The notes under the pieces: model-generated
The model's input: the letters and a program-made list of their open reading frames with translations, nothing else
Databases searched by the model: none
What the model was told of the DNA's origin: nothing
Translations under genes and position numbers: made by a program
Shown here: positions 1 to 51,881 of the stretch, piece after piece
Layout of the letters: every line of letters starts with the position of its first letter
Position numbering within the stretch: the first letter of the stretch is position 1
Assembly (NCBI GenBank): GCA_005887825.1
Contig: VBQC01000002.1
Span: 1 to 51,881, forward strand
Origin: Verrucomicrobiota bacterium
GTDB lineage: Bacteria; Verrucomicrobiota; Verrucomicrobiia; Chthoniobacterales; UBA10450
Direction: 5' to 3'
DNA: 51,881 nucleotides

Positions 1-348
1 TGCGGTCGAATTCATCAGTTTTCGACCCAGAAGAAAAACGAGCGCCACAGTTGCGGCGTTTACCAAAAGCAAGCCCAAATGAATTCCAGTGATTGTTTGT
101 CCGAAGATCGACATGATCAAAGCGTAAGCAGCATAAGTCCCGGGAAACTTCATGTTGTAAGCCAGTTTGTACGGGGGGATACCTTGCAACATGAGTTGGC
201 CCGCATACGCGTATTCGCCTTCGTCGCGCTCCAGCGGAACACCCAGGAGTCGAATTCGGATAGCGAGCGTCAGGCCAAAAGCGATCGCCGCTAAAACCCA
301 CCGCGCGACGCGCACGAGTTTGTCAGGATTGAAGATCGTGTTTGTCAC
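1..348 (-). CDS. Glycosyltransferase family 39/PMT-like membrane protein, N-terminal part (runs off left edge)
   Basis: Reverse-strand open frame from a GTG at 348: VTNTIFNPDKLVRVARWVLAAIAFGLTLAIRIRLLGVPLERDEGEYAYAGQLMLQGIPPYKLAYNMKFPGTYAAY...; the RDEGEYAYAGQLML.G.PPY pattern is typical of GT39-like proteins. Not in the supplied ORF track. Confidence 0.7.
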   Translation of the reverse strand, partial: MTNTIFNPDKLVRVARWVLAAIAFGLTLAIRIRLLGVPLERDEGEYAYAGQLMLQGIPPYKLAYNMKFPGTYAAYALIMSIFGQTITGIHLGLLLVNAATVALVFLLGRKLMNSTA

Positions 349-539
349 TTGAAAGCGCTATCGAACGCAAAGACTGCGGTCGCAGGTAAGCGATTTGCAC
401 CACACTGCATTTTCGTCAAATGACACCCTATGTGAGTATGGCAGCCCAGGGAAAGCGCCGCGTTACAAAACTTAGACTAACATCGTCTGATCGTGCCGTT
501 TGCCCATTGGGATTGGAAATTGTCTGAGTAAAATCAATC

Positions 540-2606
540 GTGCAGAAAATCGCTGAACGCCCGTTATCATCGCGTACTCGCGCCTGGCTTTTCGGCCTGC
601 TCTTGGCCGCAGTGACGGTCTTCATGTACCAGCCTGCGTGGAATGGTGGCTTCATCTGGGATGACGATGCTTATGTGACAAATAACGAGCTGCTGACCGC
701 GCCCGATGGTTTACGGCGGATTTGGTTTTCACTGGACTCGCCTTCGCAGTATTTCCCGCTGGTTTATAGCACGTTTCGCATCGAGCACGCGCTCTGGGGG
801 CTGAATCCAACGGGTTATCATTGGGTCAATCTTCTGCTTCATGTTGCCAACGCGCTGCTGGTGTGGCGACTGCTGGCGCGCTTGCGTGTGCCGGGTGCGT
901 GGCTGGCAGGAGCGATTTTCGCTCTGCATCCGGTGCAGGTGGAATCAGTTGCCTGGATCACGGAACGCAAAAATGTGCTGATGGCCTTTTTCTTCCTGCT
1001 GACGCTCCTTGCATGGATCGCGTTTGTTGACGAGTGGACGAAGCGGCCATGGCGCTTTTATGCCCTGGCATTGGTCCTTTATGTACTGGCGCTTTCGGCC
1101 AAGACAACGGCCTGCACGCTGCCGGCGGCGTTGCTCTTGATTCTTTGGTTGCAGAAAAAACCGATCAGCTGGCAAAGAATTCTTCAGGTCATTCCGTTTT
1201 TCTTTCTTGGATTGGGGATGGGCTTGGTCACGGTATGGTGGGAACGCTACCATCAAGGCACGAGTCGAACGCTCTTTGCATTCTTGAGTCCGATTGAGCG
1301 CTTCCTTATCGCGAGTCGCGCGGTTTGGTTTTATCTGAGCAAACTCATCTGGCCATCCAATCTGACTTTCATTTATCCAAAATGGAACATCTCGCCCGCG
1401 CATCCCCTGGATTACGTATGGTTGCTGGCGGGAATCGCGTTATGTGCGGTGATCTACTTCGCGAGGCGTTACGTGGGGCGCAGCGTCGAGGTCGCGGCCG
1501 CATTTTTCGTCGCGACGCTTAGTCCAGTCCTCGGCTTTATCATGCTCTACACATTTCGCTACACGTTTGTGGCAGACCATTACCAGTATTTGGCGAGCAT
1601 TGGACCAATTGCGTTGGCTTCGGCGGGTGTCGCCACGCTAGCTTGCACTTTTAAGCGGAGTCGCCCTCTGATTTTGAGCGCGGCGGGGTGTGTGACCGTA
1701 ACTTTAGCACTACTGACGTGGCGACAAGCCGCGATGTATGCTGACATTGAGGCCCTCTGGCGGACGACGCTAAAAGGAAATCCAGAATGCTGGATGGCTC
1801 ACAATAATTTGGGCATTGCACTTTTCCAGAAAGGTGACACCGACGATGCCATTGCTCATTACCGGACAACCTTGGAGATGCAGCCGGATTTTTGGGATGC
1901 GGAGTACAATCTTGGCATCGCCCTTCTGAGCAAAGGGCAAGTGGACGAGGCAATCGCCCATTGTAGCAATGCCGTCAGGATCGCGCCAAATGATCCAGAT
2001 GCTCAGGTCGCTCTTGGCAACGCACTCCTTCAAAAAGGGCGAATTGATGACGCGATTGTTTATTACCAAAAGGCGCTGTCAATACGACCTGAATACTTCC
2101 TTGCCCACCATAGTCTTGGCCATGCCTTTCTTGAGAAAGGCGAAATCGACGCTGCGATCTCCCATTGCCGCGCTGCGTTGTTGATTCAACCTGAAAATGC
2201 AGATGCACACACAAACCTGGCCATTGCCCTCGATGAAAAAGGCCAGACAGCGGAGGCCATTCAACATTACCAAAAAGCGTTGGAGATTTCTCCACAGTCC
2301 ATTTCCGCCCTAACTAATCTGGCGTGGTTACTGGCTACGTGTTCCAACGCGTCGTTCCGGAACGGGACCAAGGCGCTTGAGCTTGCCAGGGAAGCTGATC
2401 AACTTTCAGGCGGTACCAACACGTTTGTGCTGCACGCATTGGCAGCCGCGTATGCGGAGAGTGGGCAATTTGGAAAGGCTATTGAAATTGCGCGGGCTGC
2501 GATGCAATTAGCACAGACGCAAGGCGACAACTCCCTGGCCGGGGCGCTTCAGCAAGAAATTGCGCTTTATGAGTTGGCGTTGCCCTATCGCGAAACGCCG
2601 AAGTAG
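540..2606 (+). CDS. Membrane protein with C-terminal TPR repeats (TMTC/O-GlcNAc-transferase-like architecture)
   Basis: 688 aa ORF, GTG start; multiple TM segments, then repeated 34-aa TPR units (NLGIALFQKGDTDDAIAHYRTTLEMQPD...). Confidence 0.8.
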   Translation: MQKIAERPLSSRTRAWLFGLLLAAVTVFMYQPAWNGGFIWDDDAYVTNNELLTAPDGLRRIWFSLDSPSQYFPLVYSTFRIEHALWGLNPTGYHWVNLLLHVANALLVWRLLARLRVPGAWLAGAIFALHPVQVESVAWITERKNVLMAFFFLLTLLAWIAFVDEWTKRPWRFYALALVLYVLALSAKTTACTLPAALLLILWLQKKPISWQRILQVIPFFFLGLGMGLVTVWWERYHQGTSRTLFAFLSPIERFLIASRAVWFYLSKLIWPSNLTFIYPKWNISPAHPLDYVWLLAGIALCAVIYFARRYVGRSVEVAAAFFVATLSPVLGFIMLYTFRYTFVADHYQYLASIGPIALASAGVATLACTFKRSRPLILSAAGCVTVTLALLTWRQAAMYADIEALWRTTLKGNPECWMAHNNLGIALFQKGDTDDAIAHYRTTLEMQPDFWDAEYNLGIALLSKGQVDEAIAHCSNAVRIAPNDPDAQVALGNALLQKGRIDDAIVYYQKALSIRPEYFLAHHSLGHAFLEKGEIDAAISHCRAALLIQPENADAHTNLAIALDEKGQTAEAIQHYQKALEISPQSISALTNLAWLLATCSNASFRNGTKALELAREADQLSGGTNTFVLHALAAAYAESGQFGKAIEIARAAMQLAQTQGDNSLAGALQQEIALYELALPYRETPK

Positions 2607-2706
2607 CTTGAGCAGTGACTAACTTTTATCGCGTATGCGACAAAAAGCTTGCGTGCGATGTGGCAGTGGCTTCCAGCCAATCTCTTATCGGCAGAGCTAT
2701 CGGTCG

Positions 2707-4017
2707 TCAGAGCTCGTTGCGCAGGATGTTGAAAACGGTTGTGTTATCGAGCACGCCTTGCAATGCCTCTGTTCCAGGCCCGCTGCCAAACGCAACGACG
2801 TCTTCGACAGTGCCCAACGCGGATTTCGTGTAGAATGTCGCTGGCTCCGGCTGTTCTGCTTCGGGTTGTTCGCCATTGTCTCCGTTCAGCTTGCCAGGTA
2901 TTTTCGCCGCTCCGTACGATTTTGTGCCATTCGGACCGGTTGCCCACGTAATCCAGGGCTGGCCGGCCGAGTTAAATCCCAGCAAGGCGATGCCGCTGTC
3001 TTTCCGAAATGGAAATCCATTTAAGCTCAATCCGCCGATTGCGGCATCGCCGGAGACAATGATGGTCGATTTGGGCCCGGCATAATTTCGTGCAACGGCG
3101 ACTGCGCGATCCAATTCAACCACTTGGCCGAGCGTTCTTTCACCATTGTTTTCCTGCGCCGCCGTGCGCATTAGTCCTGCATCGACCACGAGCATGTATC
3201 CGCCAGTGTTATATTGAAGTAATTCGATCGCCCGACGTACCATATCCGAAAGACTCGGTTGCTGGCTCCGCTCTTCGACTTGGTTCACGAATGCAAGGTC
3301 CACTTTGCTAAAAGCGCCGAAAAGTTTCGGCCGACGCCATGCGGGAATCGCTTCCAACTCGGCTCGCGTTCGAACAATGTCGAAACCGTTGCTACGAAGC
3401 TCGAGTAAGAGATCGCGCCGGTCCTGTCTCTCTCCGTCCTTTGCAGTGGGAAGGAATTGTGCCGCACCGCCACCCATTGCGATGTCGATCTTTCCTCCAG
3501 CAACGAACTCAGCTGCGATCTTCTCGACATCGCTCGGATCGGACGGGTGCGCGTAAAAAGCCGCGTTCGTCGGGTCAGTTAGTTTCACATCTGTCACCAG
3601 ACCAGTGGCTCGTCCATGTTCGCGTGCCAATTCAATGATGCTCGTGATCGGTTTCCCATCGCCATTGATCGCGATCGCGCGGTTGATCGTTTTGACGCCT
3701 GTTGCAATTGCAGTTGCGGCGGCTGCTTGATCCGGAGCGGCGAAATCTTTCGAGTAATTCGTTAGCAAAGCTGCACGAGGCATGGAATCCAGGCTCAGGT
3801 GTGTACCTGCCCCACCGGCGTACGCACGCGTCGGGGCAAGCCGTGCCGGCGTAAGGCCTTCTCCAACAAACAAGATAATTCCGAAAGGTTTTCGAATGAC
3901 CCAGTGCTGAAAATAAAGCACGCCTAGTCCGGCAAAGGCCAGCAAACAGAAAAGCGCCAGCAACTGGTTGCGCCATTTCATTCCCTTCCTTGTAGTGGGG
4001 GTCTGTGACCGTCGCAA
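2707..4017 (-). CDS. Alkaline phosphatase superfamily protein, probably catalytically degenerate
   Basis: 436 aa; N-terminal TM anchor; PhoA-like landmarks (IILFVGEGLT, DQAAAATAIATGVKT, FYAH, GPGTEALQGVLDNT) with catalytic residues replaced. Confidence 0.75.
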   Translation of the reverse strand: MRRSQTPTTRKGMKWRNQLLALFCLLAFAGLGVLYFQHWVIRKPFGIILFVGEGLTPARLAPTRAYAGGAGTHLSLDSMPRAALLTNYSKDFAAPDQAAAATAIATGVKTINRAIAINGDGKPITSIIELAREHGRATGLVTDVKLTDPTNAAFYAHPSDPSDVEKIAAEFVAGGKIDIAMGGGAAQFLPTAKDGERQDRRDLLLELRSNGFDIVRTRAELEAIPAWRRPKLFGAFSKVDLAFVNQVEERSQQPSLSDMVRRAIELLQYNTGGYMLVVDAGLMRTAAQENNGERTLGQVVELDRAVAVARNYAGPKSTIIVSGDAAIGGLSLNGFPFRKDSGIALLGFNSAGQPWITWATGPNGTKSYGAAKIPGKLNGDNGEQPEAEQPEPATFYTKSALGTVEDVVAFGSGPGTEALQGVLDNTTVFNILRNEL

Positions 4018-4090
4018 ATATCGCCCGGCAAATAATGCAACTCTGAACGCTTTCGGGCTTTGGAATAAGGCGGTACGTCGGACAAGATCG

Positions 4091-4106
4091 TGTCACATAT
4101 GTAACA
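4091..4106. promoter_or_regulatory. Near-perfect 16-bp palindrome in the divergent intergenic region
   Basis: TGTCACATATGTAACA; one mismatched pair between the two arms; lies between divergent phosphatase-like gene and gpmI. Confidence 0.25.
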
Positions 4107-4231
4107 TCAATCTGTCCTGCGCGTTGCCGCTGTCCAAAAACAGAAACGGCCAATAGGGCCCTCTCTACAGAAGAAAGCAGAAGAAAGAAGCGCTTGTCGA
4201 TCTTCGCAATCGTCGGCAAAGTGCCCTGCAT

Positions 4232-5785
4232 ATGGCCGGCCCCGTTATGCTGATTATTCGCGATGGCTGGGGCATTAATCCCGGTGGTCAGGAAAAACGG
4301 GAAGAAAACAGCGATGCAACTCTTCTTGCCCGAACGCCGTTTCACAACGGGCTCTACCGGAAGTATCCAGGCGCCAAATTGAGCGCGAGCGGCACCGATG
4401 TCGGTTTACCTAAGGGCCAAATGGGCAACTCCGAAGTTGGCCATCTTAACCTGGGAGCTGGCAGGATCGTTTATCAGGATCTGACGCGAATTAACAAGGC
4501 CATAACGGACGGCGAATTGACGCCCAACGCCGTACTGCGGGAAACTCTTGCCGACACGCGCGGCCACCGGCTTCACTTGCTCGGGCTGGTTTCCGATGGT
4601 GGCGTTCACAGCCATTACTTGCACATGATCGCGCTTGCGAACGCCGCGCGGGAATCAGGCGTTGCGGAGATTTTGATTCACGCGTTCACGGATGGGCGGG
4701 ATACGTCTCCCACTGGCGGGGCTGGGTTTTTGAAAAAGTGCGAGGAGGATCTTGAGAAGAGCGGCGGGCGGATCGTCACCGTCGTAGGACGATACTTCGC
4801 GATGGATCGCGATCGGCGTTGGGACCGCACGAAAAAGGCTTGGGATGCGATCGTTCTCGGACGCGGCGAAATTTGTAAGACGTCCCCCTCTGCCGCTGTG
4901 GGTCGGCAATATAAAAATGGTAAAACCGATGAGTTCATGCCGCCGCTGATTTTTTCTTACGCAAATGAACAGCGCGTCTGTGATGGCGACTCCGTTTTGT
5001 TTTTTAATTTTCGTGCAGATCGGGCGCGGCAATTGTCGCAGGCGTTTTTGCTTAAGGACTTCGATGGTTTTGATCGCGAAGTGTGGCCGCAAGTCCATTT
5101 CGTCACTCTCACGCAATACGACGTGACTTATCCTTCGCCGTTCATTTTTGAGCCCGCCAAGCTCGCGCACATTTTAGGCGAAGTCGTAAGCGCCGCGGGC
5201 AAATCACAATTGCGCATCGCCGAGACGGAAAAGTATGCGCACGTGACTTACTTTTTTAACGGTGGGATCGAGCGCCCTTTTCCCGGCGAAGACCGAAAAC
5301 TTGTGCCTTCGCCAAAAGTCGCGACCTACGACCTTCAGCCGGAGATGAGCGCGCGCGAGGTTACCGACGAAGTCCTCGCGCGCATAGCAAATTACGATTT
5401 AATCGTTCTTAATTTCGCCAATCCGGACATGGTCGGCCATACCGGAATTCTGGAGGCTGGAATCAAGGCCGTCGAAACCGTCGACGATTGCATTGCCCGC
5501 ATTATTCCCAAGCTTCTCGATCTCGGCGGCAAATGCATCGTCACGGCGGACCACGGAAATTGCGAGCAAATGCGGAACCCTGATGGGTCGCCGAACACTG
5601 CGCACACGAGCAACGTTGTGCATTTCATCTACGTCGCGAAAGATGCCGCACAGTTTCGCTGCGAAGATGGAATCCTCGCCGACATAGCGCCCACGCTCCT
5701 ATTTCTACTCGGACTGCCGCAACCGAGGGAAATGACCGGGCACAATTTGCTCGTGCCAGTTTCGCAGGACGCGCCAGTCAGTTAG
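4232..5785 (+). CDS. gpmI: 2,3-bisphosphoglycerate-independent phosphoglycerate mutase
   Basis: 517 aa; MLIIRDGWG, ASGTDVGLPKGQMGNSEVGHLNLGAGR and TADHGNCEQM motifs. Confidence 0.96.
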   Translation: MAGPVMLIIRDGWGINPGGQEKREENSDATLLARTPFHNGLYRKYPGAKLSASGTDVGLPKGQMGNSEVGHLNLGAGRIVYQDLTRINKAITDGELTPNAVLRETLADTRGHRLHLLGLVSDGGVHSHYLHMIALANAARESGVAEILIHAFTDGRDTSPTGGAGFLKKCEEDLEKSGGRIVTVVGRYFAMDRDRRWDRTKKAWDAIVLGRGEICKTSPSAAVGRQYKNGKTDEFMPPLIFSYANEQRVCDGDSVLFFNFRADRARQLSQAFLLKDFDGFDREVWPQVHFVTLTQYDVTYPSPFIFEPAKLAHILGEVVSAAGKSQLRIAETEKYAHVTYFFNGGIERPFPGEDRKLVPSPKVATYDLQPEMSAREVTDEVLARIANYDLIVLNFANPDMVGHTGILEAGIKAVETVDDCIARIIPKLLDLGGKCIVTADHGNCEQMRNPDGSPNTAHTSNVVHFIYVAKDAAQFRCEDGILADIAPTLLFLLGLPQPREMTGHNLLVPVSQDAPVS

Positions 5786-6525
5786 AAGGATCGACAACGC
5801 TCGGCCGCTACGCCGTCGGATGTGATTTCCAAGTGTCGATTCAGCGTTCGCGTTCCGGCCGCGGCGATTCGCTGCAGCAGGTGTAATCGCATCTCGGGCC
5901 TGTTTTCCTGTCGCATCGGCTTGCGTGCGAGCGTTAGCGTATCATTCGATTCTACAAGGGCACCCCATCCAACCGGAATTTCTGAATCGCGAAACAATTC
6001 GCCTGGCAGCACTAGAAAAAAGAAATTCGCGCAGCGATAGCGGATCAGTTTGTCGAACTTCGTGCAATCATAGAGGCGATTTTGCAGCGCGTTCAGCTCA
6101 CGCAAAACGCGCGCATAACCGCGGTGCCCGATCGCCGTGAAATCATATGAATCGAATTCCGGAAAGAGCGAATCGGTAATCCGCAAATTCGGATAGTGCA
6201 CACGCAAGCGTGCTTCGAGAATTTGGCGGCGCTGACAGATTGTTTCGAGGCGTTGGCGCGCTGCCTCGCTGCGGCAATTATCCCTTCGCAAATCAGAGAG
6301 GGCTTGCTTGCATTCAAAAATCGCTGTCGATCCGATCGTTTTTGGATGTGGCCGATAAGCGGCCACGTCGGCGCGATATCGGCATTGAGGCAACCTGACT
6401 TCCATCGCGCAAGCGGAATAGCCGTGCGCTTGGGCCCAGAGAAAAGCAAGACGTTTCAGCTGAGCGTGCCTCGCGGTTTCCCCCTGCGAGTTCGTTACTC
6501 CGACACCCATTTCGCGAGTTCGCAT
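5782..6525 (-). CDS. Hypothetical protein with PD-(D/E)XK-nuclease-like pattern
   Basis: ORF 5782..6699; likely start at internal Met (MRTREMGVGVTNSQGETARHAQLKRLAFLWAQ), overlapping the hemB 3' end; E..(R)ADVAAY...AIFECKQ pattern. Confidence 0.55.
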   Translation of the reverse strand: MRTREMGVGVTNSQGETARHAQLKRLAFLWAQAHGYSACAMEVRLPQCRYRADVAAYRPHPKTIGSTAIFECKQALSDLRRDNCRSEAARQRLETICQRRQILEARLRVHYPNLRITDSLFPEFDSYDFTAIGHRGYARVLRELNALQNRLYDCTKFDKLIRYRCANFFFLVLPGELFRDSEIPVGWGALVESNDTLTLARKPMRQENRPEMRLHLLQRIAAAGTRTLNRHLEITSDGVAAERCRSF

Positions 6526-7481
6526 GCCCAATAGGTAACGATAATGTCCGCGCCCGCGCGTTTCAGCGCAGTCATGACCTCGAGAACAGCAGCGCGCTCG
6601 TCTACGATTCCTTTTTCGGCGGCCGCTTTGATCATCGCGTATTCGCCGCTCACATGATAAACGGCGGTCGGCTTGCCAAAGCGTTGGTGCATCCGCCACA
6701 GGATGTCGAGGTACGGCAGAGCTGGTTTCACCATCACGATGTCCGCTCCCTCATCGATATCCAGAGCCACCTCACGCAGCGCTTCATCTGCGTTCGCGTA
6801 GTCCATTTGGTAGGAACGACGATCGCCAAATTGCGGTGGGCTCTCGGCGGCCTCGCGAAAGGGGCCATAAAAAGCCGACGCAAACTTGGCCGCATAACTC
6901 ATAATTCCAGTTTGATCGAAGCCGTTCGTATCGAGCGCTTCGCGAATAGCGCCAATGCGACCATCCATCATGTCGCTCGGCGCTACCATGTCCGCGCCTG
7001 TTGCCGCGTGGGAGAGCGCGGTTTTGACGAGAAGCTCGATGGTCTCGTCATTAAGAACATGGAAATGATCTCCATCGATGCGCGTGACACCGCAGTGACC
7101 GTGGCTCATGTATTCGCACAGGCACACATCGGTGATGGTAACGAGGTCTGGGCATTTCGCCTTAATGGCTCGCAGCGCTTTCTGAACAATACCTGTTTCC
7201 ACATACGCGCCGCTGGCTTGTTCGTCTTTGTGCTCCGGAATCCCGAAAAGCAAGACAGCTTGCAGCCCGAGATCCTGAGCGCGCTGCGCTTCATCGACAA
7301 TTTCCTTCAGGGAGAGCTGGAAAACCCCTGGCATGCTCGCAATCGGACGGCGCTGTTTCAATTTTTCGCTTACAAAAAGCGGGAGAATAAAATCGTGGGC
7401 GCTTAATTGTGTCTCGCGGACAAGGTTCCGCAGGGCAGGGGAGCGCCGCAAACGGCGCGGGCGATGCACCAATCTTCTCAC
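6495..7481 (-). CDS. hemB: Delta-aminolevulinic acid dehydratase (porphobilinogen synthase)
   Basis: 328 aa; TDVCLCEYMSHGHCG metal-binding segment, MVKPALPYLDI, YHVSGEYAMIKAAAEKG. Confidence 0.96.
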   Translation of the reverse strand: MRRLVHRPRRLRRSPALRNLVRETQLSAHDFILPLFVSEKLKQRRPIASMPGVFQLSLKEIVDEAQRAQDLGLQAVLLFGIPEHKDEQASGAYVETGIVQKALRAIKAKCPDLVTITDVCLCEYMSHGHCGVTRIDGDHFHVLNDETIELLVKTALSHAATGADMVAPSDMMDGRIGAIREALDTNGFDQTGIMSYAAKFASAFYGPFREAAESPPQFGDRRSYQMDYANADEALREVALDIDEGADIVMVKPALPYLDILWRMHQRFGKPTAVYHVSGEYAMIKAAAEKGIVDERAAVLEVMTALKRAGADIIVTYWACELAKWVSE

Positions 7482-7695
7482 GGATGAAGGTACCCGGTTG
7501 AGGGAAGCGTCGCAAGCCCGCTGCGGGGCTTGACGGGGGCGGAGCGTTCTATACAGCGCGTCCGTGGAGGACTCTCGCTCTGTATGGTTGGCTGGCGCAG
7601 CAATGACTCTTTTTTGTCATTCCGAGCGGAGTTTTGCGACTGCCAAACGGAGTCAAAGACCCTCTCGCTACTGAAAGAATAATGAGCGAATAATA

Positions 7696-8478
7696 GTGAG
7701 CGCTGTCGCGAGTTCGCTCGACGTGATAACAGCTTCTACAAGGATGACCGATTATCTCTTAGTCGATATCAGTAATTCATACACTAAGCTGGTGTTTGCG
7801 TCGACCACGCGGATTTCGACCCCTGTGCGGATTGCGACGAGCAAGCTTTCAAGCAGTGTCGTTGCGAGATTTCTGAGAAAGCGAGAGGTGCGAAAAGTAG
7901 TCGTTTCCTCGGTGGTGCCCGCAAAAAACCCGGCGATTTCAAAGGCCGCCCGAAAAGTGGAGGTGCTCTGGCTGGATTCGACGCGAAAACTGGGAGTAGG
8001 AATTGATTATCCCAAGCCGAAATCGATTGGCGCCGACCGGCTGGCGAACGCCGCGGCAGTTACAGCTCTTTACGGATTTCCCGCTATAGTGGTCGATTTC
8101 GGCACGGCGGTGACTTTCGACATTGTTTCCGATCGCCGCACTTACATTGGCGGAGTGATCGCGCCGGGGCTAGAAGCAATGACGAATTTTCTTTATCAAC
8201 GAACGGCGCTCTTGCCACGGCTCTCTTTGAAAGAGCCGCGACGCGCGATCGGTAAATCCACAATCGAGGCGATGTTATCCGGCGCCGTCTTTGGTTACAG
8301 GGGGTTGGTTCGGGAAATTGTTGCGCGGATCAGAGCAGAACAGTTTCCGCGCAAAGAAATTTACACCGTAGCAACAGGCGGTTACGCCCAGCTGATCGCC
8401 GCACCGTTGCCGGAGATCGCCGCGGTTCGCCCGCACCTGACTCTGGAAGGATTGCGGATCGTCGCGAATTTGAATTGA
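7696..8478 (+). CDS. coaX: Type III pantothenate kinase (start may be 7747)
   Basis: MTDYLLVDISNSYTKLVFA..., GADRLANAAA, VVDFGTAVTFDIV, YIGGVIAPGL. Confidence 0.92.
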   Translation: MSAVASSLDVITASTRMTDYLLVDISNSYTKLVFASTTRISTPVRIATSKLSSSVVARFLRKREVRKVVVSSVVPAKNPAISKAARKVEVLWLDSTRKLGVGIDYPKPKSIGADRLANAAAVTALYGFPAIVVDFGTAVTFDIVSDRRTYIGGVIAPGLEAMTNFLYQRTALLPRLSLKEPRRAIGKSTIEAMLSGAVFGYRGLVREIVARIRAEQFPRKEIYTVATGGYAQLIAAPLPEIAAVRPHLTLEGLRIVANLN

Positions 8479-8599
8479 TCAATCCGGAGGGGCGGGTCCG
8501 ACTTGGCCTCCCATTTTTCCGAAGCGGGCTGAAAATCACGGCGTCTCATACAACTTTGGACTTGTCAGGAGCCGCGATCGAAGCTTCACTCCCTACTTC

Positions 8600-11500
8600 A
8601 TGAGAATCTGGAAGATTGCTGCGATCGCGGGGTTAGCCCTCACGTCCTTCGCAGCAGATAATGTCGCTCCGACCAAATCCGAGTTGGAGGAAATGTACAA
8701 CAAAGCGTTCCGGGCGTTCGACGGGAACAATTTTCCGGAAGCGTTAAAGGAACTTGACTCGATCGATGCCCGCCAGCCCGATCTTGCCGCGTCGAAAAAT
8801 TTGCGTGGTGTCATCCTGATGCGGCAGGGCGAGTATGATAAGGCAGAAGGAGTATTGCTCGAAGCGGGCCGGATCGATCCCAAGTTTTGGAATGCGCGCT
8901 TCAACCTGGCGGAAATCCCGTTTCTCAAAAAAGATTGGGCGGAGGCGCGAAACCGTTTTCAGCAGCTGCTTTCCCGCAGTGAATCCGATCTGGCCAGCGA
9001 AGCTTCGCAGCTTATTCAGTACAAGATTCTTTTGACTTATCTGCTCGAGGGGAAAGAAAACATGGTTGATTCCATGCTGGCGAAGTTGGAACTTTCGCGC
9101 GATACACCTGCCGTTGACTATGTGAAAGCAGCCGTTGCGCTCCAACACAAGAATCAAAAAGAAGCAAAAGATTTGATGGACGCAGCGGAAAAGAATTTTT
9201 CGCCGCAACTGAACAAGCTTTTCGCAGAATCGCTGTACGAAATCGGGTGGCTGGAAAAGCGAGCTGGCGAGGCGCGGCCTTCATTGCCACTGATGACGAC
9301 TGCCGAGCGCTTGGAAAAAACGAAGGCGGTGGCTCATTCGAAATTCGAGCAAGCGCAGCAGGCGTTGCGGCAGCGCGATTTGGCGGCCGCTCGTAAATCA
9401 ATCGATGAAGCGGATCAGGCGGAGCCGAACCAGCCGGCGACTCTTAATTTACGTGGCGAGATCCTGATGGAGCAGAAGGAGTTTGACGGTGCTGAAGGGG
9501 CCTTCAAAAAAGCAGCCAAGGTCGATCCAAAATTCCGCGAAGCGCAATACAACCTCGCGCAAATTCCATTTAAGAAGAAAGACTACGCAAAGGCGCGGGA
9601 GCGTTTCGAAGCGCTGTATGATCGAACTCCAGGGGGCGATAAGAATCAGGCGGCAGAACTCATTAAATTCAAAATTTACATGACGCTCTTGCTTGAAGGA
9701 AAGGAGAGTCGCGCACACGCGATGATGGAGGAGTTCCAGTTCACGGGCGATACGCCCGCGCTCTATTATGCCCAGGCGGCGTGGGAGTTTAAACATAACA
9801 ATCCAGAGAAGGCAGCCGACTGGACTGCCTCAGCGACGAAGATTTATTCCCCAGCGCTCAACAGCGTTTTCGCCGACGCTTTTTATGACGTTGGCTGGAT
9901 GAAAGGCCCAGAGGCTGCGCCGGCGCCCGCGCCCGCGTTTGACACAGGCAGTGTCATTGCGTCGCAAGCAGAGAGCAGCCCGGCTGTTGAACCAAGTCCT
10001 ATCCCCGACAGTGTTTTTGCTGCAAACAAACAGACAGACACATCAACGGGCCAATCTTTTGCTTCTTTGGCCCCGGCGACGAATCCGCCTGTTACTGGGA
10101 TGAAATCTACAAGTGAGGCGAAAGGAACGGCTGAACAGCCTCCGGTTTCCGCATCGAACGAGTCGGTGACATCGGGATCAAGCCGTCAGCCTGAGGAAGC
10201 ACCTGCAGGTGCAGTTTCGGGGCCGTCTTCTGGCGCGGGTTCGACATCTGTAGCAGCCGCGCCTTCCGAAGCGCCAATCGCTTCAACTGTTCCCACCGGA
10301 CAAAATGACCAGGCAGCAGCGGGCGAAACAAAATCATCCGGCGCGCCCGCTGTGGCCACAAGCCCCCGTGCGTCCAACATCTCACAGCCTGGCACTGCCG
10401 GGATGGCGAGTCGGCGAACGTGGCTTGTCGGTGGATTCCTGTTAGCCGGTATCTTTCTCTTGGCTTGGGTGGTCGTTCCCGGGCTTCGCCGCTCCATATT
10501 TAATGTCTCGACGTCCTGGAAGAGCAAGTCCGCCGCCAACTCCCGCGTGTTTAAACCAAGCGTGACGCCGAGCGTGGCCCTGGCGAAAAGGAACGGTCGT
10601 CAGGGCAACGGCTTTTTTGGCGGCCCCCGTCAGGTCTCGCTGCGATTAACGGCATCGAAACCTTCATTGGGCCGCACCGTACTGCCTTCAGCAAAACCGA
10701 GCGGTGCTCCTGACCAGCTGGCGGATGTGGTAGGCAAAGCGTCACAAACGACCGCGTACCACAGAGGGGAAGCACATCGCGAATTGACGCCTGTCACTGA
10801 GCCGGTTTTTGAGTCATCCGTAAAGGCAGTTGTCGAACAAATCGCGGAGACCTTGCGGCCGAGTGTCCCGGAATTCCCGCTTGCTAAGCCAACCTTTGAG
10901 TCATCGGGAGCACCGGTCGTTGAGCAAACAGCAGAGAGCTTCCGGCCTGGAGTTCCGCAGACGCCTGAAACCGCTGAGGTTCCAGCAATCGGTGCATTAA
11001 GCCGACCTCCTGCAATAGTACCGGAAGAGCCGATCGGTGAGTCATCAGGAGGGCCAGTCGTCGAACAAACGGCAGAGAGCTCGCGGTCTGGAGTTCCGCA
11101 GACGCCTGAAATTGACGAAGTTTCGGCAATCCGTGAACCAGCCGAGCTTTCTGTGATCACGACAAAAGAGCCGAGTAAGATTCCCAGAGGTGCGGAAGCC
11201 GCACGGCCTGCCAAGGCAAAGGCAGAACCAAGCGGAAAGGTTAAACCGATCGAGCATGAGCAGCCTGTTTCGCACCAGCCAACTTTGGCTGCGATCAAAT
11301 CCTCCGTTGCCGAAGCGGTCACCAAACGCGCGTCTAATTTGCCTACTGCGATTTCCACTAAGCCCGTATTTCCGCAAACAACCACACCCGCAACCATGCC
11401 TGAAACAACCGAAATCCCGACCGCTCCAGCAAACAAACCTTCATCTGCCACCGTGGCCAAACCGCAACCCGCCGCTACGATGCAGACATCCGTGCAGCTC

Positions 11501-12061
11501 ACATTTTCTTTCGAGATCGCAGCCGTGCAGTTGACCTCGAGCTTCAAAATGGGTGTCCTAAAGGTGCGTCCCATATCCAAGCTTGTCACAATGCGTTTGC
11601 CTGCGTCTCAGCAGCCTCAACTTGGTGTGAATCTGCAGGTCAGTTTTGAAATCGCAAAGGTTCAGCCCTCGGGAGGCGCCCTCGGCACGATTCGGATGAT
11701 TCCCTCTCAACAGAGGCCAACTACGACCGGTTCGCCCTCATTTACAGTCGCCGGATTGCAAGTCGTCCCTAATTTCGAGACCGCGCCAGTCCAACTAACG
11801 CCGTCGCAGCAGGGCCGGGCTTCTGTTTTCGTTACAGTCCCGTTCCAAATTACGACGATCGAGTTTGCGCCGTCGCTCGAAATTGCGGCCGTAGTCCTAA
11901 ATTCGAATTCAAAACAGGTTCGCGTTCAGTTGCCTGGCGCGGGACCGAATCAATCTGAAGGACCGCCGATGTTCGAGATTGCGAATTTGGAGCTCAACGA
12001 AAGCGGCGACATCGGAACGATGCAGCTGAATCTCCTCGGCCAGGGCCCGAAGCGAGCGTAA
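8600..12061 (+). CDS. TPR protein with duplicated N-terminal module, TM segment and long low-complexity/repetitive C-terminus
   Basis: 1153 aa; two homologous ~200-aa TPR modules; TM at WLVGGFLLAGIFLLAWVVVPG; C-terminal recurring F-E-I-A-x-V-Q-L-like units. Confidence 0.8.
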   Translation: MRIWKIAAIAGLALTSFAADNVAPTKSELEEMYNKAFRAFDGNNFPEALKELDSIDARQPDLAASKNLRGVILMRQGEYDKAEGVLLEAGRIDPKFWNARFNLAEIPFLKKDWAEARNRFQQLLSRSESDLASEASQLIQYKILLTYLLEGKENMVDSMLAKLELSRDTPAVDYVKAAVALQHKNQKEAKDLMDAAEKNFSPQLNKLFAESLYEIGWLEKRAGEARPSLPLMTTAERLEKTKAVAHSKFEQAQQALRQRDLAAARKSIDEADQAEPNQPATLNLRGEILMEQKEFDGAEGAFKKAAKVDPKFREAQYNLAQIPFKKKDYAKARERFEALYDRTPGGDKNQAAELIKFKIYMTLLLEGKESRAHAMMEEFQFTGDTPALYYAQAAWEFKHNNPEKAADWTASATKIYSPALNSVFADAFYDVGWMKGPEAAPAPAPAFDTGSVIASQAESSPAVEPSPIPDSVFAANKQTDTSTGQSFASLAPATNPPVTGMKSTSEAKGTAEQPPVSASNESVTSGSSRQPEEAPAGAVSGPSSGAGSTSVAAAPSEAPIASTVPTGQNDQAAAGETKSSGAPAVATSPRASNISQPGTAGMASRRTWLVGGFLLAGIFLLAWVVVPGLRRSIFNVSTSWKSKSAANSRVFKPSVTPSVALAKRNGRQGNGFFGGPRQVSLRLTASKPSLGRTVLPSAKPSGAPDQLADVVGKASQTTAYHRGEAHRELTPVTEPVFESSVKAVVEQIAETLRPSVPEFPLAKPTFESSGAPVVEQTAESFRPGVPQTPETAEVPAIGALSRPPAIVPEEPIGESSGGPVVEQTAESSRSGVPQTPEIDEVSAIREPAELSVITTKEPSKIPRGAEAARPAKAKAEPSGKVKPIEHEQPVSHQPTLAAIKSSVAEAVTKRASNLPTAISTKPVFPQTTTPATMPETTEIPTAPANKPSSATVAKPQPAATMQTSVQLTFSFEIAAVQLTSSFKMGVLKVRPISKLVTMRLPASQQPQLGVNLQVSFEIAKVQPSGGALGTIRMIPSQQRPTTTGSPSFTVAGLQVVPNFETAPVQLTPSQQGRASVFVTVPFQITTIEFAPSLEIAAVVLNSNSKQVRVQLPGAGPNQSEGPPMFEIANLELNESGDIGTMQLNLLGQGPKRA

Positions 12062-12145
12062 ATTCAGTAGGCTCATCGACGGGACAGGAACAGCCAGGTT
12101 ATCTCCTTCGCCCAGCGCCGGGAGGACGCTGTTCGCTCAGTTTGC

Positions 12146-13264
12146 TTAAACATGTCTGCCGACTCGGCCCCGATTTAGGGAACGCAGTTGCTTCGGCAGA
12201 AACTCGCCATCGCGGCGAATCAATTTCCCGTCGAAGTAGATTTCCCCACCGCCGTATTCGGGTCGCTGGATGTTTACCATGTCCCAGTGGACCTGGCTCC
12301 GATTCCCGTTGTCCGCTTCTTCGTACGCTTGTCCCGGAGTAAGATGAAACGAGCCGGCAATTTTCTCATCGAACAATATGTCTCGCATCGGCTGCAGGAC
12401 CCGGGGATTAAATCCAAGTGAAAATTCGCCGATGTAGCGGGCGCCGGGATCTGAGTCGAGGATCTTGTTCAGCTTTCTTGTTTCGTTGCTCTTCGCATCG
12501 ATAATCTTTCCATTCTTAAACTCCAGACGGATGCCATCGAATCCGATGCCCTGGTAAATACTCGGCGCGTTGAACGTCACCTGGCCCTCCACGGAATCCT
12601 TCACCGGGCAGCTAAAAACTTCGCCATCGGGAATATTGCGATCGCCACCGCAGATCACCGCCGGAATTCCCTTGATACTGAAACGCAGATCGGTTCCGGG
12701 CCCCTTGATTTCGACGCGATCTGTCTTTTCCATTAATCGCTTAAGCGCCTTCATGCCCGGCTGGAGTTTGCGATAATCCAGCGTGCAGACTTCGAAATAA
12801 AAGTCTTCAAAGGCTTCCGTGCTCATTCCGGCAAGTTGTGCCATTGACGGCGTCGGCCAGCGTAAGACCACCCATTTGGTTTTTTTCACTCGTTGGTCCT
12901 GCACGGGGCGCATTTTCTTGGCGAGCAATTTCATCTTCTCGGGTGGCACGTCGGATAATTCGGTGATGTTGCTGCTTCCACGCACGGCGATGTATGCATC
13001 CATTTTTTTCATTCGCGCCAGTTCATGGCTTGCCAAGAGATTCAACTGTCGATCGGATGCTTCGAGCGCGAGCGCGCGGTTGACTCGGGCGTGCTGAGTC
13101 TGTACAAAAGGGATGCCTCCGGCCTCACGTGCCGCTCGAATGAGTGCAATCGTCATTTCGTCAGGGGTGTCAAATGCTTCAATCAACACGGCTTCGTTCC
13201 GTTCGAGCCGGATGGAATATTCCACAAGAAGTTGGGCGAGATTGTCAAAACGGGCGTCGTGCAT
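12146..13264 (-). CDS. Aminopeptidase, M29 (thermophilic metallopeptidase) family
   Basis: 372 aa; [47 protein letters not shown]..., [29 protein letters not shown]. Confidence 0.88.
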
Positions 13265-13384
13265 AGACGCTTATGATTCCACTCACAACACGAGATGCAA
13301 CTGTGGTTATGACGTTCTGTTGACAGGTTCGTTATTGGTCATTTCGGCCGCGCAGCCTTTCAACAAAGCCAGCGGCTTATGGTT

Positions 13385-14644
13385 TTAGAACTGACAAGTA
13401 TTGATGAGGCGCGCGGCAAACGCGCCATCGAAATGATCTCGAAACGGAAGGCAGAACTTTTCGTCCGCAAGCCGCATCCGTGGAAATTTATTTAGCAAAC
13501 GCTCGACGAGCTGCTCATTTTCCTCTGGTTCGAGGCTGCACGTCGAGTAAACGAGAACGCCGCCCGGTTTTAACAAGCTGATCGCGGAGCGCGTAATCTC
13601 AAATTGTTCGTCCGGCATTCGGAGCAGATCTCCGGGCCGCAGTCGCCATCGCACGTCTACCCGGCGTCGCATCACTCCGGTGTTGCTGCAGGGCGCGTCA
13701 ACCAGGACGCGATCAAATGGCGCGATCGAAACGAGCTCTTTTGGAAGGTAGCCGTGTGTCCAATCGTGATGCAAACTTTGGACAATCCGTGCGCCGAGGC
13801 GCGCCATGTTGTTTTTCAGGATTTGAAGTCGCTCTGGATCGCGATCGCATGCCACGATTGTTCCCCGGTTTTTCATGAGCTGGGCGACGTAGGCGGCTTT
13901 TCCACCTGGCGCGGCGCATGCATCGAGGATTTTTTCTGTGGGTTTGGGATCAAGAAGCTGGCAGGTGATCACTGTGCTCGGATCTTGAACATAGCAATGG
14001 CCATAGTTGAGAGCGTTCTCAGGCAATCCATCCAATTCTACGAACTCAGCATTGCGTACCAGCGGCCGCGACTCTGGATACTGTTGCAGGAATTTTTCGC
14101 GATCGATTTTTAGCCGATTAACTCGCCCGTAAACTGGCGACGGCAGATTATTCCATCTGCATAACTCGTCCGCAGCTTTGGCGCCGAAGTGCCGTTGCCA
14201 GCGCTCGACTAGAAACTGCGGATGCGAGGTTCGAACGAACAGGGGCTGCGCGTCCCCTCGCGTAAGCAGTTCATCCCGCCGCCGTGCAGCATTGCGAAGC
14301 ACGCCATTGATTACCGCGCGTTGCCTCTTCGGCGCCAGTTCGACGGTTTCGTAAACCGTCGCGTGCGGAGCTGTCTTGAGGAAGAAAAGTTGATACAAGC
14401 CAAGTCGCAAAACCTCACGAAGGTCAACCTCTACTCGGGAAGCGCGCAGGCAGCTGATCCAAAAATCAAGCAACGTTAAGTTGCGTAGCACGCCGTAAAA
14501 CAGTTCGAGAGCAAATGCCCGATCTGACTGAGTAAGCTTCGCGTTTGCAAGAAATTCCGAGATGACGGAATCGGCAAAGCGTTTTTCTCTTCGCCACCTG
14601 CGCAGCGCCGCCAGCGCAATTCGGCGAGCAGAGAGCTGCGCCAT
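13385..14644 (-). CDS. rsmB: 16S rRNA (cytosine-C5) methyltransferase RsmB/Sun family
   Basis: 419 aa; NusB-like N-terminus; DACAAPGGKAAYVAQLM, VDAPCSNTGVMRRRVDVRWRL, VYSTCSLEPEENE. Confidence 0.92.
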   Translation of the reverse strand: MAQLSARRIALAALRRWRREKRFADSVISEFLANAKLTQSDRAFALELFYGVLRNLTLLDFWISCLRASRVEVDLREVLRLGLYQLFFLKTAPHATVYETVELAPKRQRAVINGVLRNAARRRDELLTRGDAQPLFVRTSHPQFLVERWQRHFGAKAADELCRWNNLPSPVYGRVNRLKIDREKFLQQYPESRPLVRNAEFVELDGLPENALNYGHCYVQDPSTVITCQLLDPKPTEKILDACAAPGGKAAYVAQLMKNRGTIVACDRDPERLQILKNNMARLGARIVQSLHHDWTHGYLPKELVSIAPFDRVLVDAPCSNTGVMRRRVDVRWRLRPGDLLRMPDEQFEITRSAISLLKPGGVLVYSTCSLEPEENEQLVERLLNKFPRMRLADEKFCLPFRDHFDGAFAARLINTCQF

Positions 14645-14661
14645 AAATCCCAGGGTAAAGT

Positions 14662-15975
14662 TTATCCCGGCTTTACGCTGGCCCGCCCAATCGAATGGTA
14701 ATGAAAGCCCAGGTGTCTCATCGTTTCGGGATCCAGCAGGTTTCGCCCGTCAAAGACGATTGGTGTCATCATTTTTTCCTTCACAACAGCCAGATCGACA
14801 TTAGCAAATTCATTCCATTCGGTGGCGAGGATCAGCGCTTCGGCATTGTGCACCGCCTCGAGAGCGGACGGAGCGAATTCGGTGCCGGCGATCATTTTTA
14901 CGGCCTGGGCCTTTTCCATTCCTTTCGGATCATATGCAACCACATGCGCTCCTTCGCGCAGCAAGTGTGCGACCAGCTCTATCGCAATAGACGAACGAAC
15001 ATCGTCTGTATCGGGCTTAAACGTGAGTCCCCAGACTGCAATTCGTTTTTCTCGCAAAACCCACAGCGTTTCTCGAATCGTCTTCAGAAAACGCTCTTTT
15101 TGGGAGGTATTTATTCGTTGCACTTCCTTCAGCAAATTGAATGGAACACCGAGCCGTTCGCTGATTGTGATGAATGCAGCAATGTCTTTCGGAAAACACG
15201 AGCCGCCGTATCCGATCCCCACATTGAGAAAATCGCGGCCAATGCGGTGATCCATCCCAATCCCATCCGCGACTCTTTCGACATCTGCGCCGCTCGCCTC
15301 GCAAATCGCTGAGACCGCGTTAATGTATGAAATTTTCAGCGCGAGGAAAGAGTTTGCGCAATGTTTGATTAGTTCGGCGCTGTTAATATCAGTCACGAGG
15401 ATCGGCGCCATGAATGGCTCATAGACTTTCTTCATGAGATCAATGGCATGCTCGCTTTGCGCTCCAATCACGATGCGATCCGGATGCATCAGATCGGCAA
15501 CCGCACAGCCTTCACGCAAAAACTCAGGATTACTAACAACATCGAACTTTGCGCCGTGGCGATTGTATCTCTTGATCGATTCAGCCACTTTTTCGCCTGT
15601 CTTTACAGGCACCGTGCTCTTGTCGACAATTACCCGATAGTCAGTCATTACCCCCGCGATTTCCCGCGCGACTTTCTCGAGAAAACTAAGATCGACATCG
15701 CCATCTGGCTGCTGGGGAGTGGGAACGGCGATAAAAATGATCTGCGAGTTGTCCACGCCTTCCTTGATGCTGCCGGTGAAACGCAATCGCTGCGCGGAGA
15801 CATTGCGATGAATTACTTCTTCAAGGCCGGGCTCATATATCGGCACGTGGCCGCCTTGCAGCAGTTTGATCTTCTGCGCGTCGTTATCGACGCAAATGAC
15901 GTTATGGCCGACATCGGCGAAGCACGCGCCGGTCACAAGACCAACGTAACCCGAACCGATAATTGCAAGATCCAT
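14662..15975 (-). CDS. ugd: UDP-glucose 6-dehydrogenase
   Basis: MDLAIIGSGYVGLVTGACFADVGHNVICVDND..., NPEFLREGCAVADLMHPDRIVIG, GGSCFPKD, LTFKPDTDDVRSS; start at Met 12 of the listed ORF. Confidence 0.95.
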   Translation of the reverse strand: MDLAIIGSGYVGLVTGACFADVGHNVICVDNDAQKIKLLQGGHVPIYEPGLEEVIHRNVSAQRLRFTGSIKEGVDNSQIIFIAVPTPQQPDGDVDLSFLEKVAREIAGVMTDYRVIVDKSTVPVKTGEKVAESIKRYNRHGAKFDVVSNPEFLREGCAVADLMHPDRIVIGAQSEHAIDLMKKVYEPFMAPILVTDINSAELIKHCANSFLALKISYINAVSAICEASGADVERVADGIGMDHRIGRDFLNVGIGYGGSCFPKDIAAFITISERLGVPFNLLKEVQRINTSQKERFLKTIRETLWVLREKRIAVWGLTFKPDTDDVRSSIAIELVAHLLREGAHVVAYDPKGMEKAQAVKMIAGTEFAPSALEAVHNAEALILATEWNEFANVDLAVVKEKMMTPIVFDGRNLLDPETMRHLGFHYHSIGRASVKPG

Positions 15976-16060
15976 AAGCGATGGAACGGCGGGGCGACTC
16001 AATCGCAACGCCAGGGGCGCAATGAACTCAATGGGCTTAACATTGTTTGCGCACTTTTGT

Positions 16061-18472
16061 TCATTGTCCCTCGGAGGTGGGATCGAAATTCAAATCGAAT
16101 CCAAATTTCGGGAATGCCTTGAGCGTTACGGTAAATAGAACACCGTATTCTTTCACACCGGCGTTGTCGCGTATCACTCCCCCGAACGATGCGACCCAGC
16201 TCGTCAAATCGCGGTAAATAGCATAGCGCTGCTGCTCCAGAGTGTCGGTCGCGGCTTCATATTGTTCCTCGATTCCAACCCCCCAGTTATCATTGAGGCG
16301 ATAATATCCGCCGACGACAAACAAGCTGCTATTGTCAAAGAAAGGATTGTCGTTCAAGTAGCGATGCCCAAAGTTCAATTGCAGATTGGCCATCGGTTGA
16401 ATACTCGCGACCGTATCGACTTCAGTAAAACCCTGGGCAAAAGCCGGTACTTGAGAGTTAATCGAAATCGATACCCATGGCAGCGGTGAAAAGCGGATAT
16501 TATTAAAGAAATTTGAGTAATCCGTGCGGTCATATGGATTGTCGAAGTTCACGTCAAAGAAGGTATCGAGTTCAAACCAGGTGACCGTTTTGTCATCACG
16601 CCGTGTCTCCAGGCGGTTACGAACACCGACTCGCCAGACTGTCCAACTATCGATTGAATCGATCGGGGTGAACTGTGGAAAGTCGATCGCGCGCAGTTGC
16701 GTCGACGGTTGAAACCGATCGAATCCCAAAATTGACGTGGGGTTCGGCCCATTTTCTGAGACATAGGAAAAGTTCGTGAATGGTTGGATAACATGCATCA
16801 GTCCATCCAACCCCAACGCGCGGCTTTGTACGTCCTCCCATGTTCGCGAGATCTTGAAAGAGGCTTCGGCACCTGTGTTAAAAACCGTGCGAAATGTGTC
16901 TCCGTCGAATTTGACTGGGTTAGCCAACGTCGGGGGCGGGAGAATAAAGTCAGGCACGAGCGGATTTGAGGGTGGCACGAAGGTTGTCGACCCCAGGTCG
17001 AATGTCTTACCATAATAGGTGCCACGAAAGCCAACCCGTGGCACAATGGAAAGCCATCCAAAGTAAGTGTTTGGATAAGTAAGTTGATGGAAGGTGTCGA
17101 AACGATCGGTGCCATAATTCTCGAAACCTGAATCCTTAGGGAATTGTAGCCGCAAATTAGCAAAGCCGGTCTCGCCTTCATAAAAAATGGGTCCCTCGAA
17201 AAGCGCGTGACGCTTAACGTCCAATACCACTTCCGGTAAACGTTCTGTTGTGCTGAAAAATTCGTTTGCCTGAAAACGCACGATCCCTGTCAGGGTATAA
17301 AATGGGTCCGTTTTCGTCAGTGCGATCACATTGTCCGGAACAGGATCGATGCGAAACTCACCCTGATAGAAGTCTTGCATAACAAACGGATCGCTCAGCT
17401 TGGTCAGATTAGCGATGCCGTAGATGTCGTCGGTAAAGTTCGTCCGATCTTCCAAACTAAGACGGTATCGGCCGGTAGGAACATCCTTTCGTGGCAGGGC
17501 CGTGTTATTCTGCAGCGGGTCTTGGTCCTGAATATAATATGTTTTGAGATTGGCGTAGCTGTTGTCGTCCTTGCCATATTCAATATGCGGTTCGAAACCG
17601 AAGGCCACGCCACGTTGCTCCCGATAATCGAGGCGAACCCGGGCCTTAACATGTTCCGTGATTGGAAATGTCACTTGAGTAAGAAGCGATGGCCCCCATT
17701 CGCTCAAGTACGCTGGTGAAACTGTAAAACTGAACGCGTCGTTGAGCGATTGATACAGATAAGGCCACCAAAAAATGGGCACCTTTCCGACGTACATCGT
17801 GACATACTGAAAAATCACCCGATCTTTTTCATACACGCGAATCTTTCGCGCCTGAAGATGGAAATCGGGCGTCGATGCATCGTGCGTCGTAAACGTTCCG
17901 TTCTGTACGAGGTAAGCGTTCTCAGAGATTTCGCTCACATTTTGGCCGCTCAGGAAATAAGGCTGCGATTCAGTTCGCATGTTGGTCGCGCGAATCTGTT
18001 TCGTGTCGACGTTATAAATGCCGCTATCGGCATGGTAGAACGAACTATTCTGGTCGGGCTGTTCATCGTTGTGCCTCTTGGAGCGCTCAGTGGGGATCGC
18101 CGTTGTCGGTTTATCGCGGTAGATCCGCACGTGGCCTCTCAGTTCCACCTCATGTGTGGTCGAATTGTATTGCGCGTAATCGGCGTAGATGTCTGTGTCG
18201 CCCACGTGAATGGCGACGTTGTCCCGCGCTGTGGCCACCCCGTTTTCATACGTAGTTTGCCCGGTTGACGTGATTTCAATCGGAGCATTCTCAGGAGTCT
18301 TGATTTCTCCTCTGATAAAACCGGCGCCCGCAAGAAGAGCGACGAGCAACAAAACCGGCTTTCGCATGGCGGACGCCGAAGGTACTGCATCAAAGGCTTC
18401 ATGCAAAGCCAAAAGCACCCTGCGCTGAGCTCCAGAACGTTGGCAAACTTGAAGAATTGAGTCGAGAGTCAT
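16061..18472 (-). CDS. lptD: LPS-assembly protein LptD/OstA-like
   Basis: 803 aa; OstA-like N-terminus (ARDNVAIHVGDTDIYADYAQYNSTTHEVELRGHVRIY), then beta-barrel-like C-terminus. Confidence 0.82.
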   Translation of the reverse strand: MTLDSILQVCQRSGAQRRVLLALHEAFDAVPSASAMRKPVLLLVALLAGAGFIRGEIKTPENAPIEITSTGQTTYENGVATARDNVAIHVGDTDIYADYAQYNSTTHEVELRGHVRIYRDKPTTAIPTERSKRHNDEQPDQNSSFYHADSGIYNVDTKQIRATNMRTESQPYFLSGQNVSEISENAYLVQNGTFTTHDASTPDFHLQARKIRVYEKDRVIFQYVTMYVGKVPIFWWPYLYQSLNDAFSFTVSPAYLSEWGPSLLTQVTFPITEHVKARVRLDYREQRGVAFGFEPHIEYGKDDNSYANLKTYYIQDQDPLQNNTALPRKDVPTGRYRLSLEDRTNFTDDIYGIANLTKLSDPFVMQDFYQGEFRIDPVPDNVIALTKTDPFYTLTGIVRFQANEFFSTTERLPEVVLDVKRHALFEGPIFYEGETGFANLRLQFPKDSGFENYGTDRFDTFHQLTYPNTYFGWLSIVPRVGFRGTYYGKTFDLGSTTFVPPSNPLVPDFILPPPTLANPVKFDGDTFRTVFNTGAEASFKISRTWEDVQSRALGLDGLMHVIQPFTNFSYVSENGPNPTSILGFDRFQPSTQLRAIDFPQFTPIDSIDSWTVWRVGVRNRLETRRDDKTVTWFELDTFFDVNFDNPYDRTDYSNFFNNIRFSPLPWVSISINSQVPAFAQGFTEVDTVASIQPMANLQLNFGHRYLNDNPFFDNSSLFVVGGYYRLNDNWGVGIEEQYEAATDTLEQQRYAIYRDLTSWVASFGGVIRDNAGVKEYGVLFTVTLKAFPKFGFDLNFDPTSEGQ

Positions 18473-19599
18473 CGAATTGACAATCGCAAGCCTGCCACTT
18501 GCTGATTGACTCCGCAGCTTAAAACAATGGTGTGGCGCGCTCCCGCTACTGGAATGCGCAAAGGCGATATCCGCAACGGAATTGTTGCTTCTGCGTGAAG
18601 CAGCGGCGGAAGCTCTCCACAGCGCAAAGCTTGGCTTCCCAAAATGACCTGCCAGAGTCCCGCAGCACCGACGCTTTCACCCAGCGCTGGCTTCGCTGTA
18701 TAGACAAATGCATTCGGGATAATCCCCTGTACGGCTCCGCATTCCGCCTTATCGATAAATGTGCCGTTCGCGCTCGAGATAACAAAATCGATTTTGGCTT
18801 GGCTGAGGTCGTAGAGAATTTGCTTTATTTTTCCTTCTGTTTCCGCCCGTGTCCGGTAATGCCCGCCAGCTTGAGTCGCTTCAATTATTATCGGGCCATC
18901 TCGCCCAATCAGGATTGCTCCCGCCCCTTCGCTCAAAATCATTCCTCGATCGATTCTGGCGAACGGCTCCACCGGAGGCGCTAAACGGAGCAGACGCCAT
19001 CGCCGATACGCGTCGCACAACAGCCAGTCGACTTCTTCCGCCCCCACGACCAGGCAATAGTCCAGCGCCTCATTCGTCATTAGATCCTCGGCCATTTTTA
19101 TTGCCATGAGACCCACCGCGCTATCGCCCACCAGAGTGTAGGTTGCGCCGGTGATGCCGAGAATCGCTGCGAGATGGCTTGCCGGCGCGTTGAAGACCGT
19201 TTCCGGAAACAAGAGCGGACTGGCCGATTGCGCGCCCGTCTCAACGATGTCGCGATAAAACCGCTTCGTGTAAATCACCCCGCCATTTGAGATTGCGAAA
19301 ACGAGCGCAATTCGCTGCGCGCTCTGCGAATCGGGCTTTACTCCTGCGGCTTCCAACGCCTCCACACCTGCGGCCGCTGCAAAACGCGAAATCACACTGG
19401 CCCGGCGGAGGCGTGGATGAGCGGCCGAACTGGCTAGTGCGGATTCAGGAACGTGAAAAACGCTGTAACATTGATCGCCGAATTGATCCGTAATTTTTTC
19501 CGCGCGCGCCTCCTCACCCTGCAGCAAACGTTCCCACACCGGATCAACGCCGCTCCCAAGGGGCGTAATCCACCCCATGCCGGCGATTGCCAGATTCAT
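18469..19599 (-). CDS. Beta-ketoacyl synthase-like protein lacking the Cys-His-His triad (chain-length-factor-like)
   Basis: 376 aa; thiolase-fold pattern (GMGWITPLGSG, ILSEGAGAILIGRDG, GESVGAAGLWQ) with GDSAVG replacing the active-site ACASG. Confidence 0.8.
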   Translation of the reverse strand: MNLAIAGMGWITPLGSGVDPVWERLLQGEEARAEKITDQFGDQCYSVFHVPESALASSAAHPRLRRASVISRFAAAAGVEALEAAGVKPDSQSAQRIALVFAISNGGVIYTKRFYRDIVETGAQSASPLLFPETVFNAPASHLAAILGITGATYTLVGDSAVGLMAIKMAEDLMTNEALDYCLVVGAEEVDWLLCDAYRRWRLLRLAPPVEPFARIDRGMILSEGAGAILIGRDGPIIIEATQAGGHYRTRAETEGKIKQILYDLSQAKIDFVISSANGTFIDKAECGAVQGIIPNAFVYTAKPALGESVGAAGLWQVILGSQALRCGELPPLLHAEATIPLRISPLRIPVAGARHTIVLSCGVNQQVAGLRLSIR

Positions 19600-20822
19600 G
19601 CCTCGAATTTACGCATCAGAATCGACGCGTTCGTCCCGCCGAAGCCGAAGGAGTTCGAAAGAACCGTGCGCAGAACCGCGGACTGCGCTTCGTTCGCTAC
19701 AACGTTTAGATCGATATCTTCATCTGCAGCGTGAAAATTGATGTTGGGAGGAAGAAATTGATGCTGGAGGGCCAGGAGGGAGATGATCGCTTCGATAGCG
19801 CCGGCTGCCCCTAATGAATGACCCATCATGCTCTTGGTCGAGCTTACCGGCACGCGGTCAAATAACGCGCTGATTGCTTTGCCTTCGGCTGCGTCGTTAA
19901 AGGCCGTAGCTGTTCCATGCGCATTGATGTAGTCGACTACGTCCGCTGAAATGTTAGCGCTCCCCAAGGCTCGCTCCATCGCCTGCCGCGGTCCGATACC
20001 GGAGGGATCCGGCTGCGTCATGTGAAAATTATCAGTGGAAATGCCGTAGCCGATTATTTCCGCGAGAACGCGCGCGCCACGCACTCGAGCAGCATCGAGG
20101 TTCTCCAAGGCCAGAACCGCCGCGCCTTCACCGAGAACCATGCCAGTGCGATCTCGATCAAACGGACGGCATTTCTCTGGCGTCGAGGCTCGAAGCGAAT
20201 CAAAGCCGACGAAGACAAGCTCCGAGAGTGCGTCATACCCACCCGCCAGCAGTCGTTGATAGCGACCTGATCGCACACACTCGAAGGCGTGACCGATCGC
20301 GTTTGTGCCCGAGGCGCAGGCATTCGCAATGACCTGGCATGGCGCAGAAATTCCGAATGCCTCTTGCGCATCAATTACCGGCTTTTGCGCGGGATAGTTC
20401 GCGATCCAGGTCGGCGAACGTCGTAAGCTGCTGTTTCGATTTAACGAGCGAAAATAATCCTCGCCGTAAGACATGCCACCACTCGTTGTTCCAACGACTG
20501 TTAACTCGGGTTTGAATTGCGGCTCTTGCGTCAGCGCTTCTCCCAGCGCTTGAATCACCATGTGCGATGCACGATGCCGCCGTCGGGCGTGAGCTCCGTT
20601 ACACCGCCTCTCGAGCAGACGCTCATCGGGCAGTTGACCCGCAGTTTTGCATCGACATCCAGTTACCGAAAATCGCGTTACTCCATTGACGCAATCGCGC
20701 GCCTCGCGCAACGAATCGAGCGTTTCGCTCAACCCGAATCCCAGCGGGCTGACCACGCCCGCAGCCACCACCGCGACGCGGGCAGCGCCCCTTTTCTCAT
20801 TCGTATCATTGGATTTAGCCAT
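19596..20822 (-). CDS. fabF: Beta-ketoacyl-ACP synthase II (FabF-like), intact triad
   Basis: 408 aa; ANACASGTNAIGHAF, INAHGTATAFNDAAE, KSMMGHSLGAAGAIE. ATGA overlap with the downstream KS-like ORF. Confidence 0.88.
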   Translation of the reverse strand: MAKSNDTNEKRGAARVAVVAAGVVSPLGFGLSETLDSLREARDCVNGVTRFSVTGCRCKTAGQLPDERLLERRCNGAHARRRHRASHMVIQALGEALTQEPQFKPELTVVGTTSGGMSYGEDYFRSLNRNSSLRRSPTWIANYPAQKPVIDAQEAFGISAPCQVIANACASGTNAIGHAFECVRSGRYQRLLAGGYDALSELVFVGFDSLRASTPEKCRPFDRDRTGMVLGEGAAVLALENLDAARVRGARVLAEIIGYGISTDNFHMTQPDPSGIGPRQAMERALGSANISADVVDYINAHGTATAFNDAAEGKAISALFDRVPVSSTKSMMGHSLGAAGAIEAIISLLALQHQFLPPNINFHAADEDIDLNVVANEAQSAVLRTVLSNSFGFGGTNASILMRKFEA

Positions 20823-21006
20823 TTTTCGACAAGGAAAAATTGATTCCTGATTCTTATTGCATTCTTAAAAGAAGCATTTTACTAGTCACGAAACGGAAAA
20901 ACGGAAGCTCGGCAGTTGGTGGATTGTCAGTTGAGTTTATTCAGTGGCGATTTGAAATCCGATAAGCGGGAACAGTGACCTGGCTGCGTTTTCCAGAATA
21001 AACTCA

Positions 21007-21372
21007 ATGGGAACTAAATTATACGTAGGCAATCTTTCCTTCAATACGACGGAGAACGAACTGCAGGAGCTTTTTTCACAAGCTGGCGCCGTGCAGGAAG
21101 TCACTCTCATGCAGGATAAATTCACCGGCAAGTCGCGTGGCTTTGCTTTTGTGACGATGGGTTCGGAACAGGACGCTCAAAATGCCATTTCCAAACTCAA
21201 CGGCCAAACCGTTGAAGGCCGGCCACTGACTGTGAATGAGGCCCGCCCGCGAGAGGCGCGACCACCCGGTGGTGGCGGACGCGGATATGGCGGGGGCGGG
21301 GGCGGCTATGGCGGCGGCGGCGGCGGGTACGGTGGTGGCCGCCGCGATGGTGGCCAGCGAAGAGGCCATTAA
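21007..21372 (+). CDS. RRM-type RNA-binding protein with glycine-rich tail
   Basis: [23 protein letters not shown]...SRGFAFVTM (RNP2/RNP1) followed by [16 protein letters not shown]. Confidence 0.94.
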
Positions 21373-21400
21373 GATTCGGAAGAGCCGATCGGCAGAGAAT

Positions 21401-21484
21401 TGGGCAGGGCTGGATTCGAACCAGCGAAGGCGTAAAGCCAGCAGATTTACAGTCTGCCCCGTTTGGCCACTTCGGTACCTACCC
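21401..21484 (-). tRNA. tRNA-Tyr (anticodon GTA), class II with long variable arm
   Basis: Reverse complement GGGTAGG...GCAGACTGTAAATCTGC...GGTTCGAATCC...CCTGCCCA; 7-bp acceptor stem, anticodon loop CTGTAAA, TPsiC GGTTCGAATCC. Confidence 0.93.
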
Positions 21485-21833
21485 GTCAATGCGAGCGTTG
21501 ATATAGGCTCGCGCTGTGCGCCTCGCAAGTGGTTTGGACGTCGGCGCGCTGCTGTAGCCGTCACGCTGTTCGCCGTGGCAAATCCGCCTTTCGCGGCCGG
21601 GCGACGCAATCTATGGTTTTGCGAATTTGACGACAGGGGGCTCCGAAATAAAACCGCTGTCTTTCAACCGAAGAAGTTGGCAATCGTGCCGGCTACGTAG
21701 CGCTTAGCTTTGCGCACGGATCGCTGCCTCGTTCAATTCGAACTTTGCTGGTCCTTGTCTGCACCAAAATCAGGGTTCGCCGGCTTGCCAACGCCATTGA
21801 CCTTCCAATTCGAGCAAGTTACTCTGCCAAATC

Positions 21834-22016
21834 ATGGCGCTGTTGCGCGGGCTCTTTTGGTTCGTTCTGTTTATTGTTCTGGCTTTTTGCTTTGTCGTGT
21901 TATTCGAGTACGGACCACACGACTTTACCAATGGGTGTCAGAAGGAATTCGCCCGGGTGAAATCATTCGTCGTGAAGCAGACGGAGAAAGTTGAGAAATC
22001 GAAGAAGCAGCGCTGA
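21834..22016 (+). CDS. Small single-TM protein
   Basis: 60 aa: MALLRGLFWFVLFIVLAFCFVVLFEYGPHDFTNGCQKEFARVKSFVVKQTEKVEKSKKQR; TM followed by basic tail. Confidence 0.5.
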   Translation: MALLRGLFWFVLFIVLAFCFVVLFEYGPHDFTNGCQKEFARVKSFVVKQTEKVEKSKKQR

Positions 22017-22019
22017 TTT

Positions 22020-22916
22020 TCATTCGACGAACTCCACTTCGATTGCAGCGTCAATGTAGCCTTTATCGCGCGCGTCGCCCAGGAACTTGCGGATCGCCGC
22101 GCGTCCAATCCCGCCGTAATCGCGAGTAAATTCGTTCACGTACATTCGGATGAATTTGCCCGCGAGGTCCGCGTTCATGTCGCGTGCATAAGGAAGCGAA
22201 TGGCGCACAGCCTCCTCCCGATGCGCCAGACCAAACTCGATGCTTTCGCGGATAATCTCGAGCAGATCGTGCTGCATTGCCTTCGGGATGTCCTTGCGCA
22301 GGACATTGCCGCCAAGCGGAAGCGGCAAACCTGTTGCGTGCTTCCACCATTCGCCGAGATCGATCACTTTCTGAAAACCGGACCGCCCATAAGTGAGTTG
22401 GCCCTCATGAATGATTAAACCGGCATCGGCGCGACCGTCGTTTACCGCGTCGAAAATTTGATCAAAAGGGACGACAACAAACTCGAATTCTCCAAGGAAA
22501 AGCTGAAGCGCAAGAAATGCGCTCGTCATCTTTCCCGGCACCGCGATTTTCCTTCCGCGTAGAAAATCCCGTGCCGCCGATTCGTGGAGTGCCCCCCATT
22601 GCTCCGGCGTTGGATGTTGGATGTTGAATGTTGGATGTTTTCGGATAACGACCGGCCCATACCCATCGCCCATGCTGGCCCCGCAGGGCAGCAACGCATA
22701 GCGTTTACTCACATATGCATATGCATGGATTGAGATCGCTGAAATGTGCAGTTCGCCCCGGAGCGCGCGTTCATTCAGCGTCTGAATATCTTCGAGGCGA
22801 TGTTCGAACCGATAGCCACGGAGATCGATCTTGTTTTCCGCCATCGCATAGAACATGAATGCGTCGTCTGGATCAGGTGAATGACCCAGCGCAAAAACAC
22901 CGCGCTCCGCCGCCAT
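22020..22916 (-). CDS. mqnD: 1,4-dihydroxy-6-naphthoate synthase (futalosine menaquinone pathway)
   Basis: 298 aa; LGHSPDPDDAFMFYAM, CGASMGDGYGPVVI, VPGKMTSAFLALQL. Confidence 0.92.
   Translation of the reverse strand: MAAERGVFALGHSPDPDDAFMFYAMAENKIDLRGYRFEHRLEDIQTLNERALRGELHISAISIHAYAYVSKRYALLPCGASMGDGYGPVVIRKHPTFNIQHPTPEQWGALHESAARDFLRGRKIAVPGKMTSAFLALQLFLGEFEFVVVPFDQIFDAVNDGRADAGLIIHEGQLTYGRSGFQKVIDLGEWWKHATGLPLPLGGNVLRKDIPKAMQHDLLEIIRESIEFGLAHREEAVRHSLPYARDMNADLAGKFIRMYVNEFTRDYGGIGRAAIRKFLGDARDKGYIDAAIEVEFVE
22610..22640. repeat. Short tandem direct repeat (TTGGATGTTGGATGTTGAATGTTGGATGTT) inside mqnD
   Basis: Recurring TTG(G/A)ATGTTG units; read in frame as part of RKHPTFNIQHPTPEQW. Confidence 0.6.
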
Positions 22917-23084
22917 GGCCGGACGCTATCCGTTTCATCCGTTGCTGCAAACGGGGCGCCGCCGGTTGCGGGCTCTTTTTTTCCTTCCCTGTGCGCCGAT
23001 TTACACCGCTTCGGAGCTGGCGCGACAGCTGCCCGCACTAAATCATGCAAGGCGCGGCGAGGTATGATGAAATCGTGCCTGACA

Positions 23085-23110
23085 CCGGGATCAGCGATCC
23101 CGGCTACAAC
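23085..23110. repeat. Interspersed palindromic repeat, single-hairpin copy
   Basis: CCGGGATCAGCGATCCCGGCTACAAC; shares ..CGATCCCGGCTACAAC with copies at 24.2 and 51.0 kb. Confidence 0.75.
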
Positions 23111-23177
23111 AGAAGGCCAGTGGAAAATAGATCATTGCGGTTTGCGTTAACTGCGCTGCTTCGGTAGCCTCAGGCGC

Positions 23178-24074
23178 ATGGCAAGATCCGGTCTTGGCAA
23201 AGGCCTTGGAGCACTCATTGGCACTCCCGCTGTCCCGAAACGAGCGGATGCGGTCGAATCGGGCGAGAGAGTCCACCAGATTGATCTGGTAGGCATCGTC
23301 CCCAGCGCATTGCAGCCGCGTAAGGATTTTGGGCGCGAGGCGTTGCAGGAACTGATCGATTCAATTCGGCAGCACGGCATTATTCAACCGCTCATTGTCC
23401 GGCAGGTTGGCGCGCGATTTGAGCTGATCGCGGGTGAACGGCGCTGGCGCGCGGCACAGGAGGCCGGTCTTACTCAAGCACCGGTGATTATTCGAAGCGC
23501 GAGCGACATGGAAGTGCTCGAACTATCGCTCATTGAGAACTTGCAGCGCGCCGACCTGAACCCGATCGAAGAAGCACAAGGCTACGCCAGATTAGCCAAT
23601 GAATTTGGCATGCGGCAGGAGGACATCGCGCTAAAAGTGGGGCGGAGTCGGGCGGCAGTAGCCAATGCGATGCGATTACTTGATCTGCATCCGCAGGTGC
23701 AAGTCTGGCTTGCTCAGGATTTACTTTCGGTCGGTCACGCAAAAGTCTTGCTTGCATTAAAAGCGCCGGAGGAACAACTGTTGGCTGCTGAAACGGTTCT
23801 GCGTCGGAACGCCACGGTCCGCTCCACAGAACGATTGGTGGCCCGCCAGCTTGGAATCGGACGTTCCCGGCGAAGGTCCCGACGCGTCGGGACCGAACAA
23901 GGGGCTGCGTCTGCCGCAATCGAAGATTTACAGAATCGATTGCAAGAACAGCTTGCGACGCACGTGACTATTCACCACGGAGAGAAACGTGGGCGAATTG
24001 AGATCGAATACTACGGAAACGACGATCTCCAGCGGATTCTTACTGCTCTCGGACTGACGCCGAGCGAGAGCTGA
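23178..24074 (+). CDS. parB: ParB/Spo0J chromosome partitioning protein
   Basis: 298 aa; PRKDF, IRQHGIIQPLIVR, LIAGERRWRAAQ, ENLQRADLNPIEEAQGY. Confidence 0.93.
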   Translation: MARSGLGKGLGALIGTPAVPKRADAVESGERVHQIDLVGIVPSALQPRKDFGREALQELIDSIRQHGIIQPLIVRQVGARFELIAGERRWRAAQEAGLTQAPVIIRSASDMEVLELSLIENLQRADLNPIEEAQGYARLANEFGMRQEDIALKVGRSRAAVANAMRLLDLHPQVQVWLAQDLLSVGHAKVLLALKAPEEQLLAAETVLRRNATVRSTERLVARQLGIGRSRRRSRRVGTEQGAASAAIEDLQNRLQEQLATHVTIHHGEKRGRIEIEYYGNDDLQRILTALGLTPSES

Positions 24075-24117
24075 CTTCGCTGCGCTCCGTGGCGTTGACG
24101 CGCTAAATCGTTAAACT

Positions 24118-25149
24118 GTGAATCGAGTCGCAATTACTGTAGCCGGCATCGGTGATGCCGGTTTTGCAAACCTGCGCGGTGCGGACCGGGATCACCGATC
24201 CCGGCTACAACGACGCTGGCCGGCGTTTTCTTTCCTTCTTCGATTGCGTCGCTCTGCTCTCGCTCCTTTCGTCGTTCTTTTCGTTGTCTTGACACTGAGC
24301 GCTGAGTCGCCGGGTGCGCCGCAGGCGAAGATTTGGGAAGAGTTTTCCGGTGAGAAAGCTTTGGCTCATGTTCAGCGGCTCGTTGATCTCGGGCCGCGTC
24401 CGCCCGGGTCTGGGGCGATCGAAAAATCCAGGGATTACATCGAGAATCAGCTCCGACTCTCGGGTTGGCAGGTGACGCGGCAGGCGTTCACGGACGACAC
24501 GCCACGCGGCAAAGTTCAGTTCCTGAATCTCATTGCGCGATTCCCGGGGCAGCGGAGCACCGGGCCCTCGTTTTTGTTGTGTTCCCATTACGATACAAAG
24601 ACGTTCGACACGATCCGCTTTGTCGGAGCGAACGATGGCGGTTCGAGCACTGGCTTGCTGTTGGAATTGGGTCGGGTGCTCGGGCGGCATCCAAATCTGG
24701 CTGCAAAGATTGAGCTGGTATTTTTTGACGGCGAGGAAGCGTATGAGCATTTTTCCGAGCACGACGGCCTTTACGGGAGCCGGTATTTTGCCAGGCAGCT
24801 TGGTGGCAGCGGCGCCAAACAATTTCGGGGCGGAATCTTATTCGACATGGTTGGCAACCGTTCTCTAAAGATCACTTTGCCAGCTGATTCGCCCGCGGAA
24901 ATGGCACGAGACGTTTTTGCGTCAGCAGAGGCACTCAAATTACGAAGTCATTTTACTTACCTGGACCGGGAAATGATCGACGACCACATGCCTTTGAACG
25001 AAATCGGAATTCCGACGATCGATGTGATTGACTTTAGTTTCCCCTGGTGGCACACGGCCGAGGATACGATGGATAAGCTCAGCGCGCAGAGTCTCCAGAT
25101 CGTCGGCTCGGTCGCCGCGTATTACCTGTCTGAATTTGCGCTAAAATGA
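24118..25149 (+). CDS. M28-family peptidase/glutaminyl-peptide cyclotransferase-like (true start may lie after the repeat)
   Basis: SHYDTK, GANDGGSSTGLLLELGR, FFDGEEAYEHFSEHDGLYGSRYFA, DDHMPLNEIGIPTIDVIDF, WWHTAEDTMDKLS. Confidence 0.85.
   Translation: MNRVAITVAGIGDAGFANLRGADRDHRSRLQRRWPAFSFLLRLRRSALAPFVVLFVVLTLSAESPGAPQAKIWEEFSGEKALAHVQRLVDLGPRPPGSGAIEKSRDYIENQLRLSGWQVTRQAFTDDTPRGKVQFLNLIARFPGQRSTGPSFLLCSHYDTKTFDTIRFVGANDGGSSTGLLLELGRVLGRHPNLAAKIELVFFDGEEAYEHFSEHDGLYGSRYFARQLGGSGAKQFRGGILFDMVGNRSLKITLPADSPAEMARDVFASAEALKLRSHFTYLDREMIDDHMPLNEIGIPTIDVIDFSFPWWHTAEDTMDKLSAQSLQIVGSVAAYYLSEFALK
24139..24211. repeat. Interspersed palindromic repeat, full double-hairpin copy
   Basis: TGTAGCCGGCATCGGTGATGCCGG - ~23-nt spacer - CCGGGATCACCGATCCCGGCTACAA; outer ends TGTAGCCGG/CCGGCTACA inverted. 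Confidence 0.8.
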
Positions 25150-25171
25150 AACGCCGATCTTCTGGGCGGAC

Positions 25172-25198
25172 CCGGGGTCACCGGTCCCCGGCTACAAC
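25172..25198. repeat. Interspersed palindromic repeat, single-hairpin variant
   Basis: CCGGGGTCACCGGTCCCCGGCTACAAC. Confidence 0.65.
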
Positions 25199-25411
25199 GA
25201 TGCGTTGTTCGCGTGAAGCGAGGCGGGGTTATAACGCTTATGCAATTCTAGAAGACCGCCAAGAAACAGCTGATAGGCCCCGGCTACAGACACAGGCTAA
25301 CTTTTTTGGCGCTTCAGGAATCGAGAATCCACAAACTTCTGTATTGCCTGCGGACGCTTTTGCCCGCAGTTTGACCAGGAATTCCCACCTCGAACGCAGC
25401 GCCTGACTTTA

Positions 25412-26521
25412 ATGCCCCATTCAAAGCGCCAAAAGATTGGAGTGATCGGCCTCGGAATCATCGGGCGCGGAGTGACTGCAAATCTTCGCAGCAAAGGGTT
25501 TCAGGTCTTCGTTTGGAACCGGACGCCGCGCCCTGTTCCAAATTTTGTAGGCTCACCGGCCGAACTGGCGGAGATCTGTGATTACATCCAGATTTTTGTT
25601 TCCGACGACGAAGCTTTGCTGCAGACCGCCCACCAGCTCAGTGAAAAACTCGCACCGCGGCACATCGTTATTGCGCATTCGACGGTGACTCCGGATTCCA
25701 TGCGGGCCGCGGCGGAAATTGTCGAAAGTCGCGGCGCGCGCTTTATCGAGGCGCCGTTTACAGGCAGCAAGATTGCGGCGGAAAAGGGCGAATTGGTTTT
25801 TTACGTTGCCGGCGACGAGGCAACATTGCAGGAGGCACGTCCTATTCTCGAAGCGAGCAGCAAAGAGATCATGAAGATCGGCGAGCTTGGCCAGGCGACG
25901 GCGATGAAAATCGCAACCAACATGGTCACGGCCGCGAGCGTCCAGGCCACTGCGGAAGCTTTGGGGCTGATCCAGGCTTTAGGTTTGCCCCTGGAAAAGT
26001 TCGTCGAGGCGATGAAGGGGAATGCGAGTCATTCTACGACTTTGGCAATGAAAATGCCGAAAATGATCAAGCGCGATTTTGAGCCGCATTTTTCCACAAA
26101 GCATATGCTCAAGGATATGCAGATCGCGAATCAGCTTGGTTTGTCGAACTACCTCGACCTTGGAGTGACCGCCGCTGCCCGCGACCAATTGCTTGAGCAA
26201 ATGCAGTGGGGTTATGGAGACGATGATTTTTCCGCGGTCGCGCGCAAATATTTGCCCGAAACTGAATCGACTGGTCACGAGGAGCCTCGACTGGCAGAAC
26301 GGGAGGAGCAGACCAGCGCTGAGGCAACCGCGCCAGCGCCGGAGGTAGCGCCCGTCTTAGCCCAGATGTCCTTGCCGCCTTCGGTCGCTGCGGCGGTCGT
26401 CGCCTCGGCCGGTGCCGGAGAGGCTAAGGAGGCGATACCAGCGCGTCGCGGCTTTCTCACGCAGCTATTGCGCCGCGCTCGGCAACTTCTAAAACAACCC
26501 GTCTCGTCCAAAGAGGGATGA
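25412..26521 (+). CDS. NAD(P)-dependent beta-hydroxyacid dehydrogenase (3-hydroxyisobutyrate dehydrogenase-like)
   Basis: KIGVIGLGIIGRGVTANLRSKGFQVFVWNRTP, EAPFTGSKIAAEKGELVFYVAG; Ala/Glu-rich C-terminal extension. Confidence 0.87.
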   Translation: MPHSKRQKIGVIGLGIIGRGVTANLRSKGFQVFVWNRTPRPVPNFVGSPAELAEICDYIQIFVSDDEALLQTAHQLSEKLAPRHIVIAHSTVTPDSMRAAAEIVESRGARFIEAPFTGSKIAAEKGELVFYVAGDEATLQEARPILEASSKEIMKIGELGQATAMKIATNMVTAASVQATAEALGLIQALGLPLEKFVEAMKGNASHSTTLAMKMPKMIKRDFEPHFSTKHMLKDMQIANQLGLSNYLDLGVTAAARDQLLEQMQWGYGDDDFSAVARKYLPETESTGHEEPRLAEREEQTSAEATAPAPEVAPVLAQMSLPPSVAAAVVASAGAGEAKEAIPARRGFLTQLLRRARQLLKQPVSSKEG

Positions 26522-27435
26522 CGCCGCCGCTTCAGATAAAGCAAGACGCCTTTCTTGATTTCTCCGGACGCACAAAGCTTCGTGTTACGGGCAATGACAG
26601 GCTTCGTTTTCTGAATGGGCAGGTTACGAATGACGTGCGCAAGGCTGGCGAAGCAGTCGCAGTTGAGGCGTGCGTGCTCAACGCGAAAGGCAAGATGAAC
26701 GCGCACATTTTCGTTTCCGCGGCGCCGGACTGCTTTTGGCTCGATGCCGATCGTGAACTTCGAGAAGCACTCCCGGTCAGACTGGAGCGGTATGTAATCG
26801 CCGACGACGTTCAGATTGAAAACGTCACGGATCGATTATCGGTCTTTCATGTCTTGTCGCGAGCGGCGCCGAACCTAAGCGACTGCAGAATTGTTTCATT
26901 ACGCCGCTTCGCCGAGCCGGGATGGGATATATGGGCGGACGCAGCGGCGCATGATGATGTTTCGCGACAATTGTCGTCGACGTTTGACCACCTCGATCCT
27001 GCGACTGCGGAGATCATGCGAATTGAAGAAGGCATTCCCCGCTGGGGGCGCGAACTGACGGAAGAGATTATTCCAATCGAGGCCAACCTGGAAGAGCGCA
27101 CCGTCGATTATGAGAAAGGTTGCTACATTGGCCAGGAAGTAATCTCGCGAATCAAGATGTCCGGTCAGACCAATAAGCGATTATCCGGGTTGATTTCCCT
27201 GGATGGTGTCCCGCTTCAGGGTGGCATGAGACTCGCCTCCGCGCCGGAGAAAGGCAAAGAAGCCGGCTGGATCACGAGCGCAACGCGCAGTGAGAAAATC
27301 GGAAAGGAAATCGCGCTCGGTTATGTGAAACGCCGCTTTAATAGTCCCAGCGGAAAGCTGGATGCGCTCGCGCCGGAAAATTCCGGCGCAGTGGCAGCAA
27401 TTCCAGTTGAAGTGGTCCCGCTTCCATTTCTATAA
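26518..27435 (+). CDS. ygfZ: YgfZ/GcvT-domain folate-binding protein
   Basis: FLNGQVTNDV and diagnostic KGCYIGQEVISRI; ATGA overlap with upstream gene. Confidence 0.9.
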   Translation: MTPPLQIKQDAFLDFSGRTKLRVTGNDRLRFLNGQVTNDVRKAGEAVAVEACVLNAKGKMNAHIFVSAAPDCFWLDADRELREALPVRLERYVIADDVQIENVTDRLSVFHVLSRAAPNLSDCRIVSLRRFAEPGWDIWADAAAHDDVSRQLSSTFDHLDPATAEIMRIEEGIPRWGRELTEEIIPIEANLEERTVDYEKGCYIGQEVISRIKMSGQTNKRLSGLISLDGVPLQGGMRLASAPEKGKEAGWITSATRSEKIGKEIALGYVKRRFNSPSGKLDALAPENSGAVAAIPVEVVPLPFL

Positions 27436-27587
27436 AGCCCCGCGATTCGTTTCGCGGCCGCATGTGCCATGTTTTGTAATTTCTTTTGTTTTTGGCAGTT
27501 GCGTAAATTTTGAGCTTGCGTTTTGAAGATTGCTGCGTGTAAAGTCCGCACTCCAGTATTTTTGTCACTCAATCGTCACTCTTATTT

Positions 27588-28226
27588 ATGAATCAACGCT
27601 TAATCGCAGAAATTGGCCGTACCCAGCGGCTCGAGATTGTTAACTCGCTCAAGCGCAGCAGAGGAATGTCCGTCAACGAGCTCGTTGACAAAATGAAGAT
27701 GAGCTACATGGGCATCAAGCAGCATTGTCTCACTCTTCAGCGCGATGGTTATCTGGATACCTGGCGCCGCCCGCAAAAGATGGGTCGCCCGGAAATGGTT
27801 TACCGCCTTACCCGCCGCAGCCATGATCTTTTTCAGGCCGATAGCCATCAGTTTACCCTCGACCTGTTGAAATCAGTCCAGGACATTTACGGGCCAAACG
27901 CGCCGGAGAAGCTCCTTTACAATATCTTCGAAAAAAAGACCGCGGCGCTCAAAGCCAGGGCGAAGGGGCAAACAGTGGCCGAACGCGCCAAATGGCTCGC
28001 CCACGTCCGCGATGGTGAGGGCTACATGGCCCAATTTACCAACGGAGACGAGGGCGGACCCCGGATTGTCGAATGTCATTCGCCGATTTTGAATTTGCTG
28101 GACCGTTATCCGATCGTTAGCCGCTTTGAGCAGGATATGTTCGAAGCCATTCTCGGCACTCGCGTGCGCCGACAAATGATTCGCAACTCGGGGCTGTACG
28201 AGTGCGCGTTTTATTTCGCGGTGTAG
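27588..28226 (+). CDS. Winged-helix transcriptional regulator (ArsR/SufR-like)
   Basis: N-terminal wHTH (SVNELVDKMKMSYMGIKQHCLTLQRDGYLDTWRRPQKMGRPEMVYRLT). Confidence 0.7.
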   Translation: MNQRLIAEIGRTQRLEIVNSLKRSRGMSVNELVDKMKMSYMGIKQHCLTLQRDGYLDTWRRPQKMGRPEMVYRLTRRSHDLFQADSHQFTLDLLKSVQDIYGPNAPEKLLYNIFEKKTAALKARAKGQTVAERAKWLAHVRDGEGYMAQFTNGDEGGPRIVECHSPILNLLDRYPIVSRFEQDMFEAILGTRVRRQMIRNSGLYECAFYFAV

Positions 28227-28301
28227 TACCGCCGGTTATCTTCTTCGGATCACCGAGATTTTTGCTTTCGCAGGCAGCGAATCTCGGTTGATTCATGGCC
28301 C

Positions 28302-30272
28302 ATGCCTCGGGCCTTTCCTTCCGCGGTCATCGAGAACTTGCAGCCTTTGATCGACGGCGGGCGCTATCCGGTTAAGCGCGTCGTTGGCGAAGATCTTGTT
28401 GTCGAAGCGGACATTTTTAAGGATGGACACGATGTGGTTGCCGCCGTCCTGAAATGGCGCGTTCTCGGAAAGCGCGCCTGGCGTGAAACGCCCATGATTT
28501 TCGTCGATAACGATCGCTGGCGCGGTGTGTGCACTCTTTACGATGAGGCCCTCCACGAATACACCGTCGAAGCATGGACAGACACTTTTCGTAGTTGGCA
28601 GGGCGAGTTCGCCGCCAAATTTGAGGCTGGCATTACCGCCCTGCGGAGCGAAGCAATGGAAGGCGCTGCTTTGGTCGAAGCTGCTGCCCAGCGGGCGCGC
28701 GACCGGGCAGATGCGGCGCGTTTGCTGGAATTTTCCGAGCAAATCTCCACGGCTGCCAATTCAGAAATTAATGCCATCGCACAATCCGGCGAGCTTGAGG
28801 TGCTGATGGCGACTTATCCGGATCGCTCCAACGCGACGCAATATGCTCCAGCTCCACGCGCTGTTATCGATCGTCCAGCGGCGTTGATTGGCGCTTGGTA
28901 TGAATTTTTCCCGCGCTCGGCAGAAGGCCGCGGCGATCGCGGTTCGACTTTCCGCGATTGTTTGCCACGGGTGGAAGACGCAAAGGCGATGGGCTTCGAC
29001 GTCATTTATTTTCCGCCGATTCATCCCATTGGGCACACCAACCGCAAGGGCCGCAATAATTCGATTACCTGTGAACCTGGCGACCCGGGCGTGCCCTGGG
29101 CAATTGGCAGTGAAGCGGGCGGACACAGGGCGGTCGAGCCTTCACTCGGGACGCTGGCCGATTTCGACTGGCTTGAAAAACAGATACGAAATCGCGGAAT
29201 GGAAATCGCGCTCGACTTCGCGCTCAACTGCTCACCCGATCATCCTTACGTCAAAGAGCATCCCGATTGGTTCTACAAGCGCCCGGACGGCACGATCAAG
29301 TACGCGGAGAATCCGCCGAAAAAGTACGAAGACATTTATCCACTGAACTTTCGGTGCGAAAACTGGCGCGAGCTATGGGCAGAGATGAAGAGCATTGTGC
29401 TGTTTTGGGCCGAGCGCGGTGTGCGCATCTTTCGGGTCGATAATCCGCACACCAAACCCGTCGCTTTCTGGGAGTATTTGATCAAAGGTGTCCGCGAGAA
29501 ATATCCCGACGCGGTCTTTCTAGCCGAAGCATTCACCAGGCCGAAAATGATGAAAGCGCTGGCCAAAGCCGGCTTTAGTCAGAGCTATACCTATTTCACG
29601 TGGCGAAATTCTAAACGTGAGCTCATCGAATATTTTACGGAACTGACGCAAACCGAGATGAGCGAATATTTTCGCCCTAATCTTTGGCCGAACACGCCGG
29701 ACATCCTGCCGTTTGTGCTTCAGGACGGCGGTCGGCCAGCGTTTATGATTCGGGTGGTTCTCGCCGCAACGCTCTCAACTCTCTACGGCATCTACAGCGG
29801 ATACGAACTGTGCGAGAACGAGGCTTTGCCGGGTCGTGAAGAGTATCTCGATTCCGAAAAATACCAATTCAAAGAGCGCGATTGGAACGCGCCGGGAAAC
29901 ATCAAGGACTGGATCGCGCAGTTAAATAAAATCCGAAAAGAAAACCGCGCGCTTCAGCTTTACACGAATTTGCGATTCTACCCCGCCGAGAATGACGCAA
30001 TTCTGTTTTATGGCAAGATGACCGCCGCGCGCGATAACATCATTCTCGTCGTCGTGAACCTCGATCCGCATCGGACCCAGCATTCTTTCGTCGATGTGCC
30101 CATTGATCAGTTCGGACAAATGGAGAGCGATGCCTATGAGGTGCACGATCTGCTCAGCGGCGCCCGTTACATCTGGCGCGGCCGCCGAAATTACGTCGAG
30201 CTCGATCCAGAAATTCAGCCGGCCCATATTTTTCGGGTGCGGCGCTGGGCCAGCGGCGATCGATTCGTTTAG
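28302..30272 (+). CDS. glgE: Alpha-1,4-glucan:maltose-1-phosphate maltosyltransferase
   Basis: 656 aa GH13; IYFPPIHPIGHTNRKGRNN, IFRVDNPHTKPVAFWEYLI, FLAEAFTRPKMM. Confidence 0.94.
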   Translation: MPRAFPSAVIENLQPLIDGGRYPVKRVVGEDLVVEADIFKDGHDVVAAVLKWRVLGKRAWRETPMIFVDNDRWRGVCTLYDEALHEYTVEAWTDTFRSWQGEFAAKFEAGITALRSEAMEGAALVEAAAQRARDRADAARLLEFSEQISTAANSEINAIAQSGELEVLMATYPDRSNATQYAPAPRAVIDRPAALIGAWYEFFPRSAEGRGDRGSTFRDCLPRVEDAKAMGFDVIYFPPIHPIGHTNRKGRNNSITCEPGDPGVPWAIGSEAGGHRAVEPSLGTLADFDWLEKQIRNRGMEIALDFALNCSPDHPYVKEHPDWFYKRPDGTIKYAENPPKKYEDIYPLNFRCENWRELWAEMKSIVLFWAERGVRIFRVDNPHTKPVAFWEYLIKGVREKYPDAVFLAEAFTRPKMMKALAKAGFSQSYTYFTWRNSKRELIEYFTELTQTEMSEYFRPNLWPNTPDILPFVLQDGGRPAFMIRVVLAATLSTLYGIYSGYELCENEALPGREEYLDSEKYQFKERDWNAPGNIKDWIAQLNKIRKENRALQLYTNLRFYPAENDAILFYGKMTAARDNIILVVVNLDPHRTQHSFVDVPIDQFGQMESDAYEVHDLLSGARYIWRGRRNYVELDPEIQPAHIFRVRRWASGDRFV

Positions 30273-30359
30273 CAATCTGGCGAGCTCATTTGTGTTTGAT
30301 CTCTCAGTTGCGCGTTTGCATCGGCTGATCGCTCCGCCTATCGTTACCAAATTTCTGGC

Positions 30360-31133
30360 ATGAAAATTTCGTTCCTGCTGTTTGCTGCGCTTGCAGGCGC
30401 ACCTTCTCTGCTCGCACAAGAGGCCACCCCGCCCCTGGTGCCCGATGTTCCCCACTCACAAACGATCCTGGACACGCTCGTTAACGCGGGGCCAGTGATG
30501 ATCCCGCTCTTTCTCTTATCAATCTTTTCCGTCGCGCTCGTGATTGTTTACTTGATGACGATCCGCCGTGGCGCGGTGGTTTCGAGCGGTTACATGGCGA
30601 CGGCCGACGCACTTTTGCGCAAGCGTGATTATCTTGGATTGCTTGCCGTTTCCAATCGGCATGGCGAAGCGATCGCGCGAGTCGTGCAAAAAATCCTCGA
30701 TTTCACAACCAAGAATCCGCATGCGGATTTCCAGCAGCTCCGCGAAATTGCCGAGACGGAGGGATCGCGAGTCGCGGCGAGTGTGAATAATCGTGTTACT
30801 TATCTCGCCGATATCGGAATGATCGCACCGCTGCTCGGCCTGCTTGGCACGGTCTTCGGAATTATCCACTCCTTCGGCGCACTTGGAGCCGATATTGGAT
30901 CAGCGCGTTACATCGCTCTCTCGCGAGGGATCAGTCAGGCGCTGGTGAACACGGCCGCCGGGCTGGCCATCGGTATTCCGGCGATGATGTTCTACGCTTT
31001 TTTCCGCGGAAAAGCCCAAAAGTTGATCTCGGAATTGGAAGCTGCTTCCACGCATGTTTTGGCTTTGCTTTCGTTGCAGTACGGCAAGCGGGGAGTCGAG
31101 CGAACCCCTGTGCTAATCGAGGACGAACTATAA
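30360..31133 (+). CDS. MotA/TolQ/ExbB proton channel family protein
   Basis: ADIGMIAPLLGLLGTVFGIIHSF..., ISQALVNTAAGLAIGIPAMMFYAFF. Confidence 0.92.
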   Translation: MKISFLLFAALAGAPSLLAQEATPPLVPDVPHSQTILDTLVNAGPVMIPLFLLSIFSVALVIVYLMTIRRGAVVSSGYMATADALLRKRDYLGLLAVSNRHGEAIARVVQKILDFTTKNPHADFQQLREIAETEGSRVAASVNNRVTYLADIGMIAPLLGLLGTVFGIIHSFGALGADIGSARYIALSRGISQALVNTAAGLAIGIPAMMFYAFFRGKAQKLISELEAASTHVLALLSLQYGKRGVERTPVLIEDEL

Positions 31134-31181
31134 GCTGCCCATTCTCGCGGTAATTCGCAAGATCCACATCTTCTTTGTAAT

Positions 31182-31589
31182 ATGAATCTGCGTGGTCGCG
31201 CGCCCCTGCATCATCCCGGTATTCAACTGGCGCCGCTGGTCGATGTCCTATTGTTATTGTTAATTTTTTTCCTGCTAACGTGGAACGCGGCCCGCACTGA
31301 GAACGAACTGGATGTCAAGGTGCCAAAGGCTTCGGCTGCGAAAGAAAAAAGCGCGCCAATTGGAGATGTCGTCGTCAATGTAAAAGCGGATGGCAACGTT
31401 GTCGTGAATCGCCGAACTTTGAGCGGACCGGAATTGACCGAGTTGCTGAAAAGTTTGGTTCAACTAAATCCCGAGCAAGCCGTGGTGATTCGCGGCGATG
31501 AAGCTGGCGCTTACAAAAGTATCATTGGTGTCTTAAACATTTGCACCGAAGCAGGAATAACCAACGTGGCTTTCGCGACGGCAAAATGA
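31182..31589 (+). CDS. ExbD/TolR family biopolymer transport protein
   Basis: IQLAPLVDVLLLLLIFFLLTW...; immediately downstream of the ExbB-like gene. Confidence 0.92.
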   Translation: MNLRGRAPLHHPGIQLAPLVDVLLLLLIFFLLTWNAARTENELDVKVPKASAAKEKSAPIGDVVVNVKADGNVVVNRRTLSGPELTELLKSLVQLNPEQAVVIRGDEAGAYKSIIGVLNICTEAGITNVAFATAK

Positions 31590-34048
31590 GAACCGCGCGC
31601 AGCGCAACCGGTCTGTTGGGGCTGGCAATGCTTTCGATGGCGAGCGCGTCCCTCGGTCAATGGCAGCCTGAAGTGCGTCGCGCACGGCCCATAGATGAGC
31701 CGCCGGTTGCGCGCGCGGTTCCGTTGGAGGAACCAACCGCAAGATCGTCTCGCCCGCTAGCGGACGATTCTTCCGAACCGTCAGCGCGAGAAAGCGAAGC
31801 GCCTGACCGCCGCCAGCTCGATTACGCGAACGCGCTTTTCACTCGCAAACTTTATGATCTTGCGATCCCGGAATATCAAAAATATCTCGATGATTATCCG
31901 GGGCTTTCTGGCCGGGCCAACGCTTATTTTTCGCTGGCCGAATGCTATCGAAATCTCAATCGCCTGTCGAGCGCTCGCACAAACTTCCAGAAAGTACTGA
32001 ACGACTACGGCGATAGTGAATTTGCCGGACCCGCCGCTTACGCTCTCGCTGAGACGGCGTTTACACAAAAGGACTATGCCGCGGCCCTTCCGCTCTTTCA
32101 TCGGTCTGCCGCGAAATCAAAGGAATCGGCAGTGGCGCTTTCGGCGCGCTATTTCGAAGCGCGTTGTCTTGAGGTTCTCGGACGCAAAGAGGAAGCCTCC
32201 GATATTTATCTGGAGGTTGCCGAGGCTGGAAACCCGAATCCCTATCGCGAGGATGCACGATGGACAGCGGCATCCATTCTCGTTGGACGAGGGAGAAAAA
32301 TGGATGCGCTAAAGCAATACGAAGCTCTCTCGAACGAAGCGCAAAAACCCGCTTTAAAAGCCGAGTCAGCGGTGCGCGGGGGCATGATTGCTCTCGACCT
32401 GGTGCAAGCCGCGAAAGGCAAAGTCGACAAGGCAATGGTCGATAGAGCCACAACCTTATTGCAAAAAGGCCGTGCCCTCCCTGAAGCCGGAAAATTCCGC
32501 GCCATCGCACAGGTTGGTTTGCGTCGGCTGCAATATCAGACCGGCCAATACGCGCAATTGCTCGCCGATTATAAGAAAGAGCAGGAGAAACTTCCGGAAG
32601 CGGCCCAGGCCGAGGTGTTGTTGCTCGCAGCAAACAGCGAGCGGCAACTCGGTCACTCAAAGGAAGCTGAAGCGCTGTATCACCAGATTATCGCGAACCA
32701 TCCGGATCGAGAGGAAGCAAAGGACGCTGCCTATCAGCGACTGATCAACGTATACAACTCCGATCCATCGGCGTTGCTCGCCGAAGTGAAAGAATTTCTC
32801 GCAACGAATCCAACAAACGAACGCGCCGACCAGGCGAAGCTTTTAAAAGCCGAAGCGCTCTACAAACAACAGAATTACACCCAAGCGGCGTCAATTTACG
32901 GAGAGCTGCGTGCCTCTGAGCTTTCCCCAAAGCTGCGTGCCGAATCTGCCTACAAGCTTGGGTTGTGTCATGTGCAGACGAAGAACACTCCCGGTATTAT
33001 CGAAGCTTTTACCTATTACATGCAGACATTTCCAGATAACCCGCAAGTGCCTGCCGCATTGGCTCAGCGGGCTTTGGCTTACGAGCAGGACAAAAACTAC
33101 GATGCTGCACTTTCCGATCTGAGCACGATCCTCACCAAGTATCCCAACGCGCATGAGCGGGAAGCAACGCTGCAGTTAAAGGCTTTGATCCTTGGGCAAC
33201 AGGAAAACACGAAAGGCATGGTCGAAACCTTTCGCCAGTTTTTGAAAGAATTCCCGAAGAGTTCTGTCGCAGCGCAGGCGCAATACTACATCGGCAAGGC
33301 TGCGTTTGAGGCGAAGGACTATAAAACGGCGCTGAAGGCGCTCAATGCTGCCCGGCAACTGAATAAGGAGCAGTATTATAATCTCGCCTCGCTTCGGCTC
33401 ATTTTGTGCCAGTTTTATTTGAGAGATCGGCCTGCTCTCACCAAAGAGGTGAACGATTTCATGGCGAACAGTCCGAACGTGAATGTCCCGCCAGAGGTCC
33501 TCGAATGGCTCGGAATCGAATACTACAACGAGAAAAATTTCCAGGCCGCGGAAAAATATCTGAGTGCGCTTGGAAAGATCGATAATCGCGGCAGCGTTAA
33601 GCCCGATTTCTTGTTTTACCTGGGAGACACCGCTACGAAGCTGAAAAACTTACCCGAAGCAGAGGATGCATTCGGCAAGTATTTGCAGGTCGCCAAAGAT
33701 CCCGCGGGAAAGGCGAAAGTGTTGCTGGCGCTCGGCGGGGTCAAGATCGGCGTCCACAAACCCGACGACGCTCAAAAGATTGCCGAGGAAATCATGGGGT
33801 TGCAACCGGAGGGTCGTGTGAACGCTGAAGCGCGTCTGCTGGCAGGCGAGGTTCAACTGGAGCGCGGACATTTCGATGACGCCGGCAAGGCTTTTAAGGG
33901 TGTCGCTTTGCTTTATGATGATCCAGCTATTACGCCTCGTGCGTTGGACAAGGCGGCGTTGGCATATCGGCAAGCCGGTAAAACCGAGGAAGCAGATCGG
34001 CTGATCCGGGAGCTACGCGAAAGATATCCGAATTACGCCGGCAGTTAA
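31586..34048 (+). CDS. TPR outer-membrane/periplasmic protein, linked to ExbBD
   Basis: Start at internal Met (MRTARSATGLLGLAMLSMASASLGQ signal-like) overlapping the exbD stop by ATGA; extensive TPR repeats. Confidence 0.85.
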   Translation: MRTARSATGLLGLAMLSMASASLGQWQPEVRRARPIDEPPVARAVPLEEPTARSSRPLADDSSEPSARESEAPDRRQLDYANALFTRKLYDLAIPEYQKYLDDYPGLSGRANAYFSLAECYRNLNRLSSARTNFQKVLNDYGDSEFAGPAAYALAETAFTQKDYAAALPLFHRSAAKSKESAVALSARYFEARCLEVLGRKEEASDIYLEVAEAGNPNPYREDARWTAASILVGRGRKMDALKQYEALSNEAQKPALKAESAVRGGMIALDLVQAAKGKVDKAMVDRATTLLQKGRALPEAGKFRAIAQVGLRRLQYQTGQYAQLLADYKKEQEKLPEAAQAEVLLLAANSERQLGHSKEAEALYHQIIANHPDREEAKDAAYQRLINVYNSDPSALLAEVKEFLATNPTNERADQAKLLKAEALYKQQNYTQAASIYGELRASELSPKLRAESAYKLGLCHVQTKNTPGIIEAFTYYMQTFPDNPQVPAALAQRALAYEQDKNYDAALSDLSTILTKYPNAHEREATLQLKALILGQQENTKGMVETFRQFLKEFPKSSVAAQAQYYIGKAAFEAKDYKTALKALNAARQLNKEQYYNLASLRLILCQFYLRDRPALTKEVNDFMANSPNVNVPPEVLEWLGIEYYNEKNFQAAEKYLSALGKIDNRGSVKPDFLFYLGDTATKLKNLPEAEDAFGKYLQVAKDPAGKAKVLLALGGVKIGVHKPDDAQKIAEEIMGLQPEGRVNAEARLLAGEVQLERGHFDDAGKAFKGVALLYDDPAITPRALDKAALAYRQAGKTEEADRLIRELRERYPNYAGS

Positions 34049-34133
34049 ATCGAGATTTTGCGCGCGCCCTTAGCCGCGTCCCTATTGATGTGTGGGATCG
34101 ACAAACATAATTGCTAACGCGCAGTAGATTTGA

Positions 34134-34805
34134 TTGGATCCGCGCATGGTACGGTTTCGTTCTCTCCTCGCAGAATTTATTGGAACATTCGCGCTGATCT
34201 TTGTCGGCATCGGTGCGATTAAGACCGCGGGGCATGATGTGCTTGCCGTCGCGCTCGCTCACGGTCTCACAATTGGGGCGTTTGTCTCCGCGACGCTGCA
34301 CATCTCGGGAGGCCAGTTAAATCCGGCGGTAACGTTCGGCCTCGTTTGCGGCGGTCATATGAAATGGACGAACGCACTCCCCTACTGGATCGCGCAATGT
34401 CTCGGCGGAATCTGTGCTGCTTTGATTTGTCGCGGTCTGTTCGGGCGCGATGTCGTCATTAATGGTACTCCCCAGCTTGCCATCAATCTTGCCGCGTGGC
34501 AGGGAATTTTGGTCGAAGGGATTCTCACTTTCTTTCTCGTGTTTGTGGTTCATGGCACCGCTGTTGACGAACGGGGGCCGCGGCGCGTCGCCGGGCTCGT
34601 TATCGGAGCGACAATCACACTGGACATTCTGTTTGGAGGAACGCTTACCGGTGCGGCAATGAATCCCGCGCGTGTGTTCGGTCCGGCCGTTGCAGCAAAT
34701 TTTTGGCACGACCATTATGTTTATTGGATCGGACCGTTAGTAGGCGGAGCGCTGGGCGGTTTTGTTTATCGGCTTTTGATCGAACGACGACCCGCGACAG
34801 CTTGA
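34134..34805 (+). CDS. MIP-family aquaporin/glycerol facilitator (start possibly 34146)
   Basis: Two NPA boxes: SGGQLNPAVTFG and GAAMNPARVFGPAV. Confidence 0.93.
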   Translation: MDPRMVRFRSLLAEFIGTFALIFVGIGAIKTAGHDVLAVALAHGLTIGAFVSATLHISGGQLNPAVTFGLVCGGHMKWTNALPYWIAQCLGGICAALICRGLFGRDVVINGTPQLAINLAAWQGILVEGILTFFLVFVVHGTAVDERGPRRVAGLVIGATITLDILFGGTLTGAAMNPARVFGPAVAANFWHDHYVYWIGPLVGGALGGFVYRLLIERRPATA

Positions 34806-34935
34806 GAGAATAACCCAGCGTTTTGTATTCCCTCAGCGCTGATTGATTCGCCGCACACTTCGTGAAGGAGAGAGGCGGGAGACGGCGCGAAACAGATAGA
34901 AGATACTAAACCCGCTGGCCGCACTGACTAAAAGT

Positions 34936-35466
34936 CTATCTTCCGATCATTGCGAGCGTTGCAATCGGCAGCGGCCCGAGAAATTCTTTTGGATTCTCAA
35001 CTTGCAAAACCGGGCGGGCCAAATGCGCAATGAGAAGACTTGTATCCGGCATAGGAGCAATTCCGGCTTGGGCGGTGATTTCACATTCGGCTAATTGCTC
35101 AATTACGCGCGAGACCTTCGCGGTCAGATCGCGATGGTCAGTAAATTGGAGGGTGCAAACGCCCGGCGCAGTCGCTTCTACAAACGGGCTGAGCGTAAAC
35201 GCGAAGTGAAGTAACATTTCCTGGATCGATTTTTCCTGCGCGTACGCGCGCGCTTTGATTATGATCTGCAAATATCGGGCCAAGGCCTGGCTTGGTGTCA
35301 TTCCTTTGCAAATGCCGGCTTTTTCCGCAGCCTCGTTCAGTTGAATGATAACCGGTTTCTTTCCCTGTTCCTCAATTAACGCCACGGGTTTTGCGCGCAG
35401 TTCCTGCTGATGCCGTATTGCGGCCTGCAAATAAAACTTCGGCAAATAAATCGTCGCAAACATCAA
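34936..35466 (-). CDS. imuB: ImuB N-terminal half (Y-family polymerase-like palm/fingers), split gene
   Basis: 176 aa: MMFATIYLPKFYLQAAIRHQQELRAKPVALIEEQGKKPVIIQLNEAAEKAGICKGMTPSQALAR...FSPFVEATAPGVCTLQF...GPLPIATLAMIGR*; ends at the ImuB PLPIA.L linker; ATGA overlap with imuA. Confidence 0.88.
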   Translation of the reverse strand: MMFATIYLPKFYLQAAIRHQQELRAKPVALIEEQGKKPVIIQLNEAAEKAGICKGMTPSQALARYLQIIIKARAYAQEKSIQEMLLHFAFTLSPFVEATAPGVCTLQFTDHRDLTAKVSRVIEQLAECEITAQAGIAPMPDTSLLIAHLARPVLQVENPKEFLGPLPIATLAMIGR

Positions 35467-36131
35467 CTTACTCCTCCGATTTCGGTGTTCTCTCGGTGGA
35501 GGTGTGATCGCTCCACGCGAATTCGCAGCCGTGAAATCGCGTTTTCCTCTTCAAAACTTCCCAGTGTCCAGGAATTTTCGAGAACAATTTTCAGTTGTGC
35601 GCTACTGACCATCCCTAGCCGTGTCAGGACCAGACATGCGGTTGGGGCTGATTCGACCAGCCGTTGCAAGCGATACCAGCTCGTCTGTGAAATTTTGCGC
35701 AATTCTTGCGGTGCATTGAGCACAAGATCGACAATCACCAGCGGAAAATTTCCATCGCGCAAAAGCAGATCAGCCGCTTTGATCGCTTCGAGAGCTTTGG
35801 TGCAACGCACCCAGAGAAGATAGCTCAAACACCCATTGCCTGGTCTGCCTGACCCAGAGGGATCAAACGAATCCCGCCCATCGATTAGAGCGAGGAAATA
35901 GCGATTACGATGCGCGGCTTGGAGAAGCGCGTGAATAAGCGAGGCGCTGCCGGCGCTGATTTGCGCACTGATTAATTCCGTGATCGCCCCTTTGGGCAAG
36001 CCTCCGCCAATCACTTGATCGAGAAAAGATAAACCGGTGATGAAACGACGCGTCGCCGCTGGCACAGGCGTATGCGTAAAGCGCTCCGCCAGCAGTTTCC
36101 GAAGATCGACAATCTTGCCGCGCGCAATCAT
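35463..36131 (-). CDS. imuA: ImuA, RecA/SulA-like mutasome accessory protein
   Basis: 222 aa; TGLSFLDQVIGGGLPKGAITELISAQISAGSASLIHALL..., FPLVIVDLVL; coupled to imuB-N. Confidence 0.85.
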   Translation of the reverse strand: MIARGKIVDLRKLLAERFTHTPVPAATRRFITGLSFLDQVIGGGLPKGAITELISAQISAGSASLIHALLQAAHRNRYFLALIDGRDSFDPSGSGRPGNGCLSYLLWVRCTKALEAIKAADLLLRDGNFPLVIVDLVLNAPQELRKISQTSWYRLQRLVESAPTACLVLTRLGMVSSAQLKIVLENSWTLGSFEEENAISRLRIRVERSHLHRENTEIGGVS

Positions 36132-36161
36132 TCGAAGAAAATATGGCAGGCTCCGCTATTA

Positions 36162-36175
36162 TGTTCAAGCGAACA
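36162..36175 (-). promoter_or_regulatory. LexA-type operator upstream of imuA
   Basis: Minus strand TGTTCGCTTGAACA (TGTTC-N4-GAACA), 30 nt before the imuA ATG. Confidence 0.88.
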
Positions 36176-36184
36176 TCATGACAT

Positions 36185-36604
36185 TTAAGATGAACGCACC
36201 CGTCCGATCTGTTTTAGTAGAGTGCGTAACCGCGTCGTCGTTTCCTCGCGGTCCAACCGGTGCGCCGCGACATCGAGGACAAACGCTTCCCATTCGTTGG
36301 TCTTCAACTTCGCATTCGGCAATAAATCGTTACTCTCAAGAAAAACCAAACATGCGGCGAGCGCGGTTCGCTTGTTTCCGTCTACGAATGGATGATTTCG
36401 GCAAAGGTAAAAAAGATATGCTGCTCCAATCTCAATTGGATTCGAAATGAGCGGTTTCCCCATCATCGTTGCTTGGGGCGCTGCTACGGCCGATTCCAAT
36501 AATGCTTCGTCTCGAATACCCCGCCCTCCTCCATGCGCGGACAATACTTCCCGGTGAATGGCTTTTACAGCCGCGACCGTCAGGTGCTTGATTGATTCGC
36601 TCAA
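36185..36604 (-). CDS. doc: Doc-type (Fic fold) death-on-curing toxin
   Basis: 139 aa; HPFVDGNKRTALAACLVFLESN (Doc/Fic HxFxDGNKR motif). Confidence 0.88.
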   Translation of the reverse strand: MSESIKHLTVAAVKAIHREVLSAHGGGRGIRDEALLESAVAAPQATMMGKPLISNPIEIGAAYLFYLCRNHPFVDGNKRTALAACLVFLESNDLLPNAKLKTNEWEAFVLDVAAHRLDREETTTRLRTLLKQIGRVRSS

Positions 36605-36828
36605 GCCAGGCGTTTAAAAAGAGCGGAGTTCTTCTTGATCAATCGCTTCGCCGCTACCGCTGCTGTTTTTGGGGCAATGGTTGGGCGAACTGGTGTGAGA
36701 ACGATCGAGCCACCCTCGTGAACAGTCACGTTGACTTCATCGCCCACCTTCAACCGCGCAAGATCCATCAGCGCTGCATCGAAGATGACGCCCTGAGAAT
36801 TTCCCACCTTCGAGATCGTCTTAGTCAT
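36601..36828 (-). CDS. AbrB/MazE/SpoVT-type antitoxin
   Basis: 75 aa: MTKTISKVGNSQGVIFDAALMDLARLKVGDEVNVTVHEGGSIVLTP; ATGA overlap with toxin. Confidence 0.88.
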   Translation of the reverse strand: MTKTISKVGNSQGVIFDAALMDLARLKVGDEVNVTVHEGGSIVLTPVRPTIAPKTAAVAAKRLIKKNSALFKRLA

Positions 36829-36935
36829 AATGTAATACTATGTTTTACCTGAGCATTCGCAACCGATTTTGAGCTCTGGCTTCCTGCCGCGCGCCATAGC
36901 CTGCGGAAAAAGCGGCTGCTCCGATCTATCCTGTC

Positions 36936-37553
36936 TCAGTGTCTCTTCCGCCGCTCTTGTTTGCGGATCAAGGACACCATCACGCCTTGAATCTTCAACT
37001 CGCGCGCAGGAGTCAAATTTGGGTACCGCGGGTTTTCGGCTTTCAAATAGGGCCGGCCATGCTCGACTACGTAACGCTTCAAAGTCGTTTCGCCGTCGAT
37101 TAACGCCGCCACGATATCGCCGTTGTGCACCTCCTTGCTGTCCTCCAGAATCACGATGTCGCCATCGATAATGTGAGCGCCGATCATCGAGTCGCCACGG
37201 ACACGCAAGGCGAACTTTTCTCGATTTTTTAAAACATTGGCCGAGCGCGTATCGAGCGAGACGTGGCCCTCGATGGTCTGCTCAGTCAACGCCGACATCC
37301 CTGCCGGGATTTGCCCGTAAATCGGAATATCGGTGATCCTGACTTTCATGGCTGGAGTAATCAACGCCCGGGCTTTGCGTGCATGACGGTCGAGAAAACC
37401 TTTCCGCTCGAGCGCGGCGATGTACTGCATTACCGAAGTCTGACTGGCGAACCCGAAATGAGTTTGGATTTCGCGCGTGCTCGGCGTAATCCCTGTCTCG
37501 CGTTGCTCGCGCTGGATAAAATCGAGCACGTTTTTCTGCCGCTCCGTTAGCAT
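36936..37553 (-). CDS. lexA: SOS repressor LexA
   Basis: 205 aa; wHTH; cleavage-site-like IPAG; catalytic Ser in RVRGDSMIGAHI and Lys in DGETTLKRYV. Confidence 0.95.
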   Translation of the reverse strand: MLTERQKNVLDFIQREQRETGITPSTREIQTHFGFASQTSVMQYIAALERKGFLDRHARKARALITPAMKVRITDIPIYGQIPAGMSALTEQTIEGHVSLDTRSANVLKNREKFALRVRGDSMIGAHIIDGDIVILEDSKEVHNGDIVAALIDGETTLKRYVVEHGRPYLKAENPRYPNLTPARELKIQGVMVSLIRKQERRKRH

Positions 37554-37585
37554 GGTTTATATTGGCAAAATCATCGAACCGTGCA

Positions 37586-37599
37586 AGTTCAAATGAACA
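37586..37599 (-). promoter_or_regulatory. LexA-type operator upstream of lexA
   Basis: Minus strand TGTTCATTTGAACT; one mismatch to TGTTC-N4-GAACA; 32 nt before the lexA start. Confidence 0.78.
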
Positions 37600-37730
37600 G
37601 ATGGCTTCGGACGACTGGTGTTTTAGTTCTCAGTCTGTGTGCTTCATTGCAGCGAAATCACGAACTAAAATGGAATGCAGAGAAGTTAAAGCTTCCACGC
37701 AGCATAGTGATTCGCTACATTCTTGTGTTT

Positions 37731-38258
37731 ATGATTAGATCAGGTTTGTTTGTTGTCGCGCTGTTTTGTTTCGTTGCGTCCCCGATTGTCTTCGCCGCGG
37801 ATAACACGCCCAGCGAAGCGTCCATTAAACAACTCCTCGATGTGGGCCAAGCTCACAAATTGCTCGATGCCATGGTTGCGCAAATGGATGCCTATATGAA
37901 ACAAGCCATGCAACAAGCGACCCAAGGCCAGCGCATTACCCCGGAGATCCAAAAAGATATCGAAAGACGTCGGGCTGAAATGATGGCCGCCATGAAGGAA
38001 CTTATCGATTGGAATAAGCTGGAGCCAATGTACGTGCGCATTTACCAGAAATCGTTTACGCAAGGGGAGATTGATGGGTTAATTGCGTTTTATAAGACCT
38101 CCACTGGCCAAGCGCTTCTAACCAAGATGCCGGTGGTGATGCAAAACACGATGAACGAACTGCAGCAAATGATGCAGCCGATGATGCAACGGATCGGGCG
38201 GATGCAGCAGGAGGTTGTAGCGGAAATCCAAGCGGAAAAGAAGAAGAGCGGCGGCTAA
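37731..38258 (+). CDS. DUF2059-like secreted protein (listed ORF begins 37581)
   Basis: MIRSGLFVVALFCFVASPIVFAADNTPSEASIKQLLDVGQAHKLLDAMVAQM...; FYKTSTGQALLTKMP. Confidence 0.8.
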   Translation: MIRSGLFVVALFCFVASPIVFAADNTPSEASIKQLLDVGQAHKLLDAMVAQMDAYMKQAMQQATQGQRITPEIQKDIERRRAEMMAAMKELIDWNKLEPMYVRIYQKSFTQGEIDGLIAFYKTSTGQALLTKMPVVMQNTMNELQQMMQPMMQRIGRMQQEVVAEIQAEKKKSGG

Positions 38259-38307
38259 TGGGCCACGCTAGAACAAATAGCTCTGACCCGGCGATCGCTC
38301 GTTTCGA

Positions 38308-38679
38308 TTAAACAGCGAAACTCTCGCCACAGGAGCAGTGCGCGACGGCGTTTGGGTTCGTTACTTTGAAGCCGCCTTTTTGCAGGTCCTCGCTGTAATC
38401 GAGTACAGATCCGCTGACAAAGAGCGCGCTCTTTGGATCGACAACGAGACGGATGTTCGAGGTCGGAACGAGAATGTCGCGCTCTTTCGGGCCGTCCACC
38501 AAATCCATGACATATTGCAGTCCCGAGCATCCGCCGCCGACCACGCCCAGGCGTAAGGCGCCATTTGGCTTGCCCTTTTCCTCCAGTAGCGATGCCAGTT
38601 TGCGCGCCGCACTCTCAGTGACGCTGATCAGGCGCTCATTGCCGATTTTATAATTGATTGCCGTCGATTCCATCGTCAT
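38308..38679 (-). CDS. erpA: HesB/IscA/ErpA iron-sulfur cluster insertion protein
   Basis: 123 aa; GGGCSGLQY and CSCGESF conserved cysteines. Confidence 0.93.
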   Translation of the reverse strand: MTMESTAINYKIGNERLISVTESAARKLASLLEEKGKPNGALRLGVVGGGCSGLQYVMDLVDGPKERDILVPTSNIRLVVDPKSALFVSGSVLDYSEDLQKGGFKVTNPNAVAHCSCGESFAV

Positions 38680-38688
38680 CGAAGAGAA

Positions 38689-39720
38689 TTAGGAAAGCAG
38701 AAACGCAGGAGTCGGCTTTTCAACTTTTTCCCGCTCCGTACTCGTAATTTCTTGATTCAAAATATTTTCTTCCGCGATCACCTCAACTTCGGCCAGCGTC
38801 GACACGTGTGCAAAGTTCTCACGCAACCGTTTCGCATTGGACATGGTCCGCGAGTAAGCCATCAGGCGCGCGCGCATCGATCGAATCGCGGGTTCCTCCG
38901 CGCCCCATTCGCGAACCGCGAGCTGGCAATGGCGCAGAATCAGGTTCCACTTTTCCGACAAGCTGGGTGCATCCATAATCTGTCCACTGGCGAGATGCTC
39001 TTTGATCTGATTGAAAATCCATGGGGCGCTCATGGCCGCGCGACCGATCATCGCGCCCGCGACTCCGGTTTCACGGCGTCGTTTCGCAACTTCGGCGGCA
39101 CTGGATAGGTCGCCGTTCCCGATAACCGGAATTGGAACAGCAGCAGCAACTTCACCGATGATATTCCAATCCGCAGCGCCAGCATAACCTTGCGCGCGTG
39201 TGCGACCGTGCACAGTTATCGCCGTGATTCCTGCATCAACGAGCAGGCGTGCTACATGAGCGGCGTTGATCGAATCGGCATCCCAGCCAATCCGAATCTT
39301 GGCCGTCACCGGCACAGGCGCGACCGCCCGAACTACCGCGGTCGCTACGCTGGCCAAAGCCGGACAATCTTTCAACAACGCGGAGCCGCCATTTCTGGCA
39401 ACCACTTTGTTGACGGGACAACCGAAATTTAGATCAATGAAATCTGGACGCACCCAATCAACGACTTGGCACGCCGCTTCCGCCATGTGTTGGGCATCGG
39501 CGCCAAAGAGTTGCACACCGATTGGCCGTTCGATCTCATCAAAGTCGAGGTATTCACGGGTCCGCGCATTGCGGCGGAAAATTCCTTCGGCAGAAACGAA
39601 TTCGGTCGTGAGAACGTCGGCGCCATATTCTTTGCAGAGCTGTCGGAAAATTTTGTCCGACACCCCAGCCATCGGCGCGAGGTAAAGCGGAAATTGTTCG
39701 AAAAACCAGGGAAGAAGCAT
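38689..39720 (-). CDS. dusB: tRNA-dihydrouridine synthase
   Basis: APMAGVSDKIFRQLCKEYGADVLTTEFVSAEG, DLNFGCPVNKVVARNGGSALL, VHGRTRAQGYAG. Confidence 0.93.
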   Translation of the reverse strand: MLLPWFFEQFPLYLAPMAGVSDKIFRQLCKEYGADVLTTEFVSAEGIFRRNARTREYLDFDEIERPIGVQLFGADAQHMAEAACQVVDWVRPDFIDLNFGCPVNKVVARNGGSALLKDCPALASVATAVVRAVAPVPVTAKIRIGWDADSINAAHVARLLVDAGITAITVHGRTRAQGYAGAADWNIIGEVAAAVPIPVIGNGDLSSAAEVAKRRRETGVAGAMIGRAAMSAPWIFNQIKEHLASGQIMDAPSLSEKWNLILRHCQLAVREWGAEEPAIRSMRARLMAYSRTMSNAKRLRENFAHVSTLAEVEVIAEENILNQEITSTEREKVEKPTPAFLLS

Positions 39721-39729
39721 CTCGATCTT

Positions 39730-40239
39730 TCAACGATGTGCCGCGGTCTGGAGCAGGTTCGCGACTTCGTTTTGCACGTTTTCCAATTCGTCCAGCCGTA
39801 ATTGCGGATCGGGCACGATGAATACATCGCCAGTCGCGCCGTGTTCGTAAATCAAAAGTCGGCCCGTCCCAGCTTGTTCGGTCTTAATTTGCTTCAGAAC
39901 ACGTTTGCGCTCGAGCATGGCAGCGAGGACGTAGCACGCATTCGCCGGCGGGTTCTCCGATGCAATTAAACGGCGAAAGAGCTGCTCCGCATTCTCTTTT
40001 GCCAGAGGCTCGGCCGGTGGCGGCGCCAGAGGTTCATAGCGTGATTTCCAAAATGAAAACGGCTGAATGTTCTCGTTGCGGATCCGCCACGCCTCTTCGC
40101 TCAAGTCCTGGCGTCGATAACCATCGGTGTCGTAAAATAGCAGGGTGTAGAAATACTCGCCGGCGGCAAAGGGTCGATGGGTCACGGCGCAGGCATCCGC
40201 CCGATGCTTGATCGCCCATTCGTTCGGGAGAGGGTTCAT
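39730..40239 (-). CDS. Conserved hypothetical protein
   Basis: From internal Met: MNPLPNEWAIKHRADACAVTHRPFAAGEYFYTLLFYDTDGYRRQDLSEEAW...; ATGA overlap with lptF end. Confidence 0.7.
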   Translation of the reverse strand: MNPLPNEWAIKHRADACAVTHRPFAAGEYFYTLLFYDTDGYRRQDLSEEAWRIRNENIQPFSFWKSRYEPLAPPPAEPLAKENAEQLFRRLIASENPPANACYVLAAMLERKRVLKQIKTEQAGTGRLLIYEHGATGDVFIVPDPQLRLDELENVQNEVANLLQTAAHR

Positions 40240-41375
40240 CGCGCAACTATACGTCGCGCGGTGAAAAGATGAAAGCCGGGCGCTTCGCGGTTGGAAGCGC
40301 GCAGATAGAGCAGATAGAGACCAATCGCGGCGAAAAGAACGTTCGGCGTCCAAGCCGCGACCCAGGGAGAGACACGGTCGCCTTCGCCGAGGGCCAGGAA
40401 AAGATGTACTAAAAAGTTCATCGAAAAGACGAGAAAAACCGCAGCCGCAACACTTGATAGCACGCCCCGGCGCGAATAGCCGATTCCGAGCGGGGCCGCG
40501 ATCCAAACAACAACCAAACAAGTCCACGGCAGGGCAAGGCGATACTGCAGATGCGTGCGAAACGGCGCGAGCAAAGTAGCGGGAAAATCCGCATTGAAAT
40601 GCAAATACTCCAGCAGTTCTGGCAAGCTTAGGAATTCTGCGCGCTCATTTGCGCTGCTGAGCCGGAACGGGGTTTCGCTCCAATGCTCGACCTTGAGCGA
40701 GGGATAAATCTGCTCGTCAACGATATTTCCCGTATGATCATAGTGAACGACTTTCACGTTCTCCAGATCCCAGGTTTTCGTTTCCGGGCGGTAAAAGGCG
40801 CGCGTCGCCAGATAATTCGTAACGATATTGTCGTTGGCGTCCTGTTGAAGCACCTGAACGCTATTAAACGTATTGCCGTGGGGGAGAAAACTCTGAATGA
40901 ACCAGGTGCGCAAATCGGTTCGGTTACGAAAGATTTGTCCCGAGACATAGCGCTCGGGACGCGCCTGCGCTTCCGAGAGAAATGTTTTGCGCGCCATTTC
41001 CGCGTGCGGCGCTAGCGAATAATTTAGCGCCATGCTCGCTGCCACCGTGAGCAGCCCCATGCCGATCAATGGCAGGAGAACGCGCGGGAGACTTACGCCC
41101 GCGGTCAACATGGACACAACTTCGTTCGCGCGCGACATGCGGCCCAGCGTAAAAAGCAGCGCGAGCAGGAGCGAAACTGGCAGGAGAATGATGAAAACCT
41201 GTGGGACCTGCGTCGCATAATAACGACCGACGAGAAAAAGACTGATATGCTCGTCGAGAAAGGTCGAAATGTTGTCGCTGATATCGAAAATGAGCCAGAT
41301 GGAGATAAAACCGGCGATGCAGTAAAGATAGACCTGCAAGAAATTACGAATGACGTAGCGATCCAGGAGTCTCAT
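40236..41375 (-). CDS. lptF: LptF/LptG-family permease (YjgP/YjgQ)
   Basis: MRLLDRYVIRNFLQVYLYCIAGFISIWLIFDISDNISTFLD...; MSRANEVVSMLTAGVSLPRVLLPL. Confidence 0.9.
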   Translation of the reverse strand: MRLLDRYVIRNFLQVYLYCIAGFISIWLIFDISDNISTFLDEHISLFLVGRYYATQVPQVFIILLPVSLLLALLFTLGRMSRANEVVSMLTAGVSLPRVLLPLIGMGLLTVAASMALNYSLAPHAEMARKTFLSEAQARPERYVSGQIFRNRTDLRTWFIQSFLPHGNTFNSVQVLQQDANDNIVTNYLATRAFYRPETKTWDLENVKVVHYDHTGNIVDEQIYPSLKVEHWSETPFRLSSANERAEFLSLPELLEYLHFNADFPATLLAPFRTHLQYRLALPWTCLVVVWIAAPLGIGYSRRGVLSSVAAAVFLVFSMNFLVHLFLALGEGDRVSPWVAAWTPNVLFAAIGLYLLYLRASNREAPGFHLFTARRIVAR

Positions 41376-41565
41376 CGGGATTTTCGAATGTCGATCCGCG
41401 AATTACGATAGCATCTGGTTGGAGTATAGGCATCCTGCCTGTCCGGCGCGCGGGCTTCCGAGCCTGCGAAACGGCGCAGCGACCAAACCGGATAATTTCT
41501 GTCGTCTTTCGGCATCCGGAAAAGACCGCTATGCTGATTGAGTCTCAGAACCGGGCTATCTCCAA

Positions 41566-43545
41566 ATGATCGCGCTGAAAGATTCTCTGGGCACCGAATT
41601 TGTCGAACGCGTTCGCGCATTTTTTTCCGACAACGGGCCGCTCTCGAAGGCGAAGAATTTCGAGTTTCGCCCGCAACAACAGGAAATGGCGGCAGCCATA
41701 GCGCGGGCGCTGGAAGAAGAGCGGCATCTTGTCGTTGAAGCGGGCACAGGCGTGGGCAAATCGCTCGCCTATCTCGCTCCGGCGATTTTGTTTGCGATCG
41801 AGCAGCACAAAAAAGCGATCGTTTCCACCCACACGATCAATCTTCAGGAACAGCTTCTTTACAAAGATATCCCCATTTTAAAGAAGATTTTGCCCGTTGA
41901 ATTCGAAGCGGCTCTCATGAAAGGGCGGCAAAATTATCTCTGCCCACGACGACTGGAACGCGCGCTTCAGCAGCAAAATGAGCTTTTCACTGGCCCGGAG
42001 CAAAATGAGCTGACCAGACTCGCCGAATGGGCGGGCACGACCCGTGACGGCTCGCTCAGCGATCTATCAGTCGAGCCTGATCCAAAAGTTTGGACCCAGG
42101 TTTGCAGCGAGCCGCATATCTGCACGACGAAAAGTTGCGGACAATCGAATTGCTTTTACCAGCAGGCACGGAAACGGCTTCTCTCGTCGGACGTGATTGT
42201 CATCAATCACACTTTGCTCTTCATGCTTCTGGGAAGTCCGGACCAACAGGCAGAGCGGGAAAGCGGTTATCTTTTTCCAAACGACTTCATCATTTTCGAC
42301 GAAGCCCACACGGTGGAACAAGTCGCCTCGCGCCAGATTGGCATCGGCATCTCGCAGTACGGTCTGAGATCGACAATCCAACGGCTCTACAACGCGCGCA
42401 CCCGCAAGGGCCTGTTCACGGTCATGCGAGACGCAACCGGGGTGAGACTGGCGGCGGAGCTTGTCGATCGAGTAGAGCAGTTTTTCGCCGCGATTGAATC
42501 GTGCTCGGATTTCCGGAAAGGGCGCGAATTTCGTGTTCGCACGCCAGAGTTTGTTCCGGACACGATCACTGGACATTTGACCGCGTTGCAGGCGCGGATC
42601 AGCGATGTGGCGAGACGTGCCGATGATGAGTTTCTCAAGGCGGAATTGCAGGAGCTTGGCCGGCGGATTCGCGATGCACGCGACGGCACAGCCATTTTCC
42701 TGGAGCAAAGCGCCCGCGAACATGTTTATTGGGTGGAGCGCACCGGCAAGACCGCACAGTTTCTCTCGCTGAACGCGGCGCCCATCGACCTTGCGCCGGT
42801 GCTGCGCCGCATGATTTTTCGCGAAGACTGCTGCTGCGTCATGACGAGCGCAACGCTCTCAGTGGGCCGCTCTGATCTCGCTTATATCCGGAAGCGCATC
42901 GGGGCAGACGAAGCCGAGCCATTGTTGCTCGGGAGTCCGTTCGATTTTCGCACGCAGATGAAAATGTTCATCGTACAGAAAATGCCCGACCCGCGAGACG
43001 CCGGCTACGAGGAAGCACTCGAGCATTGGATCGCGCATTTTGTCGAGGAAACGGACGGACGCGCCTTTGTTCTTTTCACAAATTATCGCGGTATGCAGCA
43101 GGTGGCCGATCAAATGCGGGAATTTTTCGCAAACAAGAAAATGAACCTTCTTTTGCAAGGCGGGGGCGCTCCACGGGGTCGTTTGCTCGAACAATTCAAA
43201 ACCACGCCACGCAGTGTGCTCTTTGGAACCAACAGTTTTTGGATGGGGGTAGATGTTCCGGGCGAGGCGCTCTCCAATGTGATTATCACGCGGCTGCCTT
43301 TCGCCGTGCCGGATCATCCGCTCATCGAAGCGAAACTTGAACTAGTCGAGGAGCGGGGCGGCGATCCGTTCACCGAATATTCGTTGCCGGAAGCAATCCT
43401 AAAACTTCGCCAAGGCGTCGGCCGTCTGATCCGAACAAAAAGCGATCGCGGTATCATTGTCATTCTAGATAACCGGATCGTGACCAAACCGTACGGGCGC
43501 GCATTTCTGCAAGCGCTACCGAAGTGTCCAGTGAAAATTATTTAG
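41566..43545 (+). CDS. dinG: DinG-family ATP-dependent helicase
   Basis: EAGTGVGKSLAYLAPAI (Walker A), four-Cys segment CSEPHICTTKSCGQSNCF, DEAHTVEQVA, GVGRLIRTKSDRGIIVILDNR. Confidence 0.93.
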   Translation: MIALKDSLGTEFVERVRAFFSDNGPLSKAKNFEFRPQQQEMAAAIARALEEERHLVVEAGTGVGKSLAYLAPAILFAIEQHKKAIVSTHTINLQEQLLYKDIPILKKILPVEFEAALMKGRQNYLCPRRLERALQQQNELFTGPEQNELTRLAEWAGTTRDGSLSDLSVEPDPKVWTQVCSEPHICTTKSCGQSNCFYQQARKRLLSSDVIVINHTLLFMLLGSPDQQAERESGYLFPNDFIIFDEAHTVEQVASRQIGIGISQYGLRSTIQRLYNARTRKGLFTVMRDATGVRLAAELVDRVEQFFAAIESCSDFRKGREFRVRTPEFVPDTITGHLTALQARISDVARRADDEFLKAELQELGRRIRDARDGTAIFLEQSAREHVYWVERTGKTAQFLSLNAAPIDLAPVLRRMIFREDCCCVMTSATLSVGRSDLAYIRKRIGADEAEPLLLGSPFDFRTQMKMFIVQKMPDPRDAGYEEALEHWIAHFVEETDGRAFVLFTNYRGMQQVADQMREFFANKKMNLLLQGGGAPRGRLLEQFKTTPRSVLFGTNSFWMGVDVPGEALSNVIITRLPFAVPDHPLIEAKLELVEERGGDPFTEYSLPEAILKLRQGVGRLIRTKSDRGIIVILDNRIVTKPYGRAFLQALPKCPVKII

Positions 43546-43623
43546 ATCTAACCCGCAATGTTGCACGAGGTGACCCCGGCCTTTCGACTGGCCACAATTT
43601 CCTAATCGTCCAGCGTTGGAGCG

Positions 43624-45753
43624 ATGAAACTTAGCACTGCAGTTTCGAAGATGGCGGTCCGGTTAGGAACGCACTGGTGGATGCTCGCGCTGACGGTCGT
43701 TTTGTTCGTGCTGGTGGCGGCTCTTGTCGATCTCAAGCCGGTGGTGGATGAGAATTTTTTCTTTTCAACCAGTGATCCCCAATTCCGCCAATCTAAAAAG
43801 ATCGAGCAGCGTTTTCCGTCGCGGCCTGAAGTTATCCTGACTGTGTCGTCCCGGAATATTTCGTCACCGCGCTACCTCGGTCGGATCCAAAAACTCACTC
43901 AACAGGTCAACACGATCGATGCGGTTAGCGCCGTTAAAAGTTTGACCGCAGGACCGAAGAATTTTGCAGACGCGTTGGCGAGCCCATTTTGGAGCCGCCT
44001 CCTGATCGCTCCGGACCGCAAATCCAGCAATGTCATCGTGTTCATGGAAGGCAAGGACACCGAGAAGTCGATCAAGCATCTCGAGCAAATCATGCACGAG
44101 CTCGATGAGAAAGATTTTCGAATTCATATCGCCGGTCCGCCTTATGTCGTTGAGATGATCCGGCGGAGTCTGGCCCACGACTTCTGGTACTTCAGCCTCA
44201 CCGCGGTCGTTTTGTTTGGGGTGACAATGGCGGTGATGTTCCGATCCGGTCGGGTATTTCTGGGAATGCTCGCGACCTGCACGAGCGCCGTTTTGTTGAC
44301 GTTGCTCCTCCAGTCAATGTTCGGCAAAAAGATCGGCATCCTCACTGTGAACCTCGGCACGATCGTGTTTGTCGTGGCGTTGTCGCACTTGGTTTACATG
44401 ACCTTCAACTGGCAGACACTCGCCGACCGGATGGGGAAGAAATCGCCCGATCTCGCGGCAGCCGCGCGGCGCATGACATTTCCCGCTTCGTTTTGGTCAA
44501 TGGTTTGCGCGTCGCTCGGGTTCGGCAGTTTGTTGATCGTCCAAGCCAAGCCGTTACGCGAACTGGGATTCGGCGGCGTGCTTGGGACGGTGGTGGCATT
44601 GATCTGCGCTTACGTGATGTATCCGTCGTTCCTGCGCTGGGCTGTGCCGCGCAAAACCAAGCTCTTGGAGGCAGAACCTTCCGACACATTTTGGTCGCGG
44701 CCGTTTGTGCCGTTGTCGCTGGCCGTCATTCTCCTCAGCGCCGGCCTGGGATTTGGGCTGAAGCAAGTAAACACCGACCCGAGCCTTCTCGATTATTTCA
44801 AGCCCCACCGGGAACTGCGCGACGGATTGGAATACGTCGACCGCACCGGCGGCTCGAGTCCGCTCACATTGGTCGTGGCCGCCGCCGACGGCAGCAAACT
44901 GAACACCGACGCTGCCTACCGGAAGATGTGGACGCTGCAAGGAGGGCTGGAGAATTACAAACCTGTCGGGGCTGTGATTTCACTTCCGACTCTCCTGGCT
45001 GAAGGCGATCGAACGCCGTTCTCCTTTTTTCTGAGCTACGAAAAGATGATGGAGATCATGGAGCAGCCCAAGTACGCGCGCGTCGCTAAGAGTTTTGTGA
45101 ACGACGATCGCACGCAAGCCGTGTTCCTCCTTCGGATGATCGAAGGCCGTCACGACAAACACCGGCTCGAAGTCGTCGACGATCTTCGCTCGATCGCGCG
45201 CAAGCACGGATTCAAGACCGCTCTCGTTGGCGGCATTTACTATTTGCAAGGTCGACTGGCGGCGCTTGTCGCTTCCAGTTTGGTAACCGGCCTTTTCTGG
45301 CTGAATGTTTTGTTCATCGGGATAGCGTGGATCGTCGCCTGGTCCGTCCGCGGGGCGGTGGCGATGATCGTGAGCTTGACTCTCGTGCCCCTGTGCATGC
45401 TTGGCGGCATCGGCTGGCTGCATGTACCGATGGATGTCATCTCGGCGCCGGCCACGAACGTTTGCATCGGCATAGCCATCGACTCGATGATTCATCTTGT
45501 CTTTGGCGTTCGCCGCGCGCAACGCGACGGAAAGAAAGGCTGGCCGGCCTGGGTAGCCGGACGCGAAGAACAATGGCGCGGGATTGTTTATTCGGACGTG
45601 ATTTTCGCCGCCGGCTTTGCCATTTTCGTGCTCTCCGATTTTCCGCCGACGCAGCGTTTCGGTGTGGTCGTGCTCGCCGGCCTAATCATCGACATCCTGG
45701 CAAACCTGTTCGTGTTGCCGCTACTCGGTGGAGCTCAGTGGAAAAAGAAGTGA
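43624..45753 (+). CDS. RND superfamily/MMPL-type transporter
   Basis: 709 aa; two TM domain repeats with a large extracytoplasmic loop; FFKP-like DYFKPHRELRDGLEYVD. Confidence 0.88.
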   Translation: MKLSTAVSKMAVRLGTHWWMLALTVVLFVLVAALVDLKPVVDENFFFSTSDPQFRQSKKIEQRFPSRPEVILTVSSRNISSPRYLGRIQKLTQQVNTIDAVSAVKSLTAGPKNFADALASPFWSRLLIAPDRKSSNVIVFMEGKDTEKSIKHLEQIMHELDEKDFRIHIAGPPYVVEMIRRSLAHDFWYFSLTAVVLFGVTMAVMFRSGRVFLGMLATCTSAVLLTLLLQSMFGKKIGILTVNLGTIVFVVALSHLVYMTFNWQTLADRMGKKSPDLAAAARRMTFPASFWSMVCASLGFGSLLIVQAKPLRELGFGGVLGTVVALICAYVMYPSFLRWAVPRKTKLLEAEPSDTFWSRPFVPLSLAVILLSAGLGFGLKQVNTDPSLLDYFKPHRELRDGLEYVDRTGGSSPLTLVVAAADGSKLNTDAAYRKMWTLQGGLENYKPVGAVISLPTLLAEGDRTPFSFFLSYEKMMEIMEQPKYARVAKSFVNDDRTQAVFLLRMIEGRHDKHRLEVVDDLRSIARKHGFKTALVGGIYYLQGRLAALVASSLVTGLFWLNVLFIGIAWIVAWSVRGAVAMIVSLTLVPLCMLGGIGWLHVPMDVISAPATNVCIGIAIDSMIHLVFGVRRAQRDGKKGWPAWVAGREEQWRGIVYSDVIFAAGFAIFVLSDFPPTQRFGVVVLAGLIIDILANLFVLPLLGGAQWKKK

Positions 45754-45836
45754 TCCTCGACAACCGGATCGTGACCAAGCCCTACGGGCGCGCCTTTCTG
45801 CAAACGCTGCCCAAGTGTCCAGTCGAGATTGTTTAG
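45750..45836 (+). pseudogene. Duplicated, diverged copy of the dinG 3' end
   Basis: VILDNRIVTKPYGRAFLQTLPKCPVEIV* versus VILDNRIVTKPYGRAFLQALPKCPVKII* at 43459..43545; mostly synonymous differences. Confidence 0.9.
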
Positions 45837-45918
45837 ACTTCGTCGGCGACGTGGCGCGATGCACGGCGTCGAGCGCCCAACAATTGAGTGACCGTTCACG
45901 GATAAACGATGAAACCCG

Positions 45919-46025
45919 ATGGTTCGCAACAAGCTGACCCGGCTAGGCACCCATTGGTAGATGCTCGCCGTTCACGGTCGTTTTGTTCGTCTTGGCTGCC
46001 ATCGTAATTTTCAGATTGGCGGAGA
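45919..46025 (+). pseudogene. Decayed 5' fragment of a second RND/MMPL transporter gene
   Basis: MVRNKLTRLGTHW*MLA[frameshift]VVLFVLAAIVIF versus KMAVRLGTHWWMLALTVVLFVLVAALV at 43651 on; in-frame TAG and 1-nt insertion. Confidence 0.8.
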
Positions 46026-46136
46026 ATTGGATTCATTGGCGAATAACTGGGTTGGCAATAACACTGTGAGCAGAACTGCCAGCCTTTTATATGGCCGTTG
46101 AATCATTCTCCGGAGGACTGAGACTAGCGGTCAGTT

Positions 46137-46748
46137 ATGCAAAGGACGAACCGCATTCATGAGCTGATGGAAAAAGCTATTCTTGCGCTTCCACGCCATC
46201 GGTGCCGTCGCGCAACGAAAAAGAAGCTCGCTGCCGCTGCATATGCGATGACAGAAGTTAATAACACGCGCAAAAAGCTCGAAAAATACGGTATGTCGGA
46301 TGTCCTATGCCTCTATGACGCAGCGCAATTCTGCATCATGTTCGACGCTGATCTGACGGTTCTCGCTCGTGATATGTGTTGCACTTCGGATTGGTGGCAG
46401 AGTCGACTTTATGGCCGCTTACTGGCTATGACGATCGTAGAGTGTGTCGAGGATATTCCGGCCGTTTTAGGCAAACGATTTCGTGAATCCCTCCAATCCG
46501 TTGTGGCAGACCATAGTCAACGTCAGCGCTTATCAGCGACCAGCAAAAGTCTATCAGAATTCCGCCACAACGTAAACGTGCAGCTTGAGGTGATCGACAA
46601 ACTCGACCTCAAAAAACTCACCGCGTTGGCGAGTGAACTTAACAATCTTCTCGGCGGCCTTTCGCGGGCGATGGCTGATATTTTCATGAACATCAATATC
46701 GTTCGAGAGACGTTGAAAAGTTTTGCCAAGCAGCCGTGGGGGATATGA
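46137..46748 (+). CDS. Hypothetical protein of unknown family
   Basis: 203 aa ORF MQRTNRIHELMEKAILALPRHRCRRATKKKLAAAAYAMTEVNNTRKKLEKYGMSDVLCLYDAAQFC...; no recognised motif. Confidence 0.5.
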   Translation: MQRTNRIHELMEKAILALPRHRCRRATKKKLAAAAYAMTEVNNTRKKLEKYGMSDVLCLYDAAQFCIMFDADLTVLARDMCCTSDWWQSRLYGRLLAMTIVECVEDIPAVLGKRFRESLQSVVADHSQRQRLSATSKSLSEFRHNVNVQLEVIDKLDLKKLTALASELNNLLGGLSRAMADIFMNINIVRETLKSFAKQPWGI

Positions 46749-46895
46749 AGTCTCAGCCGTGGCGAAATGTTCGGTGGAGATTGTTTTGAGAATTCCGATG
46801 TATCGGCTTTGGGTGCAGGTAGACGATTGGTTGGCGCTGCCAGTATAATCGATCATGCGAGTTGGCAGGACCGCGAGTCCAGCAACAGATCGGAA

Positions 46896-46909
46896 TGTTC
46901 GCTTGAACA
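46896..46909 (+). promoter_or_regulatory. LexA-type operator upstream of imuB-C/dnaE2
   Basis: TGTTCGCTTGAACA, 29 nt before the imuB-C ATG; identical including spacer to the imuA operator. Confidence 0.88.
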
Positions 46910-46938
46910 TATCCCAAGTTTAGTACTAAATTGAGCGC

Positions 46939-48096
46939 ATGAAGCGCTCTGCTGAGTCGAATTCTGCGGCGGCCAAAAATCGAGAAGACGAGATTCATCA
47001 AATATTAGAGATCCTGCACAAGTGGGGGATTCATACTCTCGGACAGCTCGCCGCACTTGATAAGGAGCAGCTCGGTGCCCGGCTTGGTCCGGAAGCGGTG
47101 CGAATGTGGGAACGGGCGAACGGGCAATCCAATCGGCTGCTCAAACTGGTCCGACCGCCTGAGGCATTCGAGGAAAGCTTCGAATTTGAACACGAAATTG
47201 AAACGGCCGAGCCGCTGCTCTTTATGCTGCGTCGCTTTTTGGAGCAGCTTTCCTTGCGACTGAGCGCGATCTATCTCGTCACAAAAGAACTGACTTTGCG
47301 GATTACTTTTGCCAATCCGCCACGGGTCCGCACACAGGACGGATTCGTTCGGAGGCGAAACGGATTCGCGGCGGCGAATACGCAGATTTACCAACGCGTT
47401 TTCAAAATTCCGCAGCCGACGAACGATGTCGATCTTCTCTTTCGGATGCTGCATACACACTTGGAGAATTTCAAATCGGAGCATGCGATTACTGCGGTCT
47501 CGCTGGACGCGCAGCCAACAAAACCTCCAAAACAGCAATTTGGATTGTTTGAAACGACATTACGCAACCCGAATCAATTATCTGAAACACTCGCGCGTTT
47601 GACTGCTCTGCTGGGCGTCGATCGAGTCGGCACGCCTGTTTTGGAGGAAACGCATCGGCCGGATGCATTTCGAATTCAGCCATTCGCGTGGAATGTTTCG
47701 ATGAGGTTTGCAGCCGACACCCATTCGGCTTCGCTGAGGGCAGGCTTATCTGCCTCTACAGAAGAGAAGAAGGAGGCGCCAGGCGTTGCGCTGCGCCGAT
47801 TTCGACCGCCTACATCTGCAACGGTTTTCATTTCGGAAAATGTTGCGGCGCATTTTCAGAGCAAAAAAATCAGCGGCAAACTTGTCGATCAACGTGGCCC
47901 TTATCTGGCTTCCGGGAATTGGTGGGATGAAAAGATTTGGTCGCGAAGTGAATGGGATTTGCAATTGGAGAACAACGTTTTGGTTCGCTGCCACCAGAGC
48001 CCGCCTTCGCTGAAGCTTCCGCCTACGCTCGCTTCGGCGCGACGAGCCGGCGTGGTAGGCATCGAAAAATGGGAGGTCGATGGGATTTATGATTAG
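46939..48096 (+). CDS. imuB: ImuB C-terminal half (thumb/little finger/C-terminal tail), split gene
   Basis: 385 aa: EIHQILEILHKWGIHTLGQLAALDKEQLGARLGPEAVRMWERANGQSNRLLKLVRPPEAFEESFEFEHEIETAEPLLFMLRRFLEQL...QQFGLFETTLRNPNQLSETLARLTALLGVDRVGTPVLEETHRPDAFR; lacks the palm domain. Confidence 0.9.
   Translation: MKRSAESNSAAAKNREDEIHQILEILHKWGIHTLGQLAALDKEQLGARLGPEAVRMWERANGQSNRLLKLVRPPEAFEESFEFEHEIETAEPLLFMLRRFLEQLSLRLSAIYLVTKELTLRITFANPPRVRTQDGFVRRRNGFAAANTQIYQRVFKIPQPTNDVDLLFRMLHTHLENFKSEHAITAVSLDAQPTKPPKQQFGLFETTLRNPNQLSETLARLTALLGVDRVGTPVLEETHRPDAFRIQPFAWNVSMRFAADTHSASLRAGLSASTEEKKEAPGVALRRFRPPTSATVFISENVAAHFQSKKISGKLVDQRGPYLASGNWWDEKIWSRSEWDLQLENNVLVRCHQSPPSLKLPPTLASARRAGVVGIEKWEVDGIYD
47722..47764. 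repeat. Repeat-like in-frame insertion in imuB-C
   Basis: CATTCGGCTTCGCTGAGGGCAGGCTTATCTGCCTCTACAG; resembles intergenic CTTCGGCTGCGCTCAGGGCAGGCT at ~48161..48184. Confidence 0.6.
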
Positions 48097-48107
48097 CCGT
48101 CGCTTTG

Positions 48108-48197
48108 TAGCGGCGCTCTATGAGGGTCGCATTCTTCGGTGGAGGATCGAGCGACGGTCCCTTCGGCTGCGCTCAGGGCAGGCTCCGACCGCCGCTA
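48108..48197. repeat. Intergenic repeat bounded by short inverted repeat (TAGCGGCG...CGCCGCTA)
   Basis: Inverted 8-mers at 48108..48115 and 48190..48197; contains the CTTCGGCTGCGCTCAGGGCAGGCT segment. Confidence 0.5.
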
Positions 48198-48222
48198 TAG
48201 CAAAAGATCGCTGATGAAGGCC

Positions 48223-48254
48223 CGATTCAACGATTCAACGCTTTAACGCTTCAA
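48223..48254. repeat. Period-8 tandem repeat just upstream of dnaE2
   Basis: CGATTCAA CGATTCAA CGCTTTAA CGCTTCAA. Confidence 0.85.
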
Positions 48255-48262
48255 CGAAACAC

Positions 48263-51200
48263 ATGCCTTACATTGAACTTCATGCGTGTAGCGCGTTTAG
48301 CTTCCTGCGCGGCGCTTCGTTTCCGGAGCAATTGGCCGAGACTGCAGCCGAATTGGAAATGCCGGCAATGGCATTGCTCGATCGGAATGGCGTTTACGGA
48401 GCCCAACGGTTTTCGGTTGCAGCACGCGAGCAAAATATTCGACCGATTATTGGCTGCGAGCTCAGCATGGAAGATGGCGGTATGCTCCCCGTGCTCGTCG
48501 AAAACCGAACAGGCTACAGGAATCTCTGCGAATTACTTACCCAGGCACATTTGCAAAGTGAGAAAGGACAGTGCGCAGTGCGATGGGAAGAGCTGCCGCA
48601 ATTTTCGGAAGGTTTGGTGGCGTTTCTGGGTAGCGCACGCGTCTCGCGCGCTGGCGAGGGCGTCCTCGCCATCGCGAACTTTTCTAGACGTGCGAAATTG
48701 ACAGCGAGTGGGGAATCTTTTGAAAGATTGTTTCGGCGCGACGCCAAAACCAACACGCGAGACGCGTGCGCTACCCAGAATTCTGCAAACCGCGCGCAAT
48801 TCCTCATCAACACTTTCGGTCGCGACAAGGTGTTCGTGGAAATTCAGCGGCATTTCCTTCGCGGAGAGGAGCGCATCAATCGCCAACTTGTCGATGTTGC
48901 GAATTATTATCGATTGCCGCTGGTAGCGACGAACGGTGTGCAGTACGCAAAATCCTACGGCCGTGAGGTCCTTGATGCTTTCACCTGTATTCGTGAGCAC
49001 ACTCACCTGGACGTCGCTGGGAAATTGCTCACTCAAAACAGCGAGCGGCATTTAAAGAGCGAGGCGGAAATGCGCGAACTCTTTCGCGATCTGCCCGAAG
49101 CAATTGAAAACACGTCGCGCCTGAGTGAGCGGCTCACCTTTTCGCTGGAGAATCTTGGCTATGAATTCCCCGAATTTCCAGTGCCGGCCGGTCACTCGAT
49201 GGATTCTTTCCTGCGCACGATCACATGGTTTGGCGCGCAACAGCGTTATGCGGCGATCAGCACCGCGGTAAAACGAAAGCTCGAAGACGAACTCGCGCTC
49301 ATCAGCAAGCTCGAGTTCCCAGGCTATTTTTTGATTGTCTGGGACATCGTGAATTTCTGCCGCGAACACAACATCATGGTGCAGGGGAGGGGCAGCGCCG
49401 CGAACAGCGCTGTTTGTTATTGCCTCGGCATCACGCCCGTCGATCCGGTGAGCAGTCATCTCGTCTTCGAACGATTCTTAAACGAGAGCCGAAAAGGGTG
49501 GCCGGATATCGATCTCGATCTTCCGAGCGGCGATCGAAGAGAGGCTGTGATCCAGGAAATTTATCGCCGCTATGGCAAACACGGCGCGGCCATGACCGCG
49601 AACGTCATCACTTATCGCGGCCGGAGCGCCGCGCGGGAAATCGGCAAGGCGTTAAATTTTTCGCTGAGCATTCTGGATCGCTTCTCACACTTGTTCGCGA
49701 ACGGCGATTTTCCGCACACGCTCGATCTCCAATCGCAGATAGAGCAGGCTGGTTTGCCCAAGGAACATCCGCGCATGCCGGCTTTCGTCAGGCTGTATCA
49801 GGCGATTTATGGTTTGCCGCGACATCTTGGCCAGCATTCCGGCGGGATGATTATTTGCCAGAACAAGCTGAGCTCGTTTGTGCCGCTGGAGAACGCGTCG
49901 ATGCCGGGACGCGTCGTGGCGCAATGGGATAAGGACGATTGCGAAGATCTCGGCATCGTGAAAGTCGATTTGCTCGGGCTCGGGATGATGTCGGTGATGC
50001 AAGATGCGTTTGAGCTGTGTCGCGAGCGGGGGCGCCCCATCGATCTTGCGCACATTCCAAACGATGACGCCGCCACCTTTGAAATGATGCAGAAAGCCGA
50101 CACGATTGGCGTATTTCAAATTGAAAGCCGCGCACAGATGGCGACTCTCCCGCGGATGAAACCGAAATGTTTTTATGATGTGGTCATCGAAGTGGCGATC
50201 ATTCGGCCGGGACCAATCCAGGGTGATATGGTGCATCCATATCTCGCCCGCCGCGCCGGACGCGAGCCGGTCACGTATTTCGATCCGCGATTGGAACCAA
50301 TCCTGGGACGCACCCTCGGTGTCCCTTTGTTTCAGGAACAAATGCTCCAGATCGCGATGATCATGGCCGATTTTTCCGGAAACGAAGCCGAGGAGCTACG
50401 GCGCGCCCTCAGTTTTCATCGCTCGGAGGAACGAATGCAAAAAGTGAGTTTAAAATTACGCGCGGCGATGGAACGCAAGGCCGTCGCGCCTGACAAGATC
50501 GACAAAATTATTCACTCGATTACATCATTTGCGCTTTACGGTTTTCCGGAATCGCACGCAATCAGCTTCGCAATTCTCGCCTATGGCAGCGCCTATTTGA
50601 AAGTGCATCGCGCGGGGGAATTTTACGCCAGCCTTCTTAATAATCAGCCGATGGGTTTTTACACCTCGGCGACGATTGTGAAAGATGCCCACCGGCATGG
50701 GATCAAGATCAAGCCGGTATGTGTTATGCAATCGAACTGGCGCTGCGTGGTCATTTCGGATGACAGCGTGCGACTGGGATTTTGCGTGGTAAATGGATTG
50801 CGCCAGGAACACGCAGATGAACTTGTACGGCAACGCCAGGATCGGCAATTCAACTCGCTCGAAGATTTCAAGCGGCGTGTGCCGCTTTCCAGAGAGGAAC
50901 TCCGCACGCTTGCGGAACTCGGCGCGCTCAATTGTTTCGCCGCTCACCGGCGCGCGGCGATGTGGCGGGTAGAGGAGCAAGCGCCAGAGGCGCTGTTTGC
51001 TGTAGCCGGGATCGGTGATCCCGGTTCAACGATTACGCTGTTCCCGACCGGGACCGATCCCGGCTACAACGTGCCACTTGCGCCAATGACGTTGCCCGAA
51101 CGAGTCCGCGCCGATTACGAGACAATGAATCTGACGACCGGGCCCCATCCGATGAAACTTTTGCGAGCAAGTTTGCCTAATATTTGGCGGGCGATCGATC

Positions 51201-51499
51201 TGCCGCAGGCGCCTCATGGGGCAACGATCCAGATCGCCGGCAATGTGATTTGCCGTCAGCGGCCGGGGACAGCGAAGGGATTTGTTTTTATCAGTTTGGA
51301 AGATGAGACCGGCGTCTCAAATGCGATTGTCGAGCCTGAGTTGTTCGAACGATTTCGCCTCTTAATCACTGAAGAAGCATTTCTGCTCATCGAGGGCGAA
51401 GTGCAGAATTCTGATGACGTTGTTTTGATTAAAACGCGCGACATCAGACCGCTCGCGCATCAAGAACTCGCCGGCAGCGAGTCGCATGATTTCCACTAA
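48263..51499 (+). CDS. dnaE2: Error-prone DNA polymerase III alpha subunit DnaE2 (ImuC)
   Basis: 1078 aa; PHP N-terminus (YIELHACSAFSFLRGASFPEQL), VQGRGSAANSAVCYCLGITPVDP, DIDLDLPSGDRREAVIQEIYRRYG, FPESHAISFAILAYGSAYLK. Confidence 0.96.
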   Translation: MPYIELHACSAFSFLRGASFPEQLAETAAELEMPAMALLDRNGVYGAQRFSVAAREQNIRPIIGCELSMEDGGMLPVLVENRTGYRNLCELLTQAHLQSEKGQCAVRWEELPQFSEGLVAFLGSARVSRAGEGVLAIANFSRRAKLTASGESFERLFRRDAKTNTRDACATQNSANRAQFLINTFGRDKVFVEIQRHFLRGEERINRQLVDVANYYRLPLVATNGVQYAKSYGREVLDAFTCIREHTHLDVAGKLLTQNSERHLKSEAEMRELFRDLPEAIENTSRLSERLTFSLENLGYEFPEFPVPAGHSMDSFLRTITWFGAQQRYAAISTAVKRKLEDELALISKLEFPGYFLIVWDIVNFCREHNIMVQGRGSAANSAVCYCLGITPVDPVSSHLVFERFLNESRKGWPDIDLDLPSGDRREAVIQEIYRRYGKHGAAMTANVITYRGRSAAREIGKALNFSLSILDRFSHLFANGDFPHTLDLQSQIEQAGLPKEHPRMPAFVRLYQAIYGLPRHLGQHSGGMIICQNKLSSFVPLENASMPGRVVAQWDKDDCEDLGIVKVDLLGLGMMSVMQDAFELCRERGRPIDLAHIPNDDAATFEMMQKADTIGVFQIESRAQMATLPRMKPKCFYDVVIEVAIIRPGPIQGDMVHPYLARRAGREPVTYFDPRLEPILGRTLGVPLFQEQMLQIAMIMADFSGNEAEELRRALSFHRSEERMQKVSLKLRAAMERKAVAPDKIDKIIHSITSFALYGFPESHAISFAILAYGSAYLKVHRAGEFYASLLNNQPMGFYTSATIVKDAHRHGIKIKPVCVMQSNWRCVVISDDSVRLGFCVVNGLRQEHADELVRQRQDRQFNSLEDFKRRVPLSREELRTLAELGALNCFAAHRRAAMWRVEEQAPEALFAVAGIGDPGSTITLFPTGTDPGYNVPLAPMTLPERVRADYETMNLTTGPHPMKLLRASLPNIWRAIDLPQAPHGATIQIAGNVICRQRPGTAKGFVFISLEDETGVSNAIVEPELFERFRLLITEEAFLLIEGEVQNSDDVVLIKTRDIRPLAHQELAGSESHDFH
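48624..48780. repeat. 157-bp palindromic/MITE-like element with 25-bp perfect TIRs, in frame inside dnaE2
   Basis: TTCTGGGTAGCGCACGCGTCTCGCG (48624..48648) and exact reverse complement CGCGAGACGCGTGCGCTACCCAGAA (48756..48780). Confidence 0.92.
51001..51070. repeat. Double-hairpin palindromic repeat, in frame inside dnaE2
   Basis: TGTAGCCGGGATCGGTGATCCCGG - spacer - CCGGGACCGATCCCGGCTACAAC; same architecture as 24139..24211. Confidence 0.88.
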
Positions 51500-51501
51500 C
51501 G

Positions 51502-51541
51502 CTGTAGCCGCTTCGCTGTGCGAAGCGCTGAACCGGCTAAC
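51502..51541. repeat. Diverged hairpin repeat immediately after dnaE2
   Basis: CTGTAGCCGCTTCGCTGTGCGAAGCGCTGAACCGGCTAAC; GTAGCCG...CGGCTAAC ends and an inner CGCTTCGC/GCGAAGCG stem. Confidence 0.55.
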
Positions 51542-51583
51542 ACAAATGCGCGTCGCGTCGCGCCCAGAGGTCGACGGCCACAG

Positions 51584-51881
51584 CTATTCTCCAGCGTGAT
51601 GGGGGGCTGGTGTTTTAGGTTCGGTTGGTCTTTCAGCTGGTTTTTGATCTGATTCGATCCATTCGGTGTGAAAGACGCCGGGCTTATCGATGCGCTCATA
51701 AGTGTGCGCACCGAAGAAATCGCGCTGCGCTTGCAATAGATTCGCAGGCAAACGCACCTGGCGATAACTATCGAAGTAAGCGAGCGACGCCGAAAACGCA
51801 GGGACCGCTACGCCGTGCTTAATGGCTGTTGAAACAGCGACGCGCCAATTGCGCTGCATCTTCCGGATGATCTTCGTGAAA
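51584..51881 (-). CDS. gnd: 6-phosphogluconate dehydrogenase, C-terminal part (runs off right edge)
   Basis: FTKIIRKMQRNWRVAVSTAIKHGVAVPAFSASLAYFDSYRQVRLPANLLQAQRDFFGAHTYERIDKPGVFHTEW. Confidence 0.9.
   Translation of the reverse strand, partial: FTKIIRKMQRNWRVAVSTAIKHGVAVPAFSASLAYFDSYRQVRLPANLLQAQRDFFGAHTYERIDKPGVFHTEWIESDQKPAERPTEPKTPAPHHAGE

Follow-up and report, generated by a model that had tools for sequence, protein, structure and literature searches.

A REPIN-like element in frame within a verrucomicrobial dnaE2 gene, and related RAYT insertions predicted to form internal domains of host enzymes

The stretch of DNA analysed here (the window, 51,881 nucleotides from the 3.06-Mb draft genome of a member of the Verrucomicrobiota) contains a dnaE2 gene whose open reading frame (ORF) of 1078 amino acids stays open through a 157-bp palindromic element. 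A second palindrome lies further downstream in the same gene. The genes and features of the locus are the following.

46939-48096, plus strand: ImuB-like ORF (C-terminal part of a Y-family polymerase; PF11799, IMS_C), directly upstream of dnaE2, given as context
48263-51499, plus strand: dnaE2, the host gene, a homologue of error-prone DNA polymerase III alpha (Pfam PHP, DNA_pol3_alpha, finger, HHH_6 and OB; PDB fold matches to DnaE-type polymerases)
48624-48780, plus strand: REPIN-like element of 157 bp, an inverted GTAG-REP dimer, in frame in dnaE2 (inverted 25-bp ends, genomic copies, fold)
48630-48651, plus strand: left REP, with GTAG foot at 48630-48633 and hairpin GCACGCG-TCT-CGCGCGC at 48635-48651 (74 arms from 37 copies)
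48635-48778, plus strand: element-encoded peptide, DnaE2 residues 125-172, predicted to be disordered (AlphaFold pLDDT 30-38, model mean 82)
48653-48670, plus strand: left second hairpin, GGCGAGG-GCGT-CCTCGCC (sequence varies, pairing kept across arms)
48730-48750, minus strand: right second hairpin, GTTTTGGCG-TCG-CGCCGAAAC (comparison of hairpin-2 arms)
48753-48774, minus strand: right REP, with GTAG foot (CTAC at 48771-48774) and hairpin 1 (exact 25-bp ends, arm comparison)
51001-51068, plus strand: second in-frame palindromic REP-like element (GTAGCCGGGATCGGT...ACCGATCCCGGCTAC), in a disordered linker before the OB domain (16-bp perfect inverted arms; residues 908-934 below pLDDT 50)

An earlier description made from the letters of the DNA alone (the sequence-only reading) had presented the 157 bp as an element with perfect 25-bp terminal inverted repeats (TIRs), translated in frame inside dnaE2. 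The 25-bp ends are exactly complementary, the frame is open and the peptide is as quoted there; imperfect arms reach 41 nt at 85% complementarity (repeat finder), and a single strand of the element folds at -57.4 kcal/mol compared with -30.5 +/- 2.9 for shuffles (z = -9.2). While the inverted ends are real, they are hairpins of the REP/RAYT class rather than simple TIRs. The outer block of the family, compared in 74 arms of 37 copies, is nearly invariant and consists of GGGTAG followed by a 7-bp hairpin, GCACGCG-TCT-CGCGTGC, so that GTAG stands at the foot of a short hairpin as in GTAG REPs and REPINs. Covariation is uninformative for this first hairpin, whose columns hardly vary (95.2% paired, 94.4% with arms swapped), and of the hairpin-2 pairs 89% are Watson-Crick within arms, a value that falls to 70% or less when the 3' halves are swapped among arms. 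The second hairpins usually differ between the two arms of one element (GTTTCGGCG type versus GCGA type), which gives the short element an orientation. Its core, some 40 bp, is not conserved among copies. Judged by this sequence anatomy, the 157-bp element is a REPIN-like REP dimer with GTAG-tagged hairpin ends and no plain TIR transposon.

The dnaE2 element matches about 40 places in its own genome, with 72-82% identity over the full length (BLAST), and a 15-nt TIR pattern occurs at 85 sites compared with 0 for a reversed control. Around 40 full elements were reconstructed, dispersed inverted dimers as known for GTAG REPs and REPINs, with a commonest length of 147 bp running from GGTAG to CTACC. 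These copies bear out the suggestion that the insert is a repeat of mobile-element type in frame within a gene, analogous to the Rickettsia palindromic elements, and we infer that the family is, or has been, mobile. An identity of 72-82% among copies does not speak for recent activity of exactly this family. Most copies in the source genome are intergenic, and clearly mid-protein ones are confined to DnaE2 and MetH; thus the phrase 'adapted to survive inside genes' is an overstatement for this genome.

Protein-level searches found the short element in 33 of the 35 genomes of the genus, which are fragmented draft MAGs, with UvrA (several sites), DnaE2 (two sites) and MetH as clear mid-protein hosts. 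Peptides of the RVSRAG/RDACAT type had been believed to occur in other verrucomicrobial proteins, and they do so in UvrA, MetH, RecG and the DnaE2 of relatives. All mid-protein short elements are read in one frame, GSARVSR...RDACATQ. Among the matches listed for this frame, about 17 fall within ORFs that run for 400 aa or more free of stops, although a few of these precede the probable start codon; among those listed for a control peptide from an alternative open frame, about 2 are candidates of this kind. The statement that the TIRs are open in several frames is correct for two of the three entry frames, whereas the third runs into the TAG contained in GTAG and is open in 1 of 74; on average 2.24 of six frames are open per element versus 1.27 for simple base shuffles. 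Within a 394-genome sample of the phylum, in which the source genome is the sole member of its genus, the end sequence occurs in its GTAG form in the source genome alone, apart from one genome with two mismatches, and in a GGAG form in a few other genera. Among the relatives that bear names are Candidatus Udaeobacter and MAGs of soil Verrucomicrobia.

All DnaE2 domains are found around the insert (Pfam). The AlphaFold model, built with 37 sequences, has just two long segments under pLDDT 50, residues 125-172 and 908-934. The first is encoded by the element, in agreement with the proposed surface loop, and DnaE2 is predicted from this model to tolerate the element as a disordered surface-loop insert. 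The palindrome at 51001-51068 belongs to another GTAG repeat family (GTAGCCGGGATCGGTGATCC) with three further matches in the window (23088-23107, 24139-24158 and 24189-24208). Neither this palindrome nor the RAYT relatives inside host enzymes described below had been noticed in the sequence-only reading.

In relatives the two disordered loops are filled in frame by at least four different palindromic repeat families, and congeneric loop peptides include RVSRA..RDACATQ, TGCQPV..AACAPQ, NCRASVSDA, GIGDPG..DPGYN and RVVAAF. On a DnaE2 tree built without the insert columns, the repeat family changes among the labelled rows at least five times at the first loop (site a) and at least four times at the second (site b). 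In one relative (L114) an insert has collapsed in frame, leaving the scar GGTAGCGC|GTGCGCTACC. DnaE2 proteins of other lineages contain, at site a, a native LTGD..GPL segment that is missing from the genus; the inserted peptide has, as had been noted, no counterpart in other DnaE2 proteins. Comparison with relatives, proposed for defining the boundaries and any target-site duplication, revealed other inserts and remnants instead of a clean empty site, every genus member examined having one or the other. That almost every member of the genus has inserts in these loops despite changes of family and sequence, and that both loops lie in flexible regions of the model, would also be expected had the insert been co-opted and kept by selection to modulate the polymerase, e.g. 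as a flexible tether within the ImuA-ImuB-DnaE2 mutasome. We regard such a function as improbable, since the insert families are unrelated between species and some have collapsed to short remnants, as tolerance predicts.

At C320 the source genome carries a RAYT gene (PF01797) flanked by the same repeat, as in GTAG REP/REPIN systems. Compared with the dnaE2 element, its right end shows 95% and its left end 81% identity, and the RAYT reading frame continues without a stop across the two ends. A RAYT between the same ends also lies within RecG of genome G011, bounded by GGGTAGCGCACGCGTCTCGCG... and ...GCGTGCGCTACCC and read in the DnaE2 frame (GSARVSRVG...RDACATQ). Sharing both ends and frame, it provides a direct link to the 157-bp element. 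Standalone RAYTs with the same ends were seen as well (L087, L347-L350, L237); they have an upstream ATG outside the left REP, and some adjoin pilus-type genes. TnpA-REP is known to cleave and join single strands at REP hairpins, and by analogy a RAYT may mobilise the 157-bp element. An ordinary MITE, whose TIRs serve a DDE transposase and which came to be in frame in DnaE2 by luck, would resemble the element in its short length and inverted ends. It is a very improbable explanation: the ends are GTAG-tagged self-hairpins accompanied by a paired second hairpin, the gene between such ends encodes a Y1/HUH RAYT, and inspection of the flanks of 37 copies revealed no evident direct target-site duplication of the kind left by DDE MITEs. 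The simple TIR/MITE reading was rejected on these three grounds.

RAYT matches first stood out by unexpectedly long ORFs. In Verrucomicrobia, RAYT elements are in frame within single ORFs for RecG, AlaRS, MetH (two sites), CarB, MgsA/RarA and Sua5, and more distant RAYTs within those for ValRS, DnaE and ClpB. Host domains are recognised on both sides of the RAYT in each of these proteins (Pfam, NCBIfam), and the RecG, AlaRS, MetH and CarB fusions exceed an equivalog cut-off (NCBIfam). Among the loops examined in the genus, a RAYT occupies 15 of 28 in RecG and 12 of 19 in CarB, stop codons occurring in none. No second RecG was present among the matches listed for genomes checked by eye, e.g. 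G007 and G011. With the RecG-borne RAYT as query against 145 genomes of the class, the strong matches outside the genus (E < 1e-40) were all located in stop-free ORFs of 730-1398 aa and sit, judged by their flanks, in RecG and AlaRS. A sequence search of the RAYT domain against the PDB gave no match. We infer from these ORFs that a host-RAYT fusion protein is made and that both halves work. An intein family was absent from the Pfam and NCBIfam matches listed for the fused proteins examined, and the RAYT segment is therefore predicted to stay in the protein.

Within a family, pN/pS is about 0.13-0.21 for the RAYT part of RecG and about 0.07-0.21 for the host part, approximate ratios with synonymous sites near saturation. 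The catalytic residues are retained, the HUH motif and the tyrosine motif each being present in 39 of the 41 RAYTs of the clade. Assembly or binning artefacts as the origin of the long RAYT-bearing ORFs might be suspected from the fragmented MAGs of the genus and from two MAGs (G033 and G038) that hold two RecG alleles each, with and without the RAYT, probably through strain mixing. Such an origin is hardly conceivable given that the RAYTs are in frame in many independent genomes with loops free of stops, that the same is seen in other families whose genomes are nearly complete (G020, 99%; G212, 98%; G485, 98% complete) and that their codons evolve under purifying selection.

The RAYT-tree clade (n = 41, support 99) comprises 19 RecG, 11 AlaRS, 6 MetH-type (one labelled other) and 5 standalone members, and the hosts interleave. 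Congeneric species differ in whether RecG and CarB contain a RAYT. On the RecG host tree RAYT presence changes at least 10 times, and RAYT types require 15 changes versus a shuffled mean of 15.7. Two RecG loci (L295 and L305) with flanks 95-98% identical in DNA differ in RAYT presence; their loop edges differ and the exact insertion point is unreadable from this pair. Gene conversion or horizontal exchange of whole alleles, instead of transposition, could account for presence and absence in RecG, and the change counts on the RecG tree, as far as sequence comparison goes, fit gain, loss and allele exchange alike and cannot separate them.

A further explanation regards the RAYTs of RecG, AlaRS, MetH and CarB as vertically inherited, domesticated domains with fossil REP-like ends, nothing moving now. 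Strong purifying selection on the RAYT domain agrees with domestication, as do the occupation of the same RecG loop and the same AlaRS region across families and the statement in PMC6006769, made there citing others, that RAYTs behave like housekeeping genes. Yet RAYT presence switches repeatedly along the RecG host tree, with which the RAYT types do not agree, the RAYTs of RecG, AlaRS and MetH interleave, near-identical RecGs differ in RAYT presence, and site a of DnaE2 changes family time and again. Domestication thus appears possible but unlikely, although it deserves more weight than the other alternatives.

We consider it highly probable that the 157-bp element belongs to the REP/RAYT class as a REPIN-like, non-autonomous member tolerated in a DnaE2 loop, and that autonomous relatives persist in frame in housekeeping enzymes, where the RAYT is a predicted internal domain of the host. 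A broader proposal, which we favour with distinctly less assurance, is that this verrucomicrobial REP/RAYT clade lives mainly as translated in-frame insertions: the ends would be coding in one favoured frame, an active HUH domain would be carried in essential enzymes, and the elements would move between a few recurrent loop sites, intein-like without splicing, with the dnaE2 element as the non-autonomous form. The two inverted GTAG-tagged hairpins would serve as ends for recognition by the RAYT, an HUH/Y1 single-strand transposase, which most likely acts on single-stranded DNA, nicking REP hairpins and joining them, and would insert the full element, or an internally deleted REPIN form, at many sites. 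Insertions into coding DNA would survive given a permissive loop and a kept frame, ends open in a compatible frame would make survival common, and selection on the host gene presumably weeds out frame-breaking copies. Most RAYTs of the clade would depend on the host ORF for translation and be translated as internal domains of host enzymes, in loops and linkers.

REPs are usually treated as extragenic, and the function and upkeep of RAYTs are unsolved problems. If the proposed mode of life is true, residence in essential ORFs explains RAYT expression and protection from loss, careless deletion of a RAYT breaks an essential enzyme, and the RAYT lineage is a non-splicing counterpart of inteins. 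It yields testable predictions on the expression of host proteins, on cleavage of single strands and on the choice of loop sites. A transposase can also escape notice when proteins are annotated by their host domain alone.

The main text of Di Nocera et al. 2013 (PMC3733652) describes GTAG REP families, including their occurrence within genes, which peaks in Opitutus terrae, and names REPs in uvrA and DnaE2 genes. The short dnaE2 element joins this already known class. It shares with the intragenic dimers of O. terrae the GTAG-tagged hairpins, the inverted dimer arrangement, the open frame, the phylum and the location in replication and repair genes including uvrA and DnaE2. It differs from the dimers described there in that the dnaE2 insert is longer (about 50 aa), in that the two DnaE2 loops are occupied by several families in turn and in that whole RAYT genes are in frame in host enzymes; these autonomous relatives were not expected. 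RAYT genes inside host ORFs go unreported in the main text of PMC3733652 and in the consulted text of PMC6006769, the RAYT survey of Quentin et al. 2018, in which unusually long proteins were dropped as fusions or annotation errors. A literature search that covered chiefly openly accessible main texts found no report of in-frame RAYTs within host enzymes.

Pseudomonas REPINs and RAYTs (PMC3116915) and TnpA-REP REPtrons (PMC6006769, PMC8266576) have in common with the present elements REP hairpin ends, a Y1 transposase and non-autonomous short dimers. Classical REPs are extragenic and their RAYT genes standalone; in the present clade the RAYT frame runs uninterrupted across the two ends, and the majority of the RAYTs are embedded in ORFs of other proteins. 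Rickettsia palindromic elements (RPEs) are likewise short palindromic repeats in frame in genes; in the main text of PMC3733652, RPE-4 and RPE-6 are placed among CGTC repeats without a dedicated transposase. The dnaE2 element, whose peptide is predicted from the ORF, is set apart from them by host, length and GTAG type and is not filed as an RPE. Inteins, too, are enzyme-coding mobile segments in frame in conserved housekeeping genes at recurrent sites; unlike them, the RAYT insertions encode an HUH nuclease, and no intein splicing module appeared among the domain matches listed for the fused proteins examined.

Several other ORFs contain in-frame repeats or RAYTs. In two loci (L375, L377) Dtd (D-Tyr-tRNA deacylase) is followed by a RAYT in one ORF, apparently a C-terminal fusion. 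In the source genome, CarB (L267, G000:C269, ORF 1734-5861) has, in frame in the oligomerisation region, a RAYT of a more distant clade that is present or absent across the genus, and RecG (L268, G000:C109, ORF 2453-4732) has a RAYT with a different end family (STGCQPV). One AlaRS ORF (L361) holds two separate RAYT domains at different sites, and two RecG loops (L300, L307) contain nested or composite inserts, in which a RAYT is accompanied by additional REP dimers from another family and every part is in frame. Long tandem UvrA proteins of about 1800-2100 aa (L230 in G035:C42, L228, L224) include several in-frame repeat peptides of different families, and a HolA-like ORF (L006, G000:C84) has an in-frame GTGILPV...TAVPR repeat peptide of another palindromic family.
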